A model generated the notes under the pieces. It saw nothing but the letters and a program-made list of their open reading frames with translations. It had not been told where the DNA came from and searched no databases. Below, one piece after another: positions 1-64,000 of a stretch of 64,000 nt of DNA. Each line of letters begins with the position of its first letter. The stretch's first letter is position 1. The translations under genes were made by a program, and so were the position numbers. The DNA is from Pontibacter beigongshangensis (lineage in GTDB: Bacteria > Bacteroidota > Bacteroidia > Cytophagales > Hymenobacteraceae): the NCBI RefSeq assembly GCF_014332515.1, contig NZ_VFSD01000018.1, forward strand, positions 1 through 64,000. The letters run 5' to 3'.

Positions 1-983
1 GCAATGAGGCCGCGAAAGTTAAATCTCATAAATTTTTGGCTAAAAGTTGAAAGTTAATCTGGCTAAATGGGTACTATAAAATTGTGTTATGCTCTGTGTC
101 TTACTACAAAAAATACCTCCTTATTTAAAATTTTGATTTAGTATTAAATTAATTATTGATACATACTATTATTATTGAATTGGCTATTATTTTTGTCCTA
201 TAAGCCATCAAACGATTTAAATATGAAATTTTTATCTGGCGCTTTCCTCGAGAGGATAACTTTTAGCGTTTTTGGACATTTTATTAGTGCTCGCGCATCA
301 CAAATGTAGAACAGGAAATATCAAATAAAAATACAACTATAACAAAACAGGGTGAACTGTATAAACCTTTATGTAAAAGCCTACATTATTTATGTTAACA
401 GTAATTCCCATAAGTGTTCAATACTTCATTATCATCTTTATTATATTGCACTTTATTAATCCAAAATTCAACAATATGAACATAGGCATTTTATAATCTT
501 AATTCAGTTACAAACAAACGATCTTTCATTTACAGTAAGAGAGGAGGAATGAAGCTAAATATAAATATATTAATATGTATATTATAAAAATATTTATTTC
601 TGTTTTTGGTGTTACCGTTGTTTAGCTTAATTAAACACCATAGAACGGATTTGATGAGAAGGGAAAAAAGTATCCAATACTAGGAAACAGGTGTTTGTGA
701 GATAATTTAGATCTGGTGAAAAAACTAGTGACACCAAAGAAGTGGCCGTTCAGCGGTTCCTATAGAGCGCTTTTCCTGGTACTATTTAAATTATAATGGA
801 ATGGTGAATCAACAGCAGCATGCTTGTAATCGTACAGGCAAACAGGATTACCTCCAGGATTTGTTATGTGGCCCGGACCAACAGACGGCAGTTTAGCTAG
901 CTATCCGGCCACCAATTATTCCAATAAAATACCCCCTCAGGAGCCTGCGGCTGCTCCACCACACACGACCAACCGCCAGCACG
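1..983. other. AT-rich stretch without a recognisable gene
   Basis: No convincing gene is visible. The first 860 bases are visibly AT-rich, unlike the GC-balanced genes that follow. The longest frame I looked at is a 34-codon AT-rich one at 392-496, which I do not believe. The only recognisable item is a repeat-A copy at 914-945, just where the composition returns to normal. The region could be a decayed insertion, the edge of an acquired segment, or the leader of a gene lying outside the window. Confidence 0.5.
914..945 (+). repeat. Repeat A copy 1
   Basis: AATTATTCCAATAAAA followed by a C-rich CCTCAGGAG core and CTGCGGCTGCTCC. It lies downstream of the stop of the BrkB-like gene, at the edge of the AT-rich stretch. 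Confidence 0.6.
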
Positions 984-1997
984 CTAAATGTTCTCGCCGG
1001 CAGATCTGTCTTTCTCTGGCACCTCTTGTTGCTCCTCTTCTCCGTATATTTCCTCGGCAAACTTGCCTGGCTCCGCGTTCACCGCCGAGTGCCCCACGTT
1101 TAGCTCTTGCCGCACAAAGCGCACCGCATAGTCGGCCGGGTATATATTATGGCCGTACTTGCGCGAGTACACAAAGGTGAAAACGGCGCCGAAAAAGATC
1201 ATCTGCGAGATGAAGAAGACCCAGGAGAGAATAATGATGACGGTGCCTGCCGCTCCGTAAGCCGAACCGACGTCGGCCTTGCCCAGGTAAAACCCCACCA
1301 CGCCTCGCGCAATGGAGAAAAGAACAGCCGTTACGAAAGCCCCCACCCACACATCGCGCCACCTTATTTTCACGTCAGGCAGGTATTTGTAAATGCAGCC
1401 TATCAGAAGCATCACCAGCAGCAGGTTCGACAGGAAGTTTGCCACATGCAGCACATAAAACACCCAGCCCGAAAAGCGGGCCGTCAGGAAATCGCCGATA
1501 GCCACCAACACCGCATTGGCCAGTAACGACACCAGCAGCAAAATAGCCACCGCCATAATCATCCCGAAAGAAAGCACCCTGTCGAGCAACAGCTTCAGGT
1601 AGCCGCGCTTTGGCTGCGGCCGCACATGCCAGATCTCGTTCAGCGAATCCTGCAGCGACACAAACACGCCGGTGGCCGCCACAAACAGCACCACAATACC
1701 AATGAGCGTGGCAAAGTTAATGTCGGTAAAATCGTTGATGTTCTCCACCATTTTCTGCACCTCGTAGGCCGCCTCCGACCCGATGAGTTCCTTTATTTGG
1801 TAATAGATCTCGCCAGACACGGCCCGCTCTCCAAAAAAGTAGCCAGCCGCGCTAATGATAATGATCAGGATAGGTGGGAGCGCGAAAACAGTATAATAGG
1901 CCAGGGCTGCCCCCTTCTGAAAAGAGTTGTTGTCCAGAAACTCCAGCCAGGTTTCTTCCAGCAGATACCATGCAATCTTTAACCGCTTTGCAACCAT
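984..1997 (-). CDS. YihY/virulence factor BrkB family membrane protein
   Basis: Integral inner-membrane protein of the YihY/BrkB family, about 337 residues. About six hydrophobic helices are visible. Family hallmarks are the SLQDSLNEIWHV segment near residue 115, YKYLPDVKIRW in a loop, and a GSAYGAAGTVIIIL stretch before the last helices. The C-terminal ~50 residues are polar and rich in Glu. I chose the ATG at 1997 because the family starts just before the LEETWLEFLDNNS helix. The upstream extension of the frame (to 2237) is atypical and would run into the start of divergent gltX. The molecular function of the family is not settled; despite an old name (RNase BN) it is not a nuclease. Confidence 0.85.
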   Translation of the reverse strand: MVAKRLKIAWYLLEETWLEFLDNNSFQKGAALAYYTVFALPPILIIIISAAGYFFGERAVSGEIYYQIKELIGSEAAYEVQKMVENINDFTDINFATLIGIVVLFVAATGVFVSLQDSLNEIWHVRPQPKRGYLKLLLDRVLSFGMIMAVAILLLVSLLANAVLVAIGDFLTARFSGWVFYVLHVANFLSNLLLVMLLIGCIYKYLPDVKIRWRDVWVGAFVTAVLFSIARGVVGFYLGKADVGSAYGAAGTVIIILSWVFFISQMIFFGAVFTFVYSRKYGHNIYPADYAVRFVRQELNVGHSAVNAEPGKFAEEIYGEEEQQEVPEKDRSAGENI

Positions 1998-2139
1998 TAA
2001 CAGGGGCTTATAACTTTCTCTACAAATACGGAAACCATTGATTATGTTTTTATTAGGGCCCCAGGTTTTCCAGCCCCTGATTCTTTGGGCGCAACGCGAA
2101 TGCCTAAGCGTGCCATTACCGAAAGGCCACAATATTTTG

Positions 2140-2147
2140 TACCTTTG
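2140..2147 (+). promoter_or_regulatory. Promoter -7 element upstream of gltX
   Basis: TACCTTTG matches the Bacteroidota housekeeping -7 consensus TAnnTTTG and sits 37 bases before the gltX ATG. I do not see a clear TTG -33 partner at the usual spacing. Confidence 0.5.
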
Positions 2148-2183
2148 TGCCGGATTTAGACAAGAATTTTTCAGTAACCATAC

Positions 2184-3725
2184 ATGGAAAGAGAAGTAAG
2201 AGTACGCTTTGCCCCGAGCCCAACCGGGCCTCTGCATATAGGCGGCGTCCGCACGGCCTTATACAACTACCTGTTTGCCAGGAAAATGGGCGGCAAAATG
2301 ATTTTACGTATCGAGGATACAGACCAGAACCGCTTTGTGCCTGGCGCTGAAGATTATATTCTGGAGGCCCTGAACTGGTGCGGCATCACCCTCGACGAAA
2401 GCCCTGTTGCCGGCGGCCCTTATGCCCCCTACCGCCAGTCGGAGCGCAAGCCCATGTACATGCAGTACGCCCTGCAGCTGGTAGAGAGCGGCCACGCCTA
2501 CTACGCCTTCGACACGGCCGAGGAGCTGGACGAGATGCGCGAGCGCCTCAAAGCCGCCAAAGTAGCCACGCCGCAATACAACGCCATTACGCGCGCCACC
2601 ATGAAAAACTCCCTCACCCTGCCTGAGGATGAGGTGAAGCGCCGCCTGGAGTCCGGCGACCCATACGTGATCCGGCTGAAAGTGCCCCGCAAAGAAGAGG
2701 TGCGCCTGAAAGACATGATACGCGGCTGGGTAATGGTACACTCTTCTGCCATAGATGATAAAGTACTGATGAAGTCGGATGGCATGCCGACCTACCACCT
2801 GGCCAACATCGTAGACGACCACCTGATGCAGATCACGCATGTGATCCGGGGCGAGGAATGGCTGCCGTCGGCCCCGCTGCACGTGCTGCTGTACCGCTAC
2901 CTGGGCTGGGAAGACACCATGCCCGAGTTTGCCCACCTGCCCCTGCTCCTGAAGCCCGACGGCAACGGCAAGCTCAGCAAGCGCGACGGCGACAAACTGG
3001 GCTTCCCGGTGTTCCCGCTTCGCTGGACTGATCCTTTTTCGGGTGAGCTGTCGAGTGGCTACCGTGAGGCTGGCTACCTGCCCGAGGCTTTTGTGAACTT
3101 CCTGGCGTTTCTGGGCTGGAACCCGGGCACCCAGCAGGAGATCTTCTCGCTGGAGGAGCTGGCACAGGAGTTCTCTATAGAGCGCATCGGCAAGTCCGGC
3201 ACCCGCTTCGACATACAGAAGGCGCGTTGGTTTAACGAGCAGTACCTGCGCGCTAAACCCGATGCAGAGCTGGCCAACTACCTGCTGGCGGCCTTGGAAG
3301 AGCACCAGATCAGTTGCACGCCTGAGAAAGCCGAAAAAATAGCCGGCCTTATGAAAGAGCGCGTGAGCTTTCCGCAGGATTTCTGGCAGGAAGCCGCGTA
3401 CTTTTTTGTAGCTCCGACCGAGTACAGCGAGAAAGTGGCCTCTAAGAAATGGAACATGCAGGCAGTGTCTGTTTTTCAGGATTTCAAAAACGAGCTTCCG
3501 GCGCTGGCAGATTTCAACGCAGACGCGGTGAAGGATTTGCTGCTGCAGATTCTGGAGCGCCATGGCATGAAAATAGGGCAGGTAATGCAGGCGCTTCGCC
3601 TGGCTGTAACAGGCGCAGAAGCTGGCCCCGACCTCATGCAGATCATCGAGGTGATCGGCAAGGAAGAAACGATGAGCCGCATCGAAACCGCCATTGCCAA
3701 GCTGAGCCACTTTGCAACGGCCTAG
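2184..3725 (+). CDS. gltX: Glutamate--tRNA ligase
   Basis: Cytoplasmic class I aminoacyl-tRNA synthetase that charges tRNA-Glu using ATP. The HIGH-type motif is PSPTGPLHIGG at residues 11-21, and the KMSKS-type loop is KLSKRDG at about 263-269. The Rossmann fold contains LRIEDTDQNR, typical of bacterial GluRS. The 513-residue length is normal for the family. The C-terminal third is the anticodon-binding helical domain. The start is supported by the conserved RVRFAPSPTG beginning directly after the ATG. The gene is divergent from the BrkB-like gene. Whether the enzyme is discriminating or also charges tRNA-Gln cannot be told from here. Confidence 0.97.
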   Translation: MEREVRVRFAPSPTGPLHIGGVRTALYNYLFARKMGGKMILRIEDTDQNRFVPGAEDYILEALNWCGITLDESPVAGGPYAPYRQSERKPMYMQYALQLVESGHAYYAFDTAEELDEMRERLKAAKVATPQYNAITRATMKNSLTLPEDEVKRRLESGDPYVIRLKVPRKEEVRLKDMIRGWVMVHSSAIDDKVLMKSDGMPTYHLANIVDDHLMQITHVIRGEEWLPSAPLHVLLYRYLGWEDTMPEFAHLPLLLKPDGNGKLSKRDGDKLGFPVFPLRWTDPFSGELSSGYREAGYLPEAFVNFLAFLGWNPGTQQEIFSLEELAQEFSIERIGKSGTRFDIQKARWFNEQYLRAKPDAELANYLLAALEEHQISCTPEKAEKIAGLMKERVSFPQDFWQEAAYFFVAPTEYSEKVASKKWNMQAVSVFQDFKNELPALADFNADAVKDLLLQILERHGMKIGQVMQALRLAVTGAEAGPDLMQIIEVIGKEETMSRIETAIAKLSHFATA

Positions 3726-3749
3726 GAAGCCGCCTCTGTTGTCAGCAAC

Positions 3750-3781
3750 GCCTCTGGAAGGCTGTTTTCATTCGAATAATT
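3750..3781 (-). repeat. Repeat A copy 2
   Basis: Reverse-oriented: CCTCTGGAAGGCTGTTTTC then ATTCGAATAATT. It forms a same-orientation pair with the copy at 3918-3948. Confidence 0.7.
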
Positions 3782-3900
3782 GCTGGTTGCTAGTTGTTGA
3801 TTGTTAAATTGTTAGATGGTTTAATGGTTGGTTTGAAGATGAACCGGATAACACCAATCAACTCTCAACTCAATAGAAGTCTACCATCTAAAATCTAGCA
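3782..3900 (+). repeat. Heptamer/octamer tandem tract (types F and B)
   Basis: Between two repeat-A copies. It starts with 7-bp units such as TGCTGGT and TGCTAGT, passes into 8-bp units such as ATTGTTAG and ATGGTTTA, and ends with the TCTAGCATCTA-type words of tract B. No coding potential is seen. Confidence 0.55.
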
Positions 3901-3917
3901 TCTATTGTCTAAGAGAG

Positions 3918-3948
3918 TCTCCAGAAGGCCATTTTCATTAGAATAATT
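3918..3948 (-). repeat. Repeat A copy 3
   Basis: Reverse-oriented: CTCCAGAAGGCCATTTTC then ATTAGAATAATT. The words just upstream are B-type heptamers, as next to the copy at 26078. Confidence 0.75.
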
Positions 3949-3968
3949 ACGACGCATCAGGCATTTAA

Positions 3969-4010
3969 AAAGAGGCTGATCCATTTCGATGGGTTAGCCT
4001 CTTTTTTGTT
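3969..4010 (+). terminator. Intrinsic terminator downstream of gltX
   Basis: AAAGAGGCTGATCC pairs with GGGTTAGCCTCTTT (two G-U pairs) around an 8-base loop, followed by a T run. It would end gltX transcription on the plus strand. It lies about 245 bases past the stop codon, with two repeat-A copies in between. Confidence 0.7.
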
Positions 4011-4187
4011 TCTGCAAATAGCCTTGCAAAGTAGCCTCCGCCGCCATTTGCAACTATTTCCTGAATTCGCCTTATACATGTGTTTAAGAAACAGACGTTA
4101 GGTAACCAGGAGGCAGCGAGACAATTAGTAGCAGGACGAGCGGCAGGCCACTGCTACTATGCTTGTGTCTCTTTAAAAACTAAAACT

Positions 4188-4547
4188 ATGGCAAAGAACA
4201 AGAAGGAAAGCAAAAAGAAGTCGCGGGTGCACAAGGACCTGGAAGGCTTTGAGATAAAAGTGAACCAACAGGGCGAAATCATCTCCAACTACAACATCGA
4301 CCAGATTAACGAATTCCTGAACAAAAACGTGGAGGACAAAAAGCTTCTGAAACGCGATGCCGCCGAACGGGCCCTGCGTGAGGAGGAAAACGAGTTCCAT
4401 GTGGAGGAAACCGAAGAAGTGGAAGAGACAGACGAGGACTTTGTGCGCAACACCAATGCCCTGTCTGACGACGAGGACGATGTACCTGTACGGGGCAAGA
4501 AAAAAGGCGTGGAGGACGACGAAGAAGAAGTTGATGATGAAGTATAA
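4188..4547 (+). CDS. Small highly charged hypothetical protein
   Basis: I do not recognise a named family. The 119-residue protein begins with a lysine-rich tract ([16 protein letters not shown]). A short possibly folded part follows, around [27 protein letters not shown]. It ends in a strongly acidic tail with runs of Glu and Asp. No membrane segment or signal peptide is visible. I chose the ATG at 4188 over the frame's first ATG at 4080 because the upstream codons look non-coding. Its position directly upstream of the AIM24-like gene (38-base gap, same strand) suggests cotranscription. The bipolar charge would suit a nucleic-acid or ribosome-associated protein, but that is only a guess. Confidence 0.75.
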
Positions 4548-4585
4548 CAAAATCATATATTGCATCTGAAACCTTATTTCAGACT

Positions 4586-5356
4586 ATGAGAAACTCACAC
4601 GAAATCGACTACAAGATTTTCGGCAACGACATTCAGGTGCTGGAGATCGAGCTGGACCCCAACGAAACTGTAATTGCCGAAGCCGGTGCCATGGTGTACA
4701 TGGAAGAGAGCATAGAGTTCGAAACAAAGATGGGCGACGGCTCCAATCCCAACCAGGGCTTTTTCGGCAAGCTTGCCTCTGTCGGCAGCCGCCTCCTGAC
4801 TGGTGAGTCGCTGTTTATGACCCACTTCACGCACCGAGGCTATAGCAACAAGAGCCGGGTGGCTTTTTCAGCGCCTTACCCCGGCACCATTCTGCCCATT
4901 GCCCTGGACAAGGTACCGGGCAACACACTGATCGTGCAAAAAGATGCTTTTCTGGCAGCGGCGCTTGGCACCAAGGTAGCCATGCACTTTAACCAAAAGC
5001 TGGGGGCTGGCCTGTTCGGTGGCGAAGGCTTTATCCTTCAAAAACTTTCCGGCGACGGCCTGGCCTTTATACATGCCGGAGGCACTATTGTAGAAAAACA
5101 ACTCAACAACCAGACCCTGCGTGTAGACACTGGCTGTGTGGTAGCCTTTGAGCCTGGCATTGACTTCAGTGTGCAGCGGGCCGGTGGCTTAAAGTCGATG
5201 ATCTTTGGTGGGGAAGGAATCTTCCTGGCCACGCTGCGCGGCACTGGCCGTGTGTGGCTGCAATCTATGCCGGTGAAGAAATTGATAGAGGCCCTCATGC
5301 CCCGCGGCGAGAACGCCAAGAAAGAAGGCGGTTTTATGAGCAGCTTTCTGGAATAG
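4586..5356 (+). CDS. AIM24 / TIGR00266 family protein
   Basis: 256-residue protein of the AIM24 family (TIGR00266), a beta-sandwich fold rich in Gly and hydrophobic beta-strands. The typical opening is visible ([15 protein letters not shown] then [13 protein letters not shown]), with [24 protein letters not shown] in the first third and [23 protein letters not shown] near the end. There is no signal peptide. The biochemical role in bacteria is unknown; the name derives from a yeast mitochondrial protein. The gene follows the small acidic gene and ends in front of a strong bidirectional terminator region. Confidence 0.88.
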
Positions 5357-5371
5357 CAACGCAACAAAGAC

Positions 5372-5444
5372 CTCACAGCGTCTTTCAGACCTATGAGTGT
5401 CTCTTGGTTAAGGCTCACAAGTCTGGAAGACACTGTGAGCCTTA
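5372..5444 (+). repeat. Two overlapping imperfect hairpins
   Basis: CTCACAGCGTCTTTCAGAC (5372-5390) can pair with GTCTGGAAGACACTGTGAG (5421-5439). Alternatively TAAGGCTCACA (5409-5419) pairs perfectly with TGTGAGCCTTA (5434-5444). The two pairings exclude each other. Similar CTCACAG/CTGTGAG palindromes are, as I recall, common between genes in Cytophagales. Confidence 0.6.
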
Positions 5445-5505
5445 AAGCACCAACCAGAAGAGGCGAGCAGCTGTACAGCTGCTCGCCTCTTCTGGTTGGT
5501 GCTTT
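5444..5505. terminator. Perfect 62-bp palindrome, bidirectional terminator
   Basis: The arm 5444-5474 is perfectly complementary to 5475-5505, with T runs (A runs on the other strand) at the outer ends. It lies between the convergent AIM24-like gene and the GH3-like gene, so it can end transcription from both sides. The perfect symmetry over 31 bp is unusual for a simple terminator. Confidence 0.85.
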
Positions 5506-5570
5506 TTTAGATGCTAGATTTTTGTCTGAATCAGAATTTACAGAATTAAAGAATGTTCAGAATATTTTAA
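5506..5570 (+). repeat. Tract B word followed by GAAT-phased motif C
   Basis: TTTAGATGCTAGATT (B word) runs into TTTGTCTGAATCAGAATTTA (C), then further GAAT words spaced 8-9 bases apart. The same C motif recurs at 43673 and 58357, and inverted at 29563. Confidence 0.65.
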
Positions 5571-5607
5571 CCTTATGTTTTCTGAACCTTGTTGGTTCCG
5601 TACTTTT

Positions 5608-5695
5608 TAGCTAGTCAAAGCCATCTCCAAAATCGACCATTTAACAATTAAGCCATTTATCCATATATGAATTAGCACATTAAATCATTAGCACA
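5608..5695 (-). repeat. Octamer tandem tract D
   Basis: Read on the minus strand this begins just after the GH3-like stop. It runs as about ten consecutive 8-base units, among them AATGTGCT, AATGATTT, AATGGCTT and GATGGCTT. It shares unit order with the tracts at 25906-25985 and 43797-43876. Confidence 0.7.
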
Positions 5696-7216
5696 TTAAC
5701 CAAGTCCATTCACCTCCAGTATCTCCTCCAGGTACTCGCGGGTGTTGGCGAGGCGGGGCACTTTGTTCTGGCCGCCCAGTTTGCCTTTGTGGCTAAGCCA
5801 ATTGGTGAAGGTGCCTTGTGGGGCAGCATGTATGATGGGAGCCACCAGTGCAATGTCTTTGTGGCGTTTGGCATCGTAATCGGAGTTGATCTCGCGGAGG
5901 GAGTCGTCGAGCACCTGCTTGAATGTTTCCAGATTGTTGGGCTCTTTTTCGAATTCGATGATCCACTCGTGCCCGCCGCGTTTGCCGCTCTCCATATAAA
6001 CAGGAGCTGCCGTGAAGTTGGTAATAATGGCACCGGTGGCATCGCAGGCTTTGGTAATGGCTACCTCAGCATTTTCTACAATCACCTCTTCGCCAAAAGC
6101 ATTGATAAAGTGCTTGGTACGGCCGGAAATTTTGATGCGGTACGGGTTCAGGTTGGTGAACTTCACCGTATCGCCGATTTTGTAGCGCCACAGGCCGGCA
6201 TTGGTCGAAATCACCAGAGCATAGTTTTTGCCAAGCTCCACCTGGTCGAGCGTAAGCACTGTAGGGTGTTCCTCTTCGAACTGATCCATGGGGATGAACT
6301 CGTAGTACACGCCGTAGTCCAGCATAAGCAGCATTTCGTCTTCGGTACCAGCCTGGTCCTGTATCCCGAAAAAGCCTTCGGAGGCATTGTACACCTCCAG
6401 GTAATTCATTTTATCAGAAGGAATAATCTCCTTGAACAGCTGCCGGTAAGGGCCAAAGGCTACAGCCCCGTGTGTGAACAACTCCAGATTGGGCCACACT
6501 TCCAGAATGTTCTGCTTACCGGTTGTTTCGAGAATTCGCTTCAGGAGCACATAGGTCCAGGTCGGCACCCCCGACATGCTGGTGACGTTTTCCTGCACCG
6601 TGAGCTCCACCATCTTGGCAATCTTTTCTTCCCAGTTGTCCATGAGCGCTACTTTTAGCGGAGGGGTTCGCATGGCCTCGGCCCAGATAGGCAGGTTCTG
6701 CATGATCACCGCCGACACGTCGCCGCAAGAGGTTTTGGCATTGAGTTCGTTGGGCCGGTGGCTCCCTCCTATCGAGAGGCCTTTGCCGGAGAACAGCTTG
6801 GTTTCAGGATAAAGGTTTACGTAGATGGAGAGCATGTCTTTGCCGCCTTTGTAGTGACACTCCTCCAGGGCCTCGGGGCTTACAGGTATAAATTTGCTGC
6901 GGGCATTGGTCGTGCCAGACGATTTGGCGAACCACTCAATATCGCTGGGCCATAGAATGTTCTGCTCGCCCTTCATGACCCGCTCTATGTGCGGAAACAG
7001 GTCTTCGTAAGTAGATACCGGCACCCGCTCCTGAAACTCTCTTACAGACTTAATGTCTTTGTAACCGTATTTCTTGCCCCACTCTGTGTCTTTGGCCGTG
7101 CTGATCAGGTTCTGAAACAATTCCTGCTGCACATCGTGCGGGTACTTCCGAAACAGATCAATCTGATGGATCCGCTTCTTCATTACCCACGTCACTATTG
7201 AGTTTATTATTTCCAC
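5696..7216 (-). CDS. GH3 auxin-responsive promoter family protein (acyl-adenylating enzyme)
   Basis: 506-residue member of the GH3 family, which belongs to the adenylate-forming superfamily and in plants joins acyl acids to amino acids. Visible motifs are the ATP-binding loop SSGTTNARSKFIPVSPEA near residues 94-111, the YNASEGFFGIQ segment near 280, and a hinge-like KISGRTKHFINAFGEEV near 365. These match the three adenylation motifs of the family. The frame starts with GTG at 7216; an ATG 11 codons in (7183) is the alternative. I prefer GTG because homologues, as I recall them, keep the N-terminal helix. The substrate in Bacteroidota is unknown. It is single, with no obvious partner gene. 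Confidence 0.85.
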   Translation of the reverse strand: MEIINSIVTWVMKKRIHQIDLFRKYPHDVQQELFQNLISTAKDTEWGKKYGYKDIKSVREFQERVPVSTYEDLFPHIERVMKGEQNILWPSDIEWFAKSSGTTNARSKFIPVSPEALEECHYKGGKDMLSIYVNLYPETKLFSGKGLSIGGSHRPNELNAKTSCGDVSAVIMQNLPIWAEAMRTPPLKVALMDNWEEKIAKMVELTVQENVTSMSGVPTWTYVLLKRILETTGKQNILEVWPNLELFTHGAVAFGPYRQLFKEIIPSDKMNYLEVYNASEGFFGIQDQAGTEDEMLLMLDYGVYYEFIPMDQFEEEHPTVLTLDQVELGKNYALVISTNAGLWRYKIGDTVKFTNLNPYRIKISGRTKHFINAFGEEVIVENAEVAITKACDATGAIITNFTAAPVYMESGKRGGHEWIIEFEKEPNNLETFKQVLDDSLREINSDYDAKRHKDIALVAPIIHAAPQGTFTNWLSHKGKLGGQNKVPRLANTREYLEEILEVNGLG

Positions 7217-7256
7217 TTTTTTGATTGCTGTTTGTTGATTGTTAGTTGCTAAGAAG
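7217..7256 (+). repeat. Heptamer tract F, left copy beside four-helix-bundle gene
   Basis: 7-base units TGATTGC, TGTTTGT, TGATTGT and TAGTTGC in tandem. An inverted counterpart lies at 7648-7684, so the small gene between is bracketed by inverted tracts. Confidence 0.65.
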
Positions 7257-7637
7257 CTACTGCTGCAGGTTCATGTTCGTTACCTTTATCAGGCTGTTAA
7301 GCATTTTAGGCAGTTTCTGCAGTGTTGAAAAAACATACTCGTATTCTTGCTGCGCCAGTAGCTTTCTAATCCTGCACTTCTCATTCCAATCCAAGCACTC
7401 ATATACTGAACCTCTTGCATACCTAAAAAATTGTATTTTCTCTTTCTTCCCATGTCGTCCAAAGCCCTCGGCAATATTGGCTGATATACTGTCGACAGCT
7501 CTTATGAACTGCTGTCCCACCGTATTACGGGCAAAGTTCTCCCATTGCTCTACCCTCAGCCATAAAAAATTACTTAGGTTGAAAGCGGTTTTGTAGACCT
7601 CAATATCGTTTAACTGTACATGTTTTCGTTCCTGCAT
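7257..7637 (-). CDS. Four-helix-bundle protein (23S rRNA IVS / Avd-like)
   Basis: 126-residue protein of the four-helix-bundle family TIGR02436. The family was first seen as ORFs in 23S rRNA intervening sequences and is related to the Avd accessory protein of diversity-generating retroelements. Visible hallmarks are the N-terminal LNDIEVYKTAFNLSN helix, the GQQFIRAVDSISANIAEGFGR signature near residues 40-61, and the RYARGSVYECLDW helix. Start taken at the ATG at 7637; the frame extends upstream but only into repeat sequence. The gene is more AT-rich than its neighbours. No reverse transcriptase, template or variable repeat is present in the window, so it is an orphan. Such proteins are thought to pentamerise and bind nucleic acid. 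Confidence 0.88.
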   Translation of the reverse strand: MQERKHVQLNDIEVYKTAFNLSNFLWLRVEQWENFARNTVGQQFIRAVDSISANIAEGFGRHGKKEKIQFFRYARGSVYECLDWNEKCRIRKLLAQQEYEYVFSTLQKLPKMLNSLIKVTNMNLQQ

Positions 7638-7647
7638 ACTGCGCAAA

Positions 7648-7684
7648 ATCCAAACAACAATCAACAACTAACAACCAACAATCA
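7648..7684 (-). repeat. Heptamer tract F, right copy beside four-helix-bundle gene
   Basis: On the minus strand: TGATTGT, TGGTTGT, TAGTTGT, TGATTGT in tandem, inverted relative to the left tract. It ends three bases from the stop codon of lptB. Confidence 0.65.
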
Positions 7685-7686
7685 GG

Positions 7687-8418
7687 TCAAACCTTCCGCT
7701 TCAGTTCGAAGTGCTTGCCCAGGTATACCCGGCGCACCTGCTCGTCGGCGGCTAGTTCTTCGGCGGTGCCGGACTTCAGGATCTTGCCCTCAAACAGCAG
7801 GTAAGCTCTGTCGGTGATGGAGAGGGTCTCGTTTACGTTGTGGTCTGTGATAAGGATGCCGATGTTTTTGTTCTTGAGCTGCGCCACAATGCCTTGAATT
7901 TCTTCTACGGCAATGGGGTCTACACCGGCAAAGGGTTCGTCGAGCAGCACAAACTTCGGGTCTACGGCCAGGGCACGGGCAATTTCGGTACGGCGGCGCT
8001 CCCCCCCACTCAGCACAATGCCTTTGTTCTTGCGCACGTGCGTGAGCGAAAACTCCTCCAGCAGGTCTTCCATCTTCTCTTTCTGCGCCTGCTTGGTCAT
8101 GTTGGTCATCTCCAGCACCGCCAGAATATTTTCTTCCACAGTTAGCTGCCGGAACACCGAGGGCTCCTGCGCCAGGTAACCCACGCCCCGCTTGGCCCGC
8201 TGGTACATGGGTAGCGTGGTAATGTCTTCCTTATCCAGAAAAATCTTCCCTTTATTGGGTTTCACCAGCCCCACAATCATGTAGAAGGAGGTGGTCTTAC
8301 CGGCTCCGTTGGGCCCTAGCAAGCCTACAATCTCGCCCTGGTTTACTTCTACGCACACATCGTTTACGACCATGCGCGACTTGTATTTCTTAAACAGGTG
8401 TTCTGCTCTCAGTTTCAT
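7687..8418 (-). CDS. lptB: LPS export ABC transporter ATP-binding protein LptB
   Basis: 243-residue cytoplasmic ATPase of the LptB2FG complex, which extracts lipopolysaccharide from the inner membrane for transport to the outer membrane. Walker A is [13 protein letters not shown] near residues 35-47. The ABC signature is [14 protein letters not shown] near 136-149, and Walker B with the catalytic Glu is [13 protein letters not shown]. The H-loop is TDHNVNE. The GGERRR form and the short C-terminal tail separate LptB from amino-acid transporter ATPases. Here lptB is alone; lptC lies 10 kb away on the same strand and lptFG are not in the window. Confidence 0.95.
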
Positions 8419-8529
8419 TGTGGTAATTTACTTAATAAACTTGCGCCCTGCAACGGACGCTGCCCAGGCTCTCTACTTCAAAGGTCGCCGCTTATACAGC
8501 TTAACATGGCGACAGATGCTTTCAGATGA

Positions 8530-8558
8530 AATTATTCTAATGAAAAGTGCCTTCCGGC
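8530..8558 (+). repeat. Repeat A copy 4
   Basis: AATTATTCTAATGAAAA then GTGCCTTCCGG, in the divergent spacer between lptB and the lysozyme gene. Confidence 0.7.
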
Positions 8559-8691
8559 ATTGCGGCCGCTGCATGGGCTAAGGCCTGTACACAGGCAAAG
8601 TTCATGCTTATTTAGCTAAATACTCTATAAAAAGCTTGATTTTTACTTGCTGTCTGCTTAGCTTGTACAACTTACAACTATTCGTTACCAC

Positions 8692-9504
8692 ATGCTTACT
8701 GCCCTTGTTTTACTTGTTTCGCAGAAGCTGAGCTACATCAGCTTGCTGTTCATGGCAGGCTTTGCCGGTATGCTCAGCACCTCTGAGCCAGTGCCTACTG
8801 AGGACGATGGCAAACCTGCTACCAACGTCACAAAGACAACCAGCCTGAGAGGTATTGATGTGTCGAGGTGGCAGCACGAGGTTGACTGGCACCAGGTAAA
8901 AGAAGCCGACATTACGTTTGCCTTCGTAAAAGCCTCGCAAAGCGACAGCAGGCAGGATCCTTACTTTGAGCGCAACTGGCAGGAAACCAAGCGGGTGGGC
9001 ATTAAGCGTGGCGCCTACCATTTCTTTATACCTACAGTGCCTGCCGTGGACCAGGTTAGGATTTTTAAAAGCCTGGTACGGCTGGAGGCCGGCGACCTGC
9101 CGCCCGTGCTCGATGTGGAGGTGGCCGACCCTACTATCGGTGGGGAGCAGTTCCGGGAGCAGATCCGCATCTGGCTGGAGGCCATAGAAGACCATTACGG
9201 CATGAAGCCCATGATCTACTCTAACCAGAACTTTTACCGCCGCTGGCTAAAAGGCCATTTCAACGAATATTCTTTCTGGATCGCGCGCTATAACACAGCA
9301 CAACCCGTACTGCACGGAGATGATACCTGGAAGTTCTGGCAATACACCGACCGTGGCACGCTACCTGGCATTAAAGCAGCCGTAGACCTCAACTTCTTCC
9401 CCGGCGACTATGATACGCTGCACGCGCTTTGCCTGCCAGAACTGCCTGCCACTCAAGAAGAAGACCTGCTGCAGCAACTCAGGCACAGGCAACCGCTGCC
9501 GTAG
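8692..9504 (+). CDS. Glycoside hydrolase family 25 lysozyme
   Basis: 270-residue muramidase-like protein predicted to cut the MurNAc-GlcNAc bond of peptidoglycan. An N-terminal hydrophobic segment (residues 1-25) could be a membrane anchor or signal. The GH25 domain runs from RGIDVSRWQHEVDW near residue 50 to about 250. It includes FAFVKASQ, GAYHFF, the catalytic-site LDVEV (Asp141, Glu143), MIYSNQNFY and FWQYTDRG. The conserved acidic residues of the family are all present, so it should be active. Remodelling of its own wall is likely; defence or phage origin is not indicated by the neighbours. Confidence 0.9.
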   Translation: MLTALVLLVSQKLSYISLLFMAGFAGMLSTSEPVPTEDDGKPATNVTKTTSLRGIDVSRWQHEVDWHQVKEADITFAFVKASQSDSRQDPYFERNWQETKRVGIKRGAYHFFIPTVPAVDQVRIFKSLVRLEAGDLPPVLDVEVADPTIGGEQFREQIRIWLEAIEDHYGMKPMIYSNQNFYRRWLKGHFNEYSFWIARYNTAQPVLHGDDTWKFWQYTDRGTLPGIKAAVDLNFFPGDYDTLHALCLPELPATQEEDLLQQLRHRQPLP

Positions 9505-9563
9505 CGGCTGTTGTTCAGCTTCCGGCAGCAAAATTTATCGTGTAACTTCTATCATTTAAAAGC

Positions 9564-9974
9564 ATGAAGCTAACCAGCATATTTTACGGCTTTTGGTGCC
9601 TGGCCTTTTTGCTCTTCACTTACTGGCAGCTAAACGATCCGGATGCCTGGCTGTGGCTGCTGATCTATGGCTTTGCCGCGCTGATGTGTGGTTTGGCGGC
9701 CTTCGGCATCTACTTCCGCTATGTATTAACGGCCTTTGCGGTCTTGTTCCTGTTTGGCTTCGCATTGCTTTATCCAAGCTCTGTATCAGATTGGATAAGG
9801 CAGGAATGGGCGCAGAAAGATCTCTCCATGAAAACCAATGCCATGGAGCAGGCCCGCGAGTCGTTTGGGCTGTTGGTGGCAGGTATAATGATGGCACTGG
9901 CCGCAGCTACAGGCTGGCAAAAGCACCGGCAACAGAAAGCCCTGCCGCAAGAATCTCTAAAGGCAAGACATTGA
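9564..9974 (+). CDS. TMEM220-like small membrane protein
   Basis: 136-residue protein with four hydrophobic helices, resembling the transmembrane 220 family. The first helix is FYGFWCLAFLLFTYWQLNDPDAWLW broken by the family's QLNDPD turn, which is the best diagnostic. A polar loop near residues 75-95 contains DWIRQEWAQKD. Function unknown. It lies 59 bases after the lysozyme stop on the same strand, so the two may be cotranscribed. Confidence 0.75.
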   Translation: MKLTSIFYGFWCLAFLLFTYWQLNDPDAWLWLLIYGFAALMCGLAAFGIYFRYVLTAFAVLFLFGFALLYPSSVSDWIRQEWAQKDLSMKTNAMEQARESFGLLVAGIMMALAAATGWQKHRQQKALPQESLKARH

Positions 9975-9983
9975 TTACCGGCA

Positions 9984-10016
9984 AATTATTTGAATGAAAA
10001 TGGCCCTCCAGAGGCT
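9984..10016 (+). repeat. Repeat A copy 5
   Basis: A near-consensus copy: AATTATTTGAATGAAAA then TGGCCCTCCAGAGGC. It starts 10 bases after the TMEM220-like stop and is followed by the B word TTTAGATGCTAG. Confidence 0.8.
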
Positions 10017-10149
10017 TTTTAGATGCTAGCTGCATTAGACTGGTGGCCTGTAGCTGGAAGTCAGGTAGTGGGGATTTATAAGCTAAGTATTTCCTCTCCC
10101 TATCTTCTCATTTTCAAATTAAAAACATCAGTCTACTCTACTATAGCAG

Positions 10150-11856
10150 CTATTTTACCCGAATGTCTTTGATGCGCAGCTGGAGTGTGGAAACGCCTCT
10201 GAAAATGTTTTCCTCGATGGTATAGCACACGTCGAACGGAATACCTTTGGAGATGGCATCGTAATAGTCGCTAAGGCCGAAGCCAATGGCATCGATGGAG
10301 TAGTAGCCATCCTGGGTGAGCGTAAGCTTCAGGTGCGAACTGCCCACCACGCGCACAGCCCCTGTATCGTACACGCATTCCGACACAAAAACCGGCTTCA
10401 TGTTGCCCGGGCCGAACGGCTCCATCTGGTGCACGATCTTATAGAAATTGCGGGTGACCTGGTTCAGCTTTATTTTGGCGTCTATCTCGATCTGCGGTAT
10501 CTTCTGCTCTTCGGTAATAGTGTCAGACACAAATGCCTCGAAACGCTCCCTGAAGGCCGGAATATTCTCTACGGGCAATGTCAGGCCGGCGGCATACATG
10601 TGCCCGCCAAACTGGTCGAGCAGGTCAGAGCAGCTTTCGATGGCGTCGTGCACATTAAAGCCATGCACCGAGCGGGCCGAGCCGGAGGCCTTGCCATTAG
10701 ACTGGGTCAGGATGATGGTAGGACGGTAGTATTTCTCGATGCAACGCGAAGCCACAATACCGATCACGCCTTTATGCCAGGAGTCTTTGTACAACACTGT
10801 AGAGTTGGCATTCCGTAGAAAATCGTCTTCCTCGATCATCTGCAGCGCCTCTTTGGTAATGTTAGTGTCTTTGCTGCGGCGCTCCTTGTTCGATTCGTTT
10901 ATGACGTCTGCCACCGCGTAGGCTTCCTCCTTGGTTTCGGCCAGCAGCATCCGCACCGAGCGCTTGGCATCGCCCATGCGGCCAGCGGCGTTTATGCGGG
11001 GCGCAAAGCCAAATACCACACTCGTCACATCCATCGGGCCCGTAATGTCAGCCAGCTCCTTGAGCGCCTTCAGCCCCGGACGCATGCCGGCAGCACCATT
11101 TATCTGCAGCAGGCCGTAATGGGCCAGCACGCGGTTCTCGCCTGTAATGGGCACAATGTCAGCGGCAATGCTCACCACCACCAGGTCCAGCAGCTTAAAT
11201 GCCTCCCGCTGCTCTATGTTATTCTGAATACAGAAGGCCTGTATCAGCTTAAACCCGACCCCGCAACCAGACAGCTCTTTAAAAGGATATTGGCAGTCGG
11301 GCCGTTTGGGGTCCAGCACCGCCGCTGCCTGCGGAATGTCTTCGTCGGGCAGGTGATGGTCGCAGATAACAAAATCTACTCCCAGTGAAGTCGCTAAGGC
11401 CACTTTATCAGCTGATTTTATGCCGCAGTCCAGGCTGATGATGAGCGTAAAACCGTTCTCAGCGGCCCACTCCACTCCCTGCTGCGACACGCCATAGCCT
11501 TCTTTGTACCTGTCGGGAATGTAAAACTCAATATGTTCGGTGTAGTTGCGCAGAAAGCTGTACATGAGCGCCACCGAGGTGGTGCCATCTACATCGTAAT
11601 CGCCATAGACCAGAATTTTCTCAGATTTATGAAGGGCCTCGTTGATGCGGTTTACAGCCCGATCCATGTCCTTCATCAGGAACGGGTCGTGGAGGCTGCT
11701 CAGGCTGGGGCGGAAGAAGGCCTTGGCCTCCTCGAAGGTGCAGATGCCGCGTTGGCAAAGAATATCGGCCAGGGTCTTGCTAATCTTCAGGCTCTCTGCC
11801 AGTTCTGAAACTACTTCCGGCAGTTGCTCTTCGTTGTAAACCCATCTTTTCTCCAT
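10150..11856 (-). CDS. recJ: Single-stranded-DNA-specific exonuclease RecJ
   Basis: 568-residue 5'-3' single-strand DNA exonuclease of the DHH family, acting in recombination and mismatch or base-excision repair. The metal-binding motifs are all present: DYDVDGTTS near residue 85, SLDCGIKS, and CDHHLPDE. The DHHA1 motif GGHMYAAG is near residue 400. The C-terminal OB-like domain is complete, so length is normal. I place the start at the ATG at 11856 (MEKRWVYNEE); the frame's first ATG 11 codons earlier lacks family support. It is divergent from the microprotein gene at 11988. Confidence 0.95.
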   Translation of the reverse strand: MEKRWVYNEEQLPEVVSELAESLKISKTLADILCQRGICTFEEAKAFFRPSLSSLHDPFLMKDMDRAVNRINEALHKSEKILVYGDYDVDGTTSVALMYSFLRNYTEHIEFYIPDRYKEGYGVSQQGVEWAAENGFTLIISLDCGIKSADKVALATSLGVDFVICDHHLPDEDIPQAAAVLDPKRPDCQYPFKELSGCGVGFKLIQAFCIQNNIEQREAFKLLDLVVVSIAADIVPITGENRVLAHYGLLQINGAAGMRPGLKALKELADITGPMDVTSVVFGFAPRINAAGRMGDAKRSVRMLLAETKEEAYAVADVINESNKERRSKDTNITKEALQMIEEDDFLRNANSTVLYKDSWHKGVIGIVASRCIEKYYRPTIILTQSNGKASGSARSVHGFNVHDAIESCSDLLDQFGGHMYAAGLTLPVENIPAFRERFEAFVSDTITEEQKIPQIEIDAKIKLNQVTRNFYKIVHQMEPFGPGNMKPVFVSECVYDTGAVRVVGSSHLKLTLTQDGYYSIDAIGFGLSDYYDAISKGIPFDVCYTIEENIFRGVSTLQLRIKDIRVK

Positions 11857-11957
11857 ATGCTTCAGCTCGCGTAACCTGTTGAGTTGCAAAGGTAGGAATT
11901 TAGCGGAAATCTGGCTGTGGCATATCGCTTCGCCCCTACCGGATTTCCGAAAATTTA

Positions 11958-11965
11958 TATCTTTG
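11958..11965 (+). promoter_or_regulatory. Promoter -7 element upstream of microprotein gene
   Basis: TATCTTTG fits TAnnTTTG and lies 22 bases before an ATG preceded directly by TTAGGAG. The -33 element is not clear. Confidence 0.5.
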
Positions 11966-11987
11966 TGCCGGTATAACAGGTTAGGAG

Positions 11988-12101
11988 ATGAAACGATTCA
12001 AAGAGTTTTATGAGAAGTGGAAAGATTATTCACTGGACATTGTGATGTACGGTTTTTTCTTCCTCTTTCTGTTGCTGCTCTTCCTCTTCTTCGGAGATTA
12101 G
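11988..12101 (+). CDS. 37-residue single-pass membrane microprotein
   Basis: A short gene: charged amphipathic start (MKRFKEFYEKWKDY), then a single hydrophobic helix rich in Leu and Phe, ending FFGD. It is supported by a TAnnTTTG promoter element at 11958, an AGGAG immediately before the ATG, and a stop that leaves only three bases before the convergent TPR gene. I recall similar short KWK-DxxMYG-type proteins in other Cytophagales but cannot verify this. Role unknown; small membrane proteins of this shape often modulate larger membrane complexes. Confidence 0.6.
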   Translation: MKRFKEFYEKWKDYSLDIVMYGFFFLFLLLLFLFFGD

Positions 12102-12104
12102 GCA

Positions 12105-13934
12105 TTACTGAGTAAGGTTGTCGCCACGGAGGTTGCGGAAACGCTTGCGGGCCTCGGCCACATAAATGCTCCCCTGGTGCTTTACCAGCAGGTCGTTGTA
12201 GAGTTGCATGGCCTTTTCTGAGTCTTTGAGGTTTTCCTCGTAGATAAAAGCCATTCTGTACAGGGCATCGTCGCTCAGGATATCGATCTGCGGGTTGCTC
12301 ACAATCTTATCTAGGTTGGCTAGGGCCTGCTCAAAGTTCCCCATCCGCTCATACAGGTTAGCCTTCTGAAAATAGATCTCGTCCGTCAGGCTATGTCCCC
12401 TGAATTTTTCCAGCATGGCATCCAGCCGGGTGTTTGCCTCTTCCAGCTTGTTCTGGAACACGAGCAGTTCAATAGCGGCGTATTCTTCCATGGCTACGGT
12501 AGAGGTATCGAGTCCGGTGTTGTCGGTAATGAGCAGGCTCAGCTCCATGGCATCGTTGGCAATTTCGCGGCTAGTGGCCAGTTTCAGGATGTCGAGGTGG
12601 GCCTGGGCCAGCTCAAAGTCGCCTTTGTAGTAGTTCAGGCGGGCATTTCGCAGCTTTGCCTCGTGGCCTATGCTCGTCTCCTTATGCGATTTCTCCACCT
12701 GCGAATACAGCAGCGTAGCCTCCCACGGCTCCCCCTTCAGGAGGTAAATATCGCCCAGGGTCAGCTTACACTCCGCTACCAGGTTGGGGTTGGCGCGTGG
12801 CATGGCGATGGCCTCCTGCAGCAGGGCAATGGCTTTGTCTTTTTCGTCGAGGTGTAAGGCGTAGAGGCTGGCCATGTGCGGCAGCACCTCCACCGAGTTG
12901 GTGTTCCGGCCTACCTCTGTCAGCAGCGCCTCATACTCCGTTATCAGGCTCCGGATTTTGCCCAGATCTACCGGAAACGTGTTCTCAACCTGCTCCTCGC
13001 GGGCATTGATCAGCCGCTGCCGCGCCATAAAGTAGTACGGCCCATCCGGATATTCCTTCACCATGTACTCGTAGGCTTCTATGGCGCCTTCGTAGTCTTT
13101 GTTTTCAGCACTGATGGTGCCTAGCTCCATCACGCGGGTGCCGCCGCTGCGGGTGCGCTTGTCTACAGAGCGGGCCTGCAGCAGGGCGCTATAAAAATCT
13201 TTCCGCTGTATGTAGAGCCATATCAGCAGTTCGTTGTAAGAGAGCTTATCGGGCTCCAGCTGCACCTTGGTCAGCAGTTCTTTCTCCAGCAGGTCGAACC
13301 CTTTGTCGTCGCGGAGGCTGTTCTGCAGCATGTTCTGCACATAGCCCAGTTCCTGCTCATTTTCCTGCAGCAGTTGCAGTGCCTCCTGTATCAGTGGCTC
13401 ATTTTTCTGGCGATGGGTGTAGAGCGCGATCAGCTGACGGTTGTATTCCATTGGGTTTTTGCTGAGTTCCCGGCCCCGCAGGTAGGTTTTCTCGGCATAG
13501 TCGAACAGGCCGTGCTGCATAAAAATACTGGCAACAGCTATTACCTCCCCCTGGCTCAGGTTGCCGATCAGCTTATCGTAGTGCTTCTCGGCCGCCGCCT
13601 TATCTCCTGACTCCTGGTACACAATGCCCAGGTCCACGGCATAGGCCAGGGAGTTGGCGGAGCGTTTCATGGTTTTCTTCACCAGTTTCTCCGCCTCCTT
13701 GTAGTTGCGCTGTGCCAGCAGGGTTTTCAGGTAATCGGGGTACACCACGTGGAACAGGCGCTGGTCGTCTATCAGTTTGGCAAAAAGGTTCTCTGCCTTC
13801 TCCAGGTCGCCCTTGCTCAGGTATTCCCGCGCCAGCTCCACCTCCTGCTGCTTCGACTGGGCAGCCAGGTTGGCAGGCGCCAGCAACAGCAGTACCAGCG
13901 ACAGTAGCAGGCTTGAAAAAATTCGTGTCCACAT
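12105..13934 (-). CDS. Secreted tetratricopeptide-repeat protein
   Basis: 609 residues with an N-terminal signal peptide (hydrophobic LLLSLVLLLLAPANLAAQ ending near residue 25). The rest is helical repeats: TPR-like units are visible from residue 30 (AREYLSKGDLEKAENLFAKL) to the end (MAFIYEENLKDSEKAMQLYNDLL). No catalytic motif is seen. It is predicted periplasmic or outer-membrane associated and probably a scaffold. It converges with the microprotein gene with a three-base gap. The function cannot be narrowed from sequence. Confidence 0.85.
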   Translation of the reverse strand: MWTRIFSSLLLSLVLLLLAPANLAAQSKQQEVELAREYLSKGDLEKAENLFAKLIDDQRLFHVVYPDYLKTLLAQRNYKEAEKLVKKTMKRSANSLAYAVDLGIVYQESGDKAAAEKHYDKLIGNLSQGEVIAVASIFMQHGLFDYAEKTYLRGRELSKNPMEYNRQLIALYTHRQKNEPLIQEALQLLQENEQELGYVQNMLQNSLRDDKGFDLLEKELLTKVQLEPDKLSYNELLIWLYIQRKDFYSALLQARSVDKRTRSGGTRVMELGTISAENKDYEGAIEAYEYMVKEYPDGPYYFMARQRLINAREEQVENTFPVDLGKIRSLITEYEALLTEVGRNTNSVEVLPHMASLYALHLDEKDKAIALLQEAIAMPRANPNLVAECKLTLGDIYLLKGEPWEATLLYSQVEKSHKETSIGHEAKLRNARLNYYKGDFELAQAHLDILKLATSREIANDAMELSLLITDNTGLDTSTVAMEEYAAIELLVFQNKLEEANTRLDAMLEKFRGHSLTDEIYFQKANLYERMGNFEQALANLDKIVSNPQIDILSDDALYRMAFIYEENLKDSEKAMQLYNDLLVKHQGSIYVAEARKRFRNLRGDNLTQ

Positions 13935-14148
13935 AATAAATCTACAACGGCATGACAGCCATTTTGATATGAGAAATGGCTGGTTTTTAAAGATAAATAA
14001 AAAGGAAACAGATTTCAGGAAAAAGAATTTCAGACGGCAGCCTGTTGCATATTGGGAGAAAGTTTAAAAGCTTCCTCTGATACATTCTTTCAAAGCCTCC
14101 GATTCGACCACACAATTCCTATCTGATTTGCACATCAGCACCCAAACA

Positions 14149-14309
14149 AATTATTCCAATGAAAAAGGTCCTCAGGAGGGTTCTGCTGTTGCTGCTCCTG
14201 TAATAAGTGTCAATTGTTTTGCTGCCGGAATTCTGAATAATTTCCCGGCAGCATGTGTAGCAGCAACAGAACAAATAGGCTCTGGAGGGCCCTTTTTATT
14301 CAAATAATC
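14149..14309. repeat. Composite inverted element: repeat A copies 6 and 7 with paired interior
   Basis: A forward copy (AATTATTCCAATGAAAA then AGGTCCTCAGGAGG, 14149-14180) and a reverse copy (CTCTGGAGGGCCCTTTTTATT then CAAATAATC, 14278-14309) face each other. Inside them TTCTGCTGTTGCTGCT pairs with AGCAGCAACAGAA. A further inner hairpin has arms GCTGCCGG and CCGGCAGC. The whole 161 bp is one extended imperfect palindrome, the most complete form of the repeat in the window. Confidence 0.75.
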
Positions 14310-14325
14310 AGGTGTACACCAACCT

Positions 14326-14412
14326 TTGCAGCGCACGTAGCTCCTGCAAGGGTTTTGTCTGGAAAAGCTGCTACTGATCCTTCAGACGCTCGCAGGAGCT
14401 GCGCACGCTGCA
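14326..14412. repeat. Second long imperfect hairpin
   Basis: TTGCAGCGCACGTAGCTCCT pairs with the facing AGGAGCTGCGCACGCTGCAA with few mismatches. Inner words GTCTG and CAGAC also match. A similar CGCAGGAACTGCGCG word occurs at about 55469. It sits between the composite element and the terminator of the isomerase gene. Confidence 0.55.
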
Positions 14413-14444
14413 AGGGTCTTTGCTGCTTCTCTTTGAAGCTAAAA

Positions 14445-14480
14445 CAAAAAGAGCCACTCAAAACTGAGCGGCTCCTTTTG
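14445..14480 (-). terminator. Terminator of the PpiD/SurA-like gene
   Basis: GAGCCACTCA (14451-14460) pairs with TGAGCGGCTC (14465-14474) with one mismatch around a four-base loop. On the minus strand a T run follows. It starts 24 bases past the isomerase stop. Confidence 0.75.
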
Positions 14481-14503
14481 TTACGAATTCTTCTTTTTGC
14501 TTA

Positions 14504-16615
14504 TTAGAAGAACTTCACACGGTTGTCTTTCACATCAGCCTTTTCTTTGATGGCTTCGTAGGCGTTAGACTGGTTGCGACCTGTACGCATATTTACCAGC
14601 TGCTGCTTCACCTCTGTAAAGTCTTCGGTTTCAGGAGCTTTGTTTACCTGCACCAACTCTACCATCAGCACACCATTCTGACCTTCGAAAGGAGCAGTAC
14701 GGGCACCTGGCTTTAAACCAAATGCTTTGCCCACGGCCACAGGCTCAAAGCCAAGACCTGTGATGGAGCCACCCGCAAACGTTACGTCGTCGGCAGTTCT
14801 GACAGTGGCAGCAGGGCCGTAGCTGGAGGCAATGGCTTCCAGGGTACCGTTGCCACCTTTCAGTTTTTCGGCAATCTGTTTGGCTTTCAACTCGTTGCGA
14901 ACAGCGGCAGTCAGTTCATCTTTGATGTCTTCTATCTTGGCATAACCTTTCTCGCGCTTGCCGGTAAGGGCAGCTACCACATAAGTATCGTTAATCTCAA
15001 ACACTGGCGATACGTCTCCTACAGATCTGTCTTTGGCATAGGCCCAACGTACCAGTTCACGCGCATTCTGCAGGTTGTTTACCATTACGTTGTTTTTACC
15101 GATGTTGGCAGCTTCTTCTTTTACCAGTGTGCCGTTCTTTTCTACATTCTCTCTAAAACCGCTCAGGTTGCCGCTGGTACCAGAAAGCTCATCGGCAACG
15201 CCATAGGCCAGGCCTCGCGTTGTCTCGCTTGCCTCAACAGCCCGTTGTACGGCAGCCAGTTTGTAGGTCTGATTGGTTTTAGGCGCGGTGATTTTAATGA
15301 TATGGTAGCCGAACTCTGTTTCTACCGGGTTTGGCAACAGGCCTGTGGAAGAGGCGCCGAAAATGGCTTTCTCAAACGCAGGCACCATTCTGCCTTCGCC
15401 GAACCAGCCCAGGTCACCGCCCACTGCGGCAGTTCCGTCTGTGCCGTGTTGTGCCGCCATCATGGCAAAGTCTGCTCCGTTCTGGATCTGAGCCAACACA
15501 TCTTTGGCTTTGGCCAGGGCGGCTGCCTTGGCTTCCGGGGTATCGGCGTCTGGCTTGATCAGGATATGGCTGGCACGCGCTACACTCGACTCTCCTTCTT
15601 TGGCATCAATTACTTTAAAGAGACCTACTGTACCGTTTGAGGTATAAGGACCGTAAACTTTTCCTTCTTCTAAAGGCAGGCTGCTGCGCAATTGCTCCGG
15701 CAACTCGCTAACAGGCTGGTAAGAACCGTCGAAAGACGCATCTGAGTTCATGTTCACGAAAGCAGAATCGTTATCGGCGGCGGCAAACTGCTCTTTTAGT
15801 GTAGAGAATTCCTGCTGATAATAGGTGCTGTCTTCGGCAGAGGCGCTTACCGGAATGGTAACAAACTCGATAGAGCGCCCTTCCTCTACTTTATAGGCAT
15901 CTTTATGGCGCTCGAAATAATCCTTTAGTTGCGCATCCGATACCTGCACAGCAGAATCAGGAATAGAACCGTAAGGCACAAACAGCGCCTTGATGCTGGC
16001 CGTTGCGTTCTGGGAGCTATGGTAGTTCTTTGCTTCGGCAGCAGTAATGTAAACAGACTTGGTGAGCATGTTCATATACTTGCTCTGCACACGGTCCTCT
16101 ACCAGCCCTTGCTCAAAGTTAGTCCACATAGGGCGGGCTTGTGGGTCCATCTGGTCGAGGTTCTGCAGGTACTGTACGATCTGGCTGCGGTCGAACTCGC
16201 CCGTTTGCGGGTTCGTGAAGGCCTGACGCACAGATGGGTGAATGTTTTCGCCCTGCACCATGTCGAACAGCTCTTCTTCTGTTACCTCTATGCCCAGCCG
16301 GTCGTATTCTTTCTGCAGCGCGATCTTAAACACGAGGTTGTTCCAGGCCTGCTCGCGGATCATGGCCAGCTCTGTTTCTGTTGCCGATCGCCCTGACTGA
16401 TTTTCGTAATTGGCCTTAATTTGCTGGAAAACCTGATCAAACTCAGTGTAATCAATATCTTCGCCGGCTACTTCGCCAATCGTGGTGTCGCTGCCGCCCA
16501 TAAGCCTTGAGTTTGGAGCAAGCAAGTCACCGCCTACCACAAACACACCAAGCCCGATGGCGATAAAGCCAACTGCCCAACCAGACTTCTCTCTAATCTT
16601 GTTAATTAATGCCAT
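14504..16615 (-). CDS. PpiD/SurA-type peptidylprolyl isomerase
   Basis: 703-residue membrane-anchored periplasmic folding factor. It has a short cytoplasmic N-terminus (MALINKIREKSG), one transmembrane helix at residues 13-31, a SurA_N-like helical chaperone region to about residue 220, and a parvulin domain from about 345. In the parvulin domain ASHILIKPDADTPEAKAAAL, GGDLGWFGEGRMVPAFEKA and ETEFGYHIIKITAPK are the family signatures. A further long C-terminal part has chaperone-like helices. The layout matches PpiD of proteobacteria and its Bacteroidota counterpart. It likely assists folding of outer-membrane proteins. It is downstream of the lptC and CNNM-like genes on the same strand. Confidence 0.9.
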   Translation of the reverse strand: MALINKIREKSGWAVGFIAIGLGVFVVGGDLLAPNSRLMGGSDTTIGEVAGEDIDYTEFDQVFQQIKANYENQSGRSATETELAMIREQAWNNLVFKIALQKEYDRLGIEVTEEELFDMVQGENIHPSVRQAFTNPQTGEFDRSQIVQYLQNLDQMDPQARPMWTNFEQGLVEDRVQSKYMNMLTKSVYITAAEAKNYHSSQNATASIKALFVPYGSIPDSAVQVSDAQLKDYFERHKDAYKVEEGRSIEFVTIPVSASAEDSTYYQQEFSTLKEQFAAADNDSAFVNMNSDASFDGSYQPVSELPEQLRSSLPLEEGKVYGPYTSNGTVGLFKVIDAKEGESSVARASHILIKPDADTPEAKAAALAKAKDVLAQIQNGADFAMMAAQHGTDGTAAVGGDLGWFGEGRMVPAFEKAIFGASSTGLLPNPVETEFGYHIIKITAPKTNQTYKLAAVQRAVEASETTRGLAYGVADELSGTSGNLSGFRENVEKNGTLVKEEAANIGKNNVMVNNLQNARELVRWAYAKDRSVGDVSPVFEINDTYVVAALTGKREKGYAKIEDIKDELTAAVRNELKAKQIAEKLKGGNGTLEAIASSYGPAATVRTADDVTFAGGSITGLGFEPVAVGKAFGLKPGARTAPFEGQNGVLMVELVQVNKAPETEDFTEVKQQLVNMRTGRNQSNAYEAIKEKADVKDNRVKFF

Positions 16616-16785
16616 TTGTTATACAACTTAATAAAGGAATGTGCAAAATAAGGTTAATCGCACTAAATTTCAAAATTTTATAAATATCTGTTTCAGAGCT
16701 TTATCAGAATTAATGTTTTGTGCTGCAAACGAACCGAAAAATAACAAGCGTTCGCTCTTCAGCCCCCTGCGGCTGCCAGGCACAT

Positions 16786-18102
16786 TCAGGATTTGCCAGC
16801 GCGTACATCAGCAGCAACTTCCTGCCCTTCTGCTGCTTTTACCAGCTTCACGGCATTTATTCTGTTCTCGTCCATAGAGAGCACGGTAATGGTAAAGGGT
16901 GGCACCTCCACCACATCGCCTGGCATTGGAATTTCGCCGGATGCCGACAGGATAAACCCGCCCAGTGTCTCGTAATCTCCTTCCGGAATAGCGAGTTCGT
17001 ACTTGTCGTTCAGGTAGTCGATCTCGTGCCGGGCGCTCAACAGAAAAGTCCCCTGCTCCGGCAGAACCTGCTCCAGGAGAGAATCTTCGTCGTACTCGTC
17101 GTGTATCTCGCCAAATATCTCTTCGATCACATCTTCTACCGTCACAATGCCCGAGGTGCCTCCAAACTCATCTACCACCACCGCCACCGAGCGGTGCTCT
17201 GTTACCAGCCGCACAAACACCTCGCTGGCCAGCATGCTTTCCGGCACCAGGCTCACCGGCGACAGGATCTCGGCAATGGTGGCAGGCTGCTTAAACATGG
17301 CCAGCTGGTGGCAGTAACCTACTATGTTATCGATGGTATCGTCGTATACCAGGATTTTGGAATGGCCGGTGCTCACAAAGGCCTCTTGTAACGCTTCTAT
17401 GCTGTGTGCTAGTTCCACGGCTTCTATTTCGGTGCGCGGCACCATGCACTCCCGCACTTTTATGGTGCGGAACTCCAGGGCATTATGGAAAATCTCAGAG
17501 TCCACTTCAGGTATCTTCTCTGTTTCAGGGCGATACAACCTGTTCCGGATATAAGCATTCACGTCGGTGAGGCCAAAGACAGGCTTCTCTACCGAAAACT
17601 CTACTCTAAATACCTTCTCGGCCACCCATTGGCTCAGGCTCACGATCAGGTACACGACCGGGTAGAGCAGGTAATAAAAGACCAGCATAGGCACTGCCAG
17701 CACCTGCAGCATGCGGTTAGGGTTTATCACAAACAGGCTGCGCGGAATATACTCGGCCGTAAAGAGCACGATAACAGAGGCGATAAGGACCTGCAGCACC
17801 AGAATAAGGAAGCTCAACTGCAGCGGCTCCGGCAACAGAAAATAGAGGATGTTGTGCAGGATGCCTGCAATGGCAAAACCATAGAGCACCAGCGCCAGCA
17901 CGTTGCCAATAAGTGCCGTACCCATAAGCCGCGACGGGTTTTTTAGCAGAAAAGTCAGGATGCGGCCTGATAACACGCCGTTTTTTTCATCCAGCTCTAT
18001 CTGTATGCGGCTGGCAGAGGTAAAGGCGATCTCTATGCCCGAAAAAAAGGCCGAGCAGAGCAGCGCCATAAGAAGTAATATGATCTGATTGGGGTCTATC
18101 AT
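16786..18102 (-). CDS. CNNM/CorC-type hemolysin-family transporter
   Basis: 438-residue integral membrane protein: N-terminal DUF21/CNNM domain with four hydrophobic helices, two CBS domains in the middle (RECMVPRTEIEAVEL begins the first; VVDEFGGTSGIVTVEDVIEEIFGEI ends the second), and a CorC_HlyC domain at the end. The family is linked to magnesium or cobalt efflux. I chose the ATG at 18102; a GTG at 18126 would overlap the upstream small gene by eight bases. It is in the same run as lptC and the small membrane protein, an order I believe is common in Bacteroidota. Confidence 0.9.
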   Translation of the reverse strand: MIDPNQIILLLMALLCSAFFSGIEIAFTSASRIQIELDEKNGVLSGRILTFLLKNPSRLMGTALIGNVLALVLYGFAIAGILHNILYFLLPEPLQLSFLILVLQVLIASVIVLFTAEYIPRSLFVINPNRMLQVLAVPMLVFYYLLYPVVYLIVSLSQWVAEKVFRVEFSVEKPVFGLTDVNAYIRNRLYRPETEKIPEVDSEIFHNALEFRTIKVRECMVPRTEIEAVELAHSIEALQEAFVSTGHSKILVYDDTIDNIVGYCHQLAMFKQPATIAEILSPVSLVPESMLASEVFVRLVTEHRSVAVVVDEFGGTSGIVTVEDVIEEIFGEIHDEYDEDSLLEQVLPEQGTFLLSARHEIDYLNDKYELAIPEGDYETLGGFILSASGEIPMPGDVVEVPPFTITVLSMDENRINAVKLVKAAEGQEVAADVRAGKS

Positions 18103-18118
18103 GTTAACTTGTACAGCA

Positions 18119-18289
18119 TCAGGCACTGTTGCGCTTTTTCCTGTGGCGGTACACCATAAACAGGATCAGCGAAACCATAAAAATCCAGTAATTGGTGGCT
18201 ATATCCGTTTCAATACTCTTGTGTATGCCTATCACCATGGCCACAAAAGCCAGCGCAAATAAGATGGTGTTTAACAGACTCTGGTTCAT
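18119..18289 (-). CDS. Small two-helix membrane protein between lptC and CNNM gene
   Basis: 56 residues with two hydrophobic segments (LLNTILFALAFVAMVIGI and YWIFMVSLILFMVY) and a basic tail RHRKKRNSA. Its ATG overlaps the lptC stop as ATGA, which argues for translational coupling and decides the start at 18289. No family recognised. Position suggests an accessory to the envelope genes around it. Confidence 0.75.
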   Translation of the reverse strand: MNQSLLNTILFALAFVAMVIGIHKSIETDIATNYWIFMVSLILFMVYRHRKKRNSA

Positions 18290-18825
18290 TCTTTTTCTAG
18301 TGCAAAGCTGCCGGTCACTTTCGTCATCACCCATGGTGAGAACTTCTGGTTGGTACGCAGCCCATATCCTGTAATTACTTCGCTGTCTGTGGTTATTTTC
18401 ACAAACTTATCAGTATAGATCTTGTCTCTGTTCTTATCCCAGAACAGCTCTTCTGTTTCTATTTTCTCTTTCTTCTGCAGGTTCTCCACCACTACGTTGC
18501 CTGTAACGTGGTAGAGGTTCTTGTTTCGGTCCTGCTTGCCGTAGTTGGAGCGCAAGGTAGAAGTCATCACGCCCGGCTCATCATAAAACTCTATGTACAC
18601 TCCCTTCGGGAAAATGGCGTCCCCGTTTTCGAACTCCTGCTGCACAGGGGCTTTCATTTTTATCAGGAGCCGTGCCGAGTCGCTAAAGAGCGTGAGCACA
18701 TTGTTGTTTTCTATCAGCGGCCCGGTATACTTAATCTCTTTGTCCGGGTCTTTCAGGTCTTTATCGCAGGCAGTGCTTACTACAACCAAAACTGCCAGCA
18801 CGCCCAGTATCCACGCTTTCAGCAT
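18286..18825 (-). CDS. lptC: LPS export periplasmic lipoprotein LptC
   Basis: 179-residue lipoprotein-type LptC. The signal peptide ends in the lipobox VSTAC (Cys at about residue 20). The OstA/LptC-like beta-jellyroll shows YTGPLIENNNVLTLFSDSA and the conserved GVYIEFYDEPG, then VTGNVVVENLQKKEKIETEEL and a C-terminal ITGYGLRTNQKFSPW. In the Lpt system LptC receives lipopolysaccharide from LptB2FG and hands it to LptA. The lipid anchor replaces the transmembrane helix of the E. coli protein, as is usual in Bacteroidota. Confidence 0.9.
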   Translation of the reverse strand: MLKAWILGVLAVLVVVSTACDKDLKDPDKEIKYTGPLIENNNVLTLFSDSARLLIKMKAPVQQEFENGDAIFPKGVYIEFYDEPGVMTSTLRSNYGKQDRNKNLYHVTGNVVVENLQKKEKIETEELFWDKNRDKIYTDKFVKITTDSEVITGYGLRTNQKFSPWVMTKVTGSFALEKE

Positions 18826-18922
18826 AGAATATATATTTTTATTAATAGTGAATATACTAAATTATTTTTACAAAGGTGCTTCTGCCTACCCAGCAAACCA
18901 GCAGCAGCGGGCACCGCTCCAT

Positions 18923-18953
18923 AAAAAAAGCCGCTACGAGAACGGCTGCTTTT
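18923..18953 (-). terminator. Terminator of the outer-membrane protein gene
   Basis: On the minus strand a short AGCCG/CGGCT stem is followed by a run of seven T. It lies just past the stop at 18984 and separates this gene from lptC. Confidence 0.7.
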
Positions 18954-18983
18954 ACACTATAATGCTTTTTTTATCAGAAAGGT

Positions 18984-20276
18984 TTATTCTAAGCGGCGCT
19001 TTAAAAACCACCTGCTGTTTATGGTAAAACCGATGCTGAAGTCGAAATAGTTTTCCTGTATCAGCCCGTTAGCGGTAGTTCCTCTGCGGCCTGCTGAAAA
19101 GGCTGTGTTCAGCTGGTAATAATCATACATGGAGGCCTGCCCGATCGGGAAGGTCATACCCACCGTTAAGGCCATATCTTTTAGCTGTTCTCCGTTAACC
19201 GTGTAAGGAGAGTCGCCATATCTTACGCCGCCACGGTAGGTTACCCGCTTCAGATAGTTGCTCACCGAATTCGGATCAGGCGTATACTCAGCACCCAGGG
19301 CCATGGTATAGCTATCGCCTAATTCACGCACCCCGTCAAAACTGCGGAAGTCGGACCATTTCTGCGTATAGTACTCTGCGGCAAGCGTAAAGTTATTGCC
19401 ATTGTCGATGCTCAGGCCGGCACGAATGCTGGCCGGGATGGTAGAGGCACCTTTGGCACTATCGGCCAGAATATTCTGCTCCAGAACTGCATCAGATAGA
19501 TTTCTGCGCTCGTAAGCGCTGTTGCGCTTTGTGCTAACGTCTGAATTAAGGCTGTAAACGGCTCCGGCTCCAAGCGACCATTTGCCGCTGATCTTCTTCC
19601 TATAGCTCGCACCTGCCTTGAACAACAGATCGGTGTAGCGGGTGCGCTCGCTATACACCACCATCTCCCGGCTGATATTGACCAAGGACGTATCTTGTAT
19701 AAGTGAGGCAGCATCTTTAGTGATCGTCCCGAAAAGATAGGAGACACTTGCGCCAACGCTCAACCCCTCGGCTATGCGCACGCCATGTGCAAAGTTTACC
19801 TCGTTTATGCCTCCCTCGCCTGTGTAATACCGGTATACTGTGGCATTGGGGTTGCTGCCCAGCGGAGCGGTTTCGGTAATATCGTAATTAACCGTACTGT
19901 AAGGCCTCAGACTAATGGCAGAGCTCCACCTTTTGGAAAGAGGCACTCCCAATGTCAGGTAAGAAAGGTTGGCATTTCCGTCTGTACGCGACAGCGAGGC
20001 GTTTTTTGTATTCCGCACCTGCCCTGCTATGCCAATATCGAAAACGGTGGTGGTGTTAAAATAAAGGAGGGCCGGGTTGGCCGTGTTGGCCTGAAAGTTA
20101 TTGCCGGCACTTACGCCTACGCCAGCCATACCGTTAGTGCGGATTGTGCCGTGGTTCTCATTCAGGTCGCCTAAACCGTAGCGGGAGTAAGGAGAATTAG
20201 AAAAATTTTGCGCCTGCACGGCCTGCGCCAGGCAAACCACGGAAGCGCAAATTATTAAACGTAGTATTTTATACAT
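18984..20276 (-). CDS. Outer-membrane beta-barrel protein
   Basis: 430 residues with a cleavable signal (LIICASVVCLAQAVQAQ, cut near residue 22). The opening NFSNSPYSRYGLGDLN is characteristic of a conserved Bacteroidota outer-membrane protein distantly like FadL/OmpP1. Many alternating beta-strands follow, and the end is aromatic (NSRWFLKRRLE). It overlaps coaX by eight bases and is translated after it. The conserved neighbourhood with coaX and lptC hints at a general envelope role; the substrate, if any, is unknown. Confidence 0.85.
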   Translation of the reverse strand: MYKILRLIICASVVCLAQAVQAQNFSNSPYSRYGLGDLNENHGTIRTNGMAGVGVSAGNNFQANTANPALLYFNTTTVFDIGIAGQVRNTKNASLSRTDGNANLSYLTLGVPLSKRWSSAISLRPYSTVNYDITETAPLGSNPNATVYRYYTGEGGINEVNFAHGVRIAEGLSVGASVSYLFGTITKDAASLIQDTSLVNISREMVVYSERTRYTDLLFKAGASYRKKISGKWSLGAGAVYSLNSDVSTKRNSAYERRNLSDAVLEQNILADSAKGASTIPASIRAGLSIDNGNNFTLAAEYYTQKWSDFRSFDGVRELGDSYTMALGAEYTPDPNSVSNYLKRVTYRGGVRYGDSPYTVNGEQLKDMALTVGMTFPIGQASMYDYYQLNTAFSAGRRGTTANGLIQENYFDFSIGFTINSRWFLKRRLE

Positions 20277-20988
20277 TATGTGCTAATATTCTTTGGAGCC
20301 CAATCAGGATCAGTTCAGGAATTACAAAGATGCGTCCTTTTAAATTACTTTCAAAAAAAGCTGCGTCGCCACCACAAACTATAACTATAAGATCTTTTGC
20401 TTTTTGCGAATAAATCTCGATAATCCCGTTCACTTCGGCCACTGTACCGGCCAAAACACCACTCATAATAGACTCCTGCGTGGTTTGACCTATCAATGGA
20501 AAGTTTTGATCAATTTGTTGTACTAACGGCAGCCTGCCCGTAAAATTATGCAGGGCCTTGTATTTCATCTGCAAACCGGGCGAGATGCTACCGCCATGGT
20601 ACCGCCCCTCGCTGTCCAGAAAATCGTAGGTAATGCAGGTGCCCGCGTCAATTACCAGACAGTTGCGGCCCGGGAAGAAATAATGTGCTGCTACTGCCCC
20701 TGCCTTCCTGTCGGCTCCCAGTGTTTCAGGCGTTTTGTAAAGGTTAAGAACAGGCAAAGCTGTCTGCGCCGAAAGCTCCAGGAAGCTCCCTGACACAGAC
20801 AGCTTTGCCTGTAAAAATTGCGTGTCGCCTGCCACCGAGGCTGCTATGGCATGATCAAAAACCTGGTTCTGCAGTTCCTGCGGAATGCTCGTTTGGTTCC
20901 CAAAGCTGCCATTTGTGAGCAGGTTCTCCTCTTCGAAGATCCCATACTTACTGCCGGTGTTTCCTATATCGATGACAAGGCTGCGCAT
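20269..20988 (-). CDS. coaX: Type III pantothenate kinase
   Basis: 239-residue cytoplasmic kinase that phosphorylates pantothenate in the first step of coenzyme A synthesis. ASKHA-fold motifs are present: DIGNTGSKYGIFEE at residues 6-19 (phosphate loop), LGADRKAGAVAA in the middle, and DAGTCITYDFLD near 117 with the catalytic Asp. Length is normal. It starts seven bases after the pseudouridine synthase gene and overlaps the following outer-membrane gene by eight bases, so the three are likely one transcript. Confidence 0.95.
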   Translation of the reverse strand: MRSLVIDIGNTGSKYGIFEEENLLTNGSFGNQTSIPQELQNQVFDHAIAASVAGDTQFLQAKLSVSGSFLELSAQTALPVLNLYKTPETLGADRKAGAVAAHYFFPGRNCLVIDAGTCITYDFLDSEGRYHGGSISPGLQMKYKALHNFTGRLPLVQQIDQNFPLIGQTTQESIMSGVLAGTVAEVNGIIEIYSQKAKDLIVIVCGGDAAFFESNLKGRIFVIPELILIGLQRILAHNV

Positions 20989-20995
20989 AGGGTGG

Positions 20996-22837
20996 TTACA
21001 TAAAGTACTTCAGCCGCACTACTTCTTTCTCGTTCAGGAAACGCCAGTTGCCGCGTGGCAGGTCTTTTTTAGTAAGACCGGCATACTGCACCCTGTCCAG
21101 CGTTACTACATCGTAGCCCAGGTGCTCAAAAATGCGGCGCACAATACGGTTACGCCCGATATGAATTTCAACGCCTAAGAACCTGTTGGTGTCTCCAATC
21201 AGCGCCAGGTCATCTACATCGGCCTTGCCGTCTTCCAGCTCCAGCCCTTCGGCAATTTGCTTGAAGTGTTCTTTGGTAATGGGCTTGTCGAGCTCTACCT
21301 GGTATATCTTCTTGATGTCGTTGGAGGGGTGTGTCAGTTTCTGGGCCAGTTCTCCGTCATTGGTGAACAGCAGCAGGCCTGTAGTGTTACGGTCTAAGCG
21401 GCCTACCGGGAAGATACGCTCCTTGGAGGCGTTCGCCACCAGGTCCATCACTGTCTTTCTTCCTTCCGGATCATCTGTGGTAGTGATAAAATCCTTTGGC
21501 TTGTTCAGCAGCACATACACCATCTTTTCGCGGCTCAGTAATTTTTTGCCATACTGCACGGTGTCGCCTGGGTTTACCTTATGCCCCATTTCAGTTACAA
21601 CCTCTCCGTTTACCTTGATCTCACCAGACTCGATGAGCACGTCGGCTTCGCGGCGGGAGCAAACACCAGCATTGGCGATGTAGCGGTTCAGGCGGATGGT
21701 ACCATCCTCTTCTTCGCCGGTACGGTTCGTTTTCTTGATGCGGGGATTATCTTTGTAACGGTTCAGGTTATAAGACGGGGCTTCAGCCGGTTTGTCTGGT
21801 TCATCGGCACGGCCTCTTCTGTTCCGGTCGGCAGCATTTTTACCTAAGCGTGAGTCCTTATCGAACGGTTTTTTATCGCCAAAAGAGGAGCTTCTTTCGC
21901 TTCTTTCTGGTCTTGCGCCACGGCTGTCATCACGTCTGTCGGTGTTGCCAAAAGAACGGCGTTCGCCACGGTCGGAGCCGAACGAGCGCTTTTCGCCTCC
22001 TTCTCTTCTGTCGGAGCCAAAAGAGCGGCGTTCGCCACCCTCGTTCCGGTCTGGCCTGTCGCTGTTAAATGAGCGGCGCTCCCTGCCTTCGCGGCTACCG
22101 CCATCAAACGGGCGTCTTTCGCCCCGGTTATCGTCTCTGCGGAAGCTGCTTTCGTCACGGCGCGAATCTCTTCGATCGGAACTAAAGCTTCTTCTTTCGC
22201 CACCTTCACTTCTGTCGGAGTTGAATGAACGGCGTTCGCCACCCTCTCTCCTGTCGGAGTTAAACGAACGGCGCTCGCCACCTTCACTTCTCTCAGAACC
22301 AAACGAGCGTCTTTCTGTGCCTTCTCGGTTACCTGCTCCAAACGGTTTTCTGTCGCCTTCGCGCCTGTCGGAGTTAAAGTTTCTTCGCTCGCCGCCTTCT
22401 CTTCTGTCGGAGCCAAAAGGTTTTCTGTCGCCACCTTCGCGCCGATCGGTGCCATATGGTTTTCTTTCACCGCTCTCGCGGTTACCGGCTCCAAAGGGGC
22501 GTCTTTCGGTTCTTTCGCCGCTGCCACCTGCTGGCCTCCTGTCGTCTCTGCGGAAGCCGCCTTCTCCTCTGCCACCCTCTCTTCTATCAGCGTTAAACGG
22601 ACGACGTTCGCCACCTTCTCTCCTGTCTGAACCGAATGAGCGTCTTTCGCCTCCCTCTCTTCTGTCGGAGCCAAAAGAACGGCGCTCGCTGCTATCCGGA
22701 CGGCCTTCTTTGTCTCTTCTGTTAAAAATTTTCTTTTCTCCTCTGTCGTCAGATGGTTTGTTGAAGTTTCGTCTTTCAGAACCTCTTTCGCCTGCGCCGC
22801 CGCTATTGCGGTCAGGTCTTTCGTTATCTCTTGCCAT
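20996..22837 (-). CDS. RluB/RsuA-type pseudouridine synthase with long repetitive Arg-rich N-terminus
   Basis: 613 residues. The C-terminal ~240 form a normal enzyme: an S4 RNA-binding domain (IRLNRYIANAGVCSRREAD near 375) and a RsuA/RluB catalytic domain with GRLDRNTTGLLLFTNDGE, catalytic Asp near 482. It should modify rRNA, probably 23S. The N-terminal ~370 residues are a disordered region made of about 17 imperfect 13-residue repeats of the form ERRSFGSDRREGG, with variants such as ERKPYGTDRREGG. The repeats are rich in Arg, Asp, Gly, Ser and Phe. Extended N-termini of this kind occur in Bacteroidota homologues, but the length here is striking. It is likely an RNA-binding or condensate-forming tail; this is inference. 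Confidence 0.92.
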   Translation of the reverse strand: MARDNERPDRNSGGAGERGSERRNFNKPSDDRGEKKIFNRRDKEGRPDSSERRSFGSDRREGGERRSFGSDRREGGERRPFNADRREGGRGEGGFRRDDRRPAGGSGERTERRPFGAGNRESGERKPYGTDRREGGDRKPFGSDRREGGERRNFNSDRREGDRKPFGAGNREGTERRSFGSERSEGGERRSFNSDRREGGERRSFNSDRSEGGERRSFSSDRRDSRRDESSFRRDDNRGERRPFDGGSREGRERRSFNSDRPDRNEGGERRSFGSDRREGGEKRSFGSDRGERRSFGNTDRRDDSRGARPERSERSSSFGDKKPFDKDSRLGKNAADRNRRGRADEPDKPAEAPSYNLNRYKDNPRIKKTNRTGEEEDGTIRLNRYIANAGVCSRREADVLIESGEIKVNGEVVTEMGHKVNPGDTVQYGKKLLSREKMVYVLLNKPKDFITTTDDPEGRKTVMDLVANASKERIFPVGRLDRNTTGLLLFTNDGELAQKLTHPSNDIKKIYQVELDKPITKEHFKQIAEGLELEDGKADVDDLALIGDTNRFLGVEIHIGRNRIVRRIFEHLGYDVVTLDRVQYAGLTKKDLPRGNWRFLNEKEVVRLKYFM

Positions 22838-23046
22838 TCTATAAATATTAATGATGCAGTATCGCTACTGTATCGGTATATGCGGTATTAAATGATTATA
22901 TGCAAACGGGACACAAGTACAGGACGTAACATAAGCAATATTACCTCCAACTCTCCTTATAACAGGCGTTTAATAGCTGTACTATGAGTTGGGGGAACAA
23001 AAAGCCGGTGTCTCCATACTTACTATTTTGGTAGCGTAAGGTTTTG

Positions 23047-23607
23047 TTAGTCAGCTATTTCGCCGATAACGTTCTCTTCAGAAATGAAGTCTTTGAGTTG
23101 AGGGAGGTCTTTGATGTGGTTGATGCCGAAGTAGTCCATGAATTTCTGAGACGTGCCGTAGAGTACGGGTCTCCCGATGGTATCGGCTTTACCTTTTATT
23201 TCAACAAGTTCTTTTTCCAGTAGTTTATGGATGGCGTAGTCGCAGCCTACGCCCCTGATCTGCTCCACGGCCGACCGGGTAATGGGCTGCTTGTAGGCAA
23301 TAATGGCCAGCGTCTCGAGGGCCGACGTAGACAGTTTCTTCTTGGATCTCTGTTTCAGGTACACGCCCACCGTATCCTGAAACTCAGGTTTGGTAAGGAA
23401 CTGGTAGCCGCCGCCAATGGCATAGATCTGAAAGGCAAAGCCGGCACCTGCCAGCTGCTCGTTTATTTCCTCTATGCTCTCCAGCACATCGCTTACCAAT
23501 ACCTCCATCTCCAGCGATTCGCCGAGCGCACGCTGAATCTCTTCGATACTAATTGGCGACTGGGCACAGAATACCAGTGCCTGAATATGATTTTGCAGAA
23601 TATTCAA
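23047..23607 (-). CDS. scpB: Segregation and condensation protein ScpB
   Basis: 186-residue winged-helix subunit of the Smc-ScpA-ScpB condensin. Signatures are IQALVFCAQSPISIEEIQRAL at the start (two stretches of the first winged helix), LETLAIIAYKQPITRSAVEQIRG near residue 97, and PVLYGTSQKFMDYFGI near 147. The start codon is TTG at 23607: no ATG fits, and homologues begin at this point. Twelve bases separate it from the TraR/DksA-like gene upstream. scpB next to a pseudouridine synthase gene is a common bacterial arrangement. Confidence 0.93.
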   Translation of the reverse strand: MNILQNHIQALVFCAQSPISIEEIQRALGESLEMEVLVSDVLESIEEINEQLAGAGFAFQIYAIGGGYQFLTKPEFQDTVGVYLKQRSKKKLSTSALETLAIIAYKQPITRSAVEQIRGVGCDYAIHKLLEKELVEIKGKADTIGRPVLYGTSQKFMDYFGINHIKDLPQLKDFISEENVIGEIAD

Positions 23608-23619
23608 GAGAAAAAGGTA

Positions 23620-24009
23620 CTAATCGTTACGTTGCAGTTTAGCCTCGATAGAATGTTGTGTGTGCGGAACAGCACGCAGTCTTTCTTTTGGTATAAGCTT
23701 ACCTGTTACGATACATACGCCATAAGTGCCGTTTTTAATACGGATCAGGGCATTCTCCAACTGCTGCATGAACTTCATCTGGCGTGAGGCCAGCTGGTTC
23801 AGGCTCTCTTTCTCGGCCGTGTCGGCACCATCTTCTAGCACCTTGGTAGGAGAGGCCGTGTTGTCTGTACCTGAGTCGTTTCGGCGGCTAAGCGTTTCTT
23901 TGATAAAAGTAACTTCCTTCCGGGCATTCGTCAGTTTTTCAAGAATAATTTTCTCAAACTCTACAAGCTCTTCTCTGGAATAACGCTGATTTTCTTGATT
24001 TGTGCTCAT
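23620..24009 (-). CDS. TraR/DksA-family protein lacking the zinc finger cysteines
   Basis: 129 residues: an N-terminal coiled coil (residues 12-45), the ALIRIKNGTYGVCIVTGKLIP segment, then ERLRAVPHTQHSIEAK. This matches the C-terminal half of DksA/TraR proteins, which act in the RNA polymerase secondary channel. Of the four zinc-binding cysteines only the first (in YGVC) remains; the others are Thr-Gly or absent. The equivalent proteins of other Bacteroidota, as I recall, share this loss. A role as a polymerase-binding regulator is plausible but unproved. It is the first gene of the unit with scpB. Confidence 0.85.
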   Translation of the reverse strand: MSTNQENQRYSREELVEFEKIILEKLTNARKEVTFIKETLSRRNDSGTDNTASPTKVLEDGADTAEKESLNQLASRQMKFMQQLENALIRIKNGTYGVCIVTGKLIPKERLRAVPHTQHSIEAKLQRND

Positions 24010-24190
24010 TCTGTTATTTTAGAACTAATTTTTTATTTCGCCTTTGCTACTGTTATGCTAACATTCACAGCTTTACAAAGTTCATTTACAGTTAAAAAGT
24101 AGTACTTGGCTGCTAATCAGGTTATATAGGGTTTTTACACCGATTCGCTCCTGCTGCCTGCTTAAAATAGCATTTGCACTAAATTCGGTG

Positions 24191-24198
24191 CAAAAGTA
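24191..24198 (-). promoter_or_regulatory. Promoter -7 element upstream of TraR/DksA-like gene
   Basis: Minus-strand TACTTTTG matches TAnnTTTG, about 180 bases before the ATG at 24009. The leader would be long, and a -33 TTG at canonical spacing is not seen. Confidence 0.35.
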
Positions 24199-24416
24199 GC
24201 AGTAATATCCTTAATACGCCACCTTCTTTCAAAATTTAATCTGCAGGGCATTAATAGTATCAGCCTTCTAGGCGGTTGATGCCTAACAAATGTACATTCG
24301 AAAAAATGCCCCGATTACAGCCTGACCATCGTCTGCTCTGCCTCTCCTGGCCCAGGCTGGCCTCCAGGGTCTATATTGATGTTTCCGATGCGTTATCCGA
24401 CTTCTGGCGTATGCTC

Positions 24417-24449
24417 ATTATTTGAATGAAATTGCCCCTCCGGAGGCTT
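24417..24449 (+). repeat. Repeat A copy 8
   Basis: ATTATTTGAATGAAATTG then CCCCTCCGGAGGC. First of a direct pair with 24601. The 150 bases between hold facing words TAGTTGTTGAG and CTCAACAACC. Confidence 0.75.
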
Positions 24450-24600
24450 TTAGTTGTTGAGCTCTTGCCTCTCACTCAGGTAACAGCTGACCGTTTTATT
24501 GTCCGCTCTGTTCACTCATGGACAGATTTTCTCAGTTGCCAAGCTCTCCTCGTCTGCTCTTCACCTCTTAGATACAACTACTCAACAACCGACAAGAAGC

Positions 24601-24629
24601 AATTATTCTAATGAAAACGGCCCTCCAGA
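24601..24629 (+). repeat. Repeat A copy 9
   Basis: AATTATTCTAATGAAAA then CGGCCCTCCAGA, ending abruptly before the GAGG of other copies. Second of a direct pair spaced 184 bases apart, in the 774-base gene-free spacer 24010-24783. Confidence 0.8.
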
Positions 24630-24738
24630 TATTATTGTAACCAGCTAGATGTCAGGAACTAACATTATGTTTCGGGCTCAATTGCTATAAAAATATTTTT
24701 CAGCAATTTGCTACTATATAGATTTTATGGCATGAAGT

Positions 24739-24746
24739 TAGCTTTG
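24739..24746 (+). promoter_or_regulatory. Promoter -7 element upstream of outer-membrane protein gene
   Basis: TAGCTTTG fits TAnnTTTG and lies 38 bases before the ATG at 24784. Confidence 0.5.
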
Positions 24747-24783
24747 CAAATTTCATTAAAATATTATAAAATATCTAAAAACT

Positions 24784-25347
24784 ATGAAAAAAGTATTTAT
24801 TATTCTGTTCGCAATTGCAGCAATTGCCTCTGGAGCCGCTCAGGCACAAACTAATGTGTTTAAAGTAAACGTGATCAGCCCAGTTGTGCGCACCGGCTCT
24901 GTTTTTTATGAAAGAAGTCTGGCAGAAGACAAGAGTGCACAGCTTGGCTTTTTCTACACTGGCTTTTCGGTTGATGAGACCTCTTTCAGGGGGTTTGGCA
25001 TAACGCCGGAGTTCAGGAAGTATCTCTCAAAATCCAAGAAGGCTCCGCAAGGGTTCTATGCGGCCCCTTTTCTCCGATTCCAGTCGTTTAAACTCACCTC
25101 CGGCGAAGACCTCACAGAGAGCGAAGAAGTTACTGAAGGCAAGGCTACCTACAGCACTTTTGGGGGAGGCTTGCTTATCGGCAACCAATGGATACTGGCC
25201 GACCGCTTTGTGATTGACGCCTTTTTTGGGCCTAGCTACAACAGAGGCAACCTGAAAGTAACCAGCGGCAGCGAAGAGGATTTTGACACAGGCGCTTTCG
25301 GTGGCTTTGGTGTGCGAACTGGTATCGCTTTCGGTCTTAAGTTCTAG
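24784..25347 (+). CDS. Outer-membrane beta-barrel protein, DUF3575-like
   Basis: 187 residues with a clear signal peptide (MKKVFIILFAIAAIASGAAQ, cut after AQA near residue 21). An eight-strand-type barrel pattern follows, with alternating hydrophobic residues. KVNVISPVVRTGSVFYERSL and the end FGVRTGIAFGLKF are typical of small Bacteroidota porin-like proteins (DUF3575). The C-terminal Phe is the usual barrel signal. Ligand or function unknown. It has its own promoter element and ends in a strong palindrome, so it is probably monocistronic. Confidence 0.8.
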   Translation: MKKVFIILFAIAAIASGAAQAQTNVFKVNVISPVVRTGSVFYERSLAEDKSAQLGFFYTGFSVDETSFRGFGITPEFRKYLSKSKKAPQGFYAAPFLRFQSFKLTSGEDLTESEEVTEGKATYSTFGGGLLIGNQWILADRFVIDAFFGPSYNRGNLKVTSGSEEDFDTGAFGGFGVRTGIAFGLKF

Positions 25348-25358
25348 CCTTGCATTTC

Positions 25359-25418
25359 TTACCCAAAAGCAGCGGGGGCTGGCTTAGATCTAAGCCAGCC
25401 CCCGCTGCTTTTGGGTAA
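25359..25418. terminator. Perfect 60-bp palindrome, bidirectional terminator
   Basis: The arm 25359-25388 is exactly complementary to 25389-25418, with no loop beyond the turn. It lies between the convergent barrel gene and ribH (11 and 5 bases from the stops) and can serve both. Confidence 0.85.
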
Positions 25419-25423
25419 TTTAG

Positions 25424-25900
25424 CTAAAAGCTGAGCATATGGATAGCCGCTGCAGCTGCCTCGATGCCTTTGTTGCCGTGCTTGCCGCCCGCCCTGTCCA
25501 GGGCCTGCTCCAGGTTGTTGGTGGTAACCAGCCCAAACGATACCGGCTTGTTGTACTTGAGCGAGACGGTGGTAAGGCCGTTGGCTACCGCATGGTTTAT
25601 GTAATCGTCGTGCTTGGTGTCGCCCTTTATTACCACACCCAAGGCGATCACGGCATCAATGTCTTCGTTCTGCGCCAGAAACTGCGCGCCCAACGTGAGC
25701 TCGAAACTACCAGGCACGGTATTGCGGAAGATGTTCTCTTTCTGCGCTCCATGCTGCAGCAGCGTTTCTATGGCTCCGGCACAAAGCGCATCGGTAATAT
25801 CGGTGTGCCACTCAGCTACCACAATACCGAATTTCTTATCAGAGATATCTGCAAAGCTCTGTTTGCTGTACTCGTTGAGGTTCTTTAGAGAAGTGGCCAT
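25424..25900 (-). CDS. ribH: 6,7-dimethyl-8-ribityllumazine synthase
   Basis: 158-residue enzyme that condenses 5-amino-6-ribitylamino-uracil with dihydroxybutanone phosphate in riboflavin synthesis. Signatures are AEWHTDITDALCAGA near 29-43, VPGSFELTLGAQ near 62, and VIKGDTKHDDYI near 88-99 with the active-site His. Normal length; assembles as a pentamer or 60-mer shell. Octamer tract D begins five bases upstream of the ATG, so the normal leader is displaced or made of repeat. Other rib genes are not in the window. Confidence 0.95.
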   Translation of the reverse strand: MATSLKNLNEYSKQSFADISDKKFGIVVAEWHTDITDALCAGAIETLLQHGAQKENIFRNTVPGSFELTLGAQFLAQNEDIDAVIALGVVIKGDTKHDDYINHAVANGLTTVSLKYNKPVSFGLVTTNNLEQALDRAGGKHGNKGIEAAAAAIHMLSF

Positions 25901-25905
25901 AATTT

Positions 25906-25985
25906 AATGTGCTAATGGTTTAATGTGCTAATTTAGTAATTTGAAAATTTGGAGATGGGAAGATTTGGAGATGAATGAATAGAGC
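25906..25985 (+). repeat. Octamer tandem tract D, best copy
   Basis: Ten consecutive 8-base units with no slippage: AATGTGCT, AATGGTTT, AATGTGCT, AATTTAGT, AATTTGAA, AATTTGGA, GATGGGAA, GATTTGGA, GATGAATG, AATAGAGC. It begins five bases before the ribH ATG (on the other strand). B-type heptamers and repeat A copy 10 follow downstream, filling the spacer to ribH's upstream neighbour. Confidence 0.85.
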
Positions 25986-26077
25986 AAGCTTAAGGAAAAA
26001 GTCTAATCTTCAATCATGACTCTTAACTTAATCGAAAGTCTATCATCCAATATCCGGCATCTAACCTCTTAAAGAAG

Positions 26078-26108
26078 TCTCTGGAGGGCCGTTTTCATTA
26101 GAATAATT
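26078..26108 (-). repeat. Repeat A copy 10
   Basis: CTCTGGAGGGCCGTTTTC then ATTAGAATAATT, a near-consensus reverse copy. B-type words (TATCATCC, CCGGCATCTAA) precede it. Confidence 0.8.
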
Positions 26109-26220
26109 GCTCCTGCGCCCCACTAAGTAAAACTTCTGCTGCTCTGGCCACTGCAGACCCCTACAACCTCCGGCACTAAATCTGCACGGGCAGCAGACAA
26201 AAACAAAACAGAATCAAAAT

Positions 26221-26260
26221 AAAAGCGCTTTTGCCTTGCGAACAAGACAAAAGCGCTTTT
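26221..26260 (-). terminator. Terminator of the TPR membrane protein gene
   Basis: AAAAGCGCTTTTGCCTTG (26221-26238) pairs with CAAGACAAAAGCGCTTTT (26243-26260) around a CGAA loop with one G-U pair. On the minus strand it is followed by TTTATTTTG. It lies 32 bases past the stop. Confidence 0.85.
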
Positions 26261-26291
26261 TATATTCTCTGGCGCAAAGCCAAAAGTTATT

Positions 26292-27005
26292 TTAGTTAGT
26301 GGCTCCCACTAGTTCTTCGGCACGTGCCTTGTACTTTTTGGCATCTGTTACCTCGGAGGCAGCGGCGTAGTCTTTTATTATTTTATCGTAGGCATCGGCG
26401 GCAGCTTTAAAGTTATTACCAGCCTCGAAGGCTATTCCGGCCTTCATGAGGTACTGCGGCGAAAAATACTGGTTGGCATTGTGGTTGGCGGCACGCATAT
26501 ACATGTCGGCTGCCTCGCCATTCTTGCCCTGCTCCAGCAACGCATCACCGATCAGGCTGTAGGCACGGGCCTGCAGCAGGTAGTCTTTCGAGCTGAAATC
26601 CTCCAGCTGATCGATGGCCTCTGCAAATTTACCTTGCTTTAGCAACGCCACGCCTGCATAAAAATGGGCCTGGTTGGCAGCATCGGTTCCGCTATAGTCG
26701 TTTGCAATAGCCAACAGGCCATCGTACTGCCCGTCGCCGTTCAGCGCCTTGTTCAAAGAATCAGCCTCGAAGTAGTAAACTGCCTGGAACATGGCTTCCT
26801 GCGCTTGCTGGTTTTGGGTGGTGCGGTAGTTGTAGTACAGAAACCCTCCCACAATAAGCGCGGCAATTGCAATAAACACTCCAAGCAGCGTGGCCTTATT
26901 CTTCTTTACGAAATCCTCAGATTGCAAAAAGCGATCTGCCAACGCATCCGGATTTTCTACCAGCTCCTCTAACTCGTTGTGCTTCTTAACTGTTTCTTTT
27001 GCCAT
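26292..27005 (-). CDS. Membrane-anchored TPR protein (YfgM-like)
   Basis: 237 residues: a cytoplasmic N-terminus (about 40 residues, acidic), one transmembrane helix near residues 40-60 (LLGVFIAIAALIVGGFLYY), then TPR-type helical repeats facing the periplasm, for example AHFYAGVALLKQGKFAEAIDQL and RAYSLIGDALLEQGKNGEAADMYM. The architecture matches YfgM/Tol-Pal-associated TPR proteins. The gene lies upstream of ribH on the same strand; a terminator lies between. Confidence 0.85.
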   Translation of the reverse strand: MAKETVKKHNELEELVENPDALADRFLQSEDFVKKNKATLLGVFIAIAALIVGGFLYYNYRTTQNQQAQEAMFQAVYYFEADSLNKALNGDGQYDGLLAIANDYSGTDAANQAHFYAGVALLKQGKFAEAIDQLEDFSSKDYLLQARAYSLIGDALLEQGKNGEAADMYMRAANHNANQYFSPQYLMKAGIAFEAGNNFKAAADAYDKIIKDYAAASEVTDAKKYKARAEELVGATN

Positions 27006-27130
27006 TAGCTTTGAAAAAATAATATACTCTATGCGAAAAATCAGGAATTAATGCCAAATATAGCGCACTTATGTATTAAACCACAAGTGGTTACCTATTA
27101 ATTCCGTCCTTTTGTATTTTTTTAAATAAA

Positions 27131-28171
27131 TTAATCCATTATGTAAGGATAGTCTTTCTCTACGTAGATGTCGGTGTAGAGCTCTGCCGGGTCCGGGTAA
27201 GGCGAGTCTTCCGCAAACTGCACCGACTCGGCCACCACCTGCTTTATTTTCTCGTCGATCTGGTTCAGCTCTTCTTCTGTTGCCCACTCGTTTACCAGAA
27301 TGGTTGATTTCACTGCCTCGATAGAGTCACGGCCTTTGTAGTCTTCCAGTTCATCTTTGGTTCTGTACTTGGCAGGGTCAGACATGGAGTGGCCTTTGTA
27401 GCGGTATGTTCTGAACTCCAGCAGCGTAGGGCCTTCGCCGGCACGGGCACGCTCGGCAGCCTGGGCCACCGCATTGTGCACATTTTCTACCGACATGGCT
27501 TCTACCGGCTCAGACGGTATGTCGTAAGACAGGCCAAGCTTGTAAAGTTCGGTTACGTTAGAGGTTCTGTGCACAGCAGTACCCATGGCGTAGCCGTTGT
27601 TCTCGATCACGAAAATAACGGGCAGTTTCCACAGCATGGCCATGTTCAGGGCCTCATGGAAAGCGCCCTGGCGCACCGCGCCGTCGCCCATGTAGCACAT
27701 GCACACGTTGCCGGTCTTGTTATATTTCTCGGCAAAGGCAATACCTGCTCCCAGCGGAACCTGAGCACCCACAATGCCATGGCCACCCATAAAGTTTACT
27801 TCTTTGTCGAAAATGTGCATAGAGCCGCCCTTGCCTTTAGAGCAACCGGTTGCTTTGGCAAACAGTTCGGCCATAATGGCGTTGGCGCTCGTGCCAAGTG
27901 CCAGCGGGTGGGCGTGGTCGCGGTAAGCGGTTATCCACTTATCGTCTTTGGTAAGGGCCGAAACAGCTCCTGCCACACACGCCTCCTGGCCAATATAAAG
28001 ATGGCAAAAGCCTTTTATTTTCTGCTGACCATACAGCTGGCCTGCTTTCTCTTCAAACCGGCGCATGAGCTTCATCTGCTCGTACCAGGTCATGTAGGTC
28101 TCCTTTGAAAATGTTGGTTCTGTCTCTACCTTTGCTTTCGCCGGCTTTGTTCTTTCTTTTGTATCAGCCAT
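27131..28171 (-). CDS. pdhA: Pyruvate dehydrogenase E1 component, alpha subunit
   Basis: 346-residue thiamine-diphosphate enzyme subunit that decarboxylates pyruvate with the E1 beta partner. The ThDP motif GDGAVRQGAFHEALNMA continues to ENNGYAMGT, and the phosphorylation-loop region YRYKGHSMSDPAKYR is complete. FCHLYIGQEACVAG and GGSMHIFDKE near the start are typical. The beta subunit gene is not adjacent. It is divergent from recF. Confidence 0.95.
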   Translation of the reverse strand: MADTKERTKPAKAKVETEPTFSKETYMTWYEQMKLMRRFEEKAGQLYGQQKIKGFCHLYIGQEACVAGAVSALTKDDKWITAYRDHAHPLALGTSANAIMAELFAKATGCSKGKGGSMHIFDKEVNFMGGHGIVGAQVPLGAGIAFAEKYNKTGNVCMCYMGDGAVRQGAFHEALNMAMLWKLPVIFVIENNGYAMGTAVHRTSNVTELYKLGLSYDIPSEPVEAMSVENVHNAVAQAAERARAGEGPTLLEFRTYRYKGHSMSDPAKYRTKDELEDYKGRDSIEAVKSTILVNEWATEEELNQIDEKIKQVVAESVQFAEDSPYPDPAELYTDIYVEKDYPYIMD

Positions 28172-28308
28172 GGGTAATTTTGTATTCGTTTGAAAAATAT
28201 CCGTTGTGTGCTGTTAAGGAGTTTTTACATCCTGTTAAACCAGAGGCAGTAATGCCTGAACGGGTTTGGCTTGCGAATTTAAGGAAAAAGAAATCAAAGT
28301 AGAAACTT

Positions 28309-29421
28309 ATGTTCCTCGAAAATCTTAATTTACTCTTTTTCAAGAACTACGAGGAAGCTTTCGTCAGTTTCTCGGAACATATAAACTGCTTTATCGGCGA
28401 CAACGGGAGCGGCAAAACAAACCTGCTGGACGCGATTCATTACCTCTCCATGACCAAAAGCGCCTTCAGCAGCTCCGATGTGCAGAGCATAAAGCAGGAC
28501 GAAGATTTTTTTATGGTGAAGGGCCGCTTCCTGCTTGAGGGCGAGAAGCACACCGTGCAGTGTAGCCTGAAAGCGGGCCAGAAGAAGACCGTTACGCACA
28601 ACAAGGCCTTGTACGACAAGGTGAGCGACCATATTGGCCGGTTCCCGGTGGTGCTGATCTCGCCCTACGACACCGACTTGATCCGGGAAGGCAGCGAGGG
28701 CCGTCGCAAGTACTTCGACAGCCTGATCTCGCAGCTCCACCACCCCTACCTGGAGCAGCTCATAAAGTACAACCACATTCTGAAGCAGCGCAACTCGCTG
28801 CTCAAGCAGTTTGCCGAGCGCCACACCTTCGACCGCGAGTACCTCCACATCCTGAACGAGCAGCTGGCGCCGCTGGGCGAAGAGCTGGCACAGCAGCGGC
28901 AGGCCTTTCTGCAGACCTTTGTGCCGATCTTCCAGAGGCACTACCGCCACCTTTCCGACAGCCACGAAACCGTAATGCTCAACTACAAAAGCCAGCTGCC
29001 CGGTGCCGGCTTCCGGCAGCTGCTGGAGCAGGCCGAACGCAGAGACATGGCGCTGCAGCGCACCACCGTGGGCCCGCACAAAGACGATTACGTATTCCTG
29101 ATGGATGGCAACCCCGTAAAGCACTTTGGCTCGCAGGGACAGCAGAAAAGCTATGTCATCGCCCTGAAGCTGGCGCATTTCGAGGTGATGGCCGAACAGC
29201 AGCAGCACAAGCCCCTGCTCCTACTCGACGATATTTTTGACCGCCTCGACGAGAAGCGCATCACCAAGCTCATGCAGATGGTGGCCGCCCACACCTTCGG
29301 CCAGATCTTCCTGACCGACACGCACCTGGAGCGCACCGACAAAATACTCGAGAATCTGTCGGAGCAAATTCGTAGATTTAAGGTATCGGAGGGAACGGTT
29401 TCTTTAATTTTGAATGAGTGA
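28309..29421 (+). CDS. recF: DNA replication and repair protein RecF
   Basis: 370-residue SMC-like ATPase that loads RecA at gaps with RecO and RecR. Walker A is GDNGSGKTNLLDAIHYLS near residue 30, the signature region is VGPHKDDYVF then FGSQGQQKSYVIALKLA near 265-290, and Walker B is LLLLDDIFDRLDEKR near 305. It begins MFLENLNLLFFKNY as the family does. The DUF721 gene follows after a repeat-filled spacer, an order conserved in many Bacteroidota. Confidence 0.95.
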   Translation: MFLENLNLLFFKNYEEAFVSFSEHINCFIGDNGSGKTNLLDAIHYLSMTKSAFSSSDVQSIKQDEDFFMVKGRFLLEGEKHTVQCSLKAGQKKTVTHNKALYDKVSDHIGRFPVVLISPYDTDLIREGSEGRRKYFDSLISQLHHPYLEQLIKYNHILKQRNSLLKQFAERHTFDREYLHILNEQLAPLGEELAQQRQAFLQTFVPIFQRHYRHLSDSHETVMLNYKSQLPGAGFRQLLEQAERRDMALQRTTVGPHKDDYVFLMDGNPVKHFGSQGQQKSYVIALKLAHFEVMAEQQQHKPLLLLDDIFDRLDEKRITKLMQMVAAHTFGQIFLTDTHLERTDKILENLSEQIRRFKVSEGTVSLILNE

Positions 29422-29429
29422 TTTTTGCT

Positions 29430-29635
29430 AATTTTGAATTTTGAATGAGTGGATGAGTGAATGAAATGCAGCAGGAGGAGCAGCAAATCAGGAGGGCCAT
29501 TTTCATTCAAATAATTCATTTTAAACATATTATCACTCTGTAAATTCTTGGGATGGGAACTCCATTTACAGATTCAGACAAAATCCATCCACTCATTCTC
29601 TCAATCACTCATCCACTCATTCAAAACTTTAAACC
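29430..29635. repeat. Repeat-filled spacer: octamer tract E arms around repeat A and motif C
   Basis: The left arm has 8-base units TGAATGAG, TGGATGAG, TGAATGAA. The right arm has the same words inverted and ends 12 bases before the DUF721 ATG. Between lie repeat A copy 11 (29488-29517, reverse) and an inverted C motif (TTTACAGATTCAGACAAAAT). The whole spacer is a loose palindrome. Confidence 0.75.
29488..29517 (-). repeat. Repeat A copy 11
   Basis: CAGGAGGGCCATTTTC then ATTCAAATAATTC, reverse orientation. GCAGCAGGAGGAGCAGC on its inner side matches the CTGCTG extension. Confidence 0.8.
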
Positions 29636-29962
29636 ATGCGCTATATCTTCAAAAAGAAAAGTGACATCAACTACCGCAAGGCAGATATTCAGCCGATCGG
29701 GGAAAGCATACAGGCGCTGCTGAAGGCGTATAAACTGCAGGGCAAGCTAAGTGAGGTAAACCTGATCCAGAGCTGGGGAAGGATCATGGGCAAGCCCATC
29801 GCCCTGAAAACGAAGGAGCTTTACTTCAAAGACCAGAAACTGTTTGTGCGCCTCGACTCCGCCCCGCTCAAGCACGAGCTGAACATGTCGAAATCGAAAG
29901 TGATCGAGATCCTAAACCGCGATGCCGGAACAGAGGTAGTGAAGGATGTGGTGTTTTTGTAA
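29636..29962 (+). CDS. DUF721 domain-containing protein
   Basis: 108-residue protein of the DUF721 (DciA-like) family. Visible are IGESIQALLKAYKLQGKL, the conserved IQSWGRIMGKPIALKTKEL and LFVRLDSAPLKHELNMSK. DciA in many bacteria loads the replicative helicase, and DUF721 proteins often sit beside recF, as here. The domain is short, lacking the long tail of proteobacterial DciA, so a helicase-loading role is plausible but inferred. Both flanks are repeat tract. Confidence 0.85.
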   Translation: MRYIFKKKSDINYRKADIQPIGESIQALLKAYKLQGKLSEVNLIQSWGRIMGKPIALKTKELYFKDQKLFVRLDSAPLKHELNMSKSKVIEILNRDAGTEVVKDVVFL

Positions 29963-29967
29963 AATTT

Positions 29968-30182
29968 TAAATGAGTGACTGAGTGATTGAGTGAATATAT
30001 TCTATAGCTTGTAATTAGTGCTGCTTCAGCGGGAGCAAAAGTGCTGAGAAGGCCGTTTTCATTTAAATAATTCCGCTATCCCTCCTTCTATGAATTCCGT
30101 AAATTCTTATTCTAACCAACTTCATATTCACTCAATCACTCATCCACTCATTCAAAATTAAAAAAATCACTCATTCAAAATT
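29968..30182. repeat. Repeat-filled spacer: second tract E palindrome
   Basis: The left arm has units TGACTGAG, TGATTGAG, TGAATATA. The right arm has the inverted words and runs to five bases before the thioesterase ATG. Repeat A copy 12 lies at 30044-30073. It has the same layout as the spacer on the other side of the DUF721 gene. Confidence 0.75.
30044..30073 (-). repeat. Repeat A copy 12
   Basis: CTGAGAAGGCCGTTTTC then ATTTAAATAATTCC, reverse orientation, with GTGCTGCTTCAGC inside. Confidence 0.7.
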
Positions 30183-30186
30183 AGAA

Positions 30187-30747
30187 ATGACAGCACCAGC
30201 TTACCGCCCCGTTTCCTACTCCCGCACCACGCTCACAGAACTCATGATCCCGAGCTATGCCAACTTTGGCGGCAAGATACACGGCGGCATCCTGCTCTCG
30301 CTCATGGACAAGGTGGCCTATGCCTGTGCAGCCAAGCACGCCGGCAACTACTGCGTGACGGTAACGGTAGACGGCGTTCATTTTCTGCAGCCGGTAGAGG
30401 TGGGCGAGTTGGTCTCGCTGATGGCATCAGTAAATTATGTAGGCAAGACCTCGCTGATGGTGGGCATTAAAGTGATAGCCGAAAACGTGAAAACCGGGCT
30501 GGTAAAGCACACCAACACCTCCTACTTCACCATGGTGGCCAAAGACGACGACAATAAACCGACCCTGGTGCCCGGCCTGATACTGGAGAACCACAATGAT
30601 GCCCGCCGTTTTCTGGAAGCCCTGAAACGCCGCGAGCTGTCCAGGCGCTACCAAACCGAGTTTGCCGAAGCCAAAACAGTGCTGGCCGTGGAGAAAGAAC
30701 TTTATAAATTGCAGGGCGAGCGCTGTAAACTTGCCTACGACGACTGA
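30187..30747 (+). CDS. Acyl-CoA thioesterase (hotdog fold)
   Basis: 186-residue YciA/BFIT-type acyl-CoA thioesterase expected to hydrolyse acyl-CoA to free acid. Hotdog signatures are PSYANFGGKIHGGILLSLMDKVAYACA near residues 19-45 and the central strand CVTVTVDGVHFLQPVEVGE. The conserved Gly-Gly and Asp residues are present. A charged C-terminal extension (residues 140-186) carries RRFLEALKRREL. It is translated in the same direction as the M28 peptidase gene, with repeat A between them. Confidence 0.9.
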   Translation: MTAPAYRPVSYSRTTLTELMIPSYANFGGKIHGGILLSLMDKVAYACAAKHAGNYCVTVTVDGVHFLQPVEVGELVSLMASVNYVGKTSLMVGIKVIAENVKTGLVKHTNTSYFTMVAKDDDNKPTLVPGLILENHNDARRFLEALKRRELSRRYQTEFAEAKTVLAVEKELYKLQGERCKLAYDD

Positions 30748-30763
30748 AGGAAGCCGGCAGACG

Positions 30764-30796
30764 AATTATTCTAATGAAAATGGTCCCCAGAGGCTC
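30764..30796 (+). repeat. Repeat A copy 13
   Basis: AATTATTCTAATGAAAA then TGGTCCCCAGAGGCT, 16 bases after the thioesterase stop. A frame starting inside it reads into the peptidase gene but is not the real start. Confidence 0.75.
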
Positions 30797-30854
30797 AAAC
30801 CCCATTTACTGGAACCACTCCACAAACCACCAAGACATACGCTGTTCAAATTTT

Positions 30855-32237
30855 ATGCATAAAAACACCCTTTCCAAACGGCTGCTCACCCTGCTGCTGC
30901 TGCTCCTCGCCTTTACTGCTACTACTACTGCCACCCTGGCCCAGGTTAACGACAACCAGGACGAGGAGATCACCAAAATGGTAAGCGAGATCTCGGCGCA
31001 GAACCTGCGGGCGCTGGTAGAGAAAATGGTCAGCTTTGAGACCCGCCACACCCTGAGCACCACCACCGACAAAAAACGAGGCATAGGCGCTGCCCGGGAG
31101 TGGGTAATGTCGGAGTTCGAGAAATACGCCAAAGCATCGGGTGGGCGCTTGACTGTGGAGATGGACCGCTTCGTAATAAAAGCCGACGGAAGGCGCGTGC
31201 CGCAGGACACGGAGATGGCCAACGTGATGGCCACTCTGAAAGGCTCCGACCCGAATGATAACCGCGTAATAATAGTAGGCGCCCACCTCGACTCCCGCGC
31301 CACCGACGTGATGGATGCCAAAAGCAAAGCCCCCGGCGCCAACGACGATGCCTCTGGTGTGGCGATCGTGATGGAGATGGCCCGCATCATGGCCTCGCGC
31401 CAGTTTCCGGCTACGCTGGTGTTTGTGGCCTTTCAGGGCGAGGAACAGGGCCTGTACGGCTCCCGGCACCTGGCGGAGCGGGCAAAGCAGGAAGGCTGGA
31501 ACCTGGTGGCCATGCTCAACAACGATATTGTGGGCAACTCCTACTCCGGCGAAACCGGCCTCCACGACAACACCCGCGTGCGCGTATTCAGCGAAGGCAC
31601 CCCTGCCAACGAAACCGAAGAAATGGCCCGCCTGCGCCGCACCCTCGGCTCCGAAAACGACAGCCCCAGCCGCACCCTGGCCCGCTACATGAAAATGACC
31701 GGCGAAGCTTACATAGACCAGATAGAAGTAGTGCTTGGCTACCGTGCCGACCGCTTTCTGCGTGGCGGCGACCACACGCCCTTTAACCAGCAGGGCTTTG
31801 CGGCCGTGCGTATGAGCGAGATGAACGAGGACTTTGACCACCAGCACCAGAACGTGCGCGTGGAGAACGGCACCCAGTACGGCGACCTGATCGAGTTCAT
31901 GGACTTTGAGTACCTGCGCAAAAACACAGCCGTTAACCTGGCTACCATGGCCAGCCTTGGCCGGGCTCCTTATGCACCCGAAGCCGTGTCTGTTATCACC
32001 GCCAACCTTACCAACAAAACCGACCTTACCTGGCAGGCACCCGCTAAGGGCAAAAAACCGGCAGGCTATTATGTGCTGATGCGCGAGACGAGCAGCCCGG
32101 TTTGGCAGAAGAAGTTTTTTGTGAAGGATACGAAAACCACCATCGGCTACTCCAAAGACAACTACTTTTTTGCCGTACAGGCCGTTGATGCGGCTGGCAA
32201 TGCCAGTTTGCCGGTAATTCCGGTACCGGCCAGGTAA
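30855..32237 (+). CDS. Secreted M28 family metallopeptidase
   Basis: 460-residue zinc aminopeptidase-like protein. Signal peptide at residues 1-30 (KRLLTLLLLLLAFTATTTATLAQ). The M28 domain has the two-zinc ligands in GAHLDSRATD, GANDDASGVAIVMEMARI and FVAFQGEEQGLYGSRHLAE (Glu pair), plus LNNDIVGN. A C-terminal fibronectin-III-like domain (VSVITANLTNKTDLTWQAP to the end) may aid surface binding. The ATG at 30855 gives a clean signal peptide; the earlier ATG lies in repeat A. Predicted exported and active on peptides. Confidence 0.92.
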   Translation: MHKNTLSKRLLTLLLLLLAFTATTTATLAQVNDNQDEEITKMVSEISAQNLRALVEKMVSFETRHTLSTTTDKKRGIGAAREWVMSEFEKYAKASGGRLTVEMDRFVIKADGRRVPQDTEMANVMATLKGSDPNDNRVIIVGAHLDSRATDVMDAKSKAPGANDDASGVAIVMEMARIMASRQFPATLVFVAFQGEEQGLYGSRHLAERAKQEGWNLVAMLNNDIVGNSYSGETGLHDNTRVRVFSEGTPANETEEMARLRRTLGSENDSPSRTLARYMKMTGEAYIDQIEVVLGYRADRFLRGGDHTPFNQQGFAAVRMSEMNEDFDHQHQNVRVENGTQYGDLIEFMDFEYLRKNTAVNLATMASLGRAPYAPEAVSVITANLTNKTDLTWQAPAKGKKPAGYYVLMRETSSPVWQKKFFVKDTKTTIGYSKDNYFFAVQAVDAAGNASLPVIPVPAR

Positions 32238-32619
32238 ATGCTCATACCGATCTGATTACGCAAGCGAACAATCTGCTTCCTGCTACTCTTTACTATTGGT
32301 TTTGCTACCAGTTCTCAGGAACTGCACCGGGAGGTAAAAAACTGGTGCCGAATGTGTGGGGATATGCTTCCTTTAGGATATTAGGCGGAGCAATGTTTCT
32401 GTTTAATGGCCTGTTTGTAGCAGCTAAGGAGAGGGAGTTGTGCTCACAGACATGGCCTGGGGCGAAGTGCAGACAGAATAGCTGCTCTTTGACGCAGGGC
32501 TGTGCCTGCCCATTCATACTCTATAATTTATCTCCGAAAATCAGATTACAGATACACCCACCAAACAGAAAAAGCAGCTCAGAAAGCTGCCCTTTAACTC
32601 AAGTATGAAGTGTAATACC
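32238..32619. other. Intergenic spacer without gene
   Basis: I see no credible gene. The 87-codon plus-strand frame at 32345-32608 has no recognisable features and runs through the terminator of the opposite gene. Only that terminator (32571-32592) is assignable. Confidence 0.5.
32571..32592 (-). terminator. Terminator of the head-GIN gene
   Basis: A GCAGCT/AGCTGC stem around CAGAA, followed on the minus strand by TTTTTCTG. Confidence 0.6.
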
Positions 32620-33336
32620 TTATAGCTTTGACACTTTGGCCGCCGCCGATGTTTCTGCTGTAATGCCTGGGCTGCCCTTATAAGCTACACTCGATGCACC
32701 CGATGCTTTTATCTCCAGCGATTCCCGGGCAAACACGTTTACCTTGCTGGCACCGTTTGCCTCTACCTTCACCTGTTTTGCCTCCAGCTGCTCGGCGCTC
32801 AATTTTGTAGCACCGGATAAATCCAACTTCACCTGGTCCGCCCTGCCCGAAAGCTCCACTTTAGCGGCTCCGCTCATATCGGCGTTCAGGGTTTTCACAT
32901 CCAGGGCCAGGGCTACTTTAGAACCGCCGCTCAGGTCGAGCTTCATGGTGTTGGCTTTGAACGTAGAATGGCCTACCAGCTTCACGCCCCCACTAATATC
33001 AACAGAGCGCAACTCTTTGATCGTGATATAGGCCTTCATGCCTTTGTGGCTGGTCAGGTTGCCCTGGTTGTAGATGTGCAGCACCCCGTTTTTTACTTCG
33101 GTGCTTATCTGGCTCAGCAGGTTCTCCTCTGCCTCCAGCACCACCCCTTCGTTGTTTCCCTGGGTAAGTTCTACCGCAAAGCCTCCGCTAATATTTATGC
33201 CGGTAAAGCCCGATGCCTGCCGGGTTTCCTTCTGAATATTGCCATTGCCTTGCAGTTGCTGCGCCAGTGCCGGCGTTTCGACAAGCAGAAGGGCAAAGCA
33301 AGCTAAAGTGGTTGCGAAAAATGTGATGACTTTCAT
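32620..33336 (-). CDS. Head-GIN domain-containing protein (DUF2807)
   Basis: 238-residue exported protein. Signal peptide at residues 1-25 (FFATTLACFALLLVETPALAQ). Then a right-handed beta-helix-like DUF2807 domain begins QASGFTGINISGGFAVELTQG. Repeating turns with DISGGVKLVG, DLSGGSKVALA, DMSGAAKVEL and DLSGATKLSA step about 20 residues apart. Function unknown; such proteins are abundant in Bacteroidota and thought to act at the cell surface. Confidence 0.88.
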   Translation of the reverse strand: MKVITFFATTLACFALLLVETPALAQQLQGNGNIQKETRQASGFTGINISGGFAVELTQGNNEGVVLEAEENLLSQISTEVKNGVLHIYNQGNLTSHKGMKAYITIKELRSVDISGGVKLVGHSTFKANTMKLDLSGGSKVALALDVKTLNADMSGAAKVELSGRADQVKLDLSGATKLSAEQLEAKQVKVEANGASKVNVFARESLEIKASGASSVAYKGSPGITAETSAAAKVSKL

Positions 33337-33510
33337 AGTTTTAGTTTTTTAGTGGCTATAGCGAGGTGCAGCTGCAGGCACAGACGCCTGTTCCTGATCC
33401 GCTTCTGACATAAAAGATGCGGCAGAATCTGAAAGGTTGCCTTGCGCCTGAATTATTTTCTGCACAGCACTCCACCCCGCACAAATCCCTGACGTAGTGC
33501 CTTTCAAGAT

Positions 33511-33543
33511 AAGATTATGCTAATGATTTTGCCCCTCCGGAGC
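33511..33543 (+). repeat. Repeat A copy 14
   Basis: A degenerate copy, GATTATGCTAATGATTTTG then CCCCTCCGGAG, first of a direct pair. Type D and F words fill the space to copy 15. Confidence 0.65.
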
Positions 33544-33643
33544 CAACCTTTAAAGATGCTGGACTTTAGGTTGAGTGAAGAGTTATGAGTGCCCGGCCTT
33601 TAGAAGCTGCTCTCACAATTCATTTCCAATCAGCACAGCTCAA

Positions 33644-33713
33644 CTCCAAATCTCCAAATCAACCACTTTACAGTTAAGCCATTTAACAATCAGAGATTAA
33701 CAACCAACAATCA
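33644..33713 (-). repeat. Mixed octamer/heptamer tract between repeat A copies
   Basis: On the minus strand: TGATTGT and TGGTTGT heptamers, then octamers ATTGTTAA, ATGGCTTA and ATTTGGAG (twice). It abuts repeat A copy 15. Confidence 0.6.
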
Positions 33714-33790
33714 AATTATTCCAATAAAAACAGCCTCCAGAGGCTCTGCTGCTGCTGATGCCGGCGCCTGTGCTGAATAGCAGCAGAGCC
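33714..33790 (+). repeat. Repeat A copy 15 with terminal hairpin
   Basis: AATTATTCCAATAAAAA then CAGCCTCCAGAGGC. The following GGCTCTGCTGCT pairs with AGCAGCAGAGCC at about 33779-33790, a structured form of the CTGCTG extension. Confidence 0.75.
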
Positions 33791-33796
33791 CGGAAG

Positions 33797-34150
33797 TCAG
33801 GGTAGGGGTTTGTTCAGGATTAGGTAAAAGGCAAGCCCACCGGCTGCATAAGCCTGCACATCCAGGGCATCGGCCGTATAGCGGGTAAAAAAGAGCGGGA
33901 GCAGCAGTTCAAAAACTACCGCAAAAACAGCAAATGCGCTGAGTATATAGCTTACAGGCAACACAAAGCCAGGCCTTTTAAAATACCATCGCTCCGCCGC
34001 CAGCACTACCGTAAGTGCCAGGGGGAGGCAAAGCAGGTCGTCGAGGTGCGTGTGCAGAGGCCACAGGAAAATGCCCGAAAGCTCCAGCACCTGGTTCAGG
34101 AGAAACAGAAAAAAGCACAGCAGAAAAAAGGGGTGCCGAAGCGTTTGCAT
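33797..34150 (-). CDS. Small four-helix integral membrane protein
   Basis: 117 residues, almost wholly hydrophobic, four predicted helices. Conserved-looking features are NQVLELSGIFLWPLHTHLDDLLCLPLAL, whose His-x-His-x3-Asp-Asp could bind metal. I recall similar Bacteroidota proteins labelled magnesium citrate secondary transporters, but that name is doubtful. No confident function. It follows the zinc-ribbon gene after five bases, so they form an operon. Confidence 0.7.
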   Translation of the reverse strand: MQTLRHPFFLLCFFLFLLNQVLELSGIFLWPLHTHLDDLLCLPLALTVVLAAERWYFKRPGFVLPVSYILSAFAVFAVVFELLLPLFFTRYTADALDVQAYAAGGLAFYLILNKPLP

Positions 34151-34155
34151 GCCGG

Positions 34156-34356
34156 TTATAATGCCACCAACGCTATAAGCAGCACAATGGAGCCTAGTAC
34201 TGCCATAAAGATCTCCAATGGAGTCAGTTTAGAGCTTCTCCGCTTTGGTTTAGGAAGTATCTGCCCACAATGTGGGCACCGTTTAGCCTGGGCCACTTCA
34301 CGGCCACAGTGCGGGCACACAACATTTTCTGCTGCGCCAGCTTCTTGGTAAGGCAT
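34156..34356 (-). CDS. Small zinc-ribbon membrane protein
   Basis: 66 residues: an N-terminal zinc ribbon with two CPHCG knuckles (CPHCGREVAQAKRCPHCG, four Cys ligands), a basic linker KPKRRSSK, and one C-terminal transmembrane helix (FMAVLGSIVLLIALVAL). The pattern matches generic zinc-ribbon tail-anchored proteins whose role is unknown. Cotranscribed with the downstream membrane protein. Confidence 0.75.
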   Translation of the reverse strand: MPYQEAGAAENVVCPHCGREVAQAKRCPHCGQILPKPKRRSSKLTPLEIFMAVLGSIVLLIALVAL

Positions 34357-34810
34357 GTATGCGTATTTGAGTTATTTAACAGATAGCTTCAGCAGGACTT
34401 ATGCCAGATAACCGATGCAGTTCTTAAGCGGGGTATAATAGCGGTCAGCCCCTCCATAGGTACCGCAAAAGCCTCTTTCGCTATGCCTGTAGGCCATAAG
34501 CTGCCCTTAAAGTAACCACGAAACTACGGCATTTACATGGATTTAGTGTTGCGCATGAAATAGAATCACTTTCACAGCTATAATTTTATGGGACTTATTG
34601 ATGTGCCAGGAATGAGGAACCGGAAAGCTACCAGACGGGACACCTGATGGCTTGAAACTTATGAAAGAGCTGAAGCCTGAGACAGACAACTAGTGCTTCG
34701 CCAAATTAAAAATCAGAAATTCAAAATTAAAAATGATGGCAGACATGCCTTGTGGTAGCTTTACGAGCATTACACCTTTCTAAAAATCGATTTAGGCACC
34801 AGGCAGGCTG
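34357..34810. other. Intergenic spacer without gene
   Basis: No credible reading frame, hairpin or repeat-A copy found. A short AAATTAAAAATCAGAAATTC tract at about 34704 resembles the AT-rich spacer words elsewhere. Confidence 0.4.
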
Positions 34811-35011
34811 TCAGGTGCGCATGTTCTGGTGCTCGTCGTGCCCCTGCTCTACCAGGTCTCCCAGCACCCCCAGCGCAAGCCCTGCCGCAAAAAAAGCACA
34901 GAGCGACAAGGCATGCATTATTTGCAACATGCCACAACGCATGTAGTGCATCAGCACCACCAGCAAAAACACAGCTAATGAATATAAGATTGGCTTGTAA
35001 AATTTTGTCAT
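34811..35011 (-). CDS. Small two-helix membrane protein
   Basis: 66 residues with two hydrophobic helices (YSLAVFLLVVLMHYM and LSLCAFFAAGLALGVLGDLV) and a His/Glu-rich tail (EQGHDEHQNMRT). No family recognised. It is isolated, on the strand opposite to the cassette that follows. Moderately believable because of its membrane pattern and ATG. Confidence 0.5.
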   Translation of the reverse strand: MTKFYKPILYSLAVFLLVVLMHYMRCGMLQIMHALSLCAFFAAGLALGVLGDLVEQGHDEHQNMRT

Positions 35012-35196
35012 GCGTTTTTCCTCAAACGATTATAACAACAGATCCCTTACATCATTTCTTATTACGCGTTGGTTTGAAACAGGTTAAAGATAGAAAAACT
35101 AATACTTGTTCGCAAACTTTTATCTATGCAAAAAGATATGGCAGCATAACCTTAGCCTGCCCTGCAAGGTAAACAAATAAAATATTTTAAGAAAAC

Positions 35197-36003
35197 ATGC
35201 AGGACAATCAACCATTCTATAAAACCATATATGGCAACTCCCCGCTTGTAGCGGCTGCCATTCACGATGGGCAGGCCGTTCGCGAAAACATAAGTCACCT
35301 GTTCGCCCTTACGGCTCCCGAGCGCCTCCGCGAAGAGGACCCATGCACCGCCTACTGGACCACTATTGCAGACACACGCATTATCAGCCTGCACTCCCGC
35401 TTTGAGCTGGACCTGAACCGGCCCCGCGAAAAGGCCATTTACCGGGAGCCTGAAGATGCCTGGGGCCTGCAGGTGTGGCACGAGGAGCTGCCAGACGACC
35501 TGGTGCAGGAATCGCTGACGCGCTACGACCACTTTTACGAATCGGTAAAAATACTGCTCACCGAACTGCAGGAAAAACATGGCTGCTTTGTGGTGTACGA
35601 CCTGCACTCCTACAACCACAAACGCGAAGGCGCCAACGGTCCGGCAGCAGACCCTGCCGGAAACCCGGAAATTAATGTTGGCACCGGCAACATGGACCGG
35701 CAACGCTGGGCTCCGGTGGTAGATTCCTTTATAGAGTCGCTCAGCAGCTACAACTACCAGGGCAGACACCTGGATGTGCGCGAGAACGTGAAGTTCACAG
35801 GCGGCCACTTTATGCGTTGGATCCACGATAATTTTCCGGAGAGTGCCTGTGTGCTTTCGATCGAGGTTAAAAAGTTTTTTATGGATGAATGGACGGGCAA
35901 ACCCGACCGCGAGCAGCTCGACGAAATAAAGCACGCGCTCCAGCACACGGTGGCCCCTGTACTGCAAGCCCTGGAGCAGGTCTGCCCGAAAACCAAACCA
36001 TGA
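35197..36003 (+). CDS. N-formylglutamate amidohydrolase-like protein
   Basis: 268-residue protein of the N-formylglutamate amidohydrolase family (zinc-dependent, M14-like fold). Features are VAAAIHDGQAVRENI near residues 20-34, ISLHSRFELDLNRPREKA near 69, and VVYDLHSYNHKR near 131 with the ligand-type His. In histidine degradation the enzyme makes glutamate from formylglutamate, but no hut genes are near. Its stop overlaps the next gene's start as ATGA. With the QEGLA protein and ATP-grasp enzyme it forms a cassette, so its substrate is probably the cassette's product or intermediate. Confidence 0.88.
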   Translation: MQDNQPFYKTIYGNSPLVAAAIHDGQAVRENISHLFALTAPERLREEDPCTAYWTTIADTRIISLHSRFELDLNRPREKAIYREPEDAWGLQVWHEELPDDLVQESLTRYDHFYESVKILLTELQEKHGCFVVYDLHSYNHKREGANGPAADPAGNPEINVGTGNMDRQRWAPVVDSFIESLSSYNYQGRHLDVRENVKFTGGHFMRWIHDNFPESACVLSIEVKKFFMDEWTGKPDREQLDEIKHALQHTVAPVLQALEQVCPKTKP

Positions 36004-37847
36004 CCGAAACCATTCCTGACACCTTTATTAAATCTGCTGTCGGCAGCCTGAAACGCGGCCGGAAAGTGCGGCGGCGCCTGCCCGATGGTGGCCTGCTGCA
36101 CATAGACCGGCCTCTGCCATTTCTGGTGCTGTTCCGGCACCCGGCCGGCAAACCAGACTACGCCACAGCCGATTTTGTGAAAGCCGAGGCATCTTATATT
36201 ATAGCCAAAGAAGAGCAGACGACCGAATTGGCGACACTGATAAAGGAGATCACCAGTGCCATGTCGGCTAAGTTCGGGGCTTTTATGATCCTGGAGCTTT
36301 TTGCAGCCCCGTCCGCCGCCCCAGATGTGCCTTTGTTTCAGGTGCTGGGGCCGGAGGAGGCGCTTCCGGCTACGGTAAATGTGCTGAGGCAAGAGCTGGA
36401 ACAGATAAAGATTGAGAACGTGCCCGTAACGGTGGCTATCTCTTCTAACGAGCCATTGCTCACAGGGCCGCTGCACCTGCTCTCCGAAGACGAGTTGAAA
36501 CAGATGAGCTGCCTGATGCTGGGGCTGGAGCTAAAGCCCGTTTACCTGAATACGGCCACAGGCAATGCCTACCCCCTGCTCCTGCGCACCCTGCGAACGC
36601 ACCTATCCAATGCCATTAAAAAAGCGGTATTCGATTTTGTTCGCGTACAGACCACGCACCACCCCACGCATTTCCAGGCGCTGGGCCGGCGGGCGGTGGT
36701 ACCGGCTGTCTGGCGCATCGACAAAAAGCTGGCTGCCATCAGCGACCAGTTCCAGTTTCTGATGCTCGTTACGCCCGTAAACGCCTCCGAAGCCTGGGAA
36801 CAATTTTGCAAAAGCAAGTTCAGCAAAGCACCAACGTTTCACTATCGCCTTATGCCGGTAGACACGGACCTTCTGAAGCGGAAGCTCTACAACATTCCGC
36901 TGGAGAAAGTAGAGGACCCGACATTAGGCTTCCTGTTCCGCGACAAACGGCACGAGCTAGACAAAATGCTGACCATGCTGTCAGACCGCAACACACCCGA
37001 CTTCCTGTACAGCAGCCTGCAACTCTTTGGAGGGGTAGATGAGCAACTGCTGAAAGTGGCCGAAGGCATACTGGCTGCCTTACCTGAGCCGGAAGCCAAG
37101 GGCGACATACCACTAATACCCGTAGAAGAATTTGCCGCACTGGCCGAACAGGAAATCGCCTTCCTCAAAAACCAGGATGCCACCATGCAATCAGGGGTTG
37201 AAATCAGGAAAGACATCGTGGGCCTGCTGGTCTCGAAAGGCAAACTATATATCGGCACGGATGCACAGATTCCCAGAGACCGGGCCGAAGCACTTATTCA
37301 GCATGAAGTGGGCACGCATGTGCTTACGTACTTCAACGGCAAAGCACAGCCCCTGCAGCAGCTTTATGTAGGGGTGCCCGGCTACGAAGAACTGCAGGAG
37401 GGGCTGGCCGTGCTGAGCGAGTACCTGGTGGGCGGCCTGAATCACGACCGGCTGCGCCTGCTGGCGGCCCGTGTAGTGGCGGTACACCACCTGACGAAGG
37501 GCTGCCACTTTACCGATAACTTCTGGCGCCTGAAAGAGGAGTATAAGTTCGACGATGATACCGCTTTCGATATTACCATGCGGGTGCACCGTGGTGGCGG
37601 CCTTACCAAAGATGCCGTGTATCTGCGTGGGCTGGTGCACCTGCTGCAGCACCTCAAAGACGGCGGCGAGTTGGAACCCCTGCTCATCGGCAAAATCCGG
37701 CAGGATTATATTCCAATTGTGCAGGAGCTGATCTACCGCAGGGTGCTGCGCCCTATTCCTATAAAGCCCCGCTACCTTCTCGACCCTGCCATTCAACCTA
37801 AGCTCGACCAACTCAAGACTGGCATAACGGTGTTTAACCTGATTTAA
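36000..37847 (+). CDS. QEGLA-motif protein (DUF1704), MATCAP-like metallopeptidase
   Basis: 615-residue protein of the DUF1704 family, called flavohemoglobin expression-modulating QEGLA motif protein. The zinc site is HEVGTH at residues 435-440 with a third ligand in QEGLA at 466-470. In animals the related MATCAP enzyme is a tyrosine carboxypeptidase acting on tubulin, so a bacterial carboxypeptidase role is a reasonable inference. The N-terminal half (residues 1-230) is a separate domain of unknown role. The start at 36000 overlaps the previous stop (ATGA); the long upstream extension of the frame lies inside the first gene. Confidence 0.9.
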   Translation: MTETIPDTFIKSAVGSLKRGRKVRRRLPDGGLLHIDRPLPFLVLFRHPAGKPDYATADFVKAEASYIIAKEEQTTELATLIKEITSAMSAKFGAFMILELFAAPSAAPDVPLFQVLGPEEALPATVNVLRQELEQIKIENVPVTVAISSNEPLLTGPLHLLSEDELKQMSCLMLGLELKPVYLNTATGNAYPLLLRTLRTHLSNAIKKAVFDFVRVQTTHHPTHFQALGRRAVVPAVWRIDKKLAAISDQFQFLMLVTPVNASEAWEQFCKSKFSKAPTFHYRLMPVDTDLLKRKLYNIPLEKVEDPTLGFLFRDKRHELDKMLTMLSDRNTPDFLYSSLQLFGGVDEQLLKVAEGILAALPEPEAKGDIPLIPVEEFAALAEQEIAFLKNQDATMQSGVEIRKDIVGLLVSKGKLYIGTDAQIPRDRAEALIQHEVGTHVLTYFNGKAQPLQQLYVGVPGYEELQEGLAVLSEYLVGGLNHDRLRLLAARVVAVHHLTKGCHFTDNFWRLKEEYKFDDDTAFDITMRVHRGGGLTKDAVYLRGLVHLLQHLKDGGELEPLLIGKIRQDYIPIVQELIYRRVLRPIPIKPRYLLDPAIQPKLDQLKTGITVFNLI

Positions 37848-37999
37848 GTAGCAAAACAAACTAGCTGGAGCAGCTCTGAGCCATGCTAATTTACTTTTCG
37901 GGTGCCTCCACATTTCCTGTCTTTCAGCAACCTGAATCTTTCCGCCGCAACCCTATTCCTTTATAACGAGTACCCGATAGAACAAAAAAAGCAACACCC

Positions 38000-39049
38000 A
38001 TGATAATAGGATTTGTAGTAAACGATATAAAAACGGAGAAACCCTCCTACTCCACCGTATTTCTGGCCCAGCGCATGCACAACCTTGGGCACTCTGTGTA
38101 CCTGATGGGTGTAGGCGACCTGGCCTATTACCCTGATGGCTACATGGGGGCAGCAGCCGTGCAGGCAGACCCCGGCAAAAAATACAAAACGCCCGCCACT
38201 TACCTGGAGGTACTGCAGAGTGATAAAACCGAAAGAACACGGGTTACGGCCCGCGAACTGGACGTGCTCATGCTTCGCAACGACCCATCGGCCGAGCCTG
38301 AAGGCCGTGGCTGGGCACAAAACGCCGGCCTTATATTCGGGCAGCTGGCCCTGCGCCACGGCGTGATCGTGCTCAACGACCCCACTTCACTGTCGGATGC
38401 GGTTAATAAGATGTACTTCCAGCATTTCCCGGAGGCGGTGCGGCCGCGTACCCTCATTACCCGCGATAAAAACGAGATCAAGGAGTTCTTTAATGAGCAG
38501 AAGAGCAACATCATCCTGAAGCCGCTGCAAGGTTCAGGTGGCTCGGGTGTGTTTATGGTGAAAAAGGACGATGCCACCAACCTGAACCAGATCGTGGAGG
38601 CGATCAGTCGCGACGGCTACGTTATTGCGCAGGAGTACCTGAAGGAAGCCTCAGAAGGCGACGTGCGGCTCTTTGTAATGAATGGCGAAGCGCTGCAGCA
38701 CAAAGGCAAGTACTGCGCCATCAGGCGAGTGAACAGCAAAGACGACATCCGCAGCAACATGCACGCAGGCGGCACAGCCCAGCCCGCCAACGTAGACCAG
38801 ACCATGCTGGACCTGGTGGAACTGGTGCGCCCCAAACTGATACAGGACGGCATGTTTCTGGTGGGGCTAGACATAGTGGGCAATAAACTGATGGAAATAA
38901 ATGTGTTCAGCCCCGGTGCTTTGCCAGATGCCAGTGAAATGGAAGGCGTGGATTTTTCGGAGCCTATTATCGCAGCGCTTGAGCGTAAGGTGCACTACAA
39001 GAAAACCTACGGCATGCAGGTCGATAACAAAACAGTGGCGATGATCTAG
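38000..39049 (+). CDS. GshB/RimK-like ATP-grasp ligase
   Basis: 349-residue ATP-grasp enzyme resembling prokaryotic glutathione synthetase. Visible are an N-terminal substrate-binding domain (MIIGFVVNDIKTEKPSYSTV), KPLQGSGGSGVFMVKK near residues 173-188 (ATP lid loop), and the metal-binding end VGLDIVGNKLMEINVFSPGAL near 290-310. It should join an amino group to a carboxylate using ATP. No gamma-glutamylcysteine ligase gene is near, so true glutathione synthesis is not supported. It follows the QEGLA gene after 152 bases. A long hairpin lies downstream. Confidence 0.9.
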   Translation: MIIGFVVNDIKTEKPSYSTVFLAQRMHNLGHSVYLMGVGDLAYYPDGYMGAAAVQADPGKKYKTPATYLEVLQSDKTERTRVTARELDVLMLRNDPSAEPEGRGWAQNAGLIFGQLALRHGVIVLNDPTSLSDAVNKMYFQHFPEAVRPRTLITRDKNEIKEFFNEQKSNIILKPLQGSGGSGVFMVKKDDATNLNQIVEAISRDGYVIAQEYLKEASEGDVRLFVMNGEALQHKGKYCAIRRVNSKDDIRSNMHAGGTAQPANVDQTMLDLVELVRPKLIQDGMFLVGLDIVGNKLMEINVFSPGALPDASEMEGVDFSEPIIAALERKVHYKKTYGMQVDNKTVAMI

Positions 39050-39091
39050 AGAGGTTGATTCCAGAATTTAGATTAATGCCGAGTGTGTTTT

Positions 39092-39147
39092 AAAGTGCCT
39101 TCCGGAGGTGCAGCTGCTACTGCTGCTGCACCTCCGGAAGGCACTTT
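39092..39147. terminator. 23-bp perfect hairpin fused to repeat A copy 16
   Basis: 39092-39114 pairs perfectly with 39125-39147 around a 10-base loop CTGCTG-type sequence. The right arm is the G+C part of a reverse repeat A (CCTCCGGAAGGC then ACTTTTCATTAGAATAATTTT). It lies 42 bases after the ATP-grasp stop and would end the cassette transcript. Confidence 0.75.
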
Positions 39148-39163
39148 TCATTAGAATAATTTT
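39131..39163 (-). repeat. Repeat A copy 16
   Basis: Reverse copy CCTCCGGAAGGCACTTTTC then ATTAGAATAATT. The facing left arm lacks the AATTATT end, so this looks like an inverted pair with one decayed end. Confidence 0.75.
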
Positions 39164-39273
39164 GGCAGTCATTCCCTCTTTCACTCCTTTCACCAGGTAT
39201 AGTCGGAAACCACGCCTAACAGGTTTATTTCAATTATATAGAGATATATTCTAATAAATAGATACTAAAGCAC

Positions 39274-39303
39274 TTGTACAGAAAAGAATGTTGGTTATCT
39301 TTA
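39274..39303 (+). promoter_or_regulatory. Bacteroidota promoter for lipoprotein gene
   Basis: TTG at 39274-39276 and TATCTTTA at 39296-39303 are separated by 19 bases, close to the TTG/TAnnTTTG pattern. The ATG follows 29 bases later. Confidence 0.6.
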
Positions 39304-39331
39304 TTTGCTGTTACAGCCTGCCCGATTGTCT

Positions 39332-39874
39332 ATGAAACACTTCTTCAAGCTTTTACCCTTCCTCTTTTTGCTTGCAGCCTGCGAGGAAAAGCTGCCGAAG
39401 CCTACACAAAATGGCTCCAACACCATTGCCTGCAAGGTAAACGGCAAGTCCTGGGTAGCCGACCGTGGTGCTGGCTTTAATACAAAGAAATTTTCACTGA
39501 ATTGGAGTTATTATTATCCACCTCACAAACGTTTCTTTTTATCTGCTAATAGCTACACAGATGGTGAAAATTCCACTATAGGATTAGCCTTAGAGGATGT
39601 GCGGGAGAGGGGCACACAACACTTTTCCTTCGATACCGGCCCCGCTCCTGATCAACGGCGCTACCAGAACCATGCGATGTACAGGGAATCTAAACCAGGG
39701 AGTAGCCGATACATCACAACCAGCCGGCACACAGGGTCGGTCACCTTCACGAAGGTAGACACGGTAAACCGTATCATTGCAGGTGTTTTCGAGTTCACGG
39801 CAGAGAACCTGGATGGCTCCGGGCAGACTGTTAGAGTCACGGACGGCCGCTTTGACATTAACTACGGTAAATAA
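39332..39874 (+). CDS. Hypothetical lipoprotein
   Basis: 180 residues with a lipoprotein signal: MKHFFKLLPFLFLLAAC with the lipobox LAAC. The mature part begins NTIACKVNGKSWVADRGAG and is beta-rich; it ends GQTVRVTDGRFDINYGK. This pattern (a short strand VNGKxW early and GxFD near the end) is that of DUF6252-like Bacteroidota lipoproteins. Function unknown. Its own promoter element is visible, so expression is independent of the cassette. Confidence 0.8.
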   Translation: MKHFFKLLPFLFLLAACEEKLPKPTQNGSNTIACKVNGKSWVADRGAGFNTKKFSLNWSYYYPPHKRFFLSANSYTDGENSTIGLALEDVRERGTQHFSFDTGPAPDQRRYQNHAMYRESKPGSSRYITTSRHTGSVTFTKVDTVNRIIAGVFEFTAENLDGSGQTVRVTDGRFDINYGK

Positions 39875-40032
39875 TAAATAAACACTCACTAGGTGAAGTT
39901 TCCGGCTACGCCTTTTCTATACCGCTTAGTCTCTGACTAACCTCGCTGCCTGAAGCAGCGAAAAAACTAGTTTGCTAACTTAGAGCCGCTACACCTTACT
40001 CTTGCCTAAGCCGAATGTGTACAGGGTGGCTC

Positions 40033-40791
40033 TTACTTGTAACCAAAATTGATGGGAATATTGTACCGCACCGGCACCGGCTTGCCGTCCTGCCGGCCTG
40101 GCTGCCAGGGCGGCATCAGGCTGAGCACGCGTATTACCTCCAGGTCAATGTCCGGGTGGAGGCTCTCCTTTATCTCTATATCTCTTACAACACCGTCTGC
40201 TCCAACAACAAAAGTCGCTATTTGAGTACCGAAGGCTTTTGCCCTGAATGCTTTTCTCGGGAATTTTATTTTCCGGTTTATAAACTGAAACATGGCCTCA
40301 TCTCCACCCGGGAACTGAGGCATCTCCTCGAAAGGATAATAAGGAAGCTGGGTACCATCTTCTGCAAAAACATACCCTCCCAGCATTTCATCCTCCTTGT
40401 ATAGCTCTACTCTCTTTATGTTGCCGGAAGCATAGTAGCTTATAAGGGAGTCGGTTAGTTTGTTGTTTTCGTAGTTCTCCCGCAGCACCAGCTGGCCCTC
40501 TTTATTCCAGATCATCCTCCTGCCTTGCTTTATCTTCTTTCCGGCATTGTGAGCGGCTGCAACATAGTGTATAATGCTTTGTTTTGCTCCGGTCTCCATA
40601 AAGTACTCCGTCACGCTTATCAGCGGAGGCTGCGAAGGGATTAAATCTTCAGTACTGTAATAAACGGCTTTCTCCTTCTCTACTTCATCCCAGTTCAAAT
40701 CGTAATACCGCACCACCTGCTCCTGCGCCAGCACCTGCAGGCTCAGGAGCATAATTGCCAGGAACACAGCTCCTCTCAAAAAATTCTTCAC
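40033..40791 (-). CDS. TonB C-terminal domain protein
   Basis: 252 residues starting at GTG 40791. Signal peptide (FLRGAVFLAIMLLSLQVLAQ), then a toxin-antidote-like MORN segment (YYASGNIKRVELYKEDEM), then a TonB C-terminal domain: QFPGGDEAMFQFINRKIKFP near residue 158 and VGADGVVRDIEIKESLHPDIDLEVIRVLSLMPPWQPGRQDGKP near 200. There is no transmembrane energy-transducing helix, so it is probably not a canonical TonB but one of the exported TonB-domain proteins common in Bacteroidota. Role unknown. Confidence 0.85.
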   Translation of the reverse strand: MKNFLRGAVFLAIMLLSLQVLAQEQVVRYYDLNWDEVEKEKAVYYSTEDLIPSQPPLISVTEYFMETGAKQSIIHYVAAAHNAGKKIKQGRRMIWNKEGQLVLRENYENNKLTDSLISYYASGNIKRVELYKEDEMLGGYVFAEDGTQLPYYPFEEMPQFPGGDEAMFQFINRKIKFPRKAFRAKAFGTQIATFVVGADGVVRDIEIKESLHPDIDLEVIRVLSLMPPWQPGRQDGKPVPVRYNIPINFGYK

Positions 40792-40845
40792 TTTATTAGT
40801 TACGTTTTTATATGATAATATGATCCTATGAGGTTTCTATCATTT

Positions 40846-43461
40846 CTAGTTGTTTGCCATTGTGGCCGCCTCTTCTATAAGGTCCTCCTGCTGCACAGGG
40901 GGCTGCAGCTGCACCACAAAGGTATCTTTTACCCGCTGCGACTTGTAAAAGTAAGGCACCCAGATGGCTGCCGTTATCAGAGAACCCATTATATCTGACA
41001 TGCCACTGACTGTTTCTGATGGCAGATTAAGAGCATCCATGGCTGCATACTGTGCCACCCGCACCGCAAAGCTGCTGAAATAGAAGATGGCGATTAGCCG
41101 GGGCACACTGGTGCGCCGCTGCAGGAAAAGGCTTATCAGCAAAATGGCGTACACAAAGAAGACAATATGCAACACTATTTCCAGGGCCAGTAAAATGGCG
41201 GTTGCAGGGGCATAGGCAGCGGAATCCGGAGATAGAAAGCTATGCCAGAGTTGCTGGTTAAAATAATTTTCAGTGACTAAAACCAACAACGTCCGTAACG
41301 GAGAAACAAAGAGACCGATCATGATCAGCACAAGCCAACCGCCAATACTATCAGCGGGAGCGCCCGTGTAGTTACCTATAGGAGCAGGATCGTAGAAATA
41401 CAGCTTATAAGCCCCAAAGCACACCAGCGCCAGCACGGCTACAGCAAGCAGCACAGCTGGCCAGCTGATTGGGCCGTCCGCAACAACAGCAGCAAAATTC
41501 TGATTATAGCTCAGGCTATACCCTAAATCGTCCAGCAAGGCCTTCTGGTGCTTTACAAAATTCGCCATCTGCTCTGGCAGCACATGATCCTGCAGGGTGG
41601 TGTAGGCGTAGCTGAGGGTGACCAGGTAGCTCCTGCTATTGTAGGCCATTTTGCTGCTGTAGGTAAACACCTCATGGTTTATTTCTTTGCTTGCCGGCTT
41701 CACCGTCCAGGCCTCCGGCAGGTACAGGAGAATGTCGTGCTCTACCTGCGTGGGGTAGCTCAGGTGCATAGGCATGGAGCGCTTGCTCACGCGTGGTGTG
41801 CTGATGTAGCTGCGCAGTACCTGCGGATAGAATGAGGCAGACAATTGCCCTTTGGTGTCTTCAGATTCTTCCCAGAGGCCTGCTATTGTATATTCCTCCA
41901 GGGTGGTAAACTTGTTTTCGGAAGGGAAATCGAGAAATTCTAGGTCACGGGCTACTTCTATATCAGGGTAAGAGTTGGCGTAATAGTTCAGAAACGATTT
42001 CTCGGTTTCTTTCATGCTGGTGGTGGCAAAGCGGCTGCGCTGATAATCGGCCTCAGAACCGTAATACTCTGTTTTCACCTCCAGCTTCACATCGCCTCCT
42101 ATATCATTAAAAAAGAAAGCCTCCTGCACTTTTACCTTACCCTTACCCGCTACAGGTGCTGTTACATCGGTTAGCTTTTTGGTAGCGGCATTTAGTACGA
42201 GCGCTTTCTGGTAATCCGGAAGCGAAATGGCATCGTGGCTGCCGCGCTGCTTGCTAATGGTGGGGTCGTACCAGAACTGCTTGTCCCAGAGCCTGACCTG
42301 CACAATGCAGTGGTTAAAAGCATAAGGCGATGGCAGCATCTGCGCTACCTGCCCACGATTAGAGGAGCTTACCAGAGCAGGATCTGCCTCTATGCCGAGC
42401 TCGCGCAGCATGGTAACCAGCAGCAGCGATTTGTCTTTGCAGTCGCCGAAGCGCTTACTGAACACCTCCGATGGCGCCCTGGGCTTATAGCCGCCTATGC
42501 CTGCCTCAAAGCCCAGGTACCGCACCTCGTCCTGCACAAACCGAAGAGCTGCCACCACCCGCTGCTCATCGCTGGCATATTCTTCGCGGATGCTGTCGAT
42601 CAGGGCCAGCAGTGCCTTGTTTGGCTTCTCTGGCTGGTTGTAGAGCGGCAGCGTCCATTTAGCCACCTGCTCCCAGGTAGCAAACTCCGACAGGTAAACA
42701 CCCGGATAGGCATCGTACCAGTCCGGAATTTCCTCATCTACGGGTGTGGCAGGCAGGTTTTGTGCGTGCCAGGTGTAGGTGGTGAAGCCATTCTGGGTAG
42801 CCACAACCGGCTTCTGCTCCGTTTTATAAAGCTTGTAATTGATTTTGCGGTGTTCTGGCGCCACCACATGCACCAGCAGCTCATCTACAGGGTCGTAGAA
42901 CTGCAGGTTAAAGGAGTTGAAAAACTTGTCGTTAAAAACCGGGTTTTTGCCTGATATGGTAATGGCGTACTCCACCACATCGCCTACCCGGGTATCTTCC
43001 AGAAAAATGATGGCGGTCAGACTTTCGTCGAAGATCTTCTGCTCCAGGCCCTGCTCCCGCTGCACCACTTTTATTTTCTTCAGGTCCAGCTTTTCTATGG
43101 GTTTGCCGTTTCGCCAGACCACCAGCTTGTGGAGCTGCAGCTTTTCGAAGTTAGGGTCGTAGGAGAATTTAAGCTCGGAGCTGTTTTGTACACCTTCGTC
43201 TGTTGTTAGCTTATAGGTATTGTGGTAGTACACTTCGCCGCTGGCCACATTCCACTGGAGTACGCGCTGTAGAAAATGGTAGCCATCGTTCACCTCTTTC
43301 AGGTCGATGGTGGTGCTGGTGCGGTGCGGGAGCTGTTTTATCCAGGTTGGTGCTGGCGTAATAGTTAATTGTTTGTTTGCTGCCTGCACCTGAAGGTGCA
43401 GCGCCATGCTGAAAATAATGGTAAGTAGTGTGGTGATACCTCGCCCGTAGAAATGCTTCAT
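40846..43461 (-). CDS. DUF3857 - transglutaminase - DUF2569 fusion protein
   Basis: 871 residues. Signal peptide to about residue 27. DUF3857 (residues ~55-220) contains YDPNFEKLQLHKLVVWRNGK. A transglutaminase-like core (~270-370) contains SRRFGDCKDKSLLL-type RFGDCKDKS with the catalytic Cys. The C-terminal third has a transmembrane helix near 660 and a four-helix DUF2569 domain (GGWLVLIMIGLFVSPLRTLL). Transglutaminase-like domains of this sort often act as peptidases or scaffolds at the envelope. Fusion to DUF2569 would anchor it in the inner membrane. It is followed by the TonB-domain gene, 54 bases away. Confidence 0.85.
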   Translation of the reverse strand: MKHFYGRGITTLLTIIFSMALHLQVQAANKQLTITPAPTWIKQLPHRTSTTIDLKEVNDGYHFLQRVLQWNVASGEVYYHNTYKLTTDEGVQNSSELKFSYDPNFEKLQLHKLVVWRNGKPIEKLDLKKIKVVQREQGLEQKIFDESLTAIIFLEDTRVGDVVEYAITISGKNPVFNDKFFNSFNLQFYDPVDELLVHVVAPEHRKINYKLYKTEQKPVVATQNGFTTYTWHAQNLPATPVDEEIPDWYDAYPGVYLSEFATWEQVAKWTLPLYNQPEKPNKALLALIDSIREEYASDEQRVVAALRFVQDEVRYLGFEAGIGGYKPRAPSEVFSKRFGDCKDKSLLLVTMLRELGIEADPALVSSSNRGQVAQMLPSPYAFNHCIVQVRLWDKQFWYDPTISKQRGSHDAISLPDYQKALVLNAATKKLTDVTAPVAGKGKVKVQEAFFFNDIGGDVKLEVKTEYYGSEADYQRSRFATTSMKETEKSFLNYYANSYPDIEVARDLEFLDFPSENKFTTLEEYTIAGLWEESEDTKGQLSASFYPQVLRSYISTPRVSKRSMPMHLSYPTQVEHDILLYLPEAWTVKPASKEINHEVFTYSSKMAYNSRSYLVTLSYAYTTLQDHVLPEQMANFVKHQKALLDDLGYSLSYNQNFAAVVADGPISWPAVLLAVAVLALVCFGAYKLYFYDPAPIGNYTGAPADSIGGWLVLIMIGLFVSPLRTLLVLVTENYFNQQLWHSFLSPDSAAYAPATAILLALEIVLHIVFFVYAILLISLFLQRRTSVPRLIAIFYFSSFAVRVAQYAAMDALNLPSETVSGMSDIMGSLITAAIWVPYFYKSQRVKDTFVVQLQPPVQQEDLIEEAATMANN

Positions 43462-43603
43462 ACTCCAATCCTATAAATCATCTAAATATAATATAAGTTT
43501 TAGTATTTTAAATGCCGCGATTTGAGTTTTCAGAAGAATCTGCCGAAGGAACTGTTAAGTAAGTGTATATTAATATTTTAGCCTCGCCAACCTGATCCAG
43601 GTA

Positions 43604-43637
43604 AATTATTGTAATGAAAATGGTCCTCCGGAGATTC
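43604..43637 (+). repeat. Repeat A copy 17
   Basis: AATTATTGTAATGAAAA then TGGTCCTCCGGAGA, followed by the extension TTCTGCTACTGTTACTGC and GCTCCTGATAATA. It shows the full forward order core-CTGCTG-CCTGATAATA. Confidence 0.8.
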
Positions 43638-43672
43638 TGCTACTGTTACTGCTGCTCCTGATAATAGATTAT

Positions 43673-43745
43673 TTTGTCTGAATCAGCATTCTCAGGAAGA
43701 TTATTGTCTGAATCAGAATTTACAGAATTAAAGAATGTTCAGAAT
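43673..43745 (+). repeat. GAAT-phased motif C
   Basis: TTTGTCTGAATCAGCATT, then a second start TTGTCTGAATCAGAATTTA and further GAAT words. It matches 5521-5563 almost base for base, and the same distal words (GTTGGTTCC, TACTTT) follow in both. Confidence 0.75.
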
Positions 43746-43796
43746 GCTTGAGTCTTAGTGCGGCCTGAAATTCGTTGGTTCCTTTATACTTTGCTA

Positions 43797-43876
43797 CTCA
43801 AAACCATTTCCAAATCTTCACATTTCCAAATTCAAAAATTAGCACATCAGCACATCAAACCATTAGCACATTAAGT
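43797..43876 (-). repeat. Octamer tandem tract D
   Basis: On the minus strand: AATGTGCT, AATGGTTT, GATGTGCT, GATGTGCT, AATTTTTG, AATTTGGA, AATGTGAA, GATTTGGA, AATGGTTT. Nine units in register, the same order as at 25906. Confidence 0.8.
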
Positions 43877-43961
43877 TGGTGCTGCTATTCTTCCGCTGCT
43901 TTGTAGGGAAATCTCGCACCATTGGTGTAATTTGAATCTGATACTCCAATAGACTTTATAT

Positions 43962-45821
43962 ATGCAAACCCCTCAACCCAAAGGAGCAAGAGCAGCTGCC
44001 GGCAATGCCAAGGCCGAGAAGAAAAGCTTCCGGGAGCAGCTGGGGGCGCTTAGGAACCTGCCTAAGTTCTTCCGGCTGATCTGGGAAACCAGCCCCGCCA
44101 TGATGGTGGGCAACCTGCTGCTGCGCCTCGTAAAGGCAGCCATTCCGCTGGCGGTGCTTTATGTGGGCAAGCTGATCATAGACGAAGTTATTCGTTTAAT
44201 CGCTGTTACGGGCGAGCGCGATTTGTCGTACCTGTGGCTGCTGGTGGCCGTGGAGCTGGGGCTGGCGGTACTCTCCGAGCTCATAAACCGGGGCATTACG
44301 CTTCTCGACAGCCTGCTTGGCGATTTGTTTTCGAACAAGACCTCCATTACGCTGATAGAACACGCGGCCACCCTGGACCTGGCGCAGTTCGAGGATGCCA
44401 CTTTTTACGACAAGCTGGAGCGGGCCCGGCGGCAGACCAATTCGCGGGTGATGCTCATGAGCCAGGTGTTTTCGCAAATGCAGGATATCGTGACCATCGG
44501 TTTTCTGGCAGTGGGCCTGGTGGCCTTTAATCCCTGGCTTATCCTGGTGTTGCTGCTGGCCGTTATTCCGTCTTTCCTGGGCGAAACGCACTTCAACGAG
44601 CGCACCTACTCCCTCTCCCGCTCCTGGACACCCGAGCGCCGCGAGCTCGACTACCTGCGCTACATCGGGGCCAGCGACGAAACAGCCAAGGAGATCAAGA
44701 CCTTTAATCTTTCGGGTTTCCTGGCGAGCCGGTTCAAGCTCCTCTCCGACCGCTATTATGCCCTAAACAAAAGCCTGATTGTGCGTCGGGCGTTGTGGGG
44801 GAGCGCGCTCTCCACCATCGGCACCCTCTCCTACTACGGCGCCTACGTGTTCATCCTTTTCCGGACGGTGGCCGGGGCTATCTCAGTGGGTGACCTTACG
44901 TTTCTGGCGGGCTCCTTCAGCAGTATGCGAGGGCTGCTGCAGGGCATCATGACCCGTTTCTCACAGATTGCCGAAAGCGCCATGTACCTGCAGGACCTCT
45001 TCGATTTTCTAGAGCTGCGCCCCGAAATTACGCCACCCACAAACCCGCTGCTGGTGCCACGACCGATACAGCAAGGCTTTACCTTTGAGAATGTGGGATT
45101 TAAGTACCATAACAGCGAGAAATGGGCCGTGCGTTACCTTTCGTTCCACGTGAAAGCTGGCGAGAAACTGGCTTTGGTAGGTGAGAACGGAGCCGGTAAA
45201 ACCACACTGGTAAAGCTGCTGGCGCGCCTCTACGAACCCACCGAAGGCCGTATTCTGCTGGATGGTGTGGACCTGCGGGAATACGACCTCAACGACCTGC
45301 GCCACCAGGTGGGCATTATTTTTCAGGACTTTGTGCGTTTCCAGATGTCGGCTTCCGATAATATTGCCATTGGCCAGATCAGCGACATCCACAACAAAGA
45401 GCAGATCAAAACATCAGCCCAAAAGAGTCTGGCCGATTTGGTAATTAACCGCCTGCCGCAGCAGTATGAACAGGTGCTGGGAAAACGCTTTGCCAATGGC
45501 ATGGAGCTGTCGGGGGGCGAGTGGCAGAAAGTGGCGCTGGCCCGTGCCTACATGCGCGAAGCCCAGCTCCTGATCCTGGACGAACCTACCTCCGCCCTCG
45601 ATGCCCGTGCCGAACATGAGGTTTTCCTGCGCTTCTCGGACCTGATTGCCGGAAAAACAGCCGTACTCATCTCCCACCGCTTCTCCACCGTGCGCATGGC
45701 CGACCGCATCCTGTTCCTGGAGCAGGGCCAGCTAAAAGAGCTTGGCTCGCACGAGGAGCTGCTAGCCAAAAACGGAAAATACGCAGAACTGTTTACGCTG
45801 CAGGCGAGAGGATATCTTTAG
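43962..45821 (+). CDS. ABC transporter, fused permease and ATPase
   Basis: 619-residue half-transporter: a type-IV ABC exporter transmembrane domain (about residues 40-340, six helices) and an ATPase domain. Walker A is GENGAGKTTLVKLLARL near 407, signature LSGGEWQKVALARAYM near 510, Walker B LLILDEPTSALDA near 530. It would work as a homodimer or with a similar half. The substrate is unknown. No partner periplasmic protein is adjacent, and the first ~25 residues are basic and disordered. Tract E begins right after its stop. Confidence 0.92.
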   Translation: MQTPQPKGARAAAGNAKAEKKSFREQLGALRNLPKFFRLIWETSPAMMVGNLLLRLVKAAIPLAVLYVGKLIIDEVIRLIAVTGERDLSYLWLLVAVELGLAVLSELINRGITLLDSLLGDLFSNKTSITLIEHAATLDLAQFEDATFYDKLERARRQTNSRVMLMSQVFSQMQDIVTIGFLAVGLVAFNPWLILVLLLAVIPSFLGETHFNERTYSLSRSWTPERRELDYLRYIGASDETAKEIKTFNLSGFLASRFKLLSDRYYALNKSLIVRRALWGSALSTIGTLSYYGAYVFILFRTVAGAISVGDLTFLAGSFSSMRGLLQGIMTRFSQIAESAMYLQDLFDFLELRPEITPPTNPLLVPRPIQQGFTFENVGFKYHNSEKWAVRYLSFHVKAGEKLALVGENGAGKTTLVKLLARLYEPTEGRILLDGVDLREYDLNDLRHQVGIIFQDFVRFQMSASDNIAIGQISDIHNKEQIKTSAQKSLADLVINRLPQQYEQVLGKRFANGMELSGGEWQKVALARAYMREAQLLILDEPTSALDARAEHEVFLRFSDLIAGKTAVLISHRFSTVRMADRILFLEQGQLKELGSHEELLAKNGKYAELFTLQARGYL

Positions 45822-45822
45822 A

Positions 45823-45882
45823 GTTTTGAGTTTTAAATGAGTGGATGAGTCATTGGGTGAATGAGTGATTGAGTGAATAATA
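45823..45882 (+). repeat. Octamer tract E, left of four-helix-bundle gene
   Basis: 8-base units GAGTGGAT, GAGTCATT, GGGTGAAT, GAGTGATT, GAGTGAAT in tandem, starting just after the ABC transporter stop. The inverted partner is at 47517-47555. Confidence 0.75.
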
Positions 45883-46002
45883 AGTTCTGAAATCGAAATC
45901 TGTTTTTTTGAATTAGAGGGAATGTAGCCTCAGGAATTAAAGAGTTGAGAGAATGAACTTTTAATTCTGATGTAAGCTTCGTGAGAAATAAAAACTTACA
46001 TT

Positions 46003-46398
46003 ATGAATGAAATAGAGCAGGCTACCAATGAACAATTTGCAGAACTTTTCAGGCAGCGAACGAAGAGACTGGCAATAGATGTAATTCGCTTTAGCAAAAC
46101 CTTATCTAAAACTGAAGAAGCAATTATAATGAAGAGACAGCTGTTGCGCGCTTCTACTTCTGTGGCAGCCAACTACCGTGCAGCTTGTCGCTCAAGGTCA
46201 TCTGCCGAATTTTATTCGAAGGTAAGCATCGTTATAGAAGAGGCTGATGAAACACTTTTTTGGTTTGAGCTATTAGAGGAATCTGAAACAACTACGGAAT
46301 TGGAAATAGCTTCACTAAAAAGAGAGGCAACCGAAATTTTATCAGTGTTGGCAAAAGCTCGGAAAACGATGGCAAATAGTACGCCTAGAAATAAATAA
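46003..46398 (+). CDS. Second four-helix-bundle protein (IVS/Avd-like)
   Basis: 131-residue relative of the TIGR02436 family, a different subtype from the copy at 7257. Signatures are FRQRTKRLAIDVIRFSKTL near residues 16-34, QLLRASTSVAANYRAACRSRS near 46-66, and FYSKVSIVIEEADETLFWFELL near 70. It is AT-rich compared with the flanking genes. Inverted E tracts bracket it, and an insertion sequence sits 9 bases after its stop. Like the first, it has no reverse transcriptase nearby. Confidence 0.88.
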   Translation: MNEIEQATNEQFAELFRQRTKRLAIDVIRFSKTLSKTEEAIIMKRQLLRASTSVAANYRAACRSRSSAEFYSKVSIVIEEADETLFWFELLEESETTTELEIASLKREATEILSVLAKARKTMANSTPRNK

Positions 46399-46407
46399 TT
46401 CCTATAT

Positions 46408-47493
46408 TAGGACTTTCGCACTTTAAGCAAATGCAATGTCTGGTTTAAACAGTTGCTGACAGAGGTAGCTGTCAAGTAATCCCTTCTTGAGTTGGTACAC
46501 AGTGTGGTTGTAAGCATAAGCCAAGCTCTTGAGCCTTGTCCACACCAGGGTTGCTGCCAGGATGTGATTCCGCTGTGCCCTTGCCAATCGGCATTGCGAC
46601 TCCTCTATGCCCGTGAGCTGTTTCTCCTCGCGGTGAAGCTGCTCGATGCTCCATCTCAGCCTGCACATTTCTTTGACAGCCTGAAGGTCATCTTGCTCCA
46701 TATCGTTTGTGACGATGTAGTCCGTGCGGTGGGTGGACACCTCAACCCGGAATAGCTTCACTTTCACGTCCATGGGGAACTTGTGGAGTTTGACAACTTT
46801 GCCATGTTCCAACTCCCGCTCACTCCACTCTAACTCATCGACCGGCCGGTAAGGCTGTTGGCCTGAAGAATCGTCTGCTTTCCTGTTGCTCTTAACAGGG
46901 CAGTAGAAGGTTTTCCCCTCCTTTATCAGGTACTTCATCACCTCTGTGGTGGCGTACCAGGAGTCCATCAGCACGGTCTGGAACAGCACCCCGCGCTCCT
47001 CGAGGCGCCCGAGCATGTCCAGCACGTGGTCCAGCTTGCTCTTACCGTCCGCATCGGGGTCAAAGATGCGGAAGTCTAGGAGCCAGAACTGCTGGTTGAT
47101 CGGGTCCAGGTAAAGGCAGTTGACCACGCCGATGCCTTTGATGATGCCGTGCGCGTTGCCTGAGTACTGCCGCCTGACCAACTCCATGACCCGCGAGTGC
47201 CGCTTGTCAAGCACCGTGTCATCGAAGATGATGAAGGCAAAGGAGGACTGAGTGATCAGTGGGCTAACCTTCTCCCAAAGTAAACGCGGCGTGAGTTTCT
47301 CGTCCCGCAGGAAACGGTGAACTGAATCATGGCTAAGCCCTTCCAGATGGTCAGCAAAGTAGGTGCAGGTATAGTTGATGTGAGTACTCAAAAGGTACTG
47401 GCAGTACATGTCAAGTTGTGTCTTCATGGCTCTTTTCCCTCCTCTTGCTTGTATCGAATTCTAGCCCGTTTTGGTTAGTTTGCGAAAGTCCTA
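46408..47493 (-). mobile_element. Insertion sequence, IS4/IS701-like, 1086 bp
   Basis: Ends are perfect 13-bp inverted repeats TAGGACTTTCGCA (46408-46420) and TGCGAAAGTCCTA (47481-47493). A 5-bp direct repeat TATAT flanks it on both sides (46403-46407, 47494-47498), the expected target duplication. It carries one transposase gene on the minus strand. Both ends and the frame are intact, so it may be recent and active. Confidence 0.88.
46423..47427 (-). CDS. DDE transposase of the insertion sequence
   Basis: 334-residue DDE transposase of the IS4 superfamily, closest in pattern to IS701-type elements. Catalytic residues fit FIIFDDTVLDKRHSR (Asp69 or Asp70), VLMDSWYATTEV (Asp155) and RWSIEQLHREEKQLTG (Glu262 region). 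The C-terminal ARAQRNHILAATLVW is typical of this group. Full length, no frameshift. The family name is tentative because I cannot search ISfinder. Confidence 0.9.
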   Translation of the reverse strand: MKTQLDMYCQYLLSTHINYTCTYFADHLEGLSHDSVHRFLRDEKLTPRLLWEKVSPLITQSSFAFIIFDDTVLDKRHSRVMELVRRQYSGNAHGIIKGIGVVNCLYLDPINQQFWLLDFRIFDPDADGKSKLDHVLDMLGRLEERGVLFQTVLMDSWYATTEVMKYLIKEGKTFYCPVKSNRKADDSSGQQPYRPVDELEWSERELEHGKVVKLHKFPMDVKVKLFRVEVSTHRTDYIVTNDMEQDDLQAVKEMCRLRWSIEQLHREEKQLTGIEESQCRLARAQRNHILAATLVWTRLKSLAYAYNHTVYQLKKGLLDSYLCQQLFKPDIAFA

Positions 47494-47516
47494 TATATAA
47501 TTATCGCCTCAGCTAA

Positions 47517-47555
47517 AATTCACTCATCCACTCAATCACTCATTCACAATTCTAA
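47517..47555 (-). repeat. Octamer tract E, right of the insertion sequence
   Basis: The inverted partner of 45823-45882: minus-strand units TGAATGAG, TGATTGAG, TGGATGAG, TGAATTTT. It lies between the IS and the SLC13 permease stop. Confidence 0.75.
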
Positions 47556-47558
47556 AGC

Positions 47559-49340
47559 TCAGAAAGGAAAAAAGTACGGCAGAATGAGCGAGGCCAGCAG
47601 CCAGAGCAGGAGGTTGAGAAGGGTTCCTACTTTCAGATAATCGGAGAATTTGTAGTTGCCGGGGCCATAGATCATGGTGTTTGTCTGGTAACCCATGGGA
47701 GTCATAAAGCTGAGGGAAGCTGCAAACGTAACCGCCATCAGAAAGGGCCTGACACTTACGCCCATCTGCTGGGCCGTTACAATGGCAATAGGCGCCAGCA
47801 GGGCCGCTGTCGCGTTATTCGACATAAAGTTGGTCATCAGGAATGTCATCAGGAAGAAAGCCGACAACAGCACATGAGGCCCATATAAGCCAACATAATT
47901 GATCAGGTAATACGATATATAGCTGGCTGCACCAGTTTTATCAAGCGCTGCTCCCATAGACAGCACACCTGCCAGCATAAAAATTACTTTCCAGTCTATG
48001 GCCTTGTAGAGTTCATCGAGCCTGATGCACCGGAAAACAACCATCAGTATAACACCCACCAGCGCACTCACCACAATAGGCACCAGGCCGGTGGCAGCAG
48101 ATACCACCACACCTACACTAATGAGGAGCACCGGAATTATTTTGCTATAGTCGAAGGCGCTCCGCTCTGTTTCGGAGAAAATGAGGAGGTCCTCGTTTTT
48201 GCGGAGAGCATCTGCCTGGTCTTTGTCTGCCGCTATCAGCAGCACATCGCCTGCCGACAGTTTGCCATGCGTTAGTTTATCATGCAAGATCTCGTCGCGG
48301 TGCCGTATGGCCAGCACCGTGGCGCCATGGTTATGGCTCCTGAAGTCAAGCTCCTTCAGCGATTTGCCTTGCATGTAGGAGTTTGGCGTAATAATGGCCT
48401 CATACAGCTTGGTGTTGTTACTCCGCAGGTCGTTGTCTTTAAACTTGCGCTCCGACTTCAGTTCAATTCCCTTCTCCTCTTTCAACTTCTTCAGCTTCTC
48501 TACATCGCACCGCACCTTTAGCACATCGTTAGCCCGCAGAATGGTATAAGTGGTAGGGGTAAACTTGTATTTCTTATGCCGTGTAATCTGCAGCACGTCT
48601 ATGTCCAGGTTCTGAACGAGCCCGGCGTTTTTTAAAGGCATACCTACAGAGGGGGAGTCCGGCAGCAGGATGATCTCGGTCAGATAATCGCCCATACCAA
48701 AACTCTCGGTCAGGTCCTGAGCCTGTATCCGGTCGGGCAACAGGTGCCTTCCTATCAAAAACATGTAGGCGATGCCGGCCACAAGGAAACAGATGCCGGC
48801 AGGCGTTAGCTCAAACATGCGCAGAGGCTCCTCCCCCTGTGCCTGGGCAATTCCGCTAACCAGCATATTGGTAGAAGTGCCGATAAGGGTACATACTCCT
48901 CCCAAAAGGGCTCCGAAAGAGAGCGGCATCAGCAGCTTAGAAGGGCTTATGCGGATATCGCGGCACACCTGTATGATAATAGGCATCAGCAAGGCCACCA
49001 CTGCCGTGTCGTTAATAAAGGCGGAGAGGGAACCGGAAAGCAGCATAACGGCCAACAGGCACATCAGGTAACTTTTGCGCCCCACCCTTGTGAGTATATT
49101 GCCAACGTTATTCAACGCACCTGACTTAAAAATGCCGGTGCTGATGATAAACATAGTCCCTACTGTGATAGTGGCCGTGTTGCTGAACCCTGCCAGACCT
49201 TCTGCAGGTGTTAATATGCCTGTGACCATAAAGAGGGTCATTATCAGCACGGCAACTGTATCTATCCGGAACCGGTCGCTTACAAATAGCACGACAGCTA
49301 AACTAATAATAGCCAGTACGATTCCGATTTCAATTGTCAT
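47559..49340 (-). CDS. SLC13-family permease with RCK_C domains
   Basis: 593-residue integral membrane protein of the citrate/DASS (SLC13) type. N-terminal helices (residues 1-190), then two cytoplasmic TrkA_C-like domains: LTESFGMGDYLTEIILLPDSPSVG to about 290, and NSYMQGKSLKELDFRSHNHGATVLAIRH near 320-370. More helices follow, containing FMSNNATAALLAPIAIV near 525. Such proteins move dicarboxylates, sulfate or phosphate with sodium; the substrate cannot be fixed here. The Asn-Asn-Thr/Ala stretch and FINDTAVVALLMPI near 108 are the two family signature loops. Confidence 0.9.
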   Translation of the reverse strand: MTIEIGIVLAIISLAVVLFVSDRFRIDTVAVLIMTLFMVTGILTPAEGLAGFSNTATITVGTMFIISTGIFKSGALNNVGNILTRVGRKSYLMCLLAVMLLSGSLSAFINDTAVVALLMPIIIQVCRDIRISPSKLLMPLSFGALLGGVCTLIGTSTNMLVSGIAQAQGEEPLRMFELTPAGICFLVAGIAYMFLIGRHLLPDRIQAQDLTESFGMGDYLTEIILLPDSPSVGMPLKNAGLVQNLDIDVLQITRHKKYKFTPTTYTILRANDVLKVRCDVEKLKKLKEEKGIELKSERKFKDNDLRSNNTKLYEAIITPNSYMQGKSLKELDFRSHNHGATVLAIRHRDEILHDKLTHGKLSAGDVLLIAADKDQADALRKNEDLLIFSETERSAFDYSKIIPVLLISVGVVVSAATGLVPIVVSALVGVILMVVFRCIRLDELYKAIDWKVIFMLAGVLSMGAALDKTGAASYISYYLINYVGLYGPHVLLSAFFLMTFLMTNFMSNNATAALLAPIAIVTAQQMGVSVRPFLMAVTFAASLSFMTPMGYQTNTMIYGPGNYKFSDYLKVGTLLNLLLWLLASLILPYFFPF

Positions 49341-49547
49341 GTAGTAGGGAGTATTCCTTAGCCTAAACTACTTATTTTTTCTTATTAATTAATATGCAAT
49401 TGTATTTAGGGAGCCGGTTATCGCGCTCTTTTATGCTAATTTGTACCTATAACTATATTTTTTACTGAACAGTTACATCTATTTCAGGCAAGAGGCTTGA
49501 TGAGGAAAGAAAAGAGAATGGAAAGAAAAAGAAGGAGCTCGACAGGT

Positions 49548-50000
49548 TTAGTCGTTGAACTCAGTTGAGTTGGTTAGCTCCTCCAGCCAGTGCTCGGCAT
49601 CCTGATAAATACCGAAGTCTTTTACCGGAATTCCCGTCTGGCTGGCAATTGAATCAACCTGAAGCTTTGCTATTTTATCGGAAGGTATGACATGCGCTAT
49701 TCTGGCTACTTGCTGCTCCAGAACAAGTTGCTGTGCCTGTATATGCAGGCTGTTCATGTTCTGAGGATGCGTCAGCATGTCCTGCATATTAACCAGTACA
49801 GTAAAACCGGGCTTTTTCAGTTTCAGCACCTTTTGCCAGTCCATTAAGTAATGAGGAACCGACTCCAGGGCTTTCCAAAATCCGCGAATGGTCAGATAGA
49901 TCCGATTCTTTTCCGAATCGTAGCTCAAGTCGTAACAGGAATTGTCTGCTATGACAATTTTGGACTTGTCTGAGGTTATATCGCTGTGCAATTTTTCCAT
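49548..50000 (-). CDS. STAS/SpoIIAA-like hypothetical protein
   Basis: 150 residues, soluble, no signal. The pattern SEKNRIYLTIRGFWKALESVPHYLMDWQKVLKL then GFTVLVNMQDMLTHPQNMNSLH resembles the STAS/SpoIIAA-like fold (beta strand, helix, strand FTVLVNMQDM). A later helix, KDFGIYQDAEHWLEEL, is characteristic. A regulatory or stress role would be typical of the fold but is unproved. Confidence 0.7.
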   Translation of the reverse strand: MEKLHSDITSDKSKIVIADNSCYDLSYDSEKNRIYLTIRGFWKALESVPHYLMDWQKVLKLKKPGFTVLVNMQDMLTHPQNMNSLHIQAQQLVLEQQVARIAHVIPSDKIAKLQVDSIASQTGIPVKDFGIYQDAEHWLEELTNSTEFND

Positions 50001-50368
50001 ACCTCTTAGACAATACGTAAATTATAGGCAAGAAACTATTCAATTATAAATCTAATTTATAATTTTATTATAGTATCATGTTTATTTCTATCTCAAATTA
50101 AAAGAAACAGGCCCATTTCTAAATTTCTGCTATAGTACTTTGCTTATATCTATGACTGATCTTAGGCAAGACTCTTAGTGGTGTAGACAGTGCCAAAATT
50201 TACCGGAACCATACATGGCATCACCTTGAGAAAAGCTACACCCGTATCACGACATTGTATTCTTTGTATAAAGGGAGAAACAAATTCCGATATGTTGTGT
50301 CGCTGATCAGATTGCTTTGTTATTAGAGCCCGTAAGAAGGAGTATTCAACCTGAAAGGCACTATGGAG
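50001..50368. other. Spacer without recognised gene
   Basis: No full gene is seen. A frame of 57 codons without a start (about 50157-50327), reading SGVDSAKIYRN, TWHHLEKSYTRI, has no clear family. It may be a remnant of a small regulator, or chance. No repeat A is present. Confidence 0.35.
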
Positions 50369-50851
50369 TCAAAGCGATAATATGCCCTGAAGCCCATGCA
50401 CTACGCCGTTACGCACCAGATTGTCAGCAGCGGAAATGCGAACACCATTAATAAGCGTACCCTTTTTCCGGCAGACCGTAACGCTACCACCTGAGATGGT
50501 CTGTACCTGCAACCCGTCTTTCAGGTCTTTTTCCTGTAAATTACCTTTCAAGATGTGCCCTGACAAGATTACTTTAAGCTTCTCAGGAGATTCACCCTTC
50601 AGCTTCAGCAACGCTTCTTCGGGTGGAGCCAGTAACGTAAACATCTCGTCGCCGGATAGCAGAGGCACCAGGCCTGCCGTAGTAAGCATACTCACCAGCA
50701 CCGGCCTGTTATCGTCTATGATATACTGCAGCAGCGTAAGACGCTGAGACGGAATAGCAGCAGACTCCTGCGCCTTGAGCTGAACAGTATTAACTAAAAA
50801 AAATGAAATTATTACTGCTATTAATACGATATTTTTATATAGATTATGCAT
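50369..50851 (-). CDS. Fasciclin-domain protein
   Basis: 160 residues with a signal peptide (MHNLYKNIVLIAVIISFFL to LKAQ). A single fasciclin-like domain follows: LLQYIIDDNRPVLVSML, DEMFTLLAPPEEALLKL and ILSGHILKGNLQEKDLKDG, then GTLINGVRISAADNLVRNGVVHGLQGIL (the H2-type end). Fasciclin domains act in adhesion. Exported; partner unknown. Confidence 0.85.
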   Translation of the reverse strand: MHNLYKNIVLIAVIISFFLVNTVQLKAQESAAIPSQRLTLLQYIIDDNRPVLVSMLTTAGLVPLLSGDEMFTLLAPPEEALLKLKGESPEKLKVILSGHILKGNLQEKDLKDGLQVQTISGGSVTVCRKKGTLINGVRISAADNLVRNGVVHGLQGILSL

Positions 50852-50946
50852 GATTTATAAAGCTTCCTGTAGCTTTTATACGTGCACAAATCTAAAACAG
50901 ATTAACAGTTGTTAGTTTTATATCCTAAGCAAAATACAAAACATCT

Positions 50947-51585
50947 CTATAAGAACGGGGGGCGCCAGTTGCTGATTTGCTCGATAAACAACGGACCAGC
51001 CTGCGGCACCAGTGCCAGGCTCAGTACAAAGCCAAACACAGCGCCATAGAGGTGTGCATCATGGTTAATGTTGTCGCCCATGCGTTTGCCCTGGTAATAG
51101 GAGTAAATCAGGTACAATATGCCTAATATAAAACCCGGTATACATAGCACGGCATACAGGCAGATATCGTTGGTGGGATAGAAGAGAATGCTCCCAAACA
51201 CCACGGCAGCCACACCACCAGATGCTCCTAAAGCCCGGTAGCCAGGGTCGTTGCGGTGTTTGAAATACGTAGGGATATCGGATATAACGATGGCCCCCAG
51301 GTAGAGCAACAGGTAGAGCGCGATGCCCATAACAGGACCAAAAATAGCCGCAAAGGTCATTTCCACGGCGTTTCCGAAGAAATACATCGTGAACATGTTA
51401 AAGAAAAGGTGCGTAAAGTCGGCATGCAGAAACCCGGAGGTGACAAAGCGGTACCAGGAGTTGTCGCGCTGCACAGTGTAGGGCTGAAAGATCCAGCGGT
51501 GCATCAGGTCGTTGTTCTCCTGCCAGGCATACCACGAAATGCCGACTGTAAGTATGATAAGGATAAGGGTGACGTTTAAATCCAT
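50947..51585 (-). CDS. Rhomboid-family intramembrane serine protease
   Basis: 212 residues and about six helices. The catalytic Ser is in GASGGVAAV, and the catalytic His is in NHDAHLYGAVFGF. HADFTHLFFNMFTMYFFG is the family's first active-loop region. I chose ATG 51585 (MDLNVTLILIIL) over the frame's first ATG at 51624 because the family starts directly with the first helix. Likely an active protease cutting membrane proteins; substrate unknown. Confidence 0.9.
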   Translation of the reverse strand: MDLNVTLILIILTVGISWYAWQENNDLMHRWIFQPYTVQRDNSWYRFVTSGFLHADFTHLFFNMFTMYFFGNAVEMTFAAIFGPVMGIALYLLLYLGAIVISDIPTYFKHRNDPGYRALGASGGVAAVVFGSILFYPTNDICLYAVLCIPGFILGILYLIYSYYQGKRMGDNINHDAHLYGAVFGFVLSLALVPQAGPLFIEQISNWRPPFL

Positions 51586-51701
51586 GAGGCTACTGTAAGG
51601 TGTAATTGGTATGGGTGATGACAAAGATAAAAGTTTTGGCCCGTTTCCCCGTTTTTCTACTAAATTGTTGGCCGATGCGCCCAGGGCTGCAACAGCAAAG
51701 A

Positions 51702-51762
51702 AAGGCCATTTTGATTCGAAAAATCTTCAAGCTGAATTATTCGAATCAAAATGGCCTTCCGG
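51702..51762. repeat. Repeat A copies 18 and 19 as inverted pair
   Basis: The arm AAGGCCATTTTGATTCGAA (51702-51720) is perfectly complementary to TTCGAATCAAAATGGCCTT (51740-51758), a 19-bp stem with a 19-base loop. Both arms are repeat A cores (ATTATTCGAATCAAAA at right). It lies between the rhomboid and polyprenyl synthetase genes. Confidence 0.75.
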
Positions 51763-51870
51763 ACGTTACTGCGGCTTTGGCTGCCATTGCCCTTTTAAAC
51801 CCGTCTCTGCACAGTAAGGCATCCAGCCAGATGTTCGCTCAACCAGCCTGGTGTGCATGCAAAATTCAGG

Positions 51871-52845
51871 TTAGCTGTCCCGCTCCATCAGTTGCAGTGC
51901 CAGGCCACGGAGCGTGGCTTTCTTCTCGCCGGGCACCGCCACGGCATCTAAATGTGCCAGCGCCTTCTGGAAGTAGTCTTCGATCTGCTGCTCGGTCTGC
52001 TGCCGGATGTTGAGGGCATCGTAGACCGCGGTAACGGCCTGCACTTTTTCTGCGGCTATGGCCTCGTTGGTTTGGTTGCGCCACTGCCTGATAATGCGTT
52101 GCTGCTCCTGGCTGGCCTGCTGCAGCGCCGTGAGCATCAGGAAGGTCTTTTTGTCGGATAGAATGTCGCCGCCTACCTGCTTCCCGAACTTGGCTTTGTC
52201 GCCGTACACGTCGAGCAGGTCGTCGCGGAGCTGGAAGGCAATGCCGATGTTGTTGCCGAACTGCCTCAGGTGATCTGCGTCTGCTGCCGTGGCTCCTTTT
52301 AGACTAGCACCAAGCTCCAGACTGAACCCAACCAGCACAGCCGTCTTCAGCGTGATCATGTGGATGTACTCTTCTATGGTTACCTCCTCGCGCTGCTCAA
52401 AATTCATGTCGAGCTGCTGACCTTCGCAAACCTGTGCAGCTGTTTCGCTGAAATTTTGCAGCACCTGCGCCAGCTTGTCGGGCGCAACGCCAAGCAGCAG
52501 CTGGTAGGCCCGCACCAGCATCACGTCGCCGCTGAGTATGGCAATGTTGGCATTCCATTTTTCGTGCACAGTTTGCTGCCCGCGACGCAGCGGCGCCTTG
52601 TCCATAATGTCGTCGTGCAGGAGTGTGAAGTTGTGGAAAACCTCTACAGCCGCAGCGGGCAGTAAGACGTTCTCCACATCGTCGTCGTACATTTTAGCGG
52701 CCAGCAGCACCAGTAAGGGCCTTATCCGTTTTCCGCCCAAGGCCATAATGTAGCGAATAGGCTCGTACAGCTCCACCGGTTTATCGCCGTACTGGAGCGT
52801 GGACAAGGTCTGCTTTATTTTATCAGTGAGGATCGGAATATCCAC
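51871..52845 (-). CDS. Polyprenyl diphosphate synthase
   Basis: 324-residue trans-prenyltransferase that makes long-chain isoprenoid diphosphates, probably for menaquinone. The first Asp-rich motif is LLHDDIMDKAPLRRG near residues 76-90 and the second is QLRDDLLDVYGD near 205. The start is GTG at 52845. It follows rnr by eight bases on the same strand, so the two form an operon. Confidence 0.92.
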   Translation of the reverse strand: MDIPILTDKIKQTLSTLQYGDKPVELYEPIRYIMALGGKRIRPLLVLLAAKMYDDDVENVLLPAAAVEVFHNFTLLHDDIMDKAPLRRGQQTVHEKWNANIAILSGDVMLVRAYQLLLGVAPDKLAQVLQNFSETAAQVCEGQQLDMNFEQREEVTIEEYIHMITLKTAVLVGFSLELGASLKGATAADADHLRQFGNNIGIAFQLRDDLLDVYGDKAKFGKQVGGDILSDKKTFLMLTALQQASQEQQRIIRQWRNQTNEAIAAEKVQAVTAVYDALNIRQQTEQQIEDYFQKALAHLDAVAVPGEKKATLRGLALQLMERDS

Positions 52846-52853
52846 AGGGTTGT

Positions 52854-55133
52854 TTAGTGTTGTTTAAGGGTTTTTATCAGTTCCAGATCGATGGTACGGT
52901 CGTTCAGGTTGGCGCTCTTCACCTCTACCAGCACCTCATCGCCAAACGAAATAATACGTTTCGACTGGCGACCGATAATGCGGTAGTTGTTCGCGTCCAG
53001 ATCATAGTAATCGTCGTTCATGTCTGACAATCGCACCATGCCTTCGCACTTGTTTTCTTCGATCTCCACAAATATACCCCATTCTGTGACACCAGACACT
53101 ATGCCTTTGTACTGGTTGCCGATGGTATCTTTCATAAACTCCACCTGCTTGTACTTGATAGAGGCTCTTTCGGCATCGGCGGCGCGCTTCTCCATTTCAG
53201 AAGAGTGCTGGCAGCGGGCATCATACTCCTCTTTCTCCACCGACGGCTTGCCATCGAGGTAGTGCTGCAGCAGGCGGTGCGCCATCATGTCGGGGTAGCG
53301 ACGGATGGGCGAGGTAAAGTGTGAGTAGTGCGCAAATGCCAGCCCGAAGTGACCTTCGGGCTCGGTGCTATACTTGGCCTTGGCCATGGTTCTGATGGCC
53401 AGGTTCTGCAGCACACTCTGCTCCGGCTTGCCTTCTATCTGCTCCGTCAGGTTGTTCAGTTCTTCGGATATGTCGCCTTCCACATCTACTTTATAACCAA
53501 ACTTATAGGCAAAAATAGAGAACGTGCTCAGCCTGTCGGGGTCCGGGGCACCGTGGGTACGGTAAACCATGGTGGGGCGCTTTTTGCCTTTGCCCAGGTT
53601 ATAGACGTACTCGGCTACTTTCTTATTGGCCAGCAACATAAACTCCTCTATCAGTTTGTGCGCATCTTTCCGCTCTTTTACATACACCGAAAGGGGCTTT
53701 CCGTCTTCCGCCAGTTTAAACTTAACCTCTGTTGTCTCGAAACTGATAGCGCCGTTTTTAAAGCGCTTGTCTTTGAGCTTTTTGGCGATGCCGTTCAAGA
53801 TGTTGATCTCCTCTGAAAAGTCGCCTTCACCGGTTTCTATCCGTTCCTGGGCTTCTTCGTAGCTAAAGCGGCGGTCGGAGTAGATCACAGTGCGGCCGAA
53901 CCATTCGTTGTACAGCTTGCCATTTTCATCGAGCTCAAACACAGCCGAGAAGGTCAGTTTCTCTTCCTGCGGCCGCAGCGAGCAAAGGCCGTTGGAGAGG
54001 CGCTCCGGCAGCATCGGGATGGTTCTGTCTACCAGGTACACGGAGGTGGCCCGGTGAAAGGCTTCTTTTTCGAGCAGGCTTCGTGTATGCACGTAGTGCG
54101 TTACGTCGGCAATGTGCACGCCAATTTCCCAGTTGCCGTTCTCCAGCTTCTGGATAGAAAGGGCATCATCAAAGTCTTTGGCATCGGCAGGGTCTATGGT
54201 AAAGGTGGTCACATCGCGGAAGTCGCGGCGCTTAGCCAACTCACCGGCTGTAATCTTCTCCGACATGCTTTCTGCCTCTTCCTCTACCGATTCGGGGAAC
54301 TCGAAAGGCAGGCCGAACTCCGCCATAATGGAGTGTATCTCTGCTTCGTTCTCGCCAGCCGGGCCAAACACCCTGGTAACTTCGCCGGTAGGGTTCTTGT
54401 CGGGCTTATCGGGCCACTGCACAATTTTTACCAGCACCTTGTCGCCGGCCTGTGCTCCGTTCAGGGCCTTTTCGCCTACAAAAACATCAAAATAAATTTT
54501 TTTGAAATCAGGCACTACAAAGCCAAAGTTTTTAGACAGCTCCAAAATGCCTACCAGCTCTTCGCGGCTACGCTGCAGCACTTCCAGCACAATGCCTTCG
54601 GCCCGGCCGCCATGCACGGTTGGCAGCACCTCCACCTTCACCAGGTCGCCGTCCAGGGCGTACTTCAGGTGCTCCCGGAACACGCGCACATCCTCTTCCA
54701 TTTCCTCCGACACAATGTAGGCATACTTGCTGTTGGCCAGGTCTACTTTGCCTGTGATGATCTGCACACGCAGGTTCAGCATGTATTTGTCGTCATCCAC
54801 AAGCAGCAGCTTGTTTTCGCGCACCAGCGTTTTCAGAAGGTCGGCTACTGTTTCGCGGCCTTTCTGGTCTACTACCCCTAGGCGGCGGAAGATCTGGCGC
54901 TGGGTAAATACGGTGTCGGGGCTGTTGGAGAACGATTCCAACACGATGGTTTTGGGTGTTTTGCGTTCTTTGCCACCCTTGGGTCCTTCTCTTTTGGAGG
55001 AGGCATCGCGCCGCGAGGAGCTGCCTCTTGATGATGAACCTCTGCCCGCGGATGCCTCTCTTCCTCCGCGTGAACTGCCTTTGTCGCTGCGGCTGTCTTT
55101 GTCGCGGCCGCCTTTATCTTTTTTACTTCTCAT
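52854..55133 (-). CDS. rnr: Ribonuclease R
   Basis: 759-residue 3'-5' exoribonuclease of the RNB/RNR family. The catalytic RNB motif is DPADAKDFDDALS near residue 320 and the S1 domain near the end is GIVSGVTEWGIFVEIEENKCEG. The first ~65 residues form a low-complexity basic tail rich in Lys, Arg, Ser, Gly and Asp (KDKGGRDKDSRSDKGSSRGG and similar), not found in E. coli RNase R at this end. Otherwise full length. Degrades structured RNA; the tail may aid RNA binding. Confidence 0.95.
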   Translation of the reverse strand: MRSKKDKGGRDKDSRSDKGSSRGGREASAGRGSSSRGSSSRRDASSKREGPKGGKERKTPKTIVLESFSNSPDTVFTQRQIFRRLGVVDQKGRETVADLLKTLVRENKLLLVDDDKYMLNLRVQIITGKVDLANSKYAYIVSEEMEEDVRVFREHLKYALDGDLVKVEVLPTVHGGRAEGIVLEVLQRSREELVGILELSKNFGFVVPDFKKIYFDVFVGEKALNGAQAGDKVLVKIVQWPDKPDKNPTGEVTRVFGPAGENEAEIHSIMAEFGLPFEFPESVEEEAESMSEKITAGELAKRRDFRDVTTFTIDPADAKDFDDALSIQKLENGNWEIGVHIADVTHYVHTRSLLEKEAFHRATSVYLVDRTIPMLPERLSNGLCSLRPQEEKLTFSAVFELDENGKLYNEWFGRTVIYSDRRFSYEEAQERIETGEGDFSEEINILNGIAKKLKDKRFKNGAISFETTEVKFKLAEDGKPLSVYVKERKDAHKLIEEFMLLANKKVAEYVYNLGKGKKRPTMVYRTHGAPDPDRLSTFSIFAYKFGYKVDVEGDISEELNNLTEQIEGKPEQSVLQNLAIRTMAKAKYSTEPEGHFGLAFAHYSHFTSPIRRYPDMMAHRLLQHYLDGKPSVEKEEYDARCQHSSEMEKRAADAERASIKYKQVEFMKDTIGNQYKGIVSGVTEWGIFVEIEENKCEGMVRLSDMNDDYYDLDANNYRIIGRQSKRIISFGDEVLVEVKSANLNDRTIDLELIKTLKQH

Positions 55134-55359
55134 GAATATTTATGTCATTTTGTGCAGAAGCGGCCTCCTGTTTATGGCTACACTTCCGGTTACAAACCCT
55201 TACCGAATAATTGTTAATGAACCTATACGCCCGATGCAGGTGCTTTGGTTAGAACGGGAGGTTATTTACGTGTGAATTTATATAGAAAAATCTATATTGG
55301 GGCCCTGCCGGAGGAAATAAGGGAACTACTGACTAAGGGCCTGTGCTTGGGGCCTTTAG

Positions 55360-55390
55360 ATTATTTGAATGAAAACAGTCTTTCGGAGCC
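55360..55390 (+). repeat. Repeat A copy 20
   Basis: ATTATTTGAATGAAAA then CAGTCTTTCGGAGCC. First of a direct pair. Confidence 0.7.
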
Positions 55391-55558
55391 AGAAAGAGAT
55401 TCAAGACACTAAATACTAGATTTATTCTGAAGTTGATTTTAAGCCTTCATCTGCACCGCCCAGATGTTCGCAGGAACTGCGCGCCGCGAGGCCTTACCAG
55501 GTCAGTTACAAATGTTCAGAACTTCTGATTTCCAAATCAAGAAGTAGCACCTGTAATC

Positions 55559-55590
55559 AATTATTCAAATAAAAAAGGCCTTCCAGAGCC
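55559..55590 (+). repeat. Repeat A copy 21
   Basis: AATTATTCAAATAAAAAA then GGCCTTCCAGAGCC. Second of a direct pair 199 bases apart. Confidence 0.75.
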
Positions 55591-55656
55591 CAAAATCTGT
55601 TTTAAGATGCGGGTTGTAATGCGCAAGCTATACCTCCCAATAGAGTTAACGCCAAA

Positions 55657-57486
55657 TTACATCACCCCCGCCTTCATTAGCTCGCGCTTCTGCTGGGCCG
55701 CCACAATATCCTCGGGCTCGCCTTTCGGAATGGCGCTGATGAGCGTGCGGGTGTACTCCTGCTGCGGGTGCTGGTAAAGTTGGTCAGGCGTGCCACTCTC
55801 CACAATCTGGCCTTTGCTCATCACCAGTATCCGGTCCGACATGTATTTGGCTACTGAAAGGTCGTGGGTTATAAAGATGTAGGTAATCTGGAATTCCTGC
55901 TTGAGCTTATTGAGCAAATTAAGCACCTGCGCCTGCACCGACACATCAAGCGCCGACACGGACTCGTCGCAGATGATGCACTTCGGCTGCAGCGCCAGCG
56001 CCCTGGCAATGCTGATGCGTTGCCGCTGCCCGCCCGAAAACTCATGTGGATAACGCTGAAAATGCTCCGGCATAAGCCCCACCTTCTCAAGCAGTTCCAT
56101 GGTTTTTCCACGGCGCTCTTTCTCGGTTCTGTAGAGTTTATGCACATACATCGGTTCCATAATGGCATCGCCTACGGTGTGCATCGGGTTGAGTGACGCG
56201 TAGGGGTCCTGGAAGATCATCTGGAAATTCCGGCGGCTTTTCCGCAGTTCCTCCGGGCTTAACTGTGCAATATCTACCCCATCAAAAAGAATGCGTCCTT
56301 CGGTGGGTTCTACCAGCCGGAGCAGCGCCCGGCCCAATGTCGTTTTGCCACAACCTGACTCTCCCACCAGCCCAATGGTCTCCCCCGGATTGATGCTGAA
56401 ACTTACATCGTCTACTGCTTTCACGTAGTCGGTGGTGCGCGAAAAGAAGCCTTTCTTTATCGGGAAGTACACCTTCAGGTTCTCTACCTGCAGCAATGGC
56501 GGCTTCTGCTGGTTTTCGCGCTTGTGTTTGATATCTGTTACGGTGCCTACATAGCTGTTCACCACATCGACTAAAGACGGCTCCTGCACCACCAGCTTTT
56601 TCTCCAGCAGGTTGCCCTGCTCATCTTCGTACATAAAGTCCGAAACCGTGGGAAGAATGCTTTGTGCTTTGGCTGATAACTTGGGGCGGCAGGCTAGCAG
56701 GCCTTTGGTGTAGGGATGCTGCGGATTAGTGAAAATATCGAGTACTTTGCCCTGCTCCACCAGCTTGCCTTTGTACATCACCAGGATGCGGTCGGCTATT
56801 TCGGCTACTACGCCTAAGTCGTGGGTAATAAAAAGCACGGCCGTGTTCTCCTTCACGCGCAACTCGTCTATCAGGTCCAGCATACGCGCCTGCACGGTTA
56901 CATCAAGGGCTGTGGTAGGTTCATCGGCAATGAGTATGGCCGGTTCGCAGGCCATGGCCATAGCGATCATAACCCGCTGCTTCTGGCCACCCGATATCTC
57001 ATGTGGATAAGCATCGAAAATTTTATCCGGCCGTGGCAGCTTTGCCTTCTCAAAAAGCTGAATGGTGCGCTGTCTGGCTTCTTTTTCAGAAATAGCCGTG
57101 TGTAGCAGCAGCACTTCGGCCACTTGTTTTCCACAGGTGTACACCGGGTTCAGCGACGACATCGGCTCCTGGAAAATCATGGAAATCTCGTTGCCCCTTA
57201 TCCGCTGCATTTGCTTTTCGGGTAGCTGAAACAGGTCCACCTGCCCAAACCGCTCCGACTGAAACATAGCCGTTCCTCCTGCTATGCGGCCCGGTGGCGT
57301 GTTGATGAGCCGCATCACTGAAAGCGAGGTAACCGATTTGCCCGAGCCCGACTCTCCTACGATCGCTACTGTCTCGCCCGGGTACACCTCAAATGAGACC
57401 TTGTCCACCGCTGTGGTGGTGCCGCGATGTGTGGAGAAAACAGTTTCTAAGGCGCTTACCTTCAGAATTGGAATGGGTGTAGCCAA
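55657..57486 (-). CDS. Oligopeptide/dipeptide-type ABC transporter, duplicated ATPase
   Basis: 609 residues, two complete ATPase domains in tandem (DppD-DppF type). The first has [18 protein letters not shown], the signature [16 protein letters not shown] and [13 protein letters not shown]. The second has [33 protein letters not shown] and [11 protein letters not shown] linker follows the first domain near residues 265-340 (oligo_HPN type). It begins at TTG 57486; no ATG or GTG serves. It energises peptide uptake, but no permease or binding protein is in the window. Confidence 0.9.
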
Positions 57487-57602
57487 GGGTGTCAGGGGTT
57501 TTGCTTTTGGTAAAAATAAGGTTTTTCAGGAAAATTGCACCTTCCTTTTTAGAATATCGGTCTCATTGAACAATTAGCTGCAACTACATCAGCAGCGGTT
57601 AT

Positions 57603-57634
57603 GCCTCTGGAGGGGCTTTTTCATTCAAATAATT
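57603..57634 (-). repeat. Repeat A copy 22
   Basis: GCCTCTGGAGGGGCTTTTTC then ATTCAAATAATTT, reverse. A degenerate forward trace (GATAATTCTAATGG) lies at 57661. Confidence 0.75.
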
Positions 57635-57744
57635 TATTCTCTCCGCTACAGAACAGTTAAGATAATTCTAATGGCAGGATTTTGCTTGGGCTTGCAACAG
57701 GCTCTAACTTTATCACGTTGGAACAAACTTTTAACACTACATCT

Positions 57745-58353
57745 ATGACTACTACCACCATTATCTTCGACCTGGGCGCCGTGCTGATCGACTGGCACCC
57801 GCATCACCTGTACCGCAAGATTTTTGACGACGAGGCAGAGATGCTGCACTTCCTCGAGAACATCTGCACCTCTGCCTGGAACGAGGAACAGGATGGCGGC
57901 CGTACCCTACAGGAAGCCACTGAGTTGCTGGTGGCACAACACCCGGAGCAGGAGGAGTACATCAGGGCGTTTTATGGCCGGTGGGAAGAAATGCTGGGCG
58001 GTGCTATAGACGGTACCGTAAAAATATTTGAGGAACTGAAGGCGCAGAACAAATTTAAATTTTACGCCCTCACCAACTGGTCTTCCGAAACTTTTCCGAT
58101 TGCTTTAGAACGCTTTGAATTTCTGAAATGGTTTGACGGCATCGTCGTTTCAGGTGATGAGAAAGACCGGAAGCCTTTTCCGTCTTTCTACCAACTGCTG
58201 CTGGACCGATACGAGGTGAAGCCGCAGGAAGCGCTCTTTATCGACGATAACCTGCGAAACATTCATGCTGCCGAAAAAATTGGCATTGATTCCATTCACT
58301 TTCAGAAGCCGGAGCAACTGCGGGAGGAACTGGAGAAGAGAGGCGTTTTATAG
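57745..58353 (+). CDS. HAD-superfamily phosphatase (YihX-like)
   Basis: 202-residue haloacid-dehalogenase-like hydrolase, alpha-D-glucose-1-phosphate phosphatase type. Motif I is FDLGAVLIDWHP (Asp at about 8), motif II YALTNWSSE near 112, and motif III/IV FIDDNLRNIHAAEKIG near 168. The second motif-I Asp is replaced by Gly (FDLG), as in YihX-type members. I took ATG 57745; the earlier ATG at 57682 adds unlike residues. Substrate unknown. Confidence 0.88.
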   Translation: MTTTTIIFDLGAVLIDWHPHHLYRKIFDDEAEMLHFLENICTSAWNEEQDGGRTLQEATELLVAQHPEQEEYIRAFYGRWEEMLGGAIDGTVKIFEELKAQNKFKFYALTNWSSETFPIALERFEFLKWFDGIVVSGDEKDRKPFPSFYQLLLDRYEVKPQEALFIDDNLRNIHAAEKIGIDSIHFQKPEQLREELEKRGVL

Positions 58354-58356
58354 TTT

Positions 58357-58391
58357 TTTGTCTGAATCAGAATAACCAGAATGTTAGAATT
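58357..58391 (+). repeat. GAAT-phased motif C
   Basis: TTTTTTGTCTGAATCAGAAT, then AACCAGAATGTTAGAAT. It starts four bases after the HAD gene stop. Confidence 0.6.
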
Positions 58392-58429
58392 AGGTTCTAG
58401 AGGTGCAGCATCAGGAGTAGCAATTAAGT

Positions 58430-58456
58430 TTGAGGGGCGTTCTTATTCAAATAATT
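58430..58456 (-). repeat. Repeat A copy 23
   Basis: TGAGGGGCGTTCTTATTC then AAATAATTT, reverse, with GCAGCATCAGGAGTAGC inside, matching the extension. Confidence 0.65.
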
Positions 58457-58600
58457 TGACAGCAGCAGCCTGAGCAGTATGTTACTGCACTTGTGGCGTC
58501 TTAACCTATGTTTGAAATTTTATTCCGGAAATTCTAAAATTCTGGCTATCCCGATCAGACTAATTGTGCTGCGTAACAGGCTATATGCGGAATCAAACAA

Positions 58601-58640
58601 AAGGAGCTGCCCCACACGTGGAACAGCTCCTTCTTCATTT
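58601..58640 (-). terminator. Terminator of lspA
   Basis: AAGGAGCTG (58601-58609) pairs with CAGCTCCTT (58624-58632) around a C-rich loop. On the minus strand TTTTGTTTG follows. Confidence 0.75.
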
Positions 58641-58655
58641 GAAATTTTGATACTG

Positions 58656-59288
58656 CTATTGTTCCTGCTGCTGGCCTTTTTCTACAATAATGGCATTGCG
58701 TTTTGGTTCTTCGTGCTCTGCAAAAAAGCGCTTCTGATTAAACAGGATAATCAAAACACCAATAAAGATAGCAGAGTCGGCCACGTTAAAGATCGGCCAC
58801 AGCGACATAGGGCTGCCTCCCAGAATCGGGACCCAATGCGGAATAATGCCTTCCCATATATCTACATAGAACATATCGATAACCTGCCCATGGAACCAGG
58901 GAGTAGAGGAGCCATAGGGCGCATTATCGAACCAGACACCATAGAAGGTACTGTCGATGAGGTTGCCAATGGCACCGCCCAGTATCAGGGCGATGCACCA
59001 GATCAAACCTTTTGGCGCTTTCTGATTGACCAGGTAATAGAGGTAATAGCTTATGCCGAACATTGCCACCAACCGAAATAAGGTCAGCATGAGTTTCCCG
59101 TACTCAGAACCCAGCTCCACGCCAAAGGCCATGCCCGGGTTAAGAGTATAGTGCAGCTTGAGCCAATCGCCTATCAGGTGAATCTCCCCTGGCATGCCCA
59201 TTTCCATGTTATAATGCACAATCAGTTTCACAACCTGATCTATGATGATAACAAGTAAGCTCGCCAGGTAATATTTCCAATATTTCAT
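58656..59288 (-). CDS. lspA: Lipoprotein signal peptidase
   Basis: 210-residue integral membrane aspartic peptidase (signal peptidase II) that cuts lipoprotein signals before the lipid-modified Cys. Four helices. The catalytic Asps are in GGAIGNLIDSTFYG and FNVADSAIFIGVLII. The usual NLIDR is NLIDS here, with the Asp kept. It has a slightly longer C-terminal tail than E. coli. It lies downstream of ileS on the same strand, as in many bacteria, with a terminator between. Confidence 0.94.
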   Translation of the reverse strand: MKYWKYYLASLLVIIIDQVVKLIVHYNMEMGMPGEIHLIGDWLKLHYTLNPGMAFGVELGSEYGKLMLTLFRLVAMFGISYYLYYLVNQKAPKGLIWCIALILGGAIGNLIDSTFYGVWFDNAPYGSSTPWFHGQVIDMFYVDIWEGIIPHWVPILGGSPMSLWPIFNVADSAIFIGVLIILFNQKRFFAEHEEPKRNAIIVEKGQQQEQ

Positions 59289-59356
59289 AAGAAGCAGTTA
59301 AACAACTAGTGCCTGAGTTGGTGCCATAGCTGTTGCAAGAATGATTTACTATTATA

Positions 59357-59389
59357 AAAGCAGCAAAGCGACACGCGCCCTGCTGCTTT
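59357..59389 (-). terminator. Terminator of ileS
   Basis: AAAGCAGCA (59357-59365) pairs with TGCTGCTTT (59381-59389). A TTTATAAT stretch follows on the minus strand. It separates ileS from lspA. Confidence 0.7.
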
Positions 59390-59396
59390 CTTCAAT

Positions 59397-62300
59397 TTAC
59401 AGAATTACACTGGATTCGGTCCGGATCTTCAGATTTACCTGATAATCATCGATATCCAAAAGCGTGCCATCTGCCAGATCATCTACAAAATCGAGGCTCA
59501 GGGCCTGCGTTTCGGCGCAGATGTAGTCGCTGTAGTTCTGCAGCGCGGCGTTTACATCCGGCTCTCCCTGCTGCACGGTTACGTGTATCTTGTCCTGTAC
59601 CTCCAGGTTGGAGTCTTTGCGCAGGTTCTGGATACGGTTCACCAGATCACGGGCAATGCCTTCCTGCTTCAGCTCTTCGGTGATGGTGATATCCAGCGCC
59701 ACGGTCAGTTTGCCTTCGTTGGCCACTAGCCAGCCTGGGATATCCTCGGAAGAGATTTCCACGTCTTCGGGTGTCAGAAGAGCCGATTCCTCGTCATTCA
59801 ACATCACCCTAAAGCCACCTTCACGTTCCAGTTCGGCAATATCCTGCTGGTTCATCTGCTGCACGGCAGCGGCTACCAGCTTCATCTTCGCCCCGAAAAC
59901 CTGCCCCAGCTTTTTGAAGTTAGGCTTGATTTTCTTCACCAGGATGCCGGAGGTGTCGTCGATATACTCTACCGCCTTCACGTTCACCTCGCTCATGATG
60001 AGGTCCTCTACCGCCTGAAGCTGCTGTTTAGTATGGTCGCTGAGAACCGGCACCAGGATGCGCTGCAAAGGCTGACGAACCTTTATCAGCTGCTTCTTGC
60101 GCAGCGAATGCACCAGCGACGAAACTGTCTGCGCCAGCTGCATGCGCTCTTCCAGGTCTTTGTCTACAGCTCCTGCTGCTACTTCCGGGAAATCGGCCAG
60201 GTGCACCGACTCCACCTGGTTGCGTCCGCTCACGCTGTTGAGGTCGCGGAAAAGCTGCTCGGTGTAGAACGGCGCAATGGGCGACGCCAGTTTGGCAATG
60301 GTCTCCAGGCAGGTGTAGAGTGTCTGGTAAGCTGCTATTTTGTCTTCGTTGTACTCGCCTTTCCAGAAGCGTTTGCGGTTCAGGCGCACGTACCAGTTGC
60401 TCAGGTCGTCTACCACAAAATCCTGTATGGCACGGGCCGCTTTGGTCGGATCATAGTCAGCCAGGAAGGTGTCTACTTCCTGCACCAGCGTGTTCAACTT
60501 GGAGATGATCCAGCGGTCGCTTTCGGTTCTTCGCTCCAGTGGCACATCGTTCTCGGCATAGGTAAAATTGTCGAGGTTGGCGTACAGGGCAAAGAAGGAG
60601 TAGGTGTTCTGGAGCGTTCCAAAGAAACGACGCTGTGTCTCTACTACCCCATCAGCGTTGAACTTCAGGTTGTCCCAAGGTGGCGCGTTGGCGATCATGT
60701 ACCAGCGCACCGCATCTGGACCATACGTACCGATCATCTCGAACGGGTCGATGGCATTGCCGAGGCGCTTGCTCATCTTGTTGCCGTTCTTGTCGAGTAC
60801 CAGGCCGTTGGCGATTACGTTTTTGTAGGCCACGCTGTCTTCGAGCATAACGGCCAGCGCGTGCAGCGTAAAGAACCAGCCACGCGTCTGGTCCACGCCT
60901 TCAGCTATATAATCGGCTGGGAAGTTCTGCTCAAATATTTCTTTGTTCTCTATCGGATAATGCCATTGTGCATAAGGCATGGCACCAGAGTCGAACCACA
61001 CGTCGATAAGGTCTGTCTCTCTGTACATTACCTTTCCGGACTTGCTCACCAAGACGATGTTGTCCACATAGGGGCGGTGCAGGTCGGTCAGCTCGATAGG
61101 CGCTTCCATTACACCGGCTTTCACGGCTTTATCCATCTCGGCTCTCAGCTGCTCCAGCGATCCGATGCAGAGTTCTTCCTCACCGTCTTCGGTGCGCCAG
61201 ATCGGCAGCGGTGTGCCCCAGTAGCGGGAACGGGAAAGGTTCCAGTCTACGAGGTTCTCGAGCCAGTTGCCAAAGCGCCCGGTACCAGTAGATTCCGGTT
61301 TCCAGTTGATGGTTTTATTCAGCTCGATCAGGCGGTCTTTTACGGCCGTAGTTTTGATGAACCAACTATCCAGCGGGTAGTAGAGCACCGGCTTATCAGT
61401 GCGCCAGCAGTGTGGGTAGGTGTGTTCGTATTTCTCAACCTTAAATGCTTTGCCTTCTTCTTTTAGCTTGATGGCAATTTTAACATCTGTCGGTTTGTAG
61501 TCTGCTGCTGACTCGTCTTCGCCGGTGTAGTTTTTCACGTACATACCGGCAAAGTCGGTTACCTCAGGCACGAAGCGGCCTTGCTTGTCTACCAGCGGCA
61601 TGGGCTTCCCGTTCTCGTCGGTTACCAACAGCGCAGGTATGTCGTTTTGGGCGGCTACCCTAAAGTCGTCTGCACCAAAAGTTGGCGCAATGTGCACGAT
61701 ACCGGTACCGTCTTCTGTCGTCACGAAATCGCCTACTACTACTCTGAAAGCTGGCTTTTCGGGTTGCACGTACGGCATGAGCTGGTGGAACTCCACTCCT
61801 GCCAGGTCAGCGCCTGTAAACTCCTCTACTATTTTAAAAGGAATCAGCTTGTCGCCGGAGCTATAGTCGGTCAGGGCTAGGTCGGCTGCCTTTGGGTTGA
61901 AGAAGCGGCCTACCAAATCTTTGGCCAGGATTACGGAGATCGGCTCGAAGGTGTACGGGTTGTAGGTTCTCACCTTCACGTATCTGATGCCTTTGCCAAC
62001 AGCCAGGGCCGTGTTGGATGGCAAGGTCCAGGGAGTTGTCGTCCAGGCAAGGAAGTACACCCTTTCCTCGTCGTACTCAAAAAGAAACATGTTGCGGGTA
62101 ACTCGCTTCACCTCGAACTGCGCCACCACGGTCGTATCTTTCACCATGCGGTAGCAGCCGGGCTGGTTCAGCTCGTGCGAGCTCAGTCCGGTGCCGGCAC
62201 CTGGTGAGTAAGGTTGTATGGTGTAGCCTTTGTATAAATAGCCTTTGTCGTAGAGGCGCTTGAGCAAAGCCCAGCAAGACTCTATGTACTCGCTCTCGAA

Positions 62301-62753
62301 GGTGATGTAAGGGTTGTCGAGGTCTACCCAGTAACCCATCTTCTCGGTCAGGTCGTCCCACTGGTGCTTGAAGCGCATCACCGTTTCGCGGCAGCGCTGG
62401 TTGTATTCCTCAACGGTTATTTTCTTGCCGATATCTTCTTTGGTGATGCCCAGCTCTTTTTCTACCTGCAGCTCTACCGGAAGCCCGTGCGTATCCCAGC
62501 CGCCTTTGCGGTTTACCTGAAAGCCTTTCAGGGTTTTGTAGCGGCAGAAAATGTCTTTCACAGCACGGGCCATTACGTGGTGGATACCCGGTGTGCCGTT
62601 GGCAGAAGGCGGACCTTCGTAAAACACGAACGGTTTGTTACCTTCGCGTGTAGCTACTGATTTTTCGAAGATGCTGTTCGTCTTCCAGAAATCAAGTACT
62701 TCCTCGCCCAGTTTGGCGTAATTCAGATTTTTATATTCGCTGTACTTTCCCAT
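59397..62753 (-). CDS. ileS: Isoleucine--tRNA ligase
   Basis: 1118-residue class I synthetase with editing domain. The HIGH-type motif is PPSANGTPGIHHVMAR near residue 49, written GIHH rather than HIGH, as I recall is usual for Bacteroidota. KMSKRLG near 685 is the KMSKS loop. The editing domain carries TTPWTLPSNTALAV near 241. The C-terminal extension is long, resembling the eukaryote-like type. It has a promoter element at 63024 and probably a long leader. Confidence 0.96.
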   Translation of the reverse strand: MGKYSEYKNLNYAKLGEEVLDFWKTNSIFEKSVATREGNKPFVFYEGPPSANGTPGIHHVMARAVKDIFCRYKTLKGFQVNRKGGWDTHGLPVELQVEKELGITKEDIGKKITVEEYNQRCRETVMRFKHQWDDLTEKMGYWVDLDNPYITFESEYIESCWALLKRLYDKGYLYKGYTIQPYSPGAGTGLSSHELNQPGCYRMVKDTTVVAQFEVKRVTRNMFLFEYDEERVYFLAWTTTPWTLPSNTALAVGKGIRYVKVRTYNPYTFEPISVILAKDLVGRFFNPKAADLALTDYSSGDKLIPFKIVEEFTGADLAGVEFHQLMPYVQPEKPAFRVVVGDFVTTEDGTGIVHIAPTFGADDFRVAAQNDIPALLVTDENGKPMPLVDKQGRFVPEVTDFAGMYVKNYTGEDESAADYKPTDVKIAIKLKEEGKAFKVEKYEHTYPHCWRTDKPVLYYPLDSWFIKTTAVKDRLIELNKTINWKPESTGTGRFGNWLENLVDWNLSRSRYWGTPLPIWRTEDGEEELCIGSLEQLRAEMDKAVKAGVMEAPIELTDLHRPYVDNIVLVSKSGKVMYRETDLIDVWFDSGAMPYAQWHYPIENKEIFEQNFPADYIAEGVDQTRGWFFTLHALAVMLEDSVAYKNVIANGLVLDKNGNKMSKRLGNAIDPFEMIGTYGPDAVRWYMIANAPPWDNLKFNADGVVETQRRFFGTLQNTYSFFALYANLDNFTYAENDVPLERRTESDRWIISKLNTLVQEVDTFLADYDPTKAARAIQDFVVDDLSNWYVRLNRKRFWKGEYNEDKIAAYQTLYTCLETIAKLASPIAPFYTEQLFRDLNSVSGRNQVESVHLADFPEVAAGAVDKDLEERMQLAQTVSSLVHSLRKKQLIKVRQPLQRILVPVLSDHTKQQLQAVEDLIMSEVNVKAVEYIDDTSGILVKKIKPNFKKLGQVFGAKMKLVAAAVQQMNQQDIAELEREGGFRVMLNDEESALLTPEDVEISSEDIPGWLVANEGKLTVALDITITEELKQEGIARDLVNRIQNLRKDSNLEVQDKIHVTVQQGEPDVNAALQNYSDYICAETQALSLDFVDDLADGTLLDIDDYQVNLKIRTESSVIL

Positions 62754-62931
62754 TCTCAGGATTATCTTGTTCTAATTCTATCGCAATCGGTCTGTCTATT
62801 TATTCTTCTTTTTCGTCTGCTGCCAGAACTAACAGAGGCTTCTAGCTAACTTTCTGCATTAAAGACTCCTGAACAGGTCCAGCCATTTATCAGATTTACA
62901 GGCCATGGCTGCCATTTCAGGACTTTTGCAT

Positions 62932-63057
62932 TTACCGGCTCTGAAAGGCAAAGATAACAAAGCTGAAGAACAGAATCATAGAAGTGCCCACCATACCTGC
63001 TTCACTTGTTCTAATTAATCCGGCAAAGGTAGCAAAATATTGGGCTTTTCTTTTCAT
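62932..63057 (-). CDS. Possible 41-residue membrane microprotein
   Basis: ATG at 63057 to stop at 62932: MKRKAQYFATFAGLI, then a hydrophobic segment MVGTSMILFFSFVIFAF. The basic start and single helix are plausible, but the frame overlaps the likely ileS promoter element at 63024-63031, so it may be chance. Confidence 0.25.
   Translation of the reverse strand: MKRKAQYFATFAGLIRTSEAGMVGTSMILFFSFVIFAFQSR
63024..63031 (-). promoter_or_regulatory. Promoter -7 element upstream of ileS
   Basis: Minus-strand TACCTTTG in GCTACCTTTGCCGG, about 270 bases before the ileS ATG. It would give a long leader. Confidence 0.4.
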
Positions 63058-63130
63058 ATCGTGATGTGCCTGTGTTCTTTAAAGTGGCGAAACCCTTCCT
63101 TGACTGCTGATGCTCCCTGCCTATAATAAT

Positions 63131-63161
63131 CCTCCGGAGGGCCTTTTTGATTAGAATAATT
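63131..63161 (-). repeat. Repeat A copy 24
   Basis: CCTCCGGAGGGCCTTTTTG then ATTAGAATAATT, reverse; its inner side carries the ATAATAAT and GCTGATGC words of the extension. Confidence 0.8.
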
Positions 63162-63513
63162 GCTCCTGACCCGGCTAATACCTGCTGGCTGCGCCGTTTA
63201 ACCGGAGGCTGCCGTATTTTCTGAATTGTAGGCTTGCTGTTCTATTAGCTTTAGCCCAACCCGTTCATCTGCCTTAAATTTCAGCATAAATCTGCCTTTC
63301 CTACTCCTGAACGTCTGCAAACGATTGCGGTACAATCGTGAATAAATTGGTCAAAAACAGCCTTTACACACTATAGGCGCTCAATTTCTCTATATTTTCA
63401 ACATAGAAGATGCCATAGCAATGTTTGTTTCACTTCCTTCTGTAACCTTTAAAGGCACTGGTTTCTTTTCTTCCTACTCGGTTGTAATCTCTAAGTAACT
63501 GAATGTGTTAGGT

Positions 63514-63545
63514 AATTATTCATATCAAAATGGCCCTCCAGAGGT
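63514..63545 (+). repeat. Repeat A copy 25
   Basis: AATTATTCATATCAAAA then TGGCCCTCCAGAGG, forward, with consensus G+C core. Confidence 0.75.
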
Positions 63546-63909
63546 AGTTTTCGTGGAACTGGTTTGTCTTCACTTTATTTATTTTTGTGTATAAATTTTT
63601 TTTAAATCCACTTTAAGGAATTTCATGAGCTTTTTTGTGTCATTTATCTACAGGTACCCTATAGCAATCTAAAAAATTCAAATCCTTTTACTTAACATAA
63701 CTATTAAACTAAAAACACTTTTGATTATAGATACGTTTCCTCCGGGACTTCTTACAACCTATTTCACAAAGTCACCACTAATCTTCTGCCAGAGACAACA
63801 GATCTATAAGTATTCATTTTCCACTTTTTTAGATCATGCTTCTGCTTTCTTCTTTTCTTCTACTTAAGGATGCCCGACTGTGGACAGTTGCCATGCTTAT
63901 AGCTATTGA

Positions 63910-63941
63910 GGCTCTGGAAAGGCATTTTCATTCTAATAATT
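63910..63941 (-). repeat. Repeat A copy 26
   Basis: GGCTCTGGAAAGGCATTTTC then ATTCTAATAATTAAC, reverse. Confidence 0.7.
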
Positions 63942-64000
63942 AACATGCTGCTATACAACCTCCTTTTAGCATTTTAAAACCCTGACTACACAAAAAAAGC

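Follow-up and report, generated by a model that had tools for sequence, protein, structure and literature searches.

An octamer array upstream of ribH in Pontibacter beigongshangensis is one copy of an ordered, dispersed family of intergenic repeats

Directly upstream of ribH, in the window (the whole stretch of 64,000 nucleotides analyzed), the spacer is built of octamers, which raises the question of what kind of sequence such an array is and what it does in front of a conserved housekeeping gene. Read from position 25906, the units are AATGTGCT, AATGGTTT, AATGTGCT, AATTTAGT, AATTTGAA, AATTTGGA, GATGGGAA, GATTTGGA, GATGAATG and AATAGAGC, the last occupying 25978–25985. A preliminary description had reported ten octamers in strict register, starting five bases from the ribH ATG; both points were confirmed, as all ten units begin with RAT (AAT or GAT) without a shift of register, and bases 25901–25905 separate them from the ATG (25898–25900). 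Units of class A (AATGTGCT, AATGGTTT) adjoin ribH, and units of class D (AATTTGGA, GATTTGGA) lie at the far side. Identity at lag 8 over 25903–25985 was 0.573, compared with 0.308 in dinucleotide-shuffled sequence (z 5.3, reached by 0 of 500 shuffles), and rose to 0.672 at lag 16; in the same test, lags 6, 7, and 9 showed no excess within the array. Periodicity was also evident throughout this genome's intergenic DNA, as the preliminary description had predicted for lag 8: 62 strongly periodic 64-bp segments were found at this lag (3.2 in shuffles), together with 52 at lag 7 (2.7 in shuffles). In bulk intergenic autocorrelation, lag 8 was raised (z 7.9), but lags 6, 9, and 12 were raised as well. 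The features of the window are collected in Table 1.

Table 1. Repeat arrays and associated features in the window.
Feature	Position	Strand	Basis or remark
Composite of M1, E/D array, 7-bp arrays, and M1	3742–3990 (approximate limits)	+	Site empty in G427 (3731–4159 compared)
Third array copy; first TAA doubles as stop codon of gene 5696–7216	5622–5703	-	A part common to G427
ribH, 6,7-dimethyl-8-ribityllumazine synthase, 158 amino acids	25424–25900	-	TIGR00114, 157 bits (cut-off 84.6)
Octamer array	25906–25985	+	Direct reading; lag-8 test; cyclic 8-state HMM, path without indel
7-bp-type degenerate arrays (ACTCTTA and ATCCAATATCC types), usual D-side neighbors	26000–26069	+	Same order in other composites
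M1, interspersed repeat CTCYGGAGGGCCNTTTTCATTAGAATAATT	26079–26108	+	M1 column profile
Terminator-like inverted repeat (AAAAGCGCTTTTG..CAAAAGCGCTTTT) of upstream gene; start of ribH leader region	26222–26262	.	Congener comparison, kept there
Inverted pair, second octamer family (TGAATGAG) flanking M1, stop to start	29426–29626	.	RNA fold z -4.5
Second inverted pair, TGAATGAG/ATTCACTC octamer family, flanking M1, stop to start	29964–30178	.	RNA fold z -6.0
E/D type array	33636–33703	-	Partly retained in G427
Second array copy, upstream of ABC transporter gene	43801–43874	-	HMM; M1 at 43603–43633, same orientation

The array had been likened to the heptanucleotide STRRs of cyanobacteria. The likeness is apt, but the array is not an STRR, because its period is 8, its units are degenerate, and it belongs to a dispersed, ordered family. 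The 7-bp unit of STRRs is absent from the ribH array (lag 8 is raised and lag 7 is not), and where STRRs have near-perfect tandem units, unit-to-unit identity here is about 57%. Direct repeats of the heptamer TAACTGA are described from Beggiatoaceae, Cyanobacteria, and some Bacteroidetes (PMC4679880). STRRs and TAACTGA repeats are likewise short-period intergenic arrays, many per genome and some just upstream of starts, and the present genome also has 7-bp arrays; what sets the family apart, besides its period and degeneracy, is a fixed module order and polarity, docking at stop codons and at a second repeat, M1, and the swapping of unit types between species. Long simple sequence repeats, in the summary that PMC4679880 gives of Mrazek et al. 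2007, have units of 5–11 bp, heptamers being the commonest. Those described there have one unit each, whereas the arrays here, with a self-similarity of only ~55–60%, are nevertheless ordered and copied in blocks. Literature searches with sequence strings returned no paper on these repeats.

The preliminary description had further held that the whole array behaves as a unit. This was borne out by 42 BLAST matches in its own genome with the order of units fixed. The genome comprises 5.75 Mb, of which 1.07 Mb was sampled in stretches, partly picked around matches; a cyclic 8-state HMM trained on the ribH array recognized 100 arrays in this sample, a count that, like that of M1, varies with threshold. 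Density was recomputed on 620 kb of tiles picked regardless of matches, which held 44 arrays, corresponding to ~70 per Mb and ~400 per genome. As a control, 3 matches were obtained in reversed sequence, compared with 20 in real tiles. The family is intergenic, none of the 100 arrays in 1.07 Mb overlapping a predicted gene by more than 25 bp. Three unit classes were distinguished: A (RATGTGCT, with AATGGTTT interspersed), E (GATTGTTA, AATGGTTG), and D (RATTTGGA). A units stood ahead of D units 270 times and D ahead of A twice, where unit shuffles give 136. Within the window, the claim that nearly the same ordered series recurs at two further places held for the second copy (same order, 84% identity over 73 bp) and in part for the third, in which the A units are common and the middle module differs.

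This order bears on whether each array could have been born in place by local replication slippage alone, as a decayed simple-sequence repeat of the long simple sequence repeat or STRR kind. Strict period, unit-sized gains and losses, and the presence of several 7–8-bp unit types in one genome would all fit such an origin. Ordered A-(E)-D modules were, however, found at dozens of sites with identity up to 91%, an order that slippage could not create repeatedly, and the same exact 20-mer recurs across Bacteroidota records. The fixed A-to-D order goes beyond independent slippage and so indicates that arrays were copied as blocks; pure slippage, largely refuted by the unit-order test, is very improbable. 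Two observations touch on the neighborhood and possible youth of such arrays: a TGTCTGAATCAGAATTTACAGAATTAAAGAATG repeat adjoins the D side of two arrays (window 5532–5563 and 43690–43750), this part of the query also matching in many congeners, and a Bacteroidales MAG carries a perfect 24-bp higher-order repeat, (AATTTGAT AATGTGCT AATGTGCT)n, on the minus strand of locus L161 (5515–5606), perhaps a young octamer array. A 39-bp tandem repeat also lies at window 22196–22480, within the gene at 20996–22837 (84 and 67% matches).

Arrays were frequently part of a larger mosaic. By intergenic repeat depth, the composite order is M1, A, E, D, linker, 7-bp arrays (ACTCTTA, GTCTTGT), and M1 again. M1 is a 30-bp repeat, CTCCGGAGGGCCNTTTTCATTAGAATAATT, with sharp ends in the column profile and ~285 copies per Mb; of 325 copies in the 1.07-Mb sample, 1 lay within a gene. 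It is present in the sister species (genome G427) and nearly missing from three other congeners. M1 was found at the A-end of 47 of the 100 arrays, always in the same orientation, and again, in that orientation, 29–252 bp past the D-end of 45. In anatomy, BIMEs, REPs, and REPINs (PMC2817692, PMC3116915) are a closer comparison than STRRs, being intergenic multi-motif mosaics of preferred order and high copy number, with inverted pairs in some genomes; the ordered, intergenic, high-copy mosaic is found here too. REPs are palindromic and form a stable hairpin, whereas M1 is no stable palindrome, its RNA folding no better than shuffled sequence (z +1.3 and +0.9); in addition, no RAYT link was found, and the spacer motif is here itself a periodic array flush with codons. 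Six Y1-type transposase genes are present in the genome and M1 lies near two of them (loci of ~3.2 kb), which does not exceed the expectation from its density; a Y1/RAYT link gave no signal.

The A-end of the arrays is anchored either at M1 or at a stop codon. With gene starts and stops taken from a home-made caller using a simple coding score, the A-end lay -20 to 22 nt from a stop in 29 of 64 arrays, compared with 6.8 expected for random placement in the same spacers, and the D-end in 0 of 42. In 12 of the 29 stop-flush arrays, the stop codon is the TAA of the array's first TAATGTG, and within the sample these are the only genes with TGTG after the stop. An identical stop-codon junction was found in Hymenobacter-like genomes. 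At one locus, relatives retain the same stop codon whether or not they carry an array, indicating that the gene there is not truncated. One reading of these junctions is a translation relay, in which A units would act as overlapping stop and start codons (T-RATG, step 9 - 1 = 8 nt) that hand ribosomes from the stop towards the next gene. In stop-flush arrays, 78% of the A/B junctions do read TRATG, with the stop codon in register, but the share is nearly as high (68%) in M1-linked arrays with no stop ahead of them; no such chain exists in D, E, and 7-bp modules, and the ribH array is antisense to ribH, so that a relay is hardly credible.

Strand polarity was examined for all 7- or 8-bp-periodic 56-bp segments up to 30 nt from a gene end, of any family, in four genomes. 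Before starts, the sense strand was C-rich (G-poor) in 40 cases and G-rich in 2; after stops, it was G-rich (C-poor) in 44 and C-rich in 3. Non-periodic gene ends showed a weaker bias before starts and nearly none after stops. Because polarity is opposite at starts and stops, arrays at the two ends of a spacer are complementary, and an inverted-repeat match was commoner between a spacer's own ends than between mismatched ends. Spacers with inverted pairs form long predicted stop-to-start RNA hairpins (z -9.2, -7.8, -6.0, -5.3, and -4.5; -1.8 in a type-swapped case). The second octamer family that makes up the two inverted pairs of the window (TGAATGAG/ATTCACTC) was also seen at 45836–45878 and 47518–47547. 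Among Hymenobacter-like genomes, loci L213–L215, L225, and the joined G383 loci L328–L333 (80868–81138) carry inverted octamer or heptamer arrays as nested palindromes, the outer arrays surrounding further inverted repeats (TGTCATTGCGAGG.., TGTCATCCTGAACGG..) with a terminator-like hairpin at the center.

Records with the same array module include Pontibacter, Rufibacter, Adhaeribacter, and Hymenobacter among those named. Exact copies of the 16-mer RATGTGCTRATGTGCT numbered 53 in this genome and 0 in most congeners, while other genera within the family had as many as 55 (~0 in the reversed control). The first impression of a phylum-wide module was cut back, since a phylum-level sample of 296 genomes had the 16-mer in 4, compared with 76 of 200 in the family. 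At a single site, the array type can change between species while its position is retained: an A-type inverted pair at locus L030 (2493–2661) is replaced in the sister species by a 7-bp-type pair between the same conserved stop and start, and three related Hymenobacter-like genomes (G383, G475, and G492) vary at orthologous sites in the presence and type of array. It is conceivable, though on balance unlikely, that the family maintains interchangeable boundary arrays: strand-polar, of 7–8 bp, installed exactly at stops and starts by a dedicated process, and often forming inverted-pair hairpins from stop to start. In such a system, the type would be replaced on both arms with the layout kept, and the array at ribH would be one of its leader modules.

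Also weighed was a selfish element of the MITE kind, with the octamer arrays as its ends. A transposase supplied in trans would insert it at TA or TAA, so that stop codons are hit; inverted pairs would be its terminal repeats, single arrays decayed copies, and the ribH copy functionless. The 12 stop-codon junctions (TAA|TGTGCT) are in keeping with this, as are the inverted pairs of Hymenobacter-like genomes, which face inward and have TTAATGTGCT..AGCACATTAA as outer ends, and presence or absence between conserved flanks; like MITEs, the arrays are short, non-coding, and patchy in copy number. Unrelated array types (TTGTCAG, TGAATGAG, AAATGGTTGAC), however, are flush and inverted in like manner; single copies prevail in this genome, with few inverted pairs and about half of the copies joined to M1; no parent transposon was found; and the copy at ribH is conserved. 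Neither a transposase nor a target-site duplication nor a clean boundary of an element could be established for the array; target-site duplications were not readable at the empty sites at the divergence of the G427 and G383/G475/G492 comparisons. Taken together, we regard a MITE-like element with a functionless ribH copy as improbable.

At ribH itself, the array is missing in twelve congeners, one of which (L076) has a weak A-type array; several have short 7–8-bp CAA-type repeats at this position, immediately ahead of the ATG. The distance between the conserved terminator upstream and the ribH ATG is 48–149 nt in the 12 congeners and 322 nt in the present genome, consistent with an insertion into the ribH leader. 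A TAnnTTTG-like box lies close to the terminator in about half of the 12. The more distant congeners had suggested that the array is simply unconserved, which the sister species overturned: there, the array is identical at 64 of 69 positions without gaps, whereas third codon positions of ribH are 57% identical and the remaining spacer can hardly be aligned, a comparison that concerns mainly one locus and one sister species. With the nearest paralogue in the own-genome sample at 88% over 65 bp, orthology with the G427 array is the simpler reading. Across 17 comparable array loci, most were not retained like the ribH copy. Start-flush arrays may be conserved elsewhere, as a heptamer-like array (TTAGATGCTAGATTTTAGATG) near position 13306 of locus L042, nearly identical in G427, is perhaps a second conserved leader array.

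The excess of conservation over third codon positions suggests that the array was put to use at ribH. The preliminary description had concluded that the array must hold or replace regulatory sequence; the array probably does matter for ribH, but replacement is not supported, as the array appears, from the leader lengths, to have extended the ribH leader rather than taken over a promoter. One way to matter would be as a repeated binding site, with a protein that polymerizes on DNA or RNA in 8-base steps reading RAT and regulating ribH and many other genes. The near-invariance of octamer positions 2 and 3 (A 0.96, T 0.95) and the conservation of the ribH copy could be so explained, but the same slots in relatives are filled by 7-bp arrays and other 8-bp units, copies face either way relative to genes and are chiefly found downstream of stops, and 8 bp fits no helical repeat. 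Rfam covariance models gave no match over the whole window at gathering score, neither to an FMN riboswitch nor to another known leader RNA. A binding site of this kind is thus decidedly improbable. The Bacteroides RNA-binding protein RbpB and FopS sRNAs were also considered and dropped, their motif being a 41-nt sRNA feature and not an octamer. The folding energy of the ribH array is 0 kcal/mol, and the leader of ribH shows no excess of structure over its shuffles.

We therefore favor, at a probability of roughly 0.55, a modular intergenic repeat that spreads by copying and, at ribH, was recruited as an unstructured leader. In this reading, short arrays of degenerate 7- or 8-bp units would be copied from site to site, alone or in M1 mosaics, by transposition or conversion, and would settle with the A end abutting M1 or a stop or start codon. 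Once settled, their polarity would place the G-poor strand as sense before starts and the C-poor strand as sense after stops. Duplication or loss of whole units and point mutation within a copy would then keep the period while the units drift. The ribH copy would have entered the space between terminator and ATG before this species and G427 split, and it is presumably transcribed as part of the mRNA leader. There it may now serve as an unstructured, G-poor leader under constraint; this constraint probably acts on translation, most simply because the array keeps the translation start open. Because inverted-pair copies form hairpins, quite unlike an open leader, no single function can account for every copy.

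For the family, these results mean that much intergenic DNA is built from a small number of short-period module types, placed with regard to strand and to codon boundaries. They offer a model, open to testing, of the way in which leaders and spacers of bacteria are rebuilt from species to species, and of how a repeat may become the conserved leader of a housekeeping gene. They also carry a warning: spacer sequence close to a start codon in this family may derive from repeats and not from an ancestral promoter.
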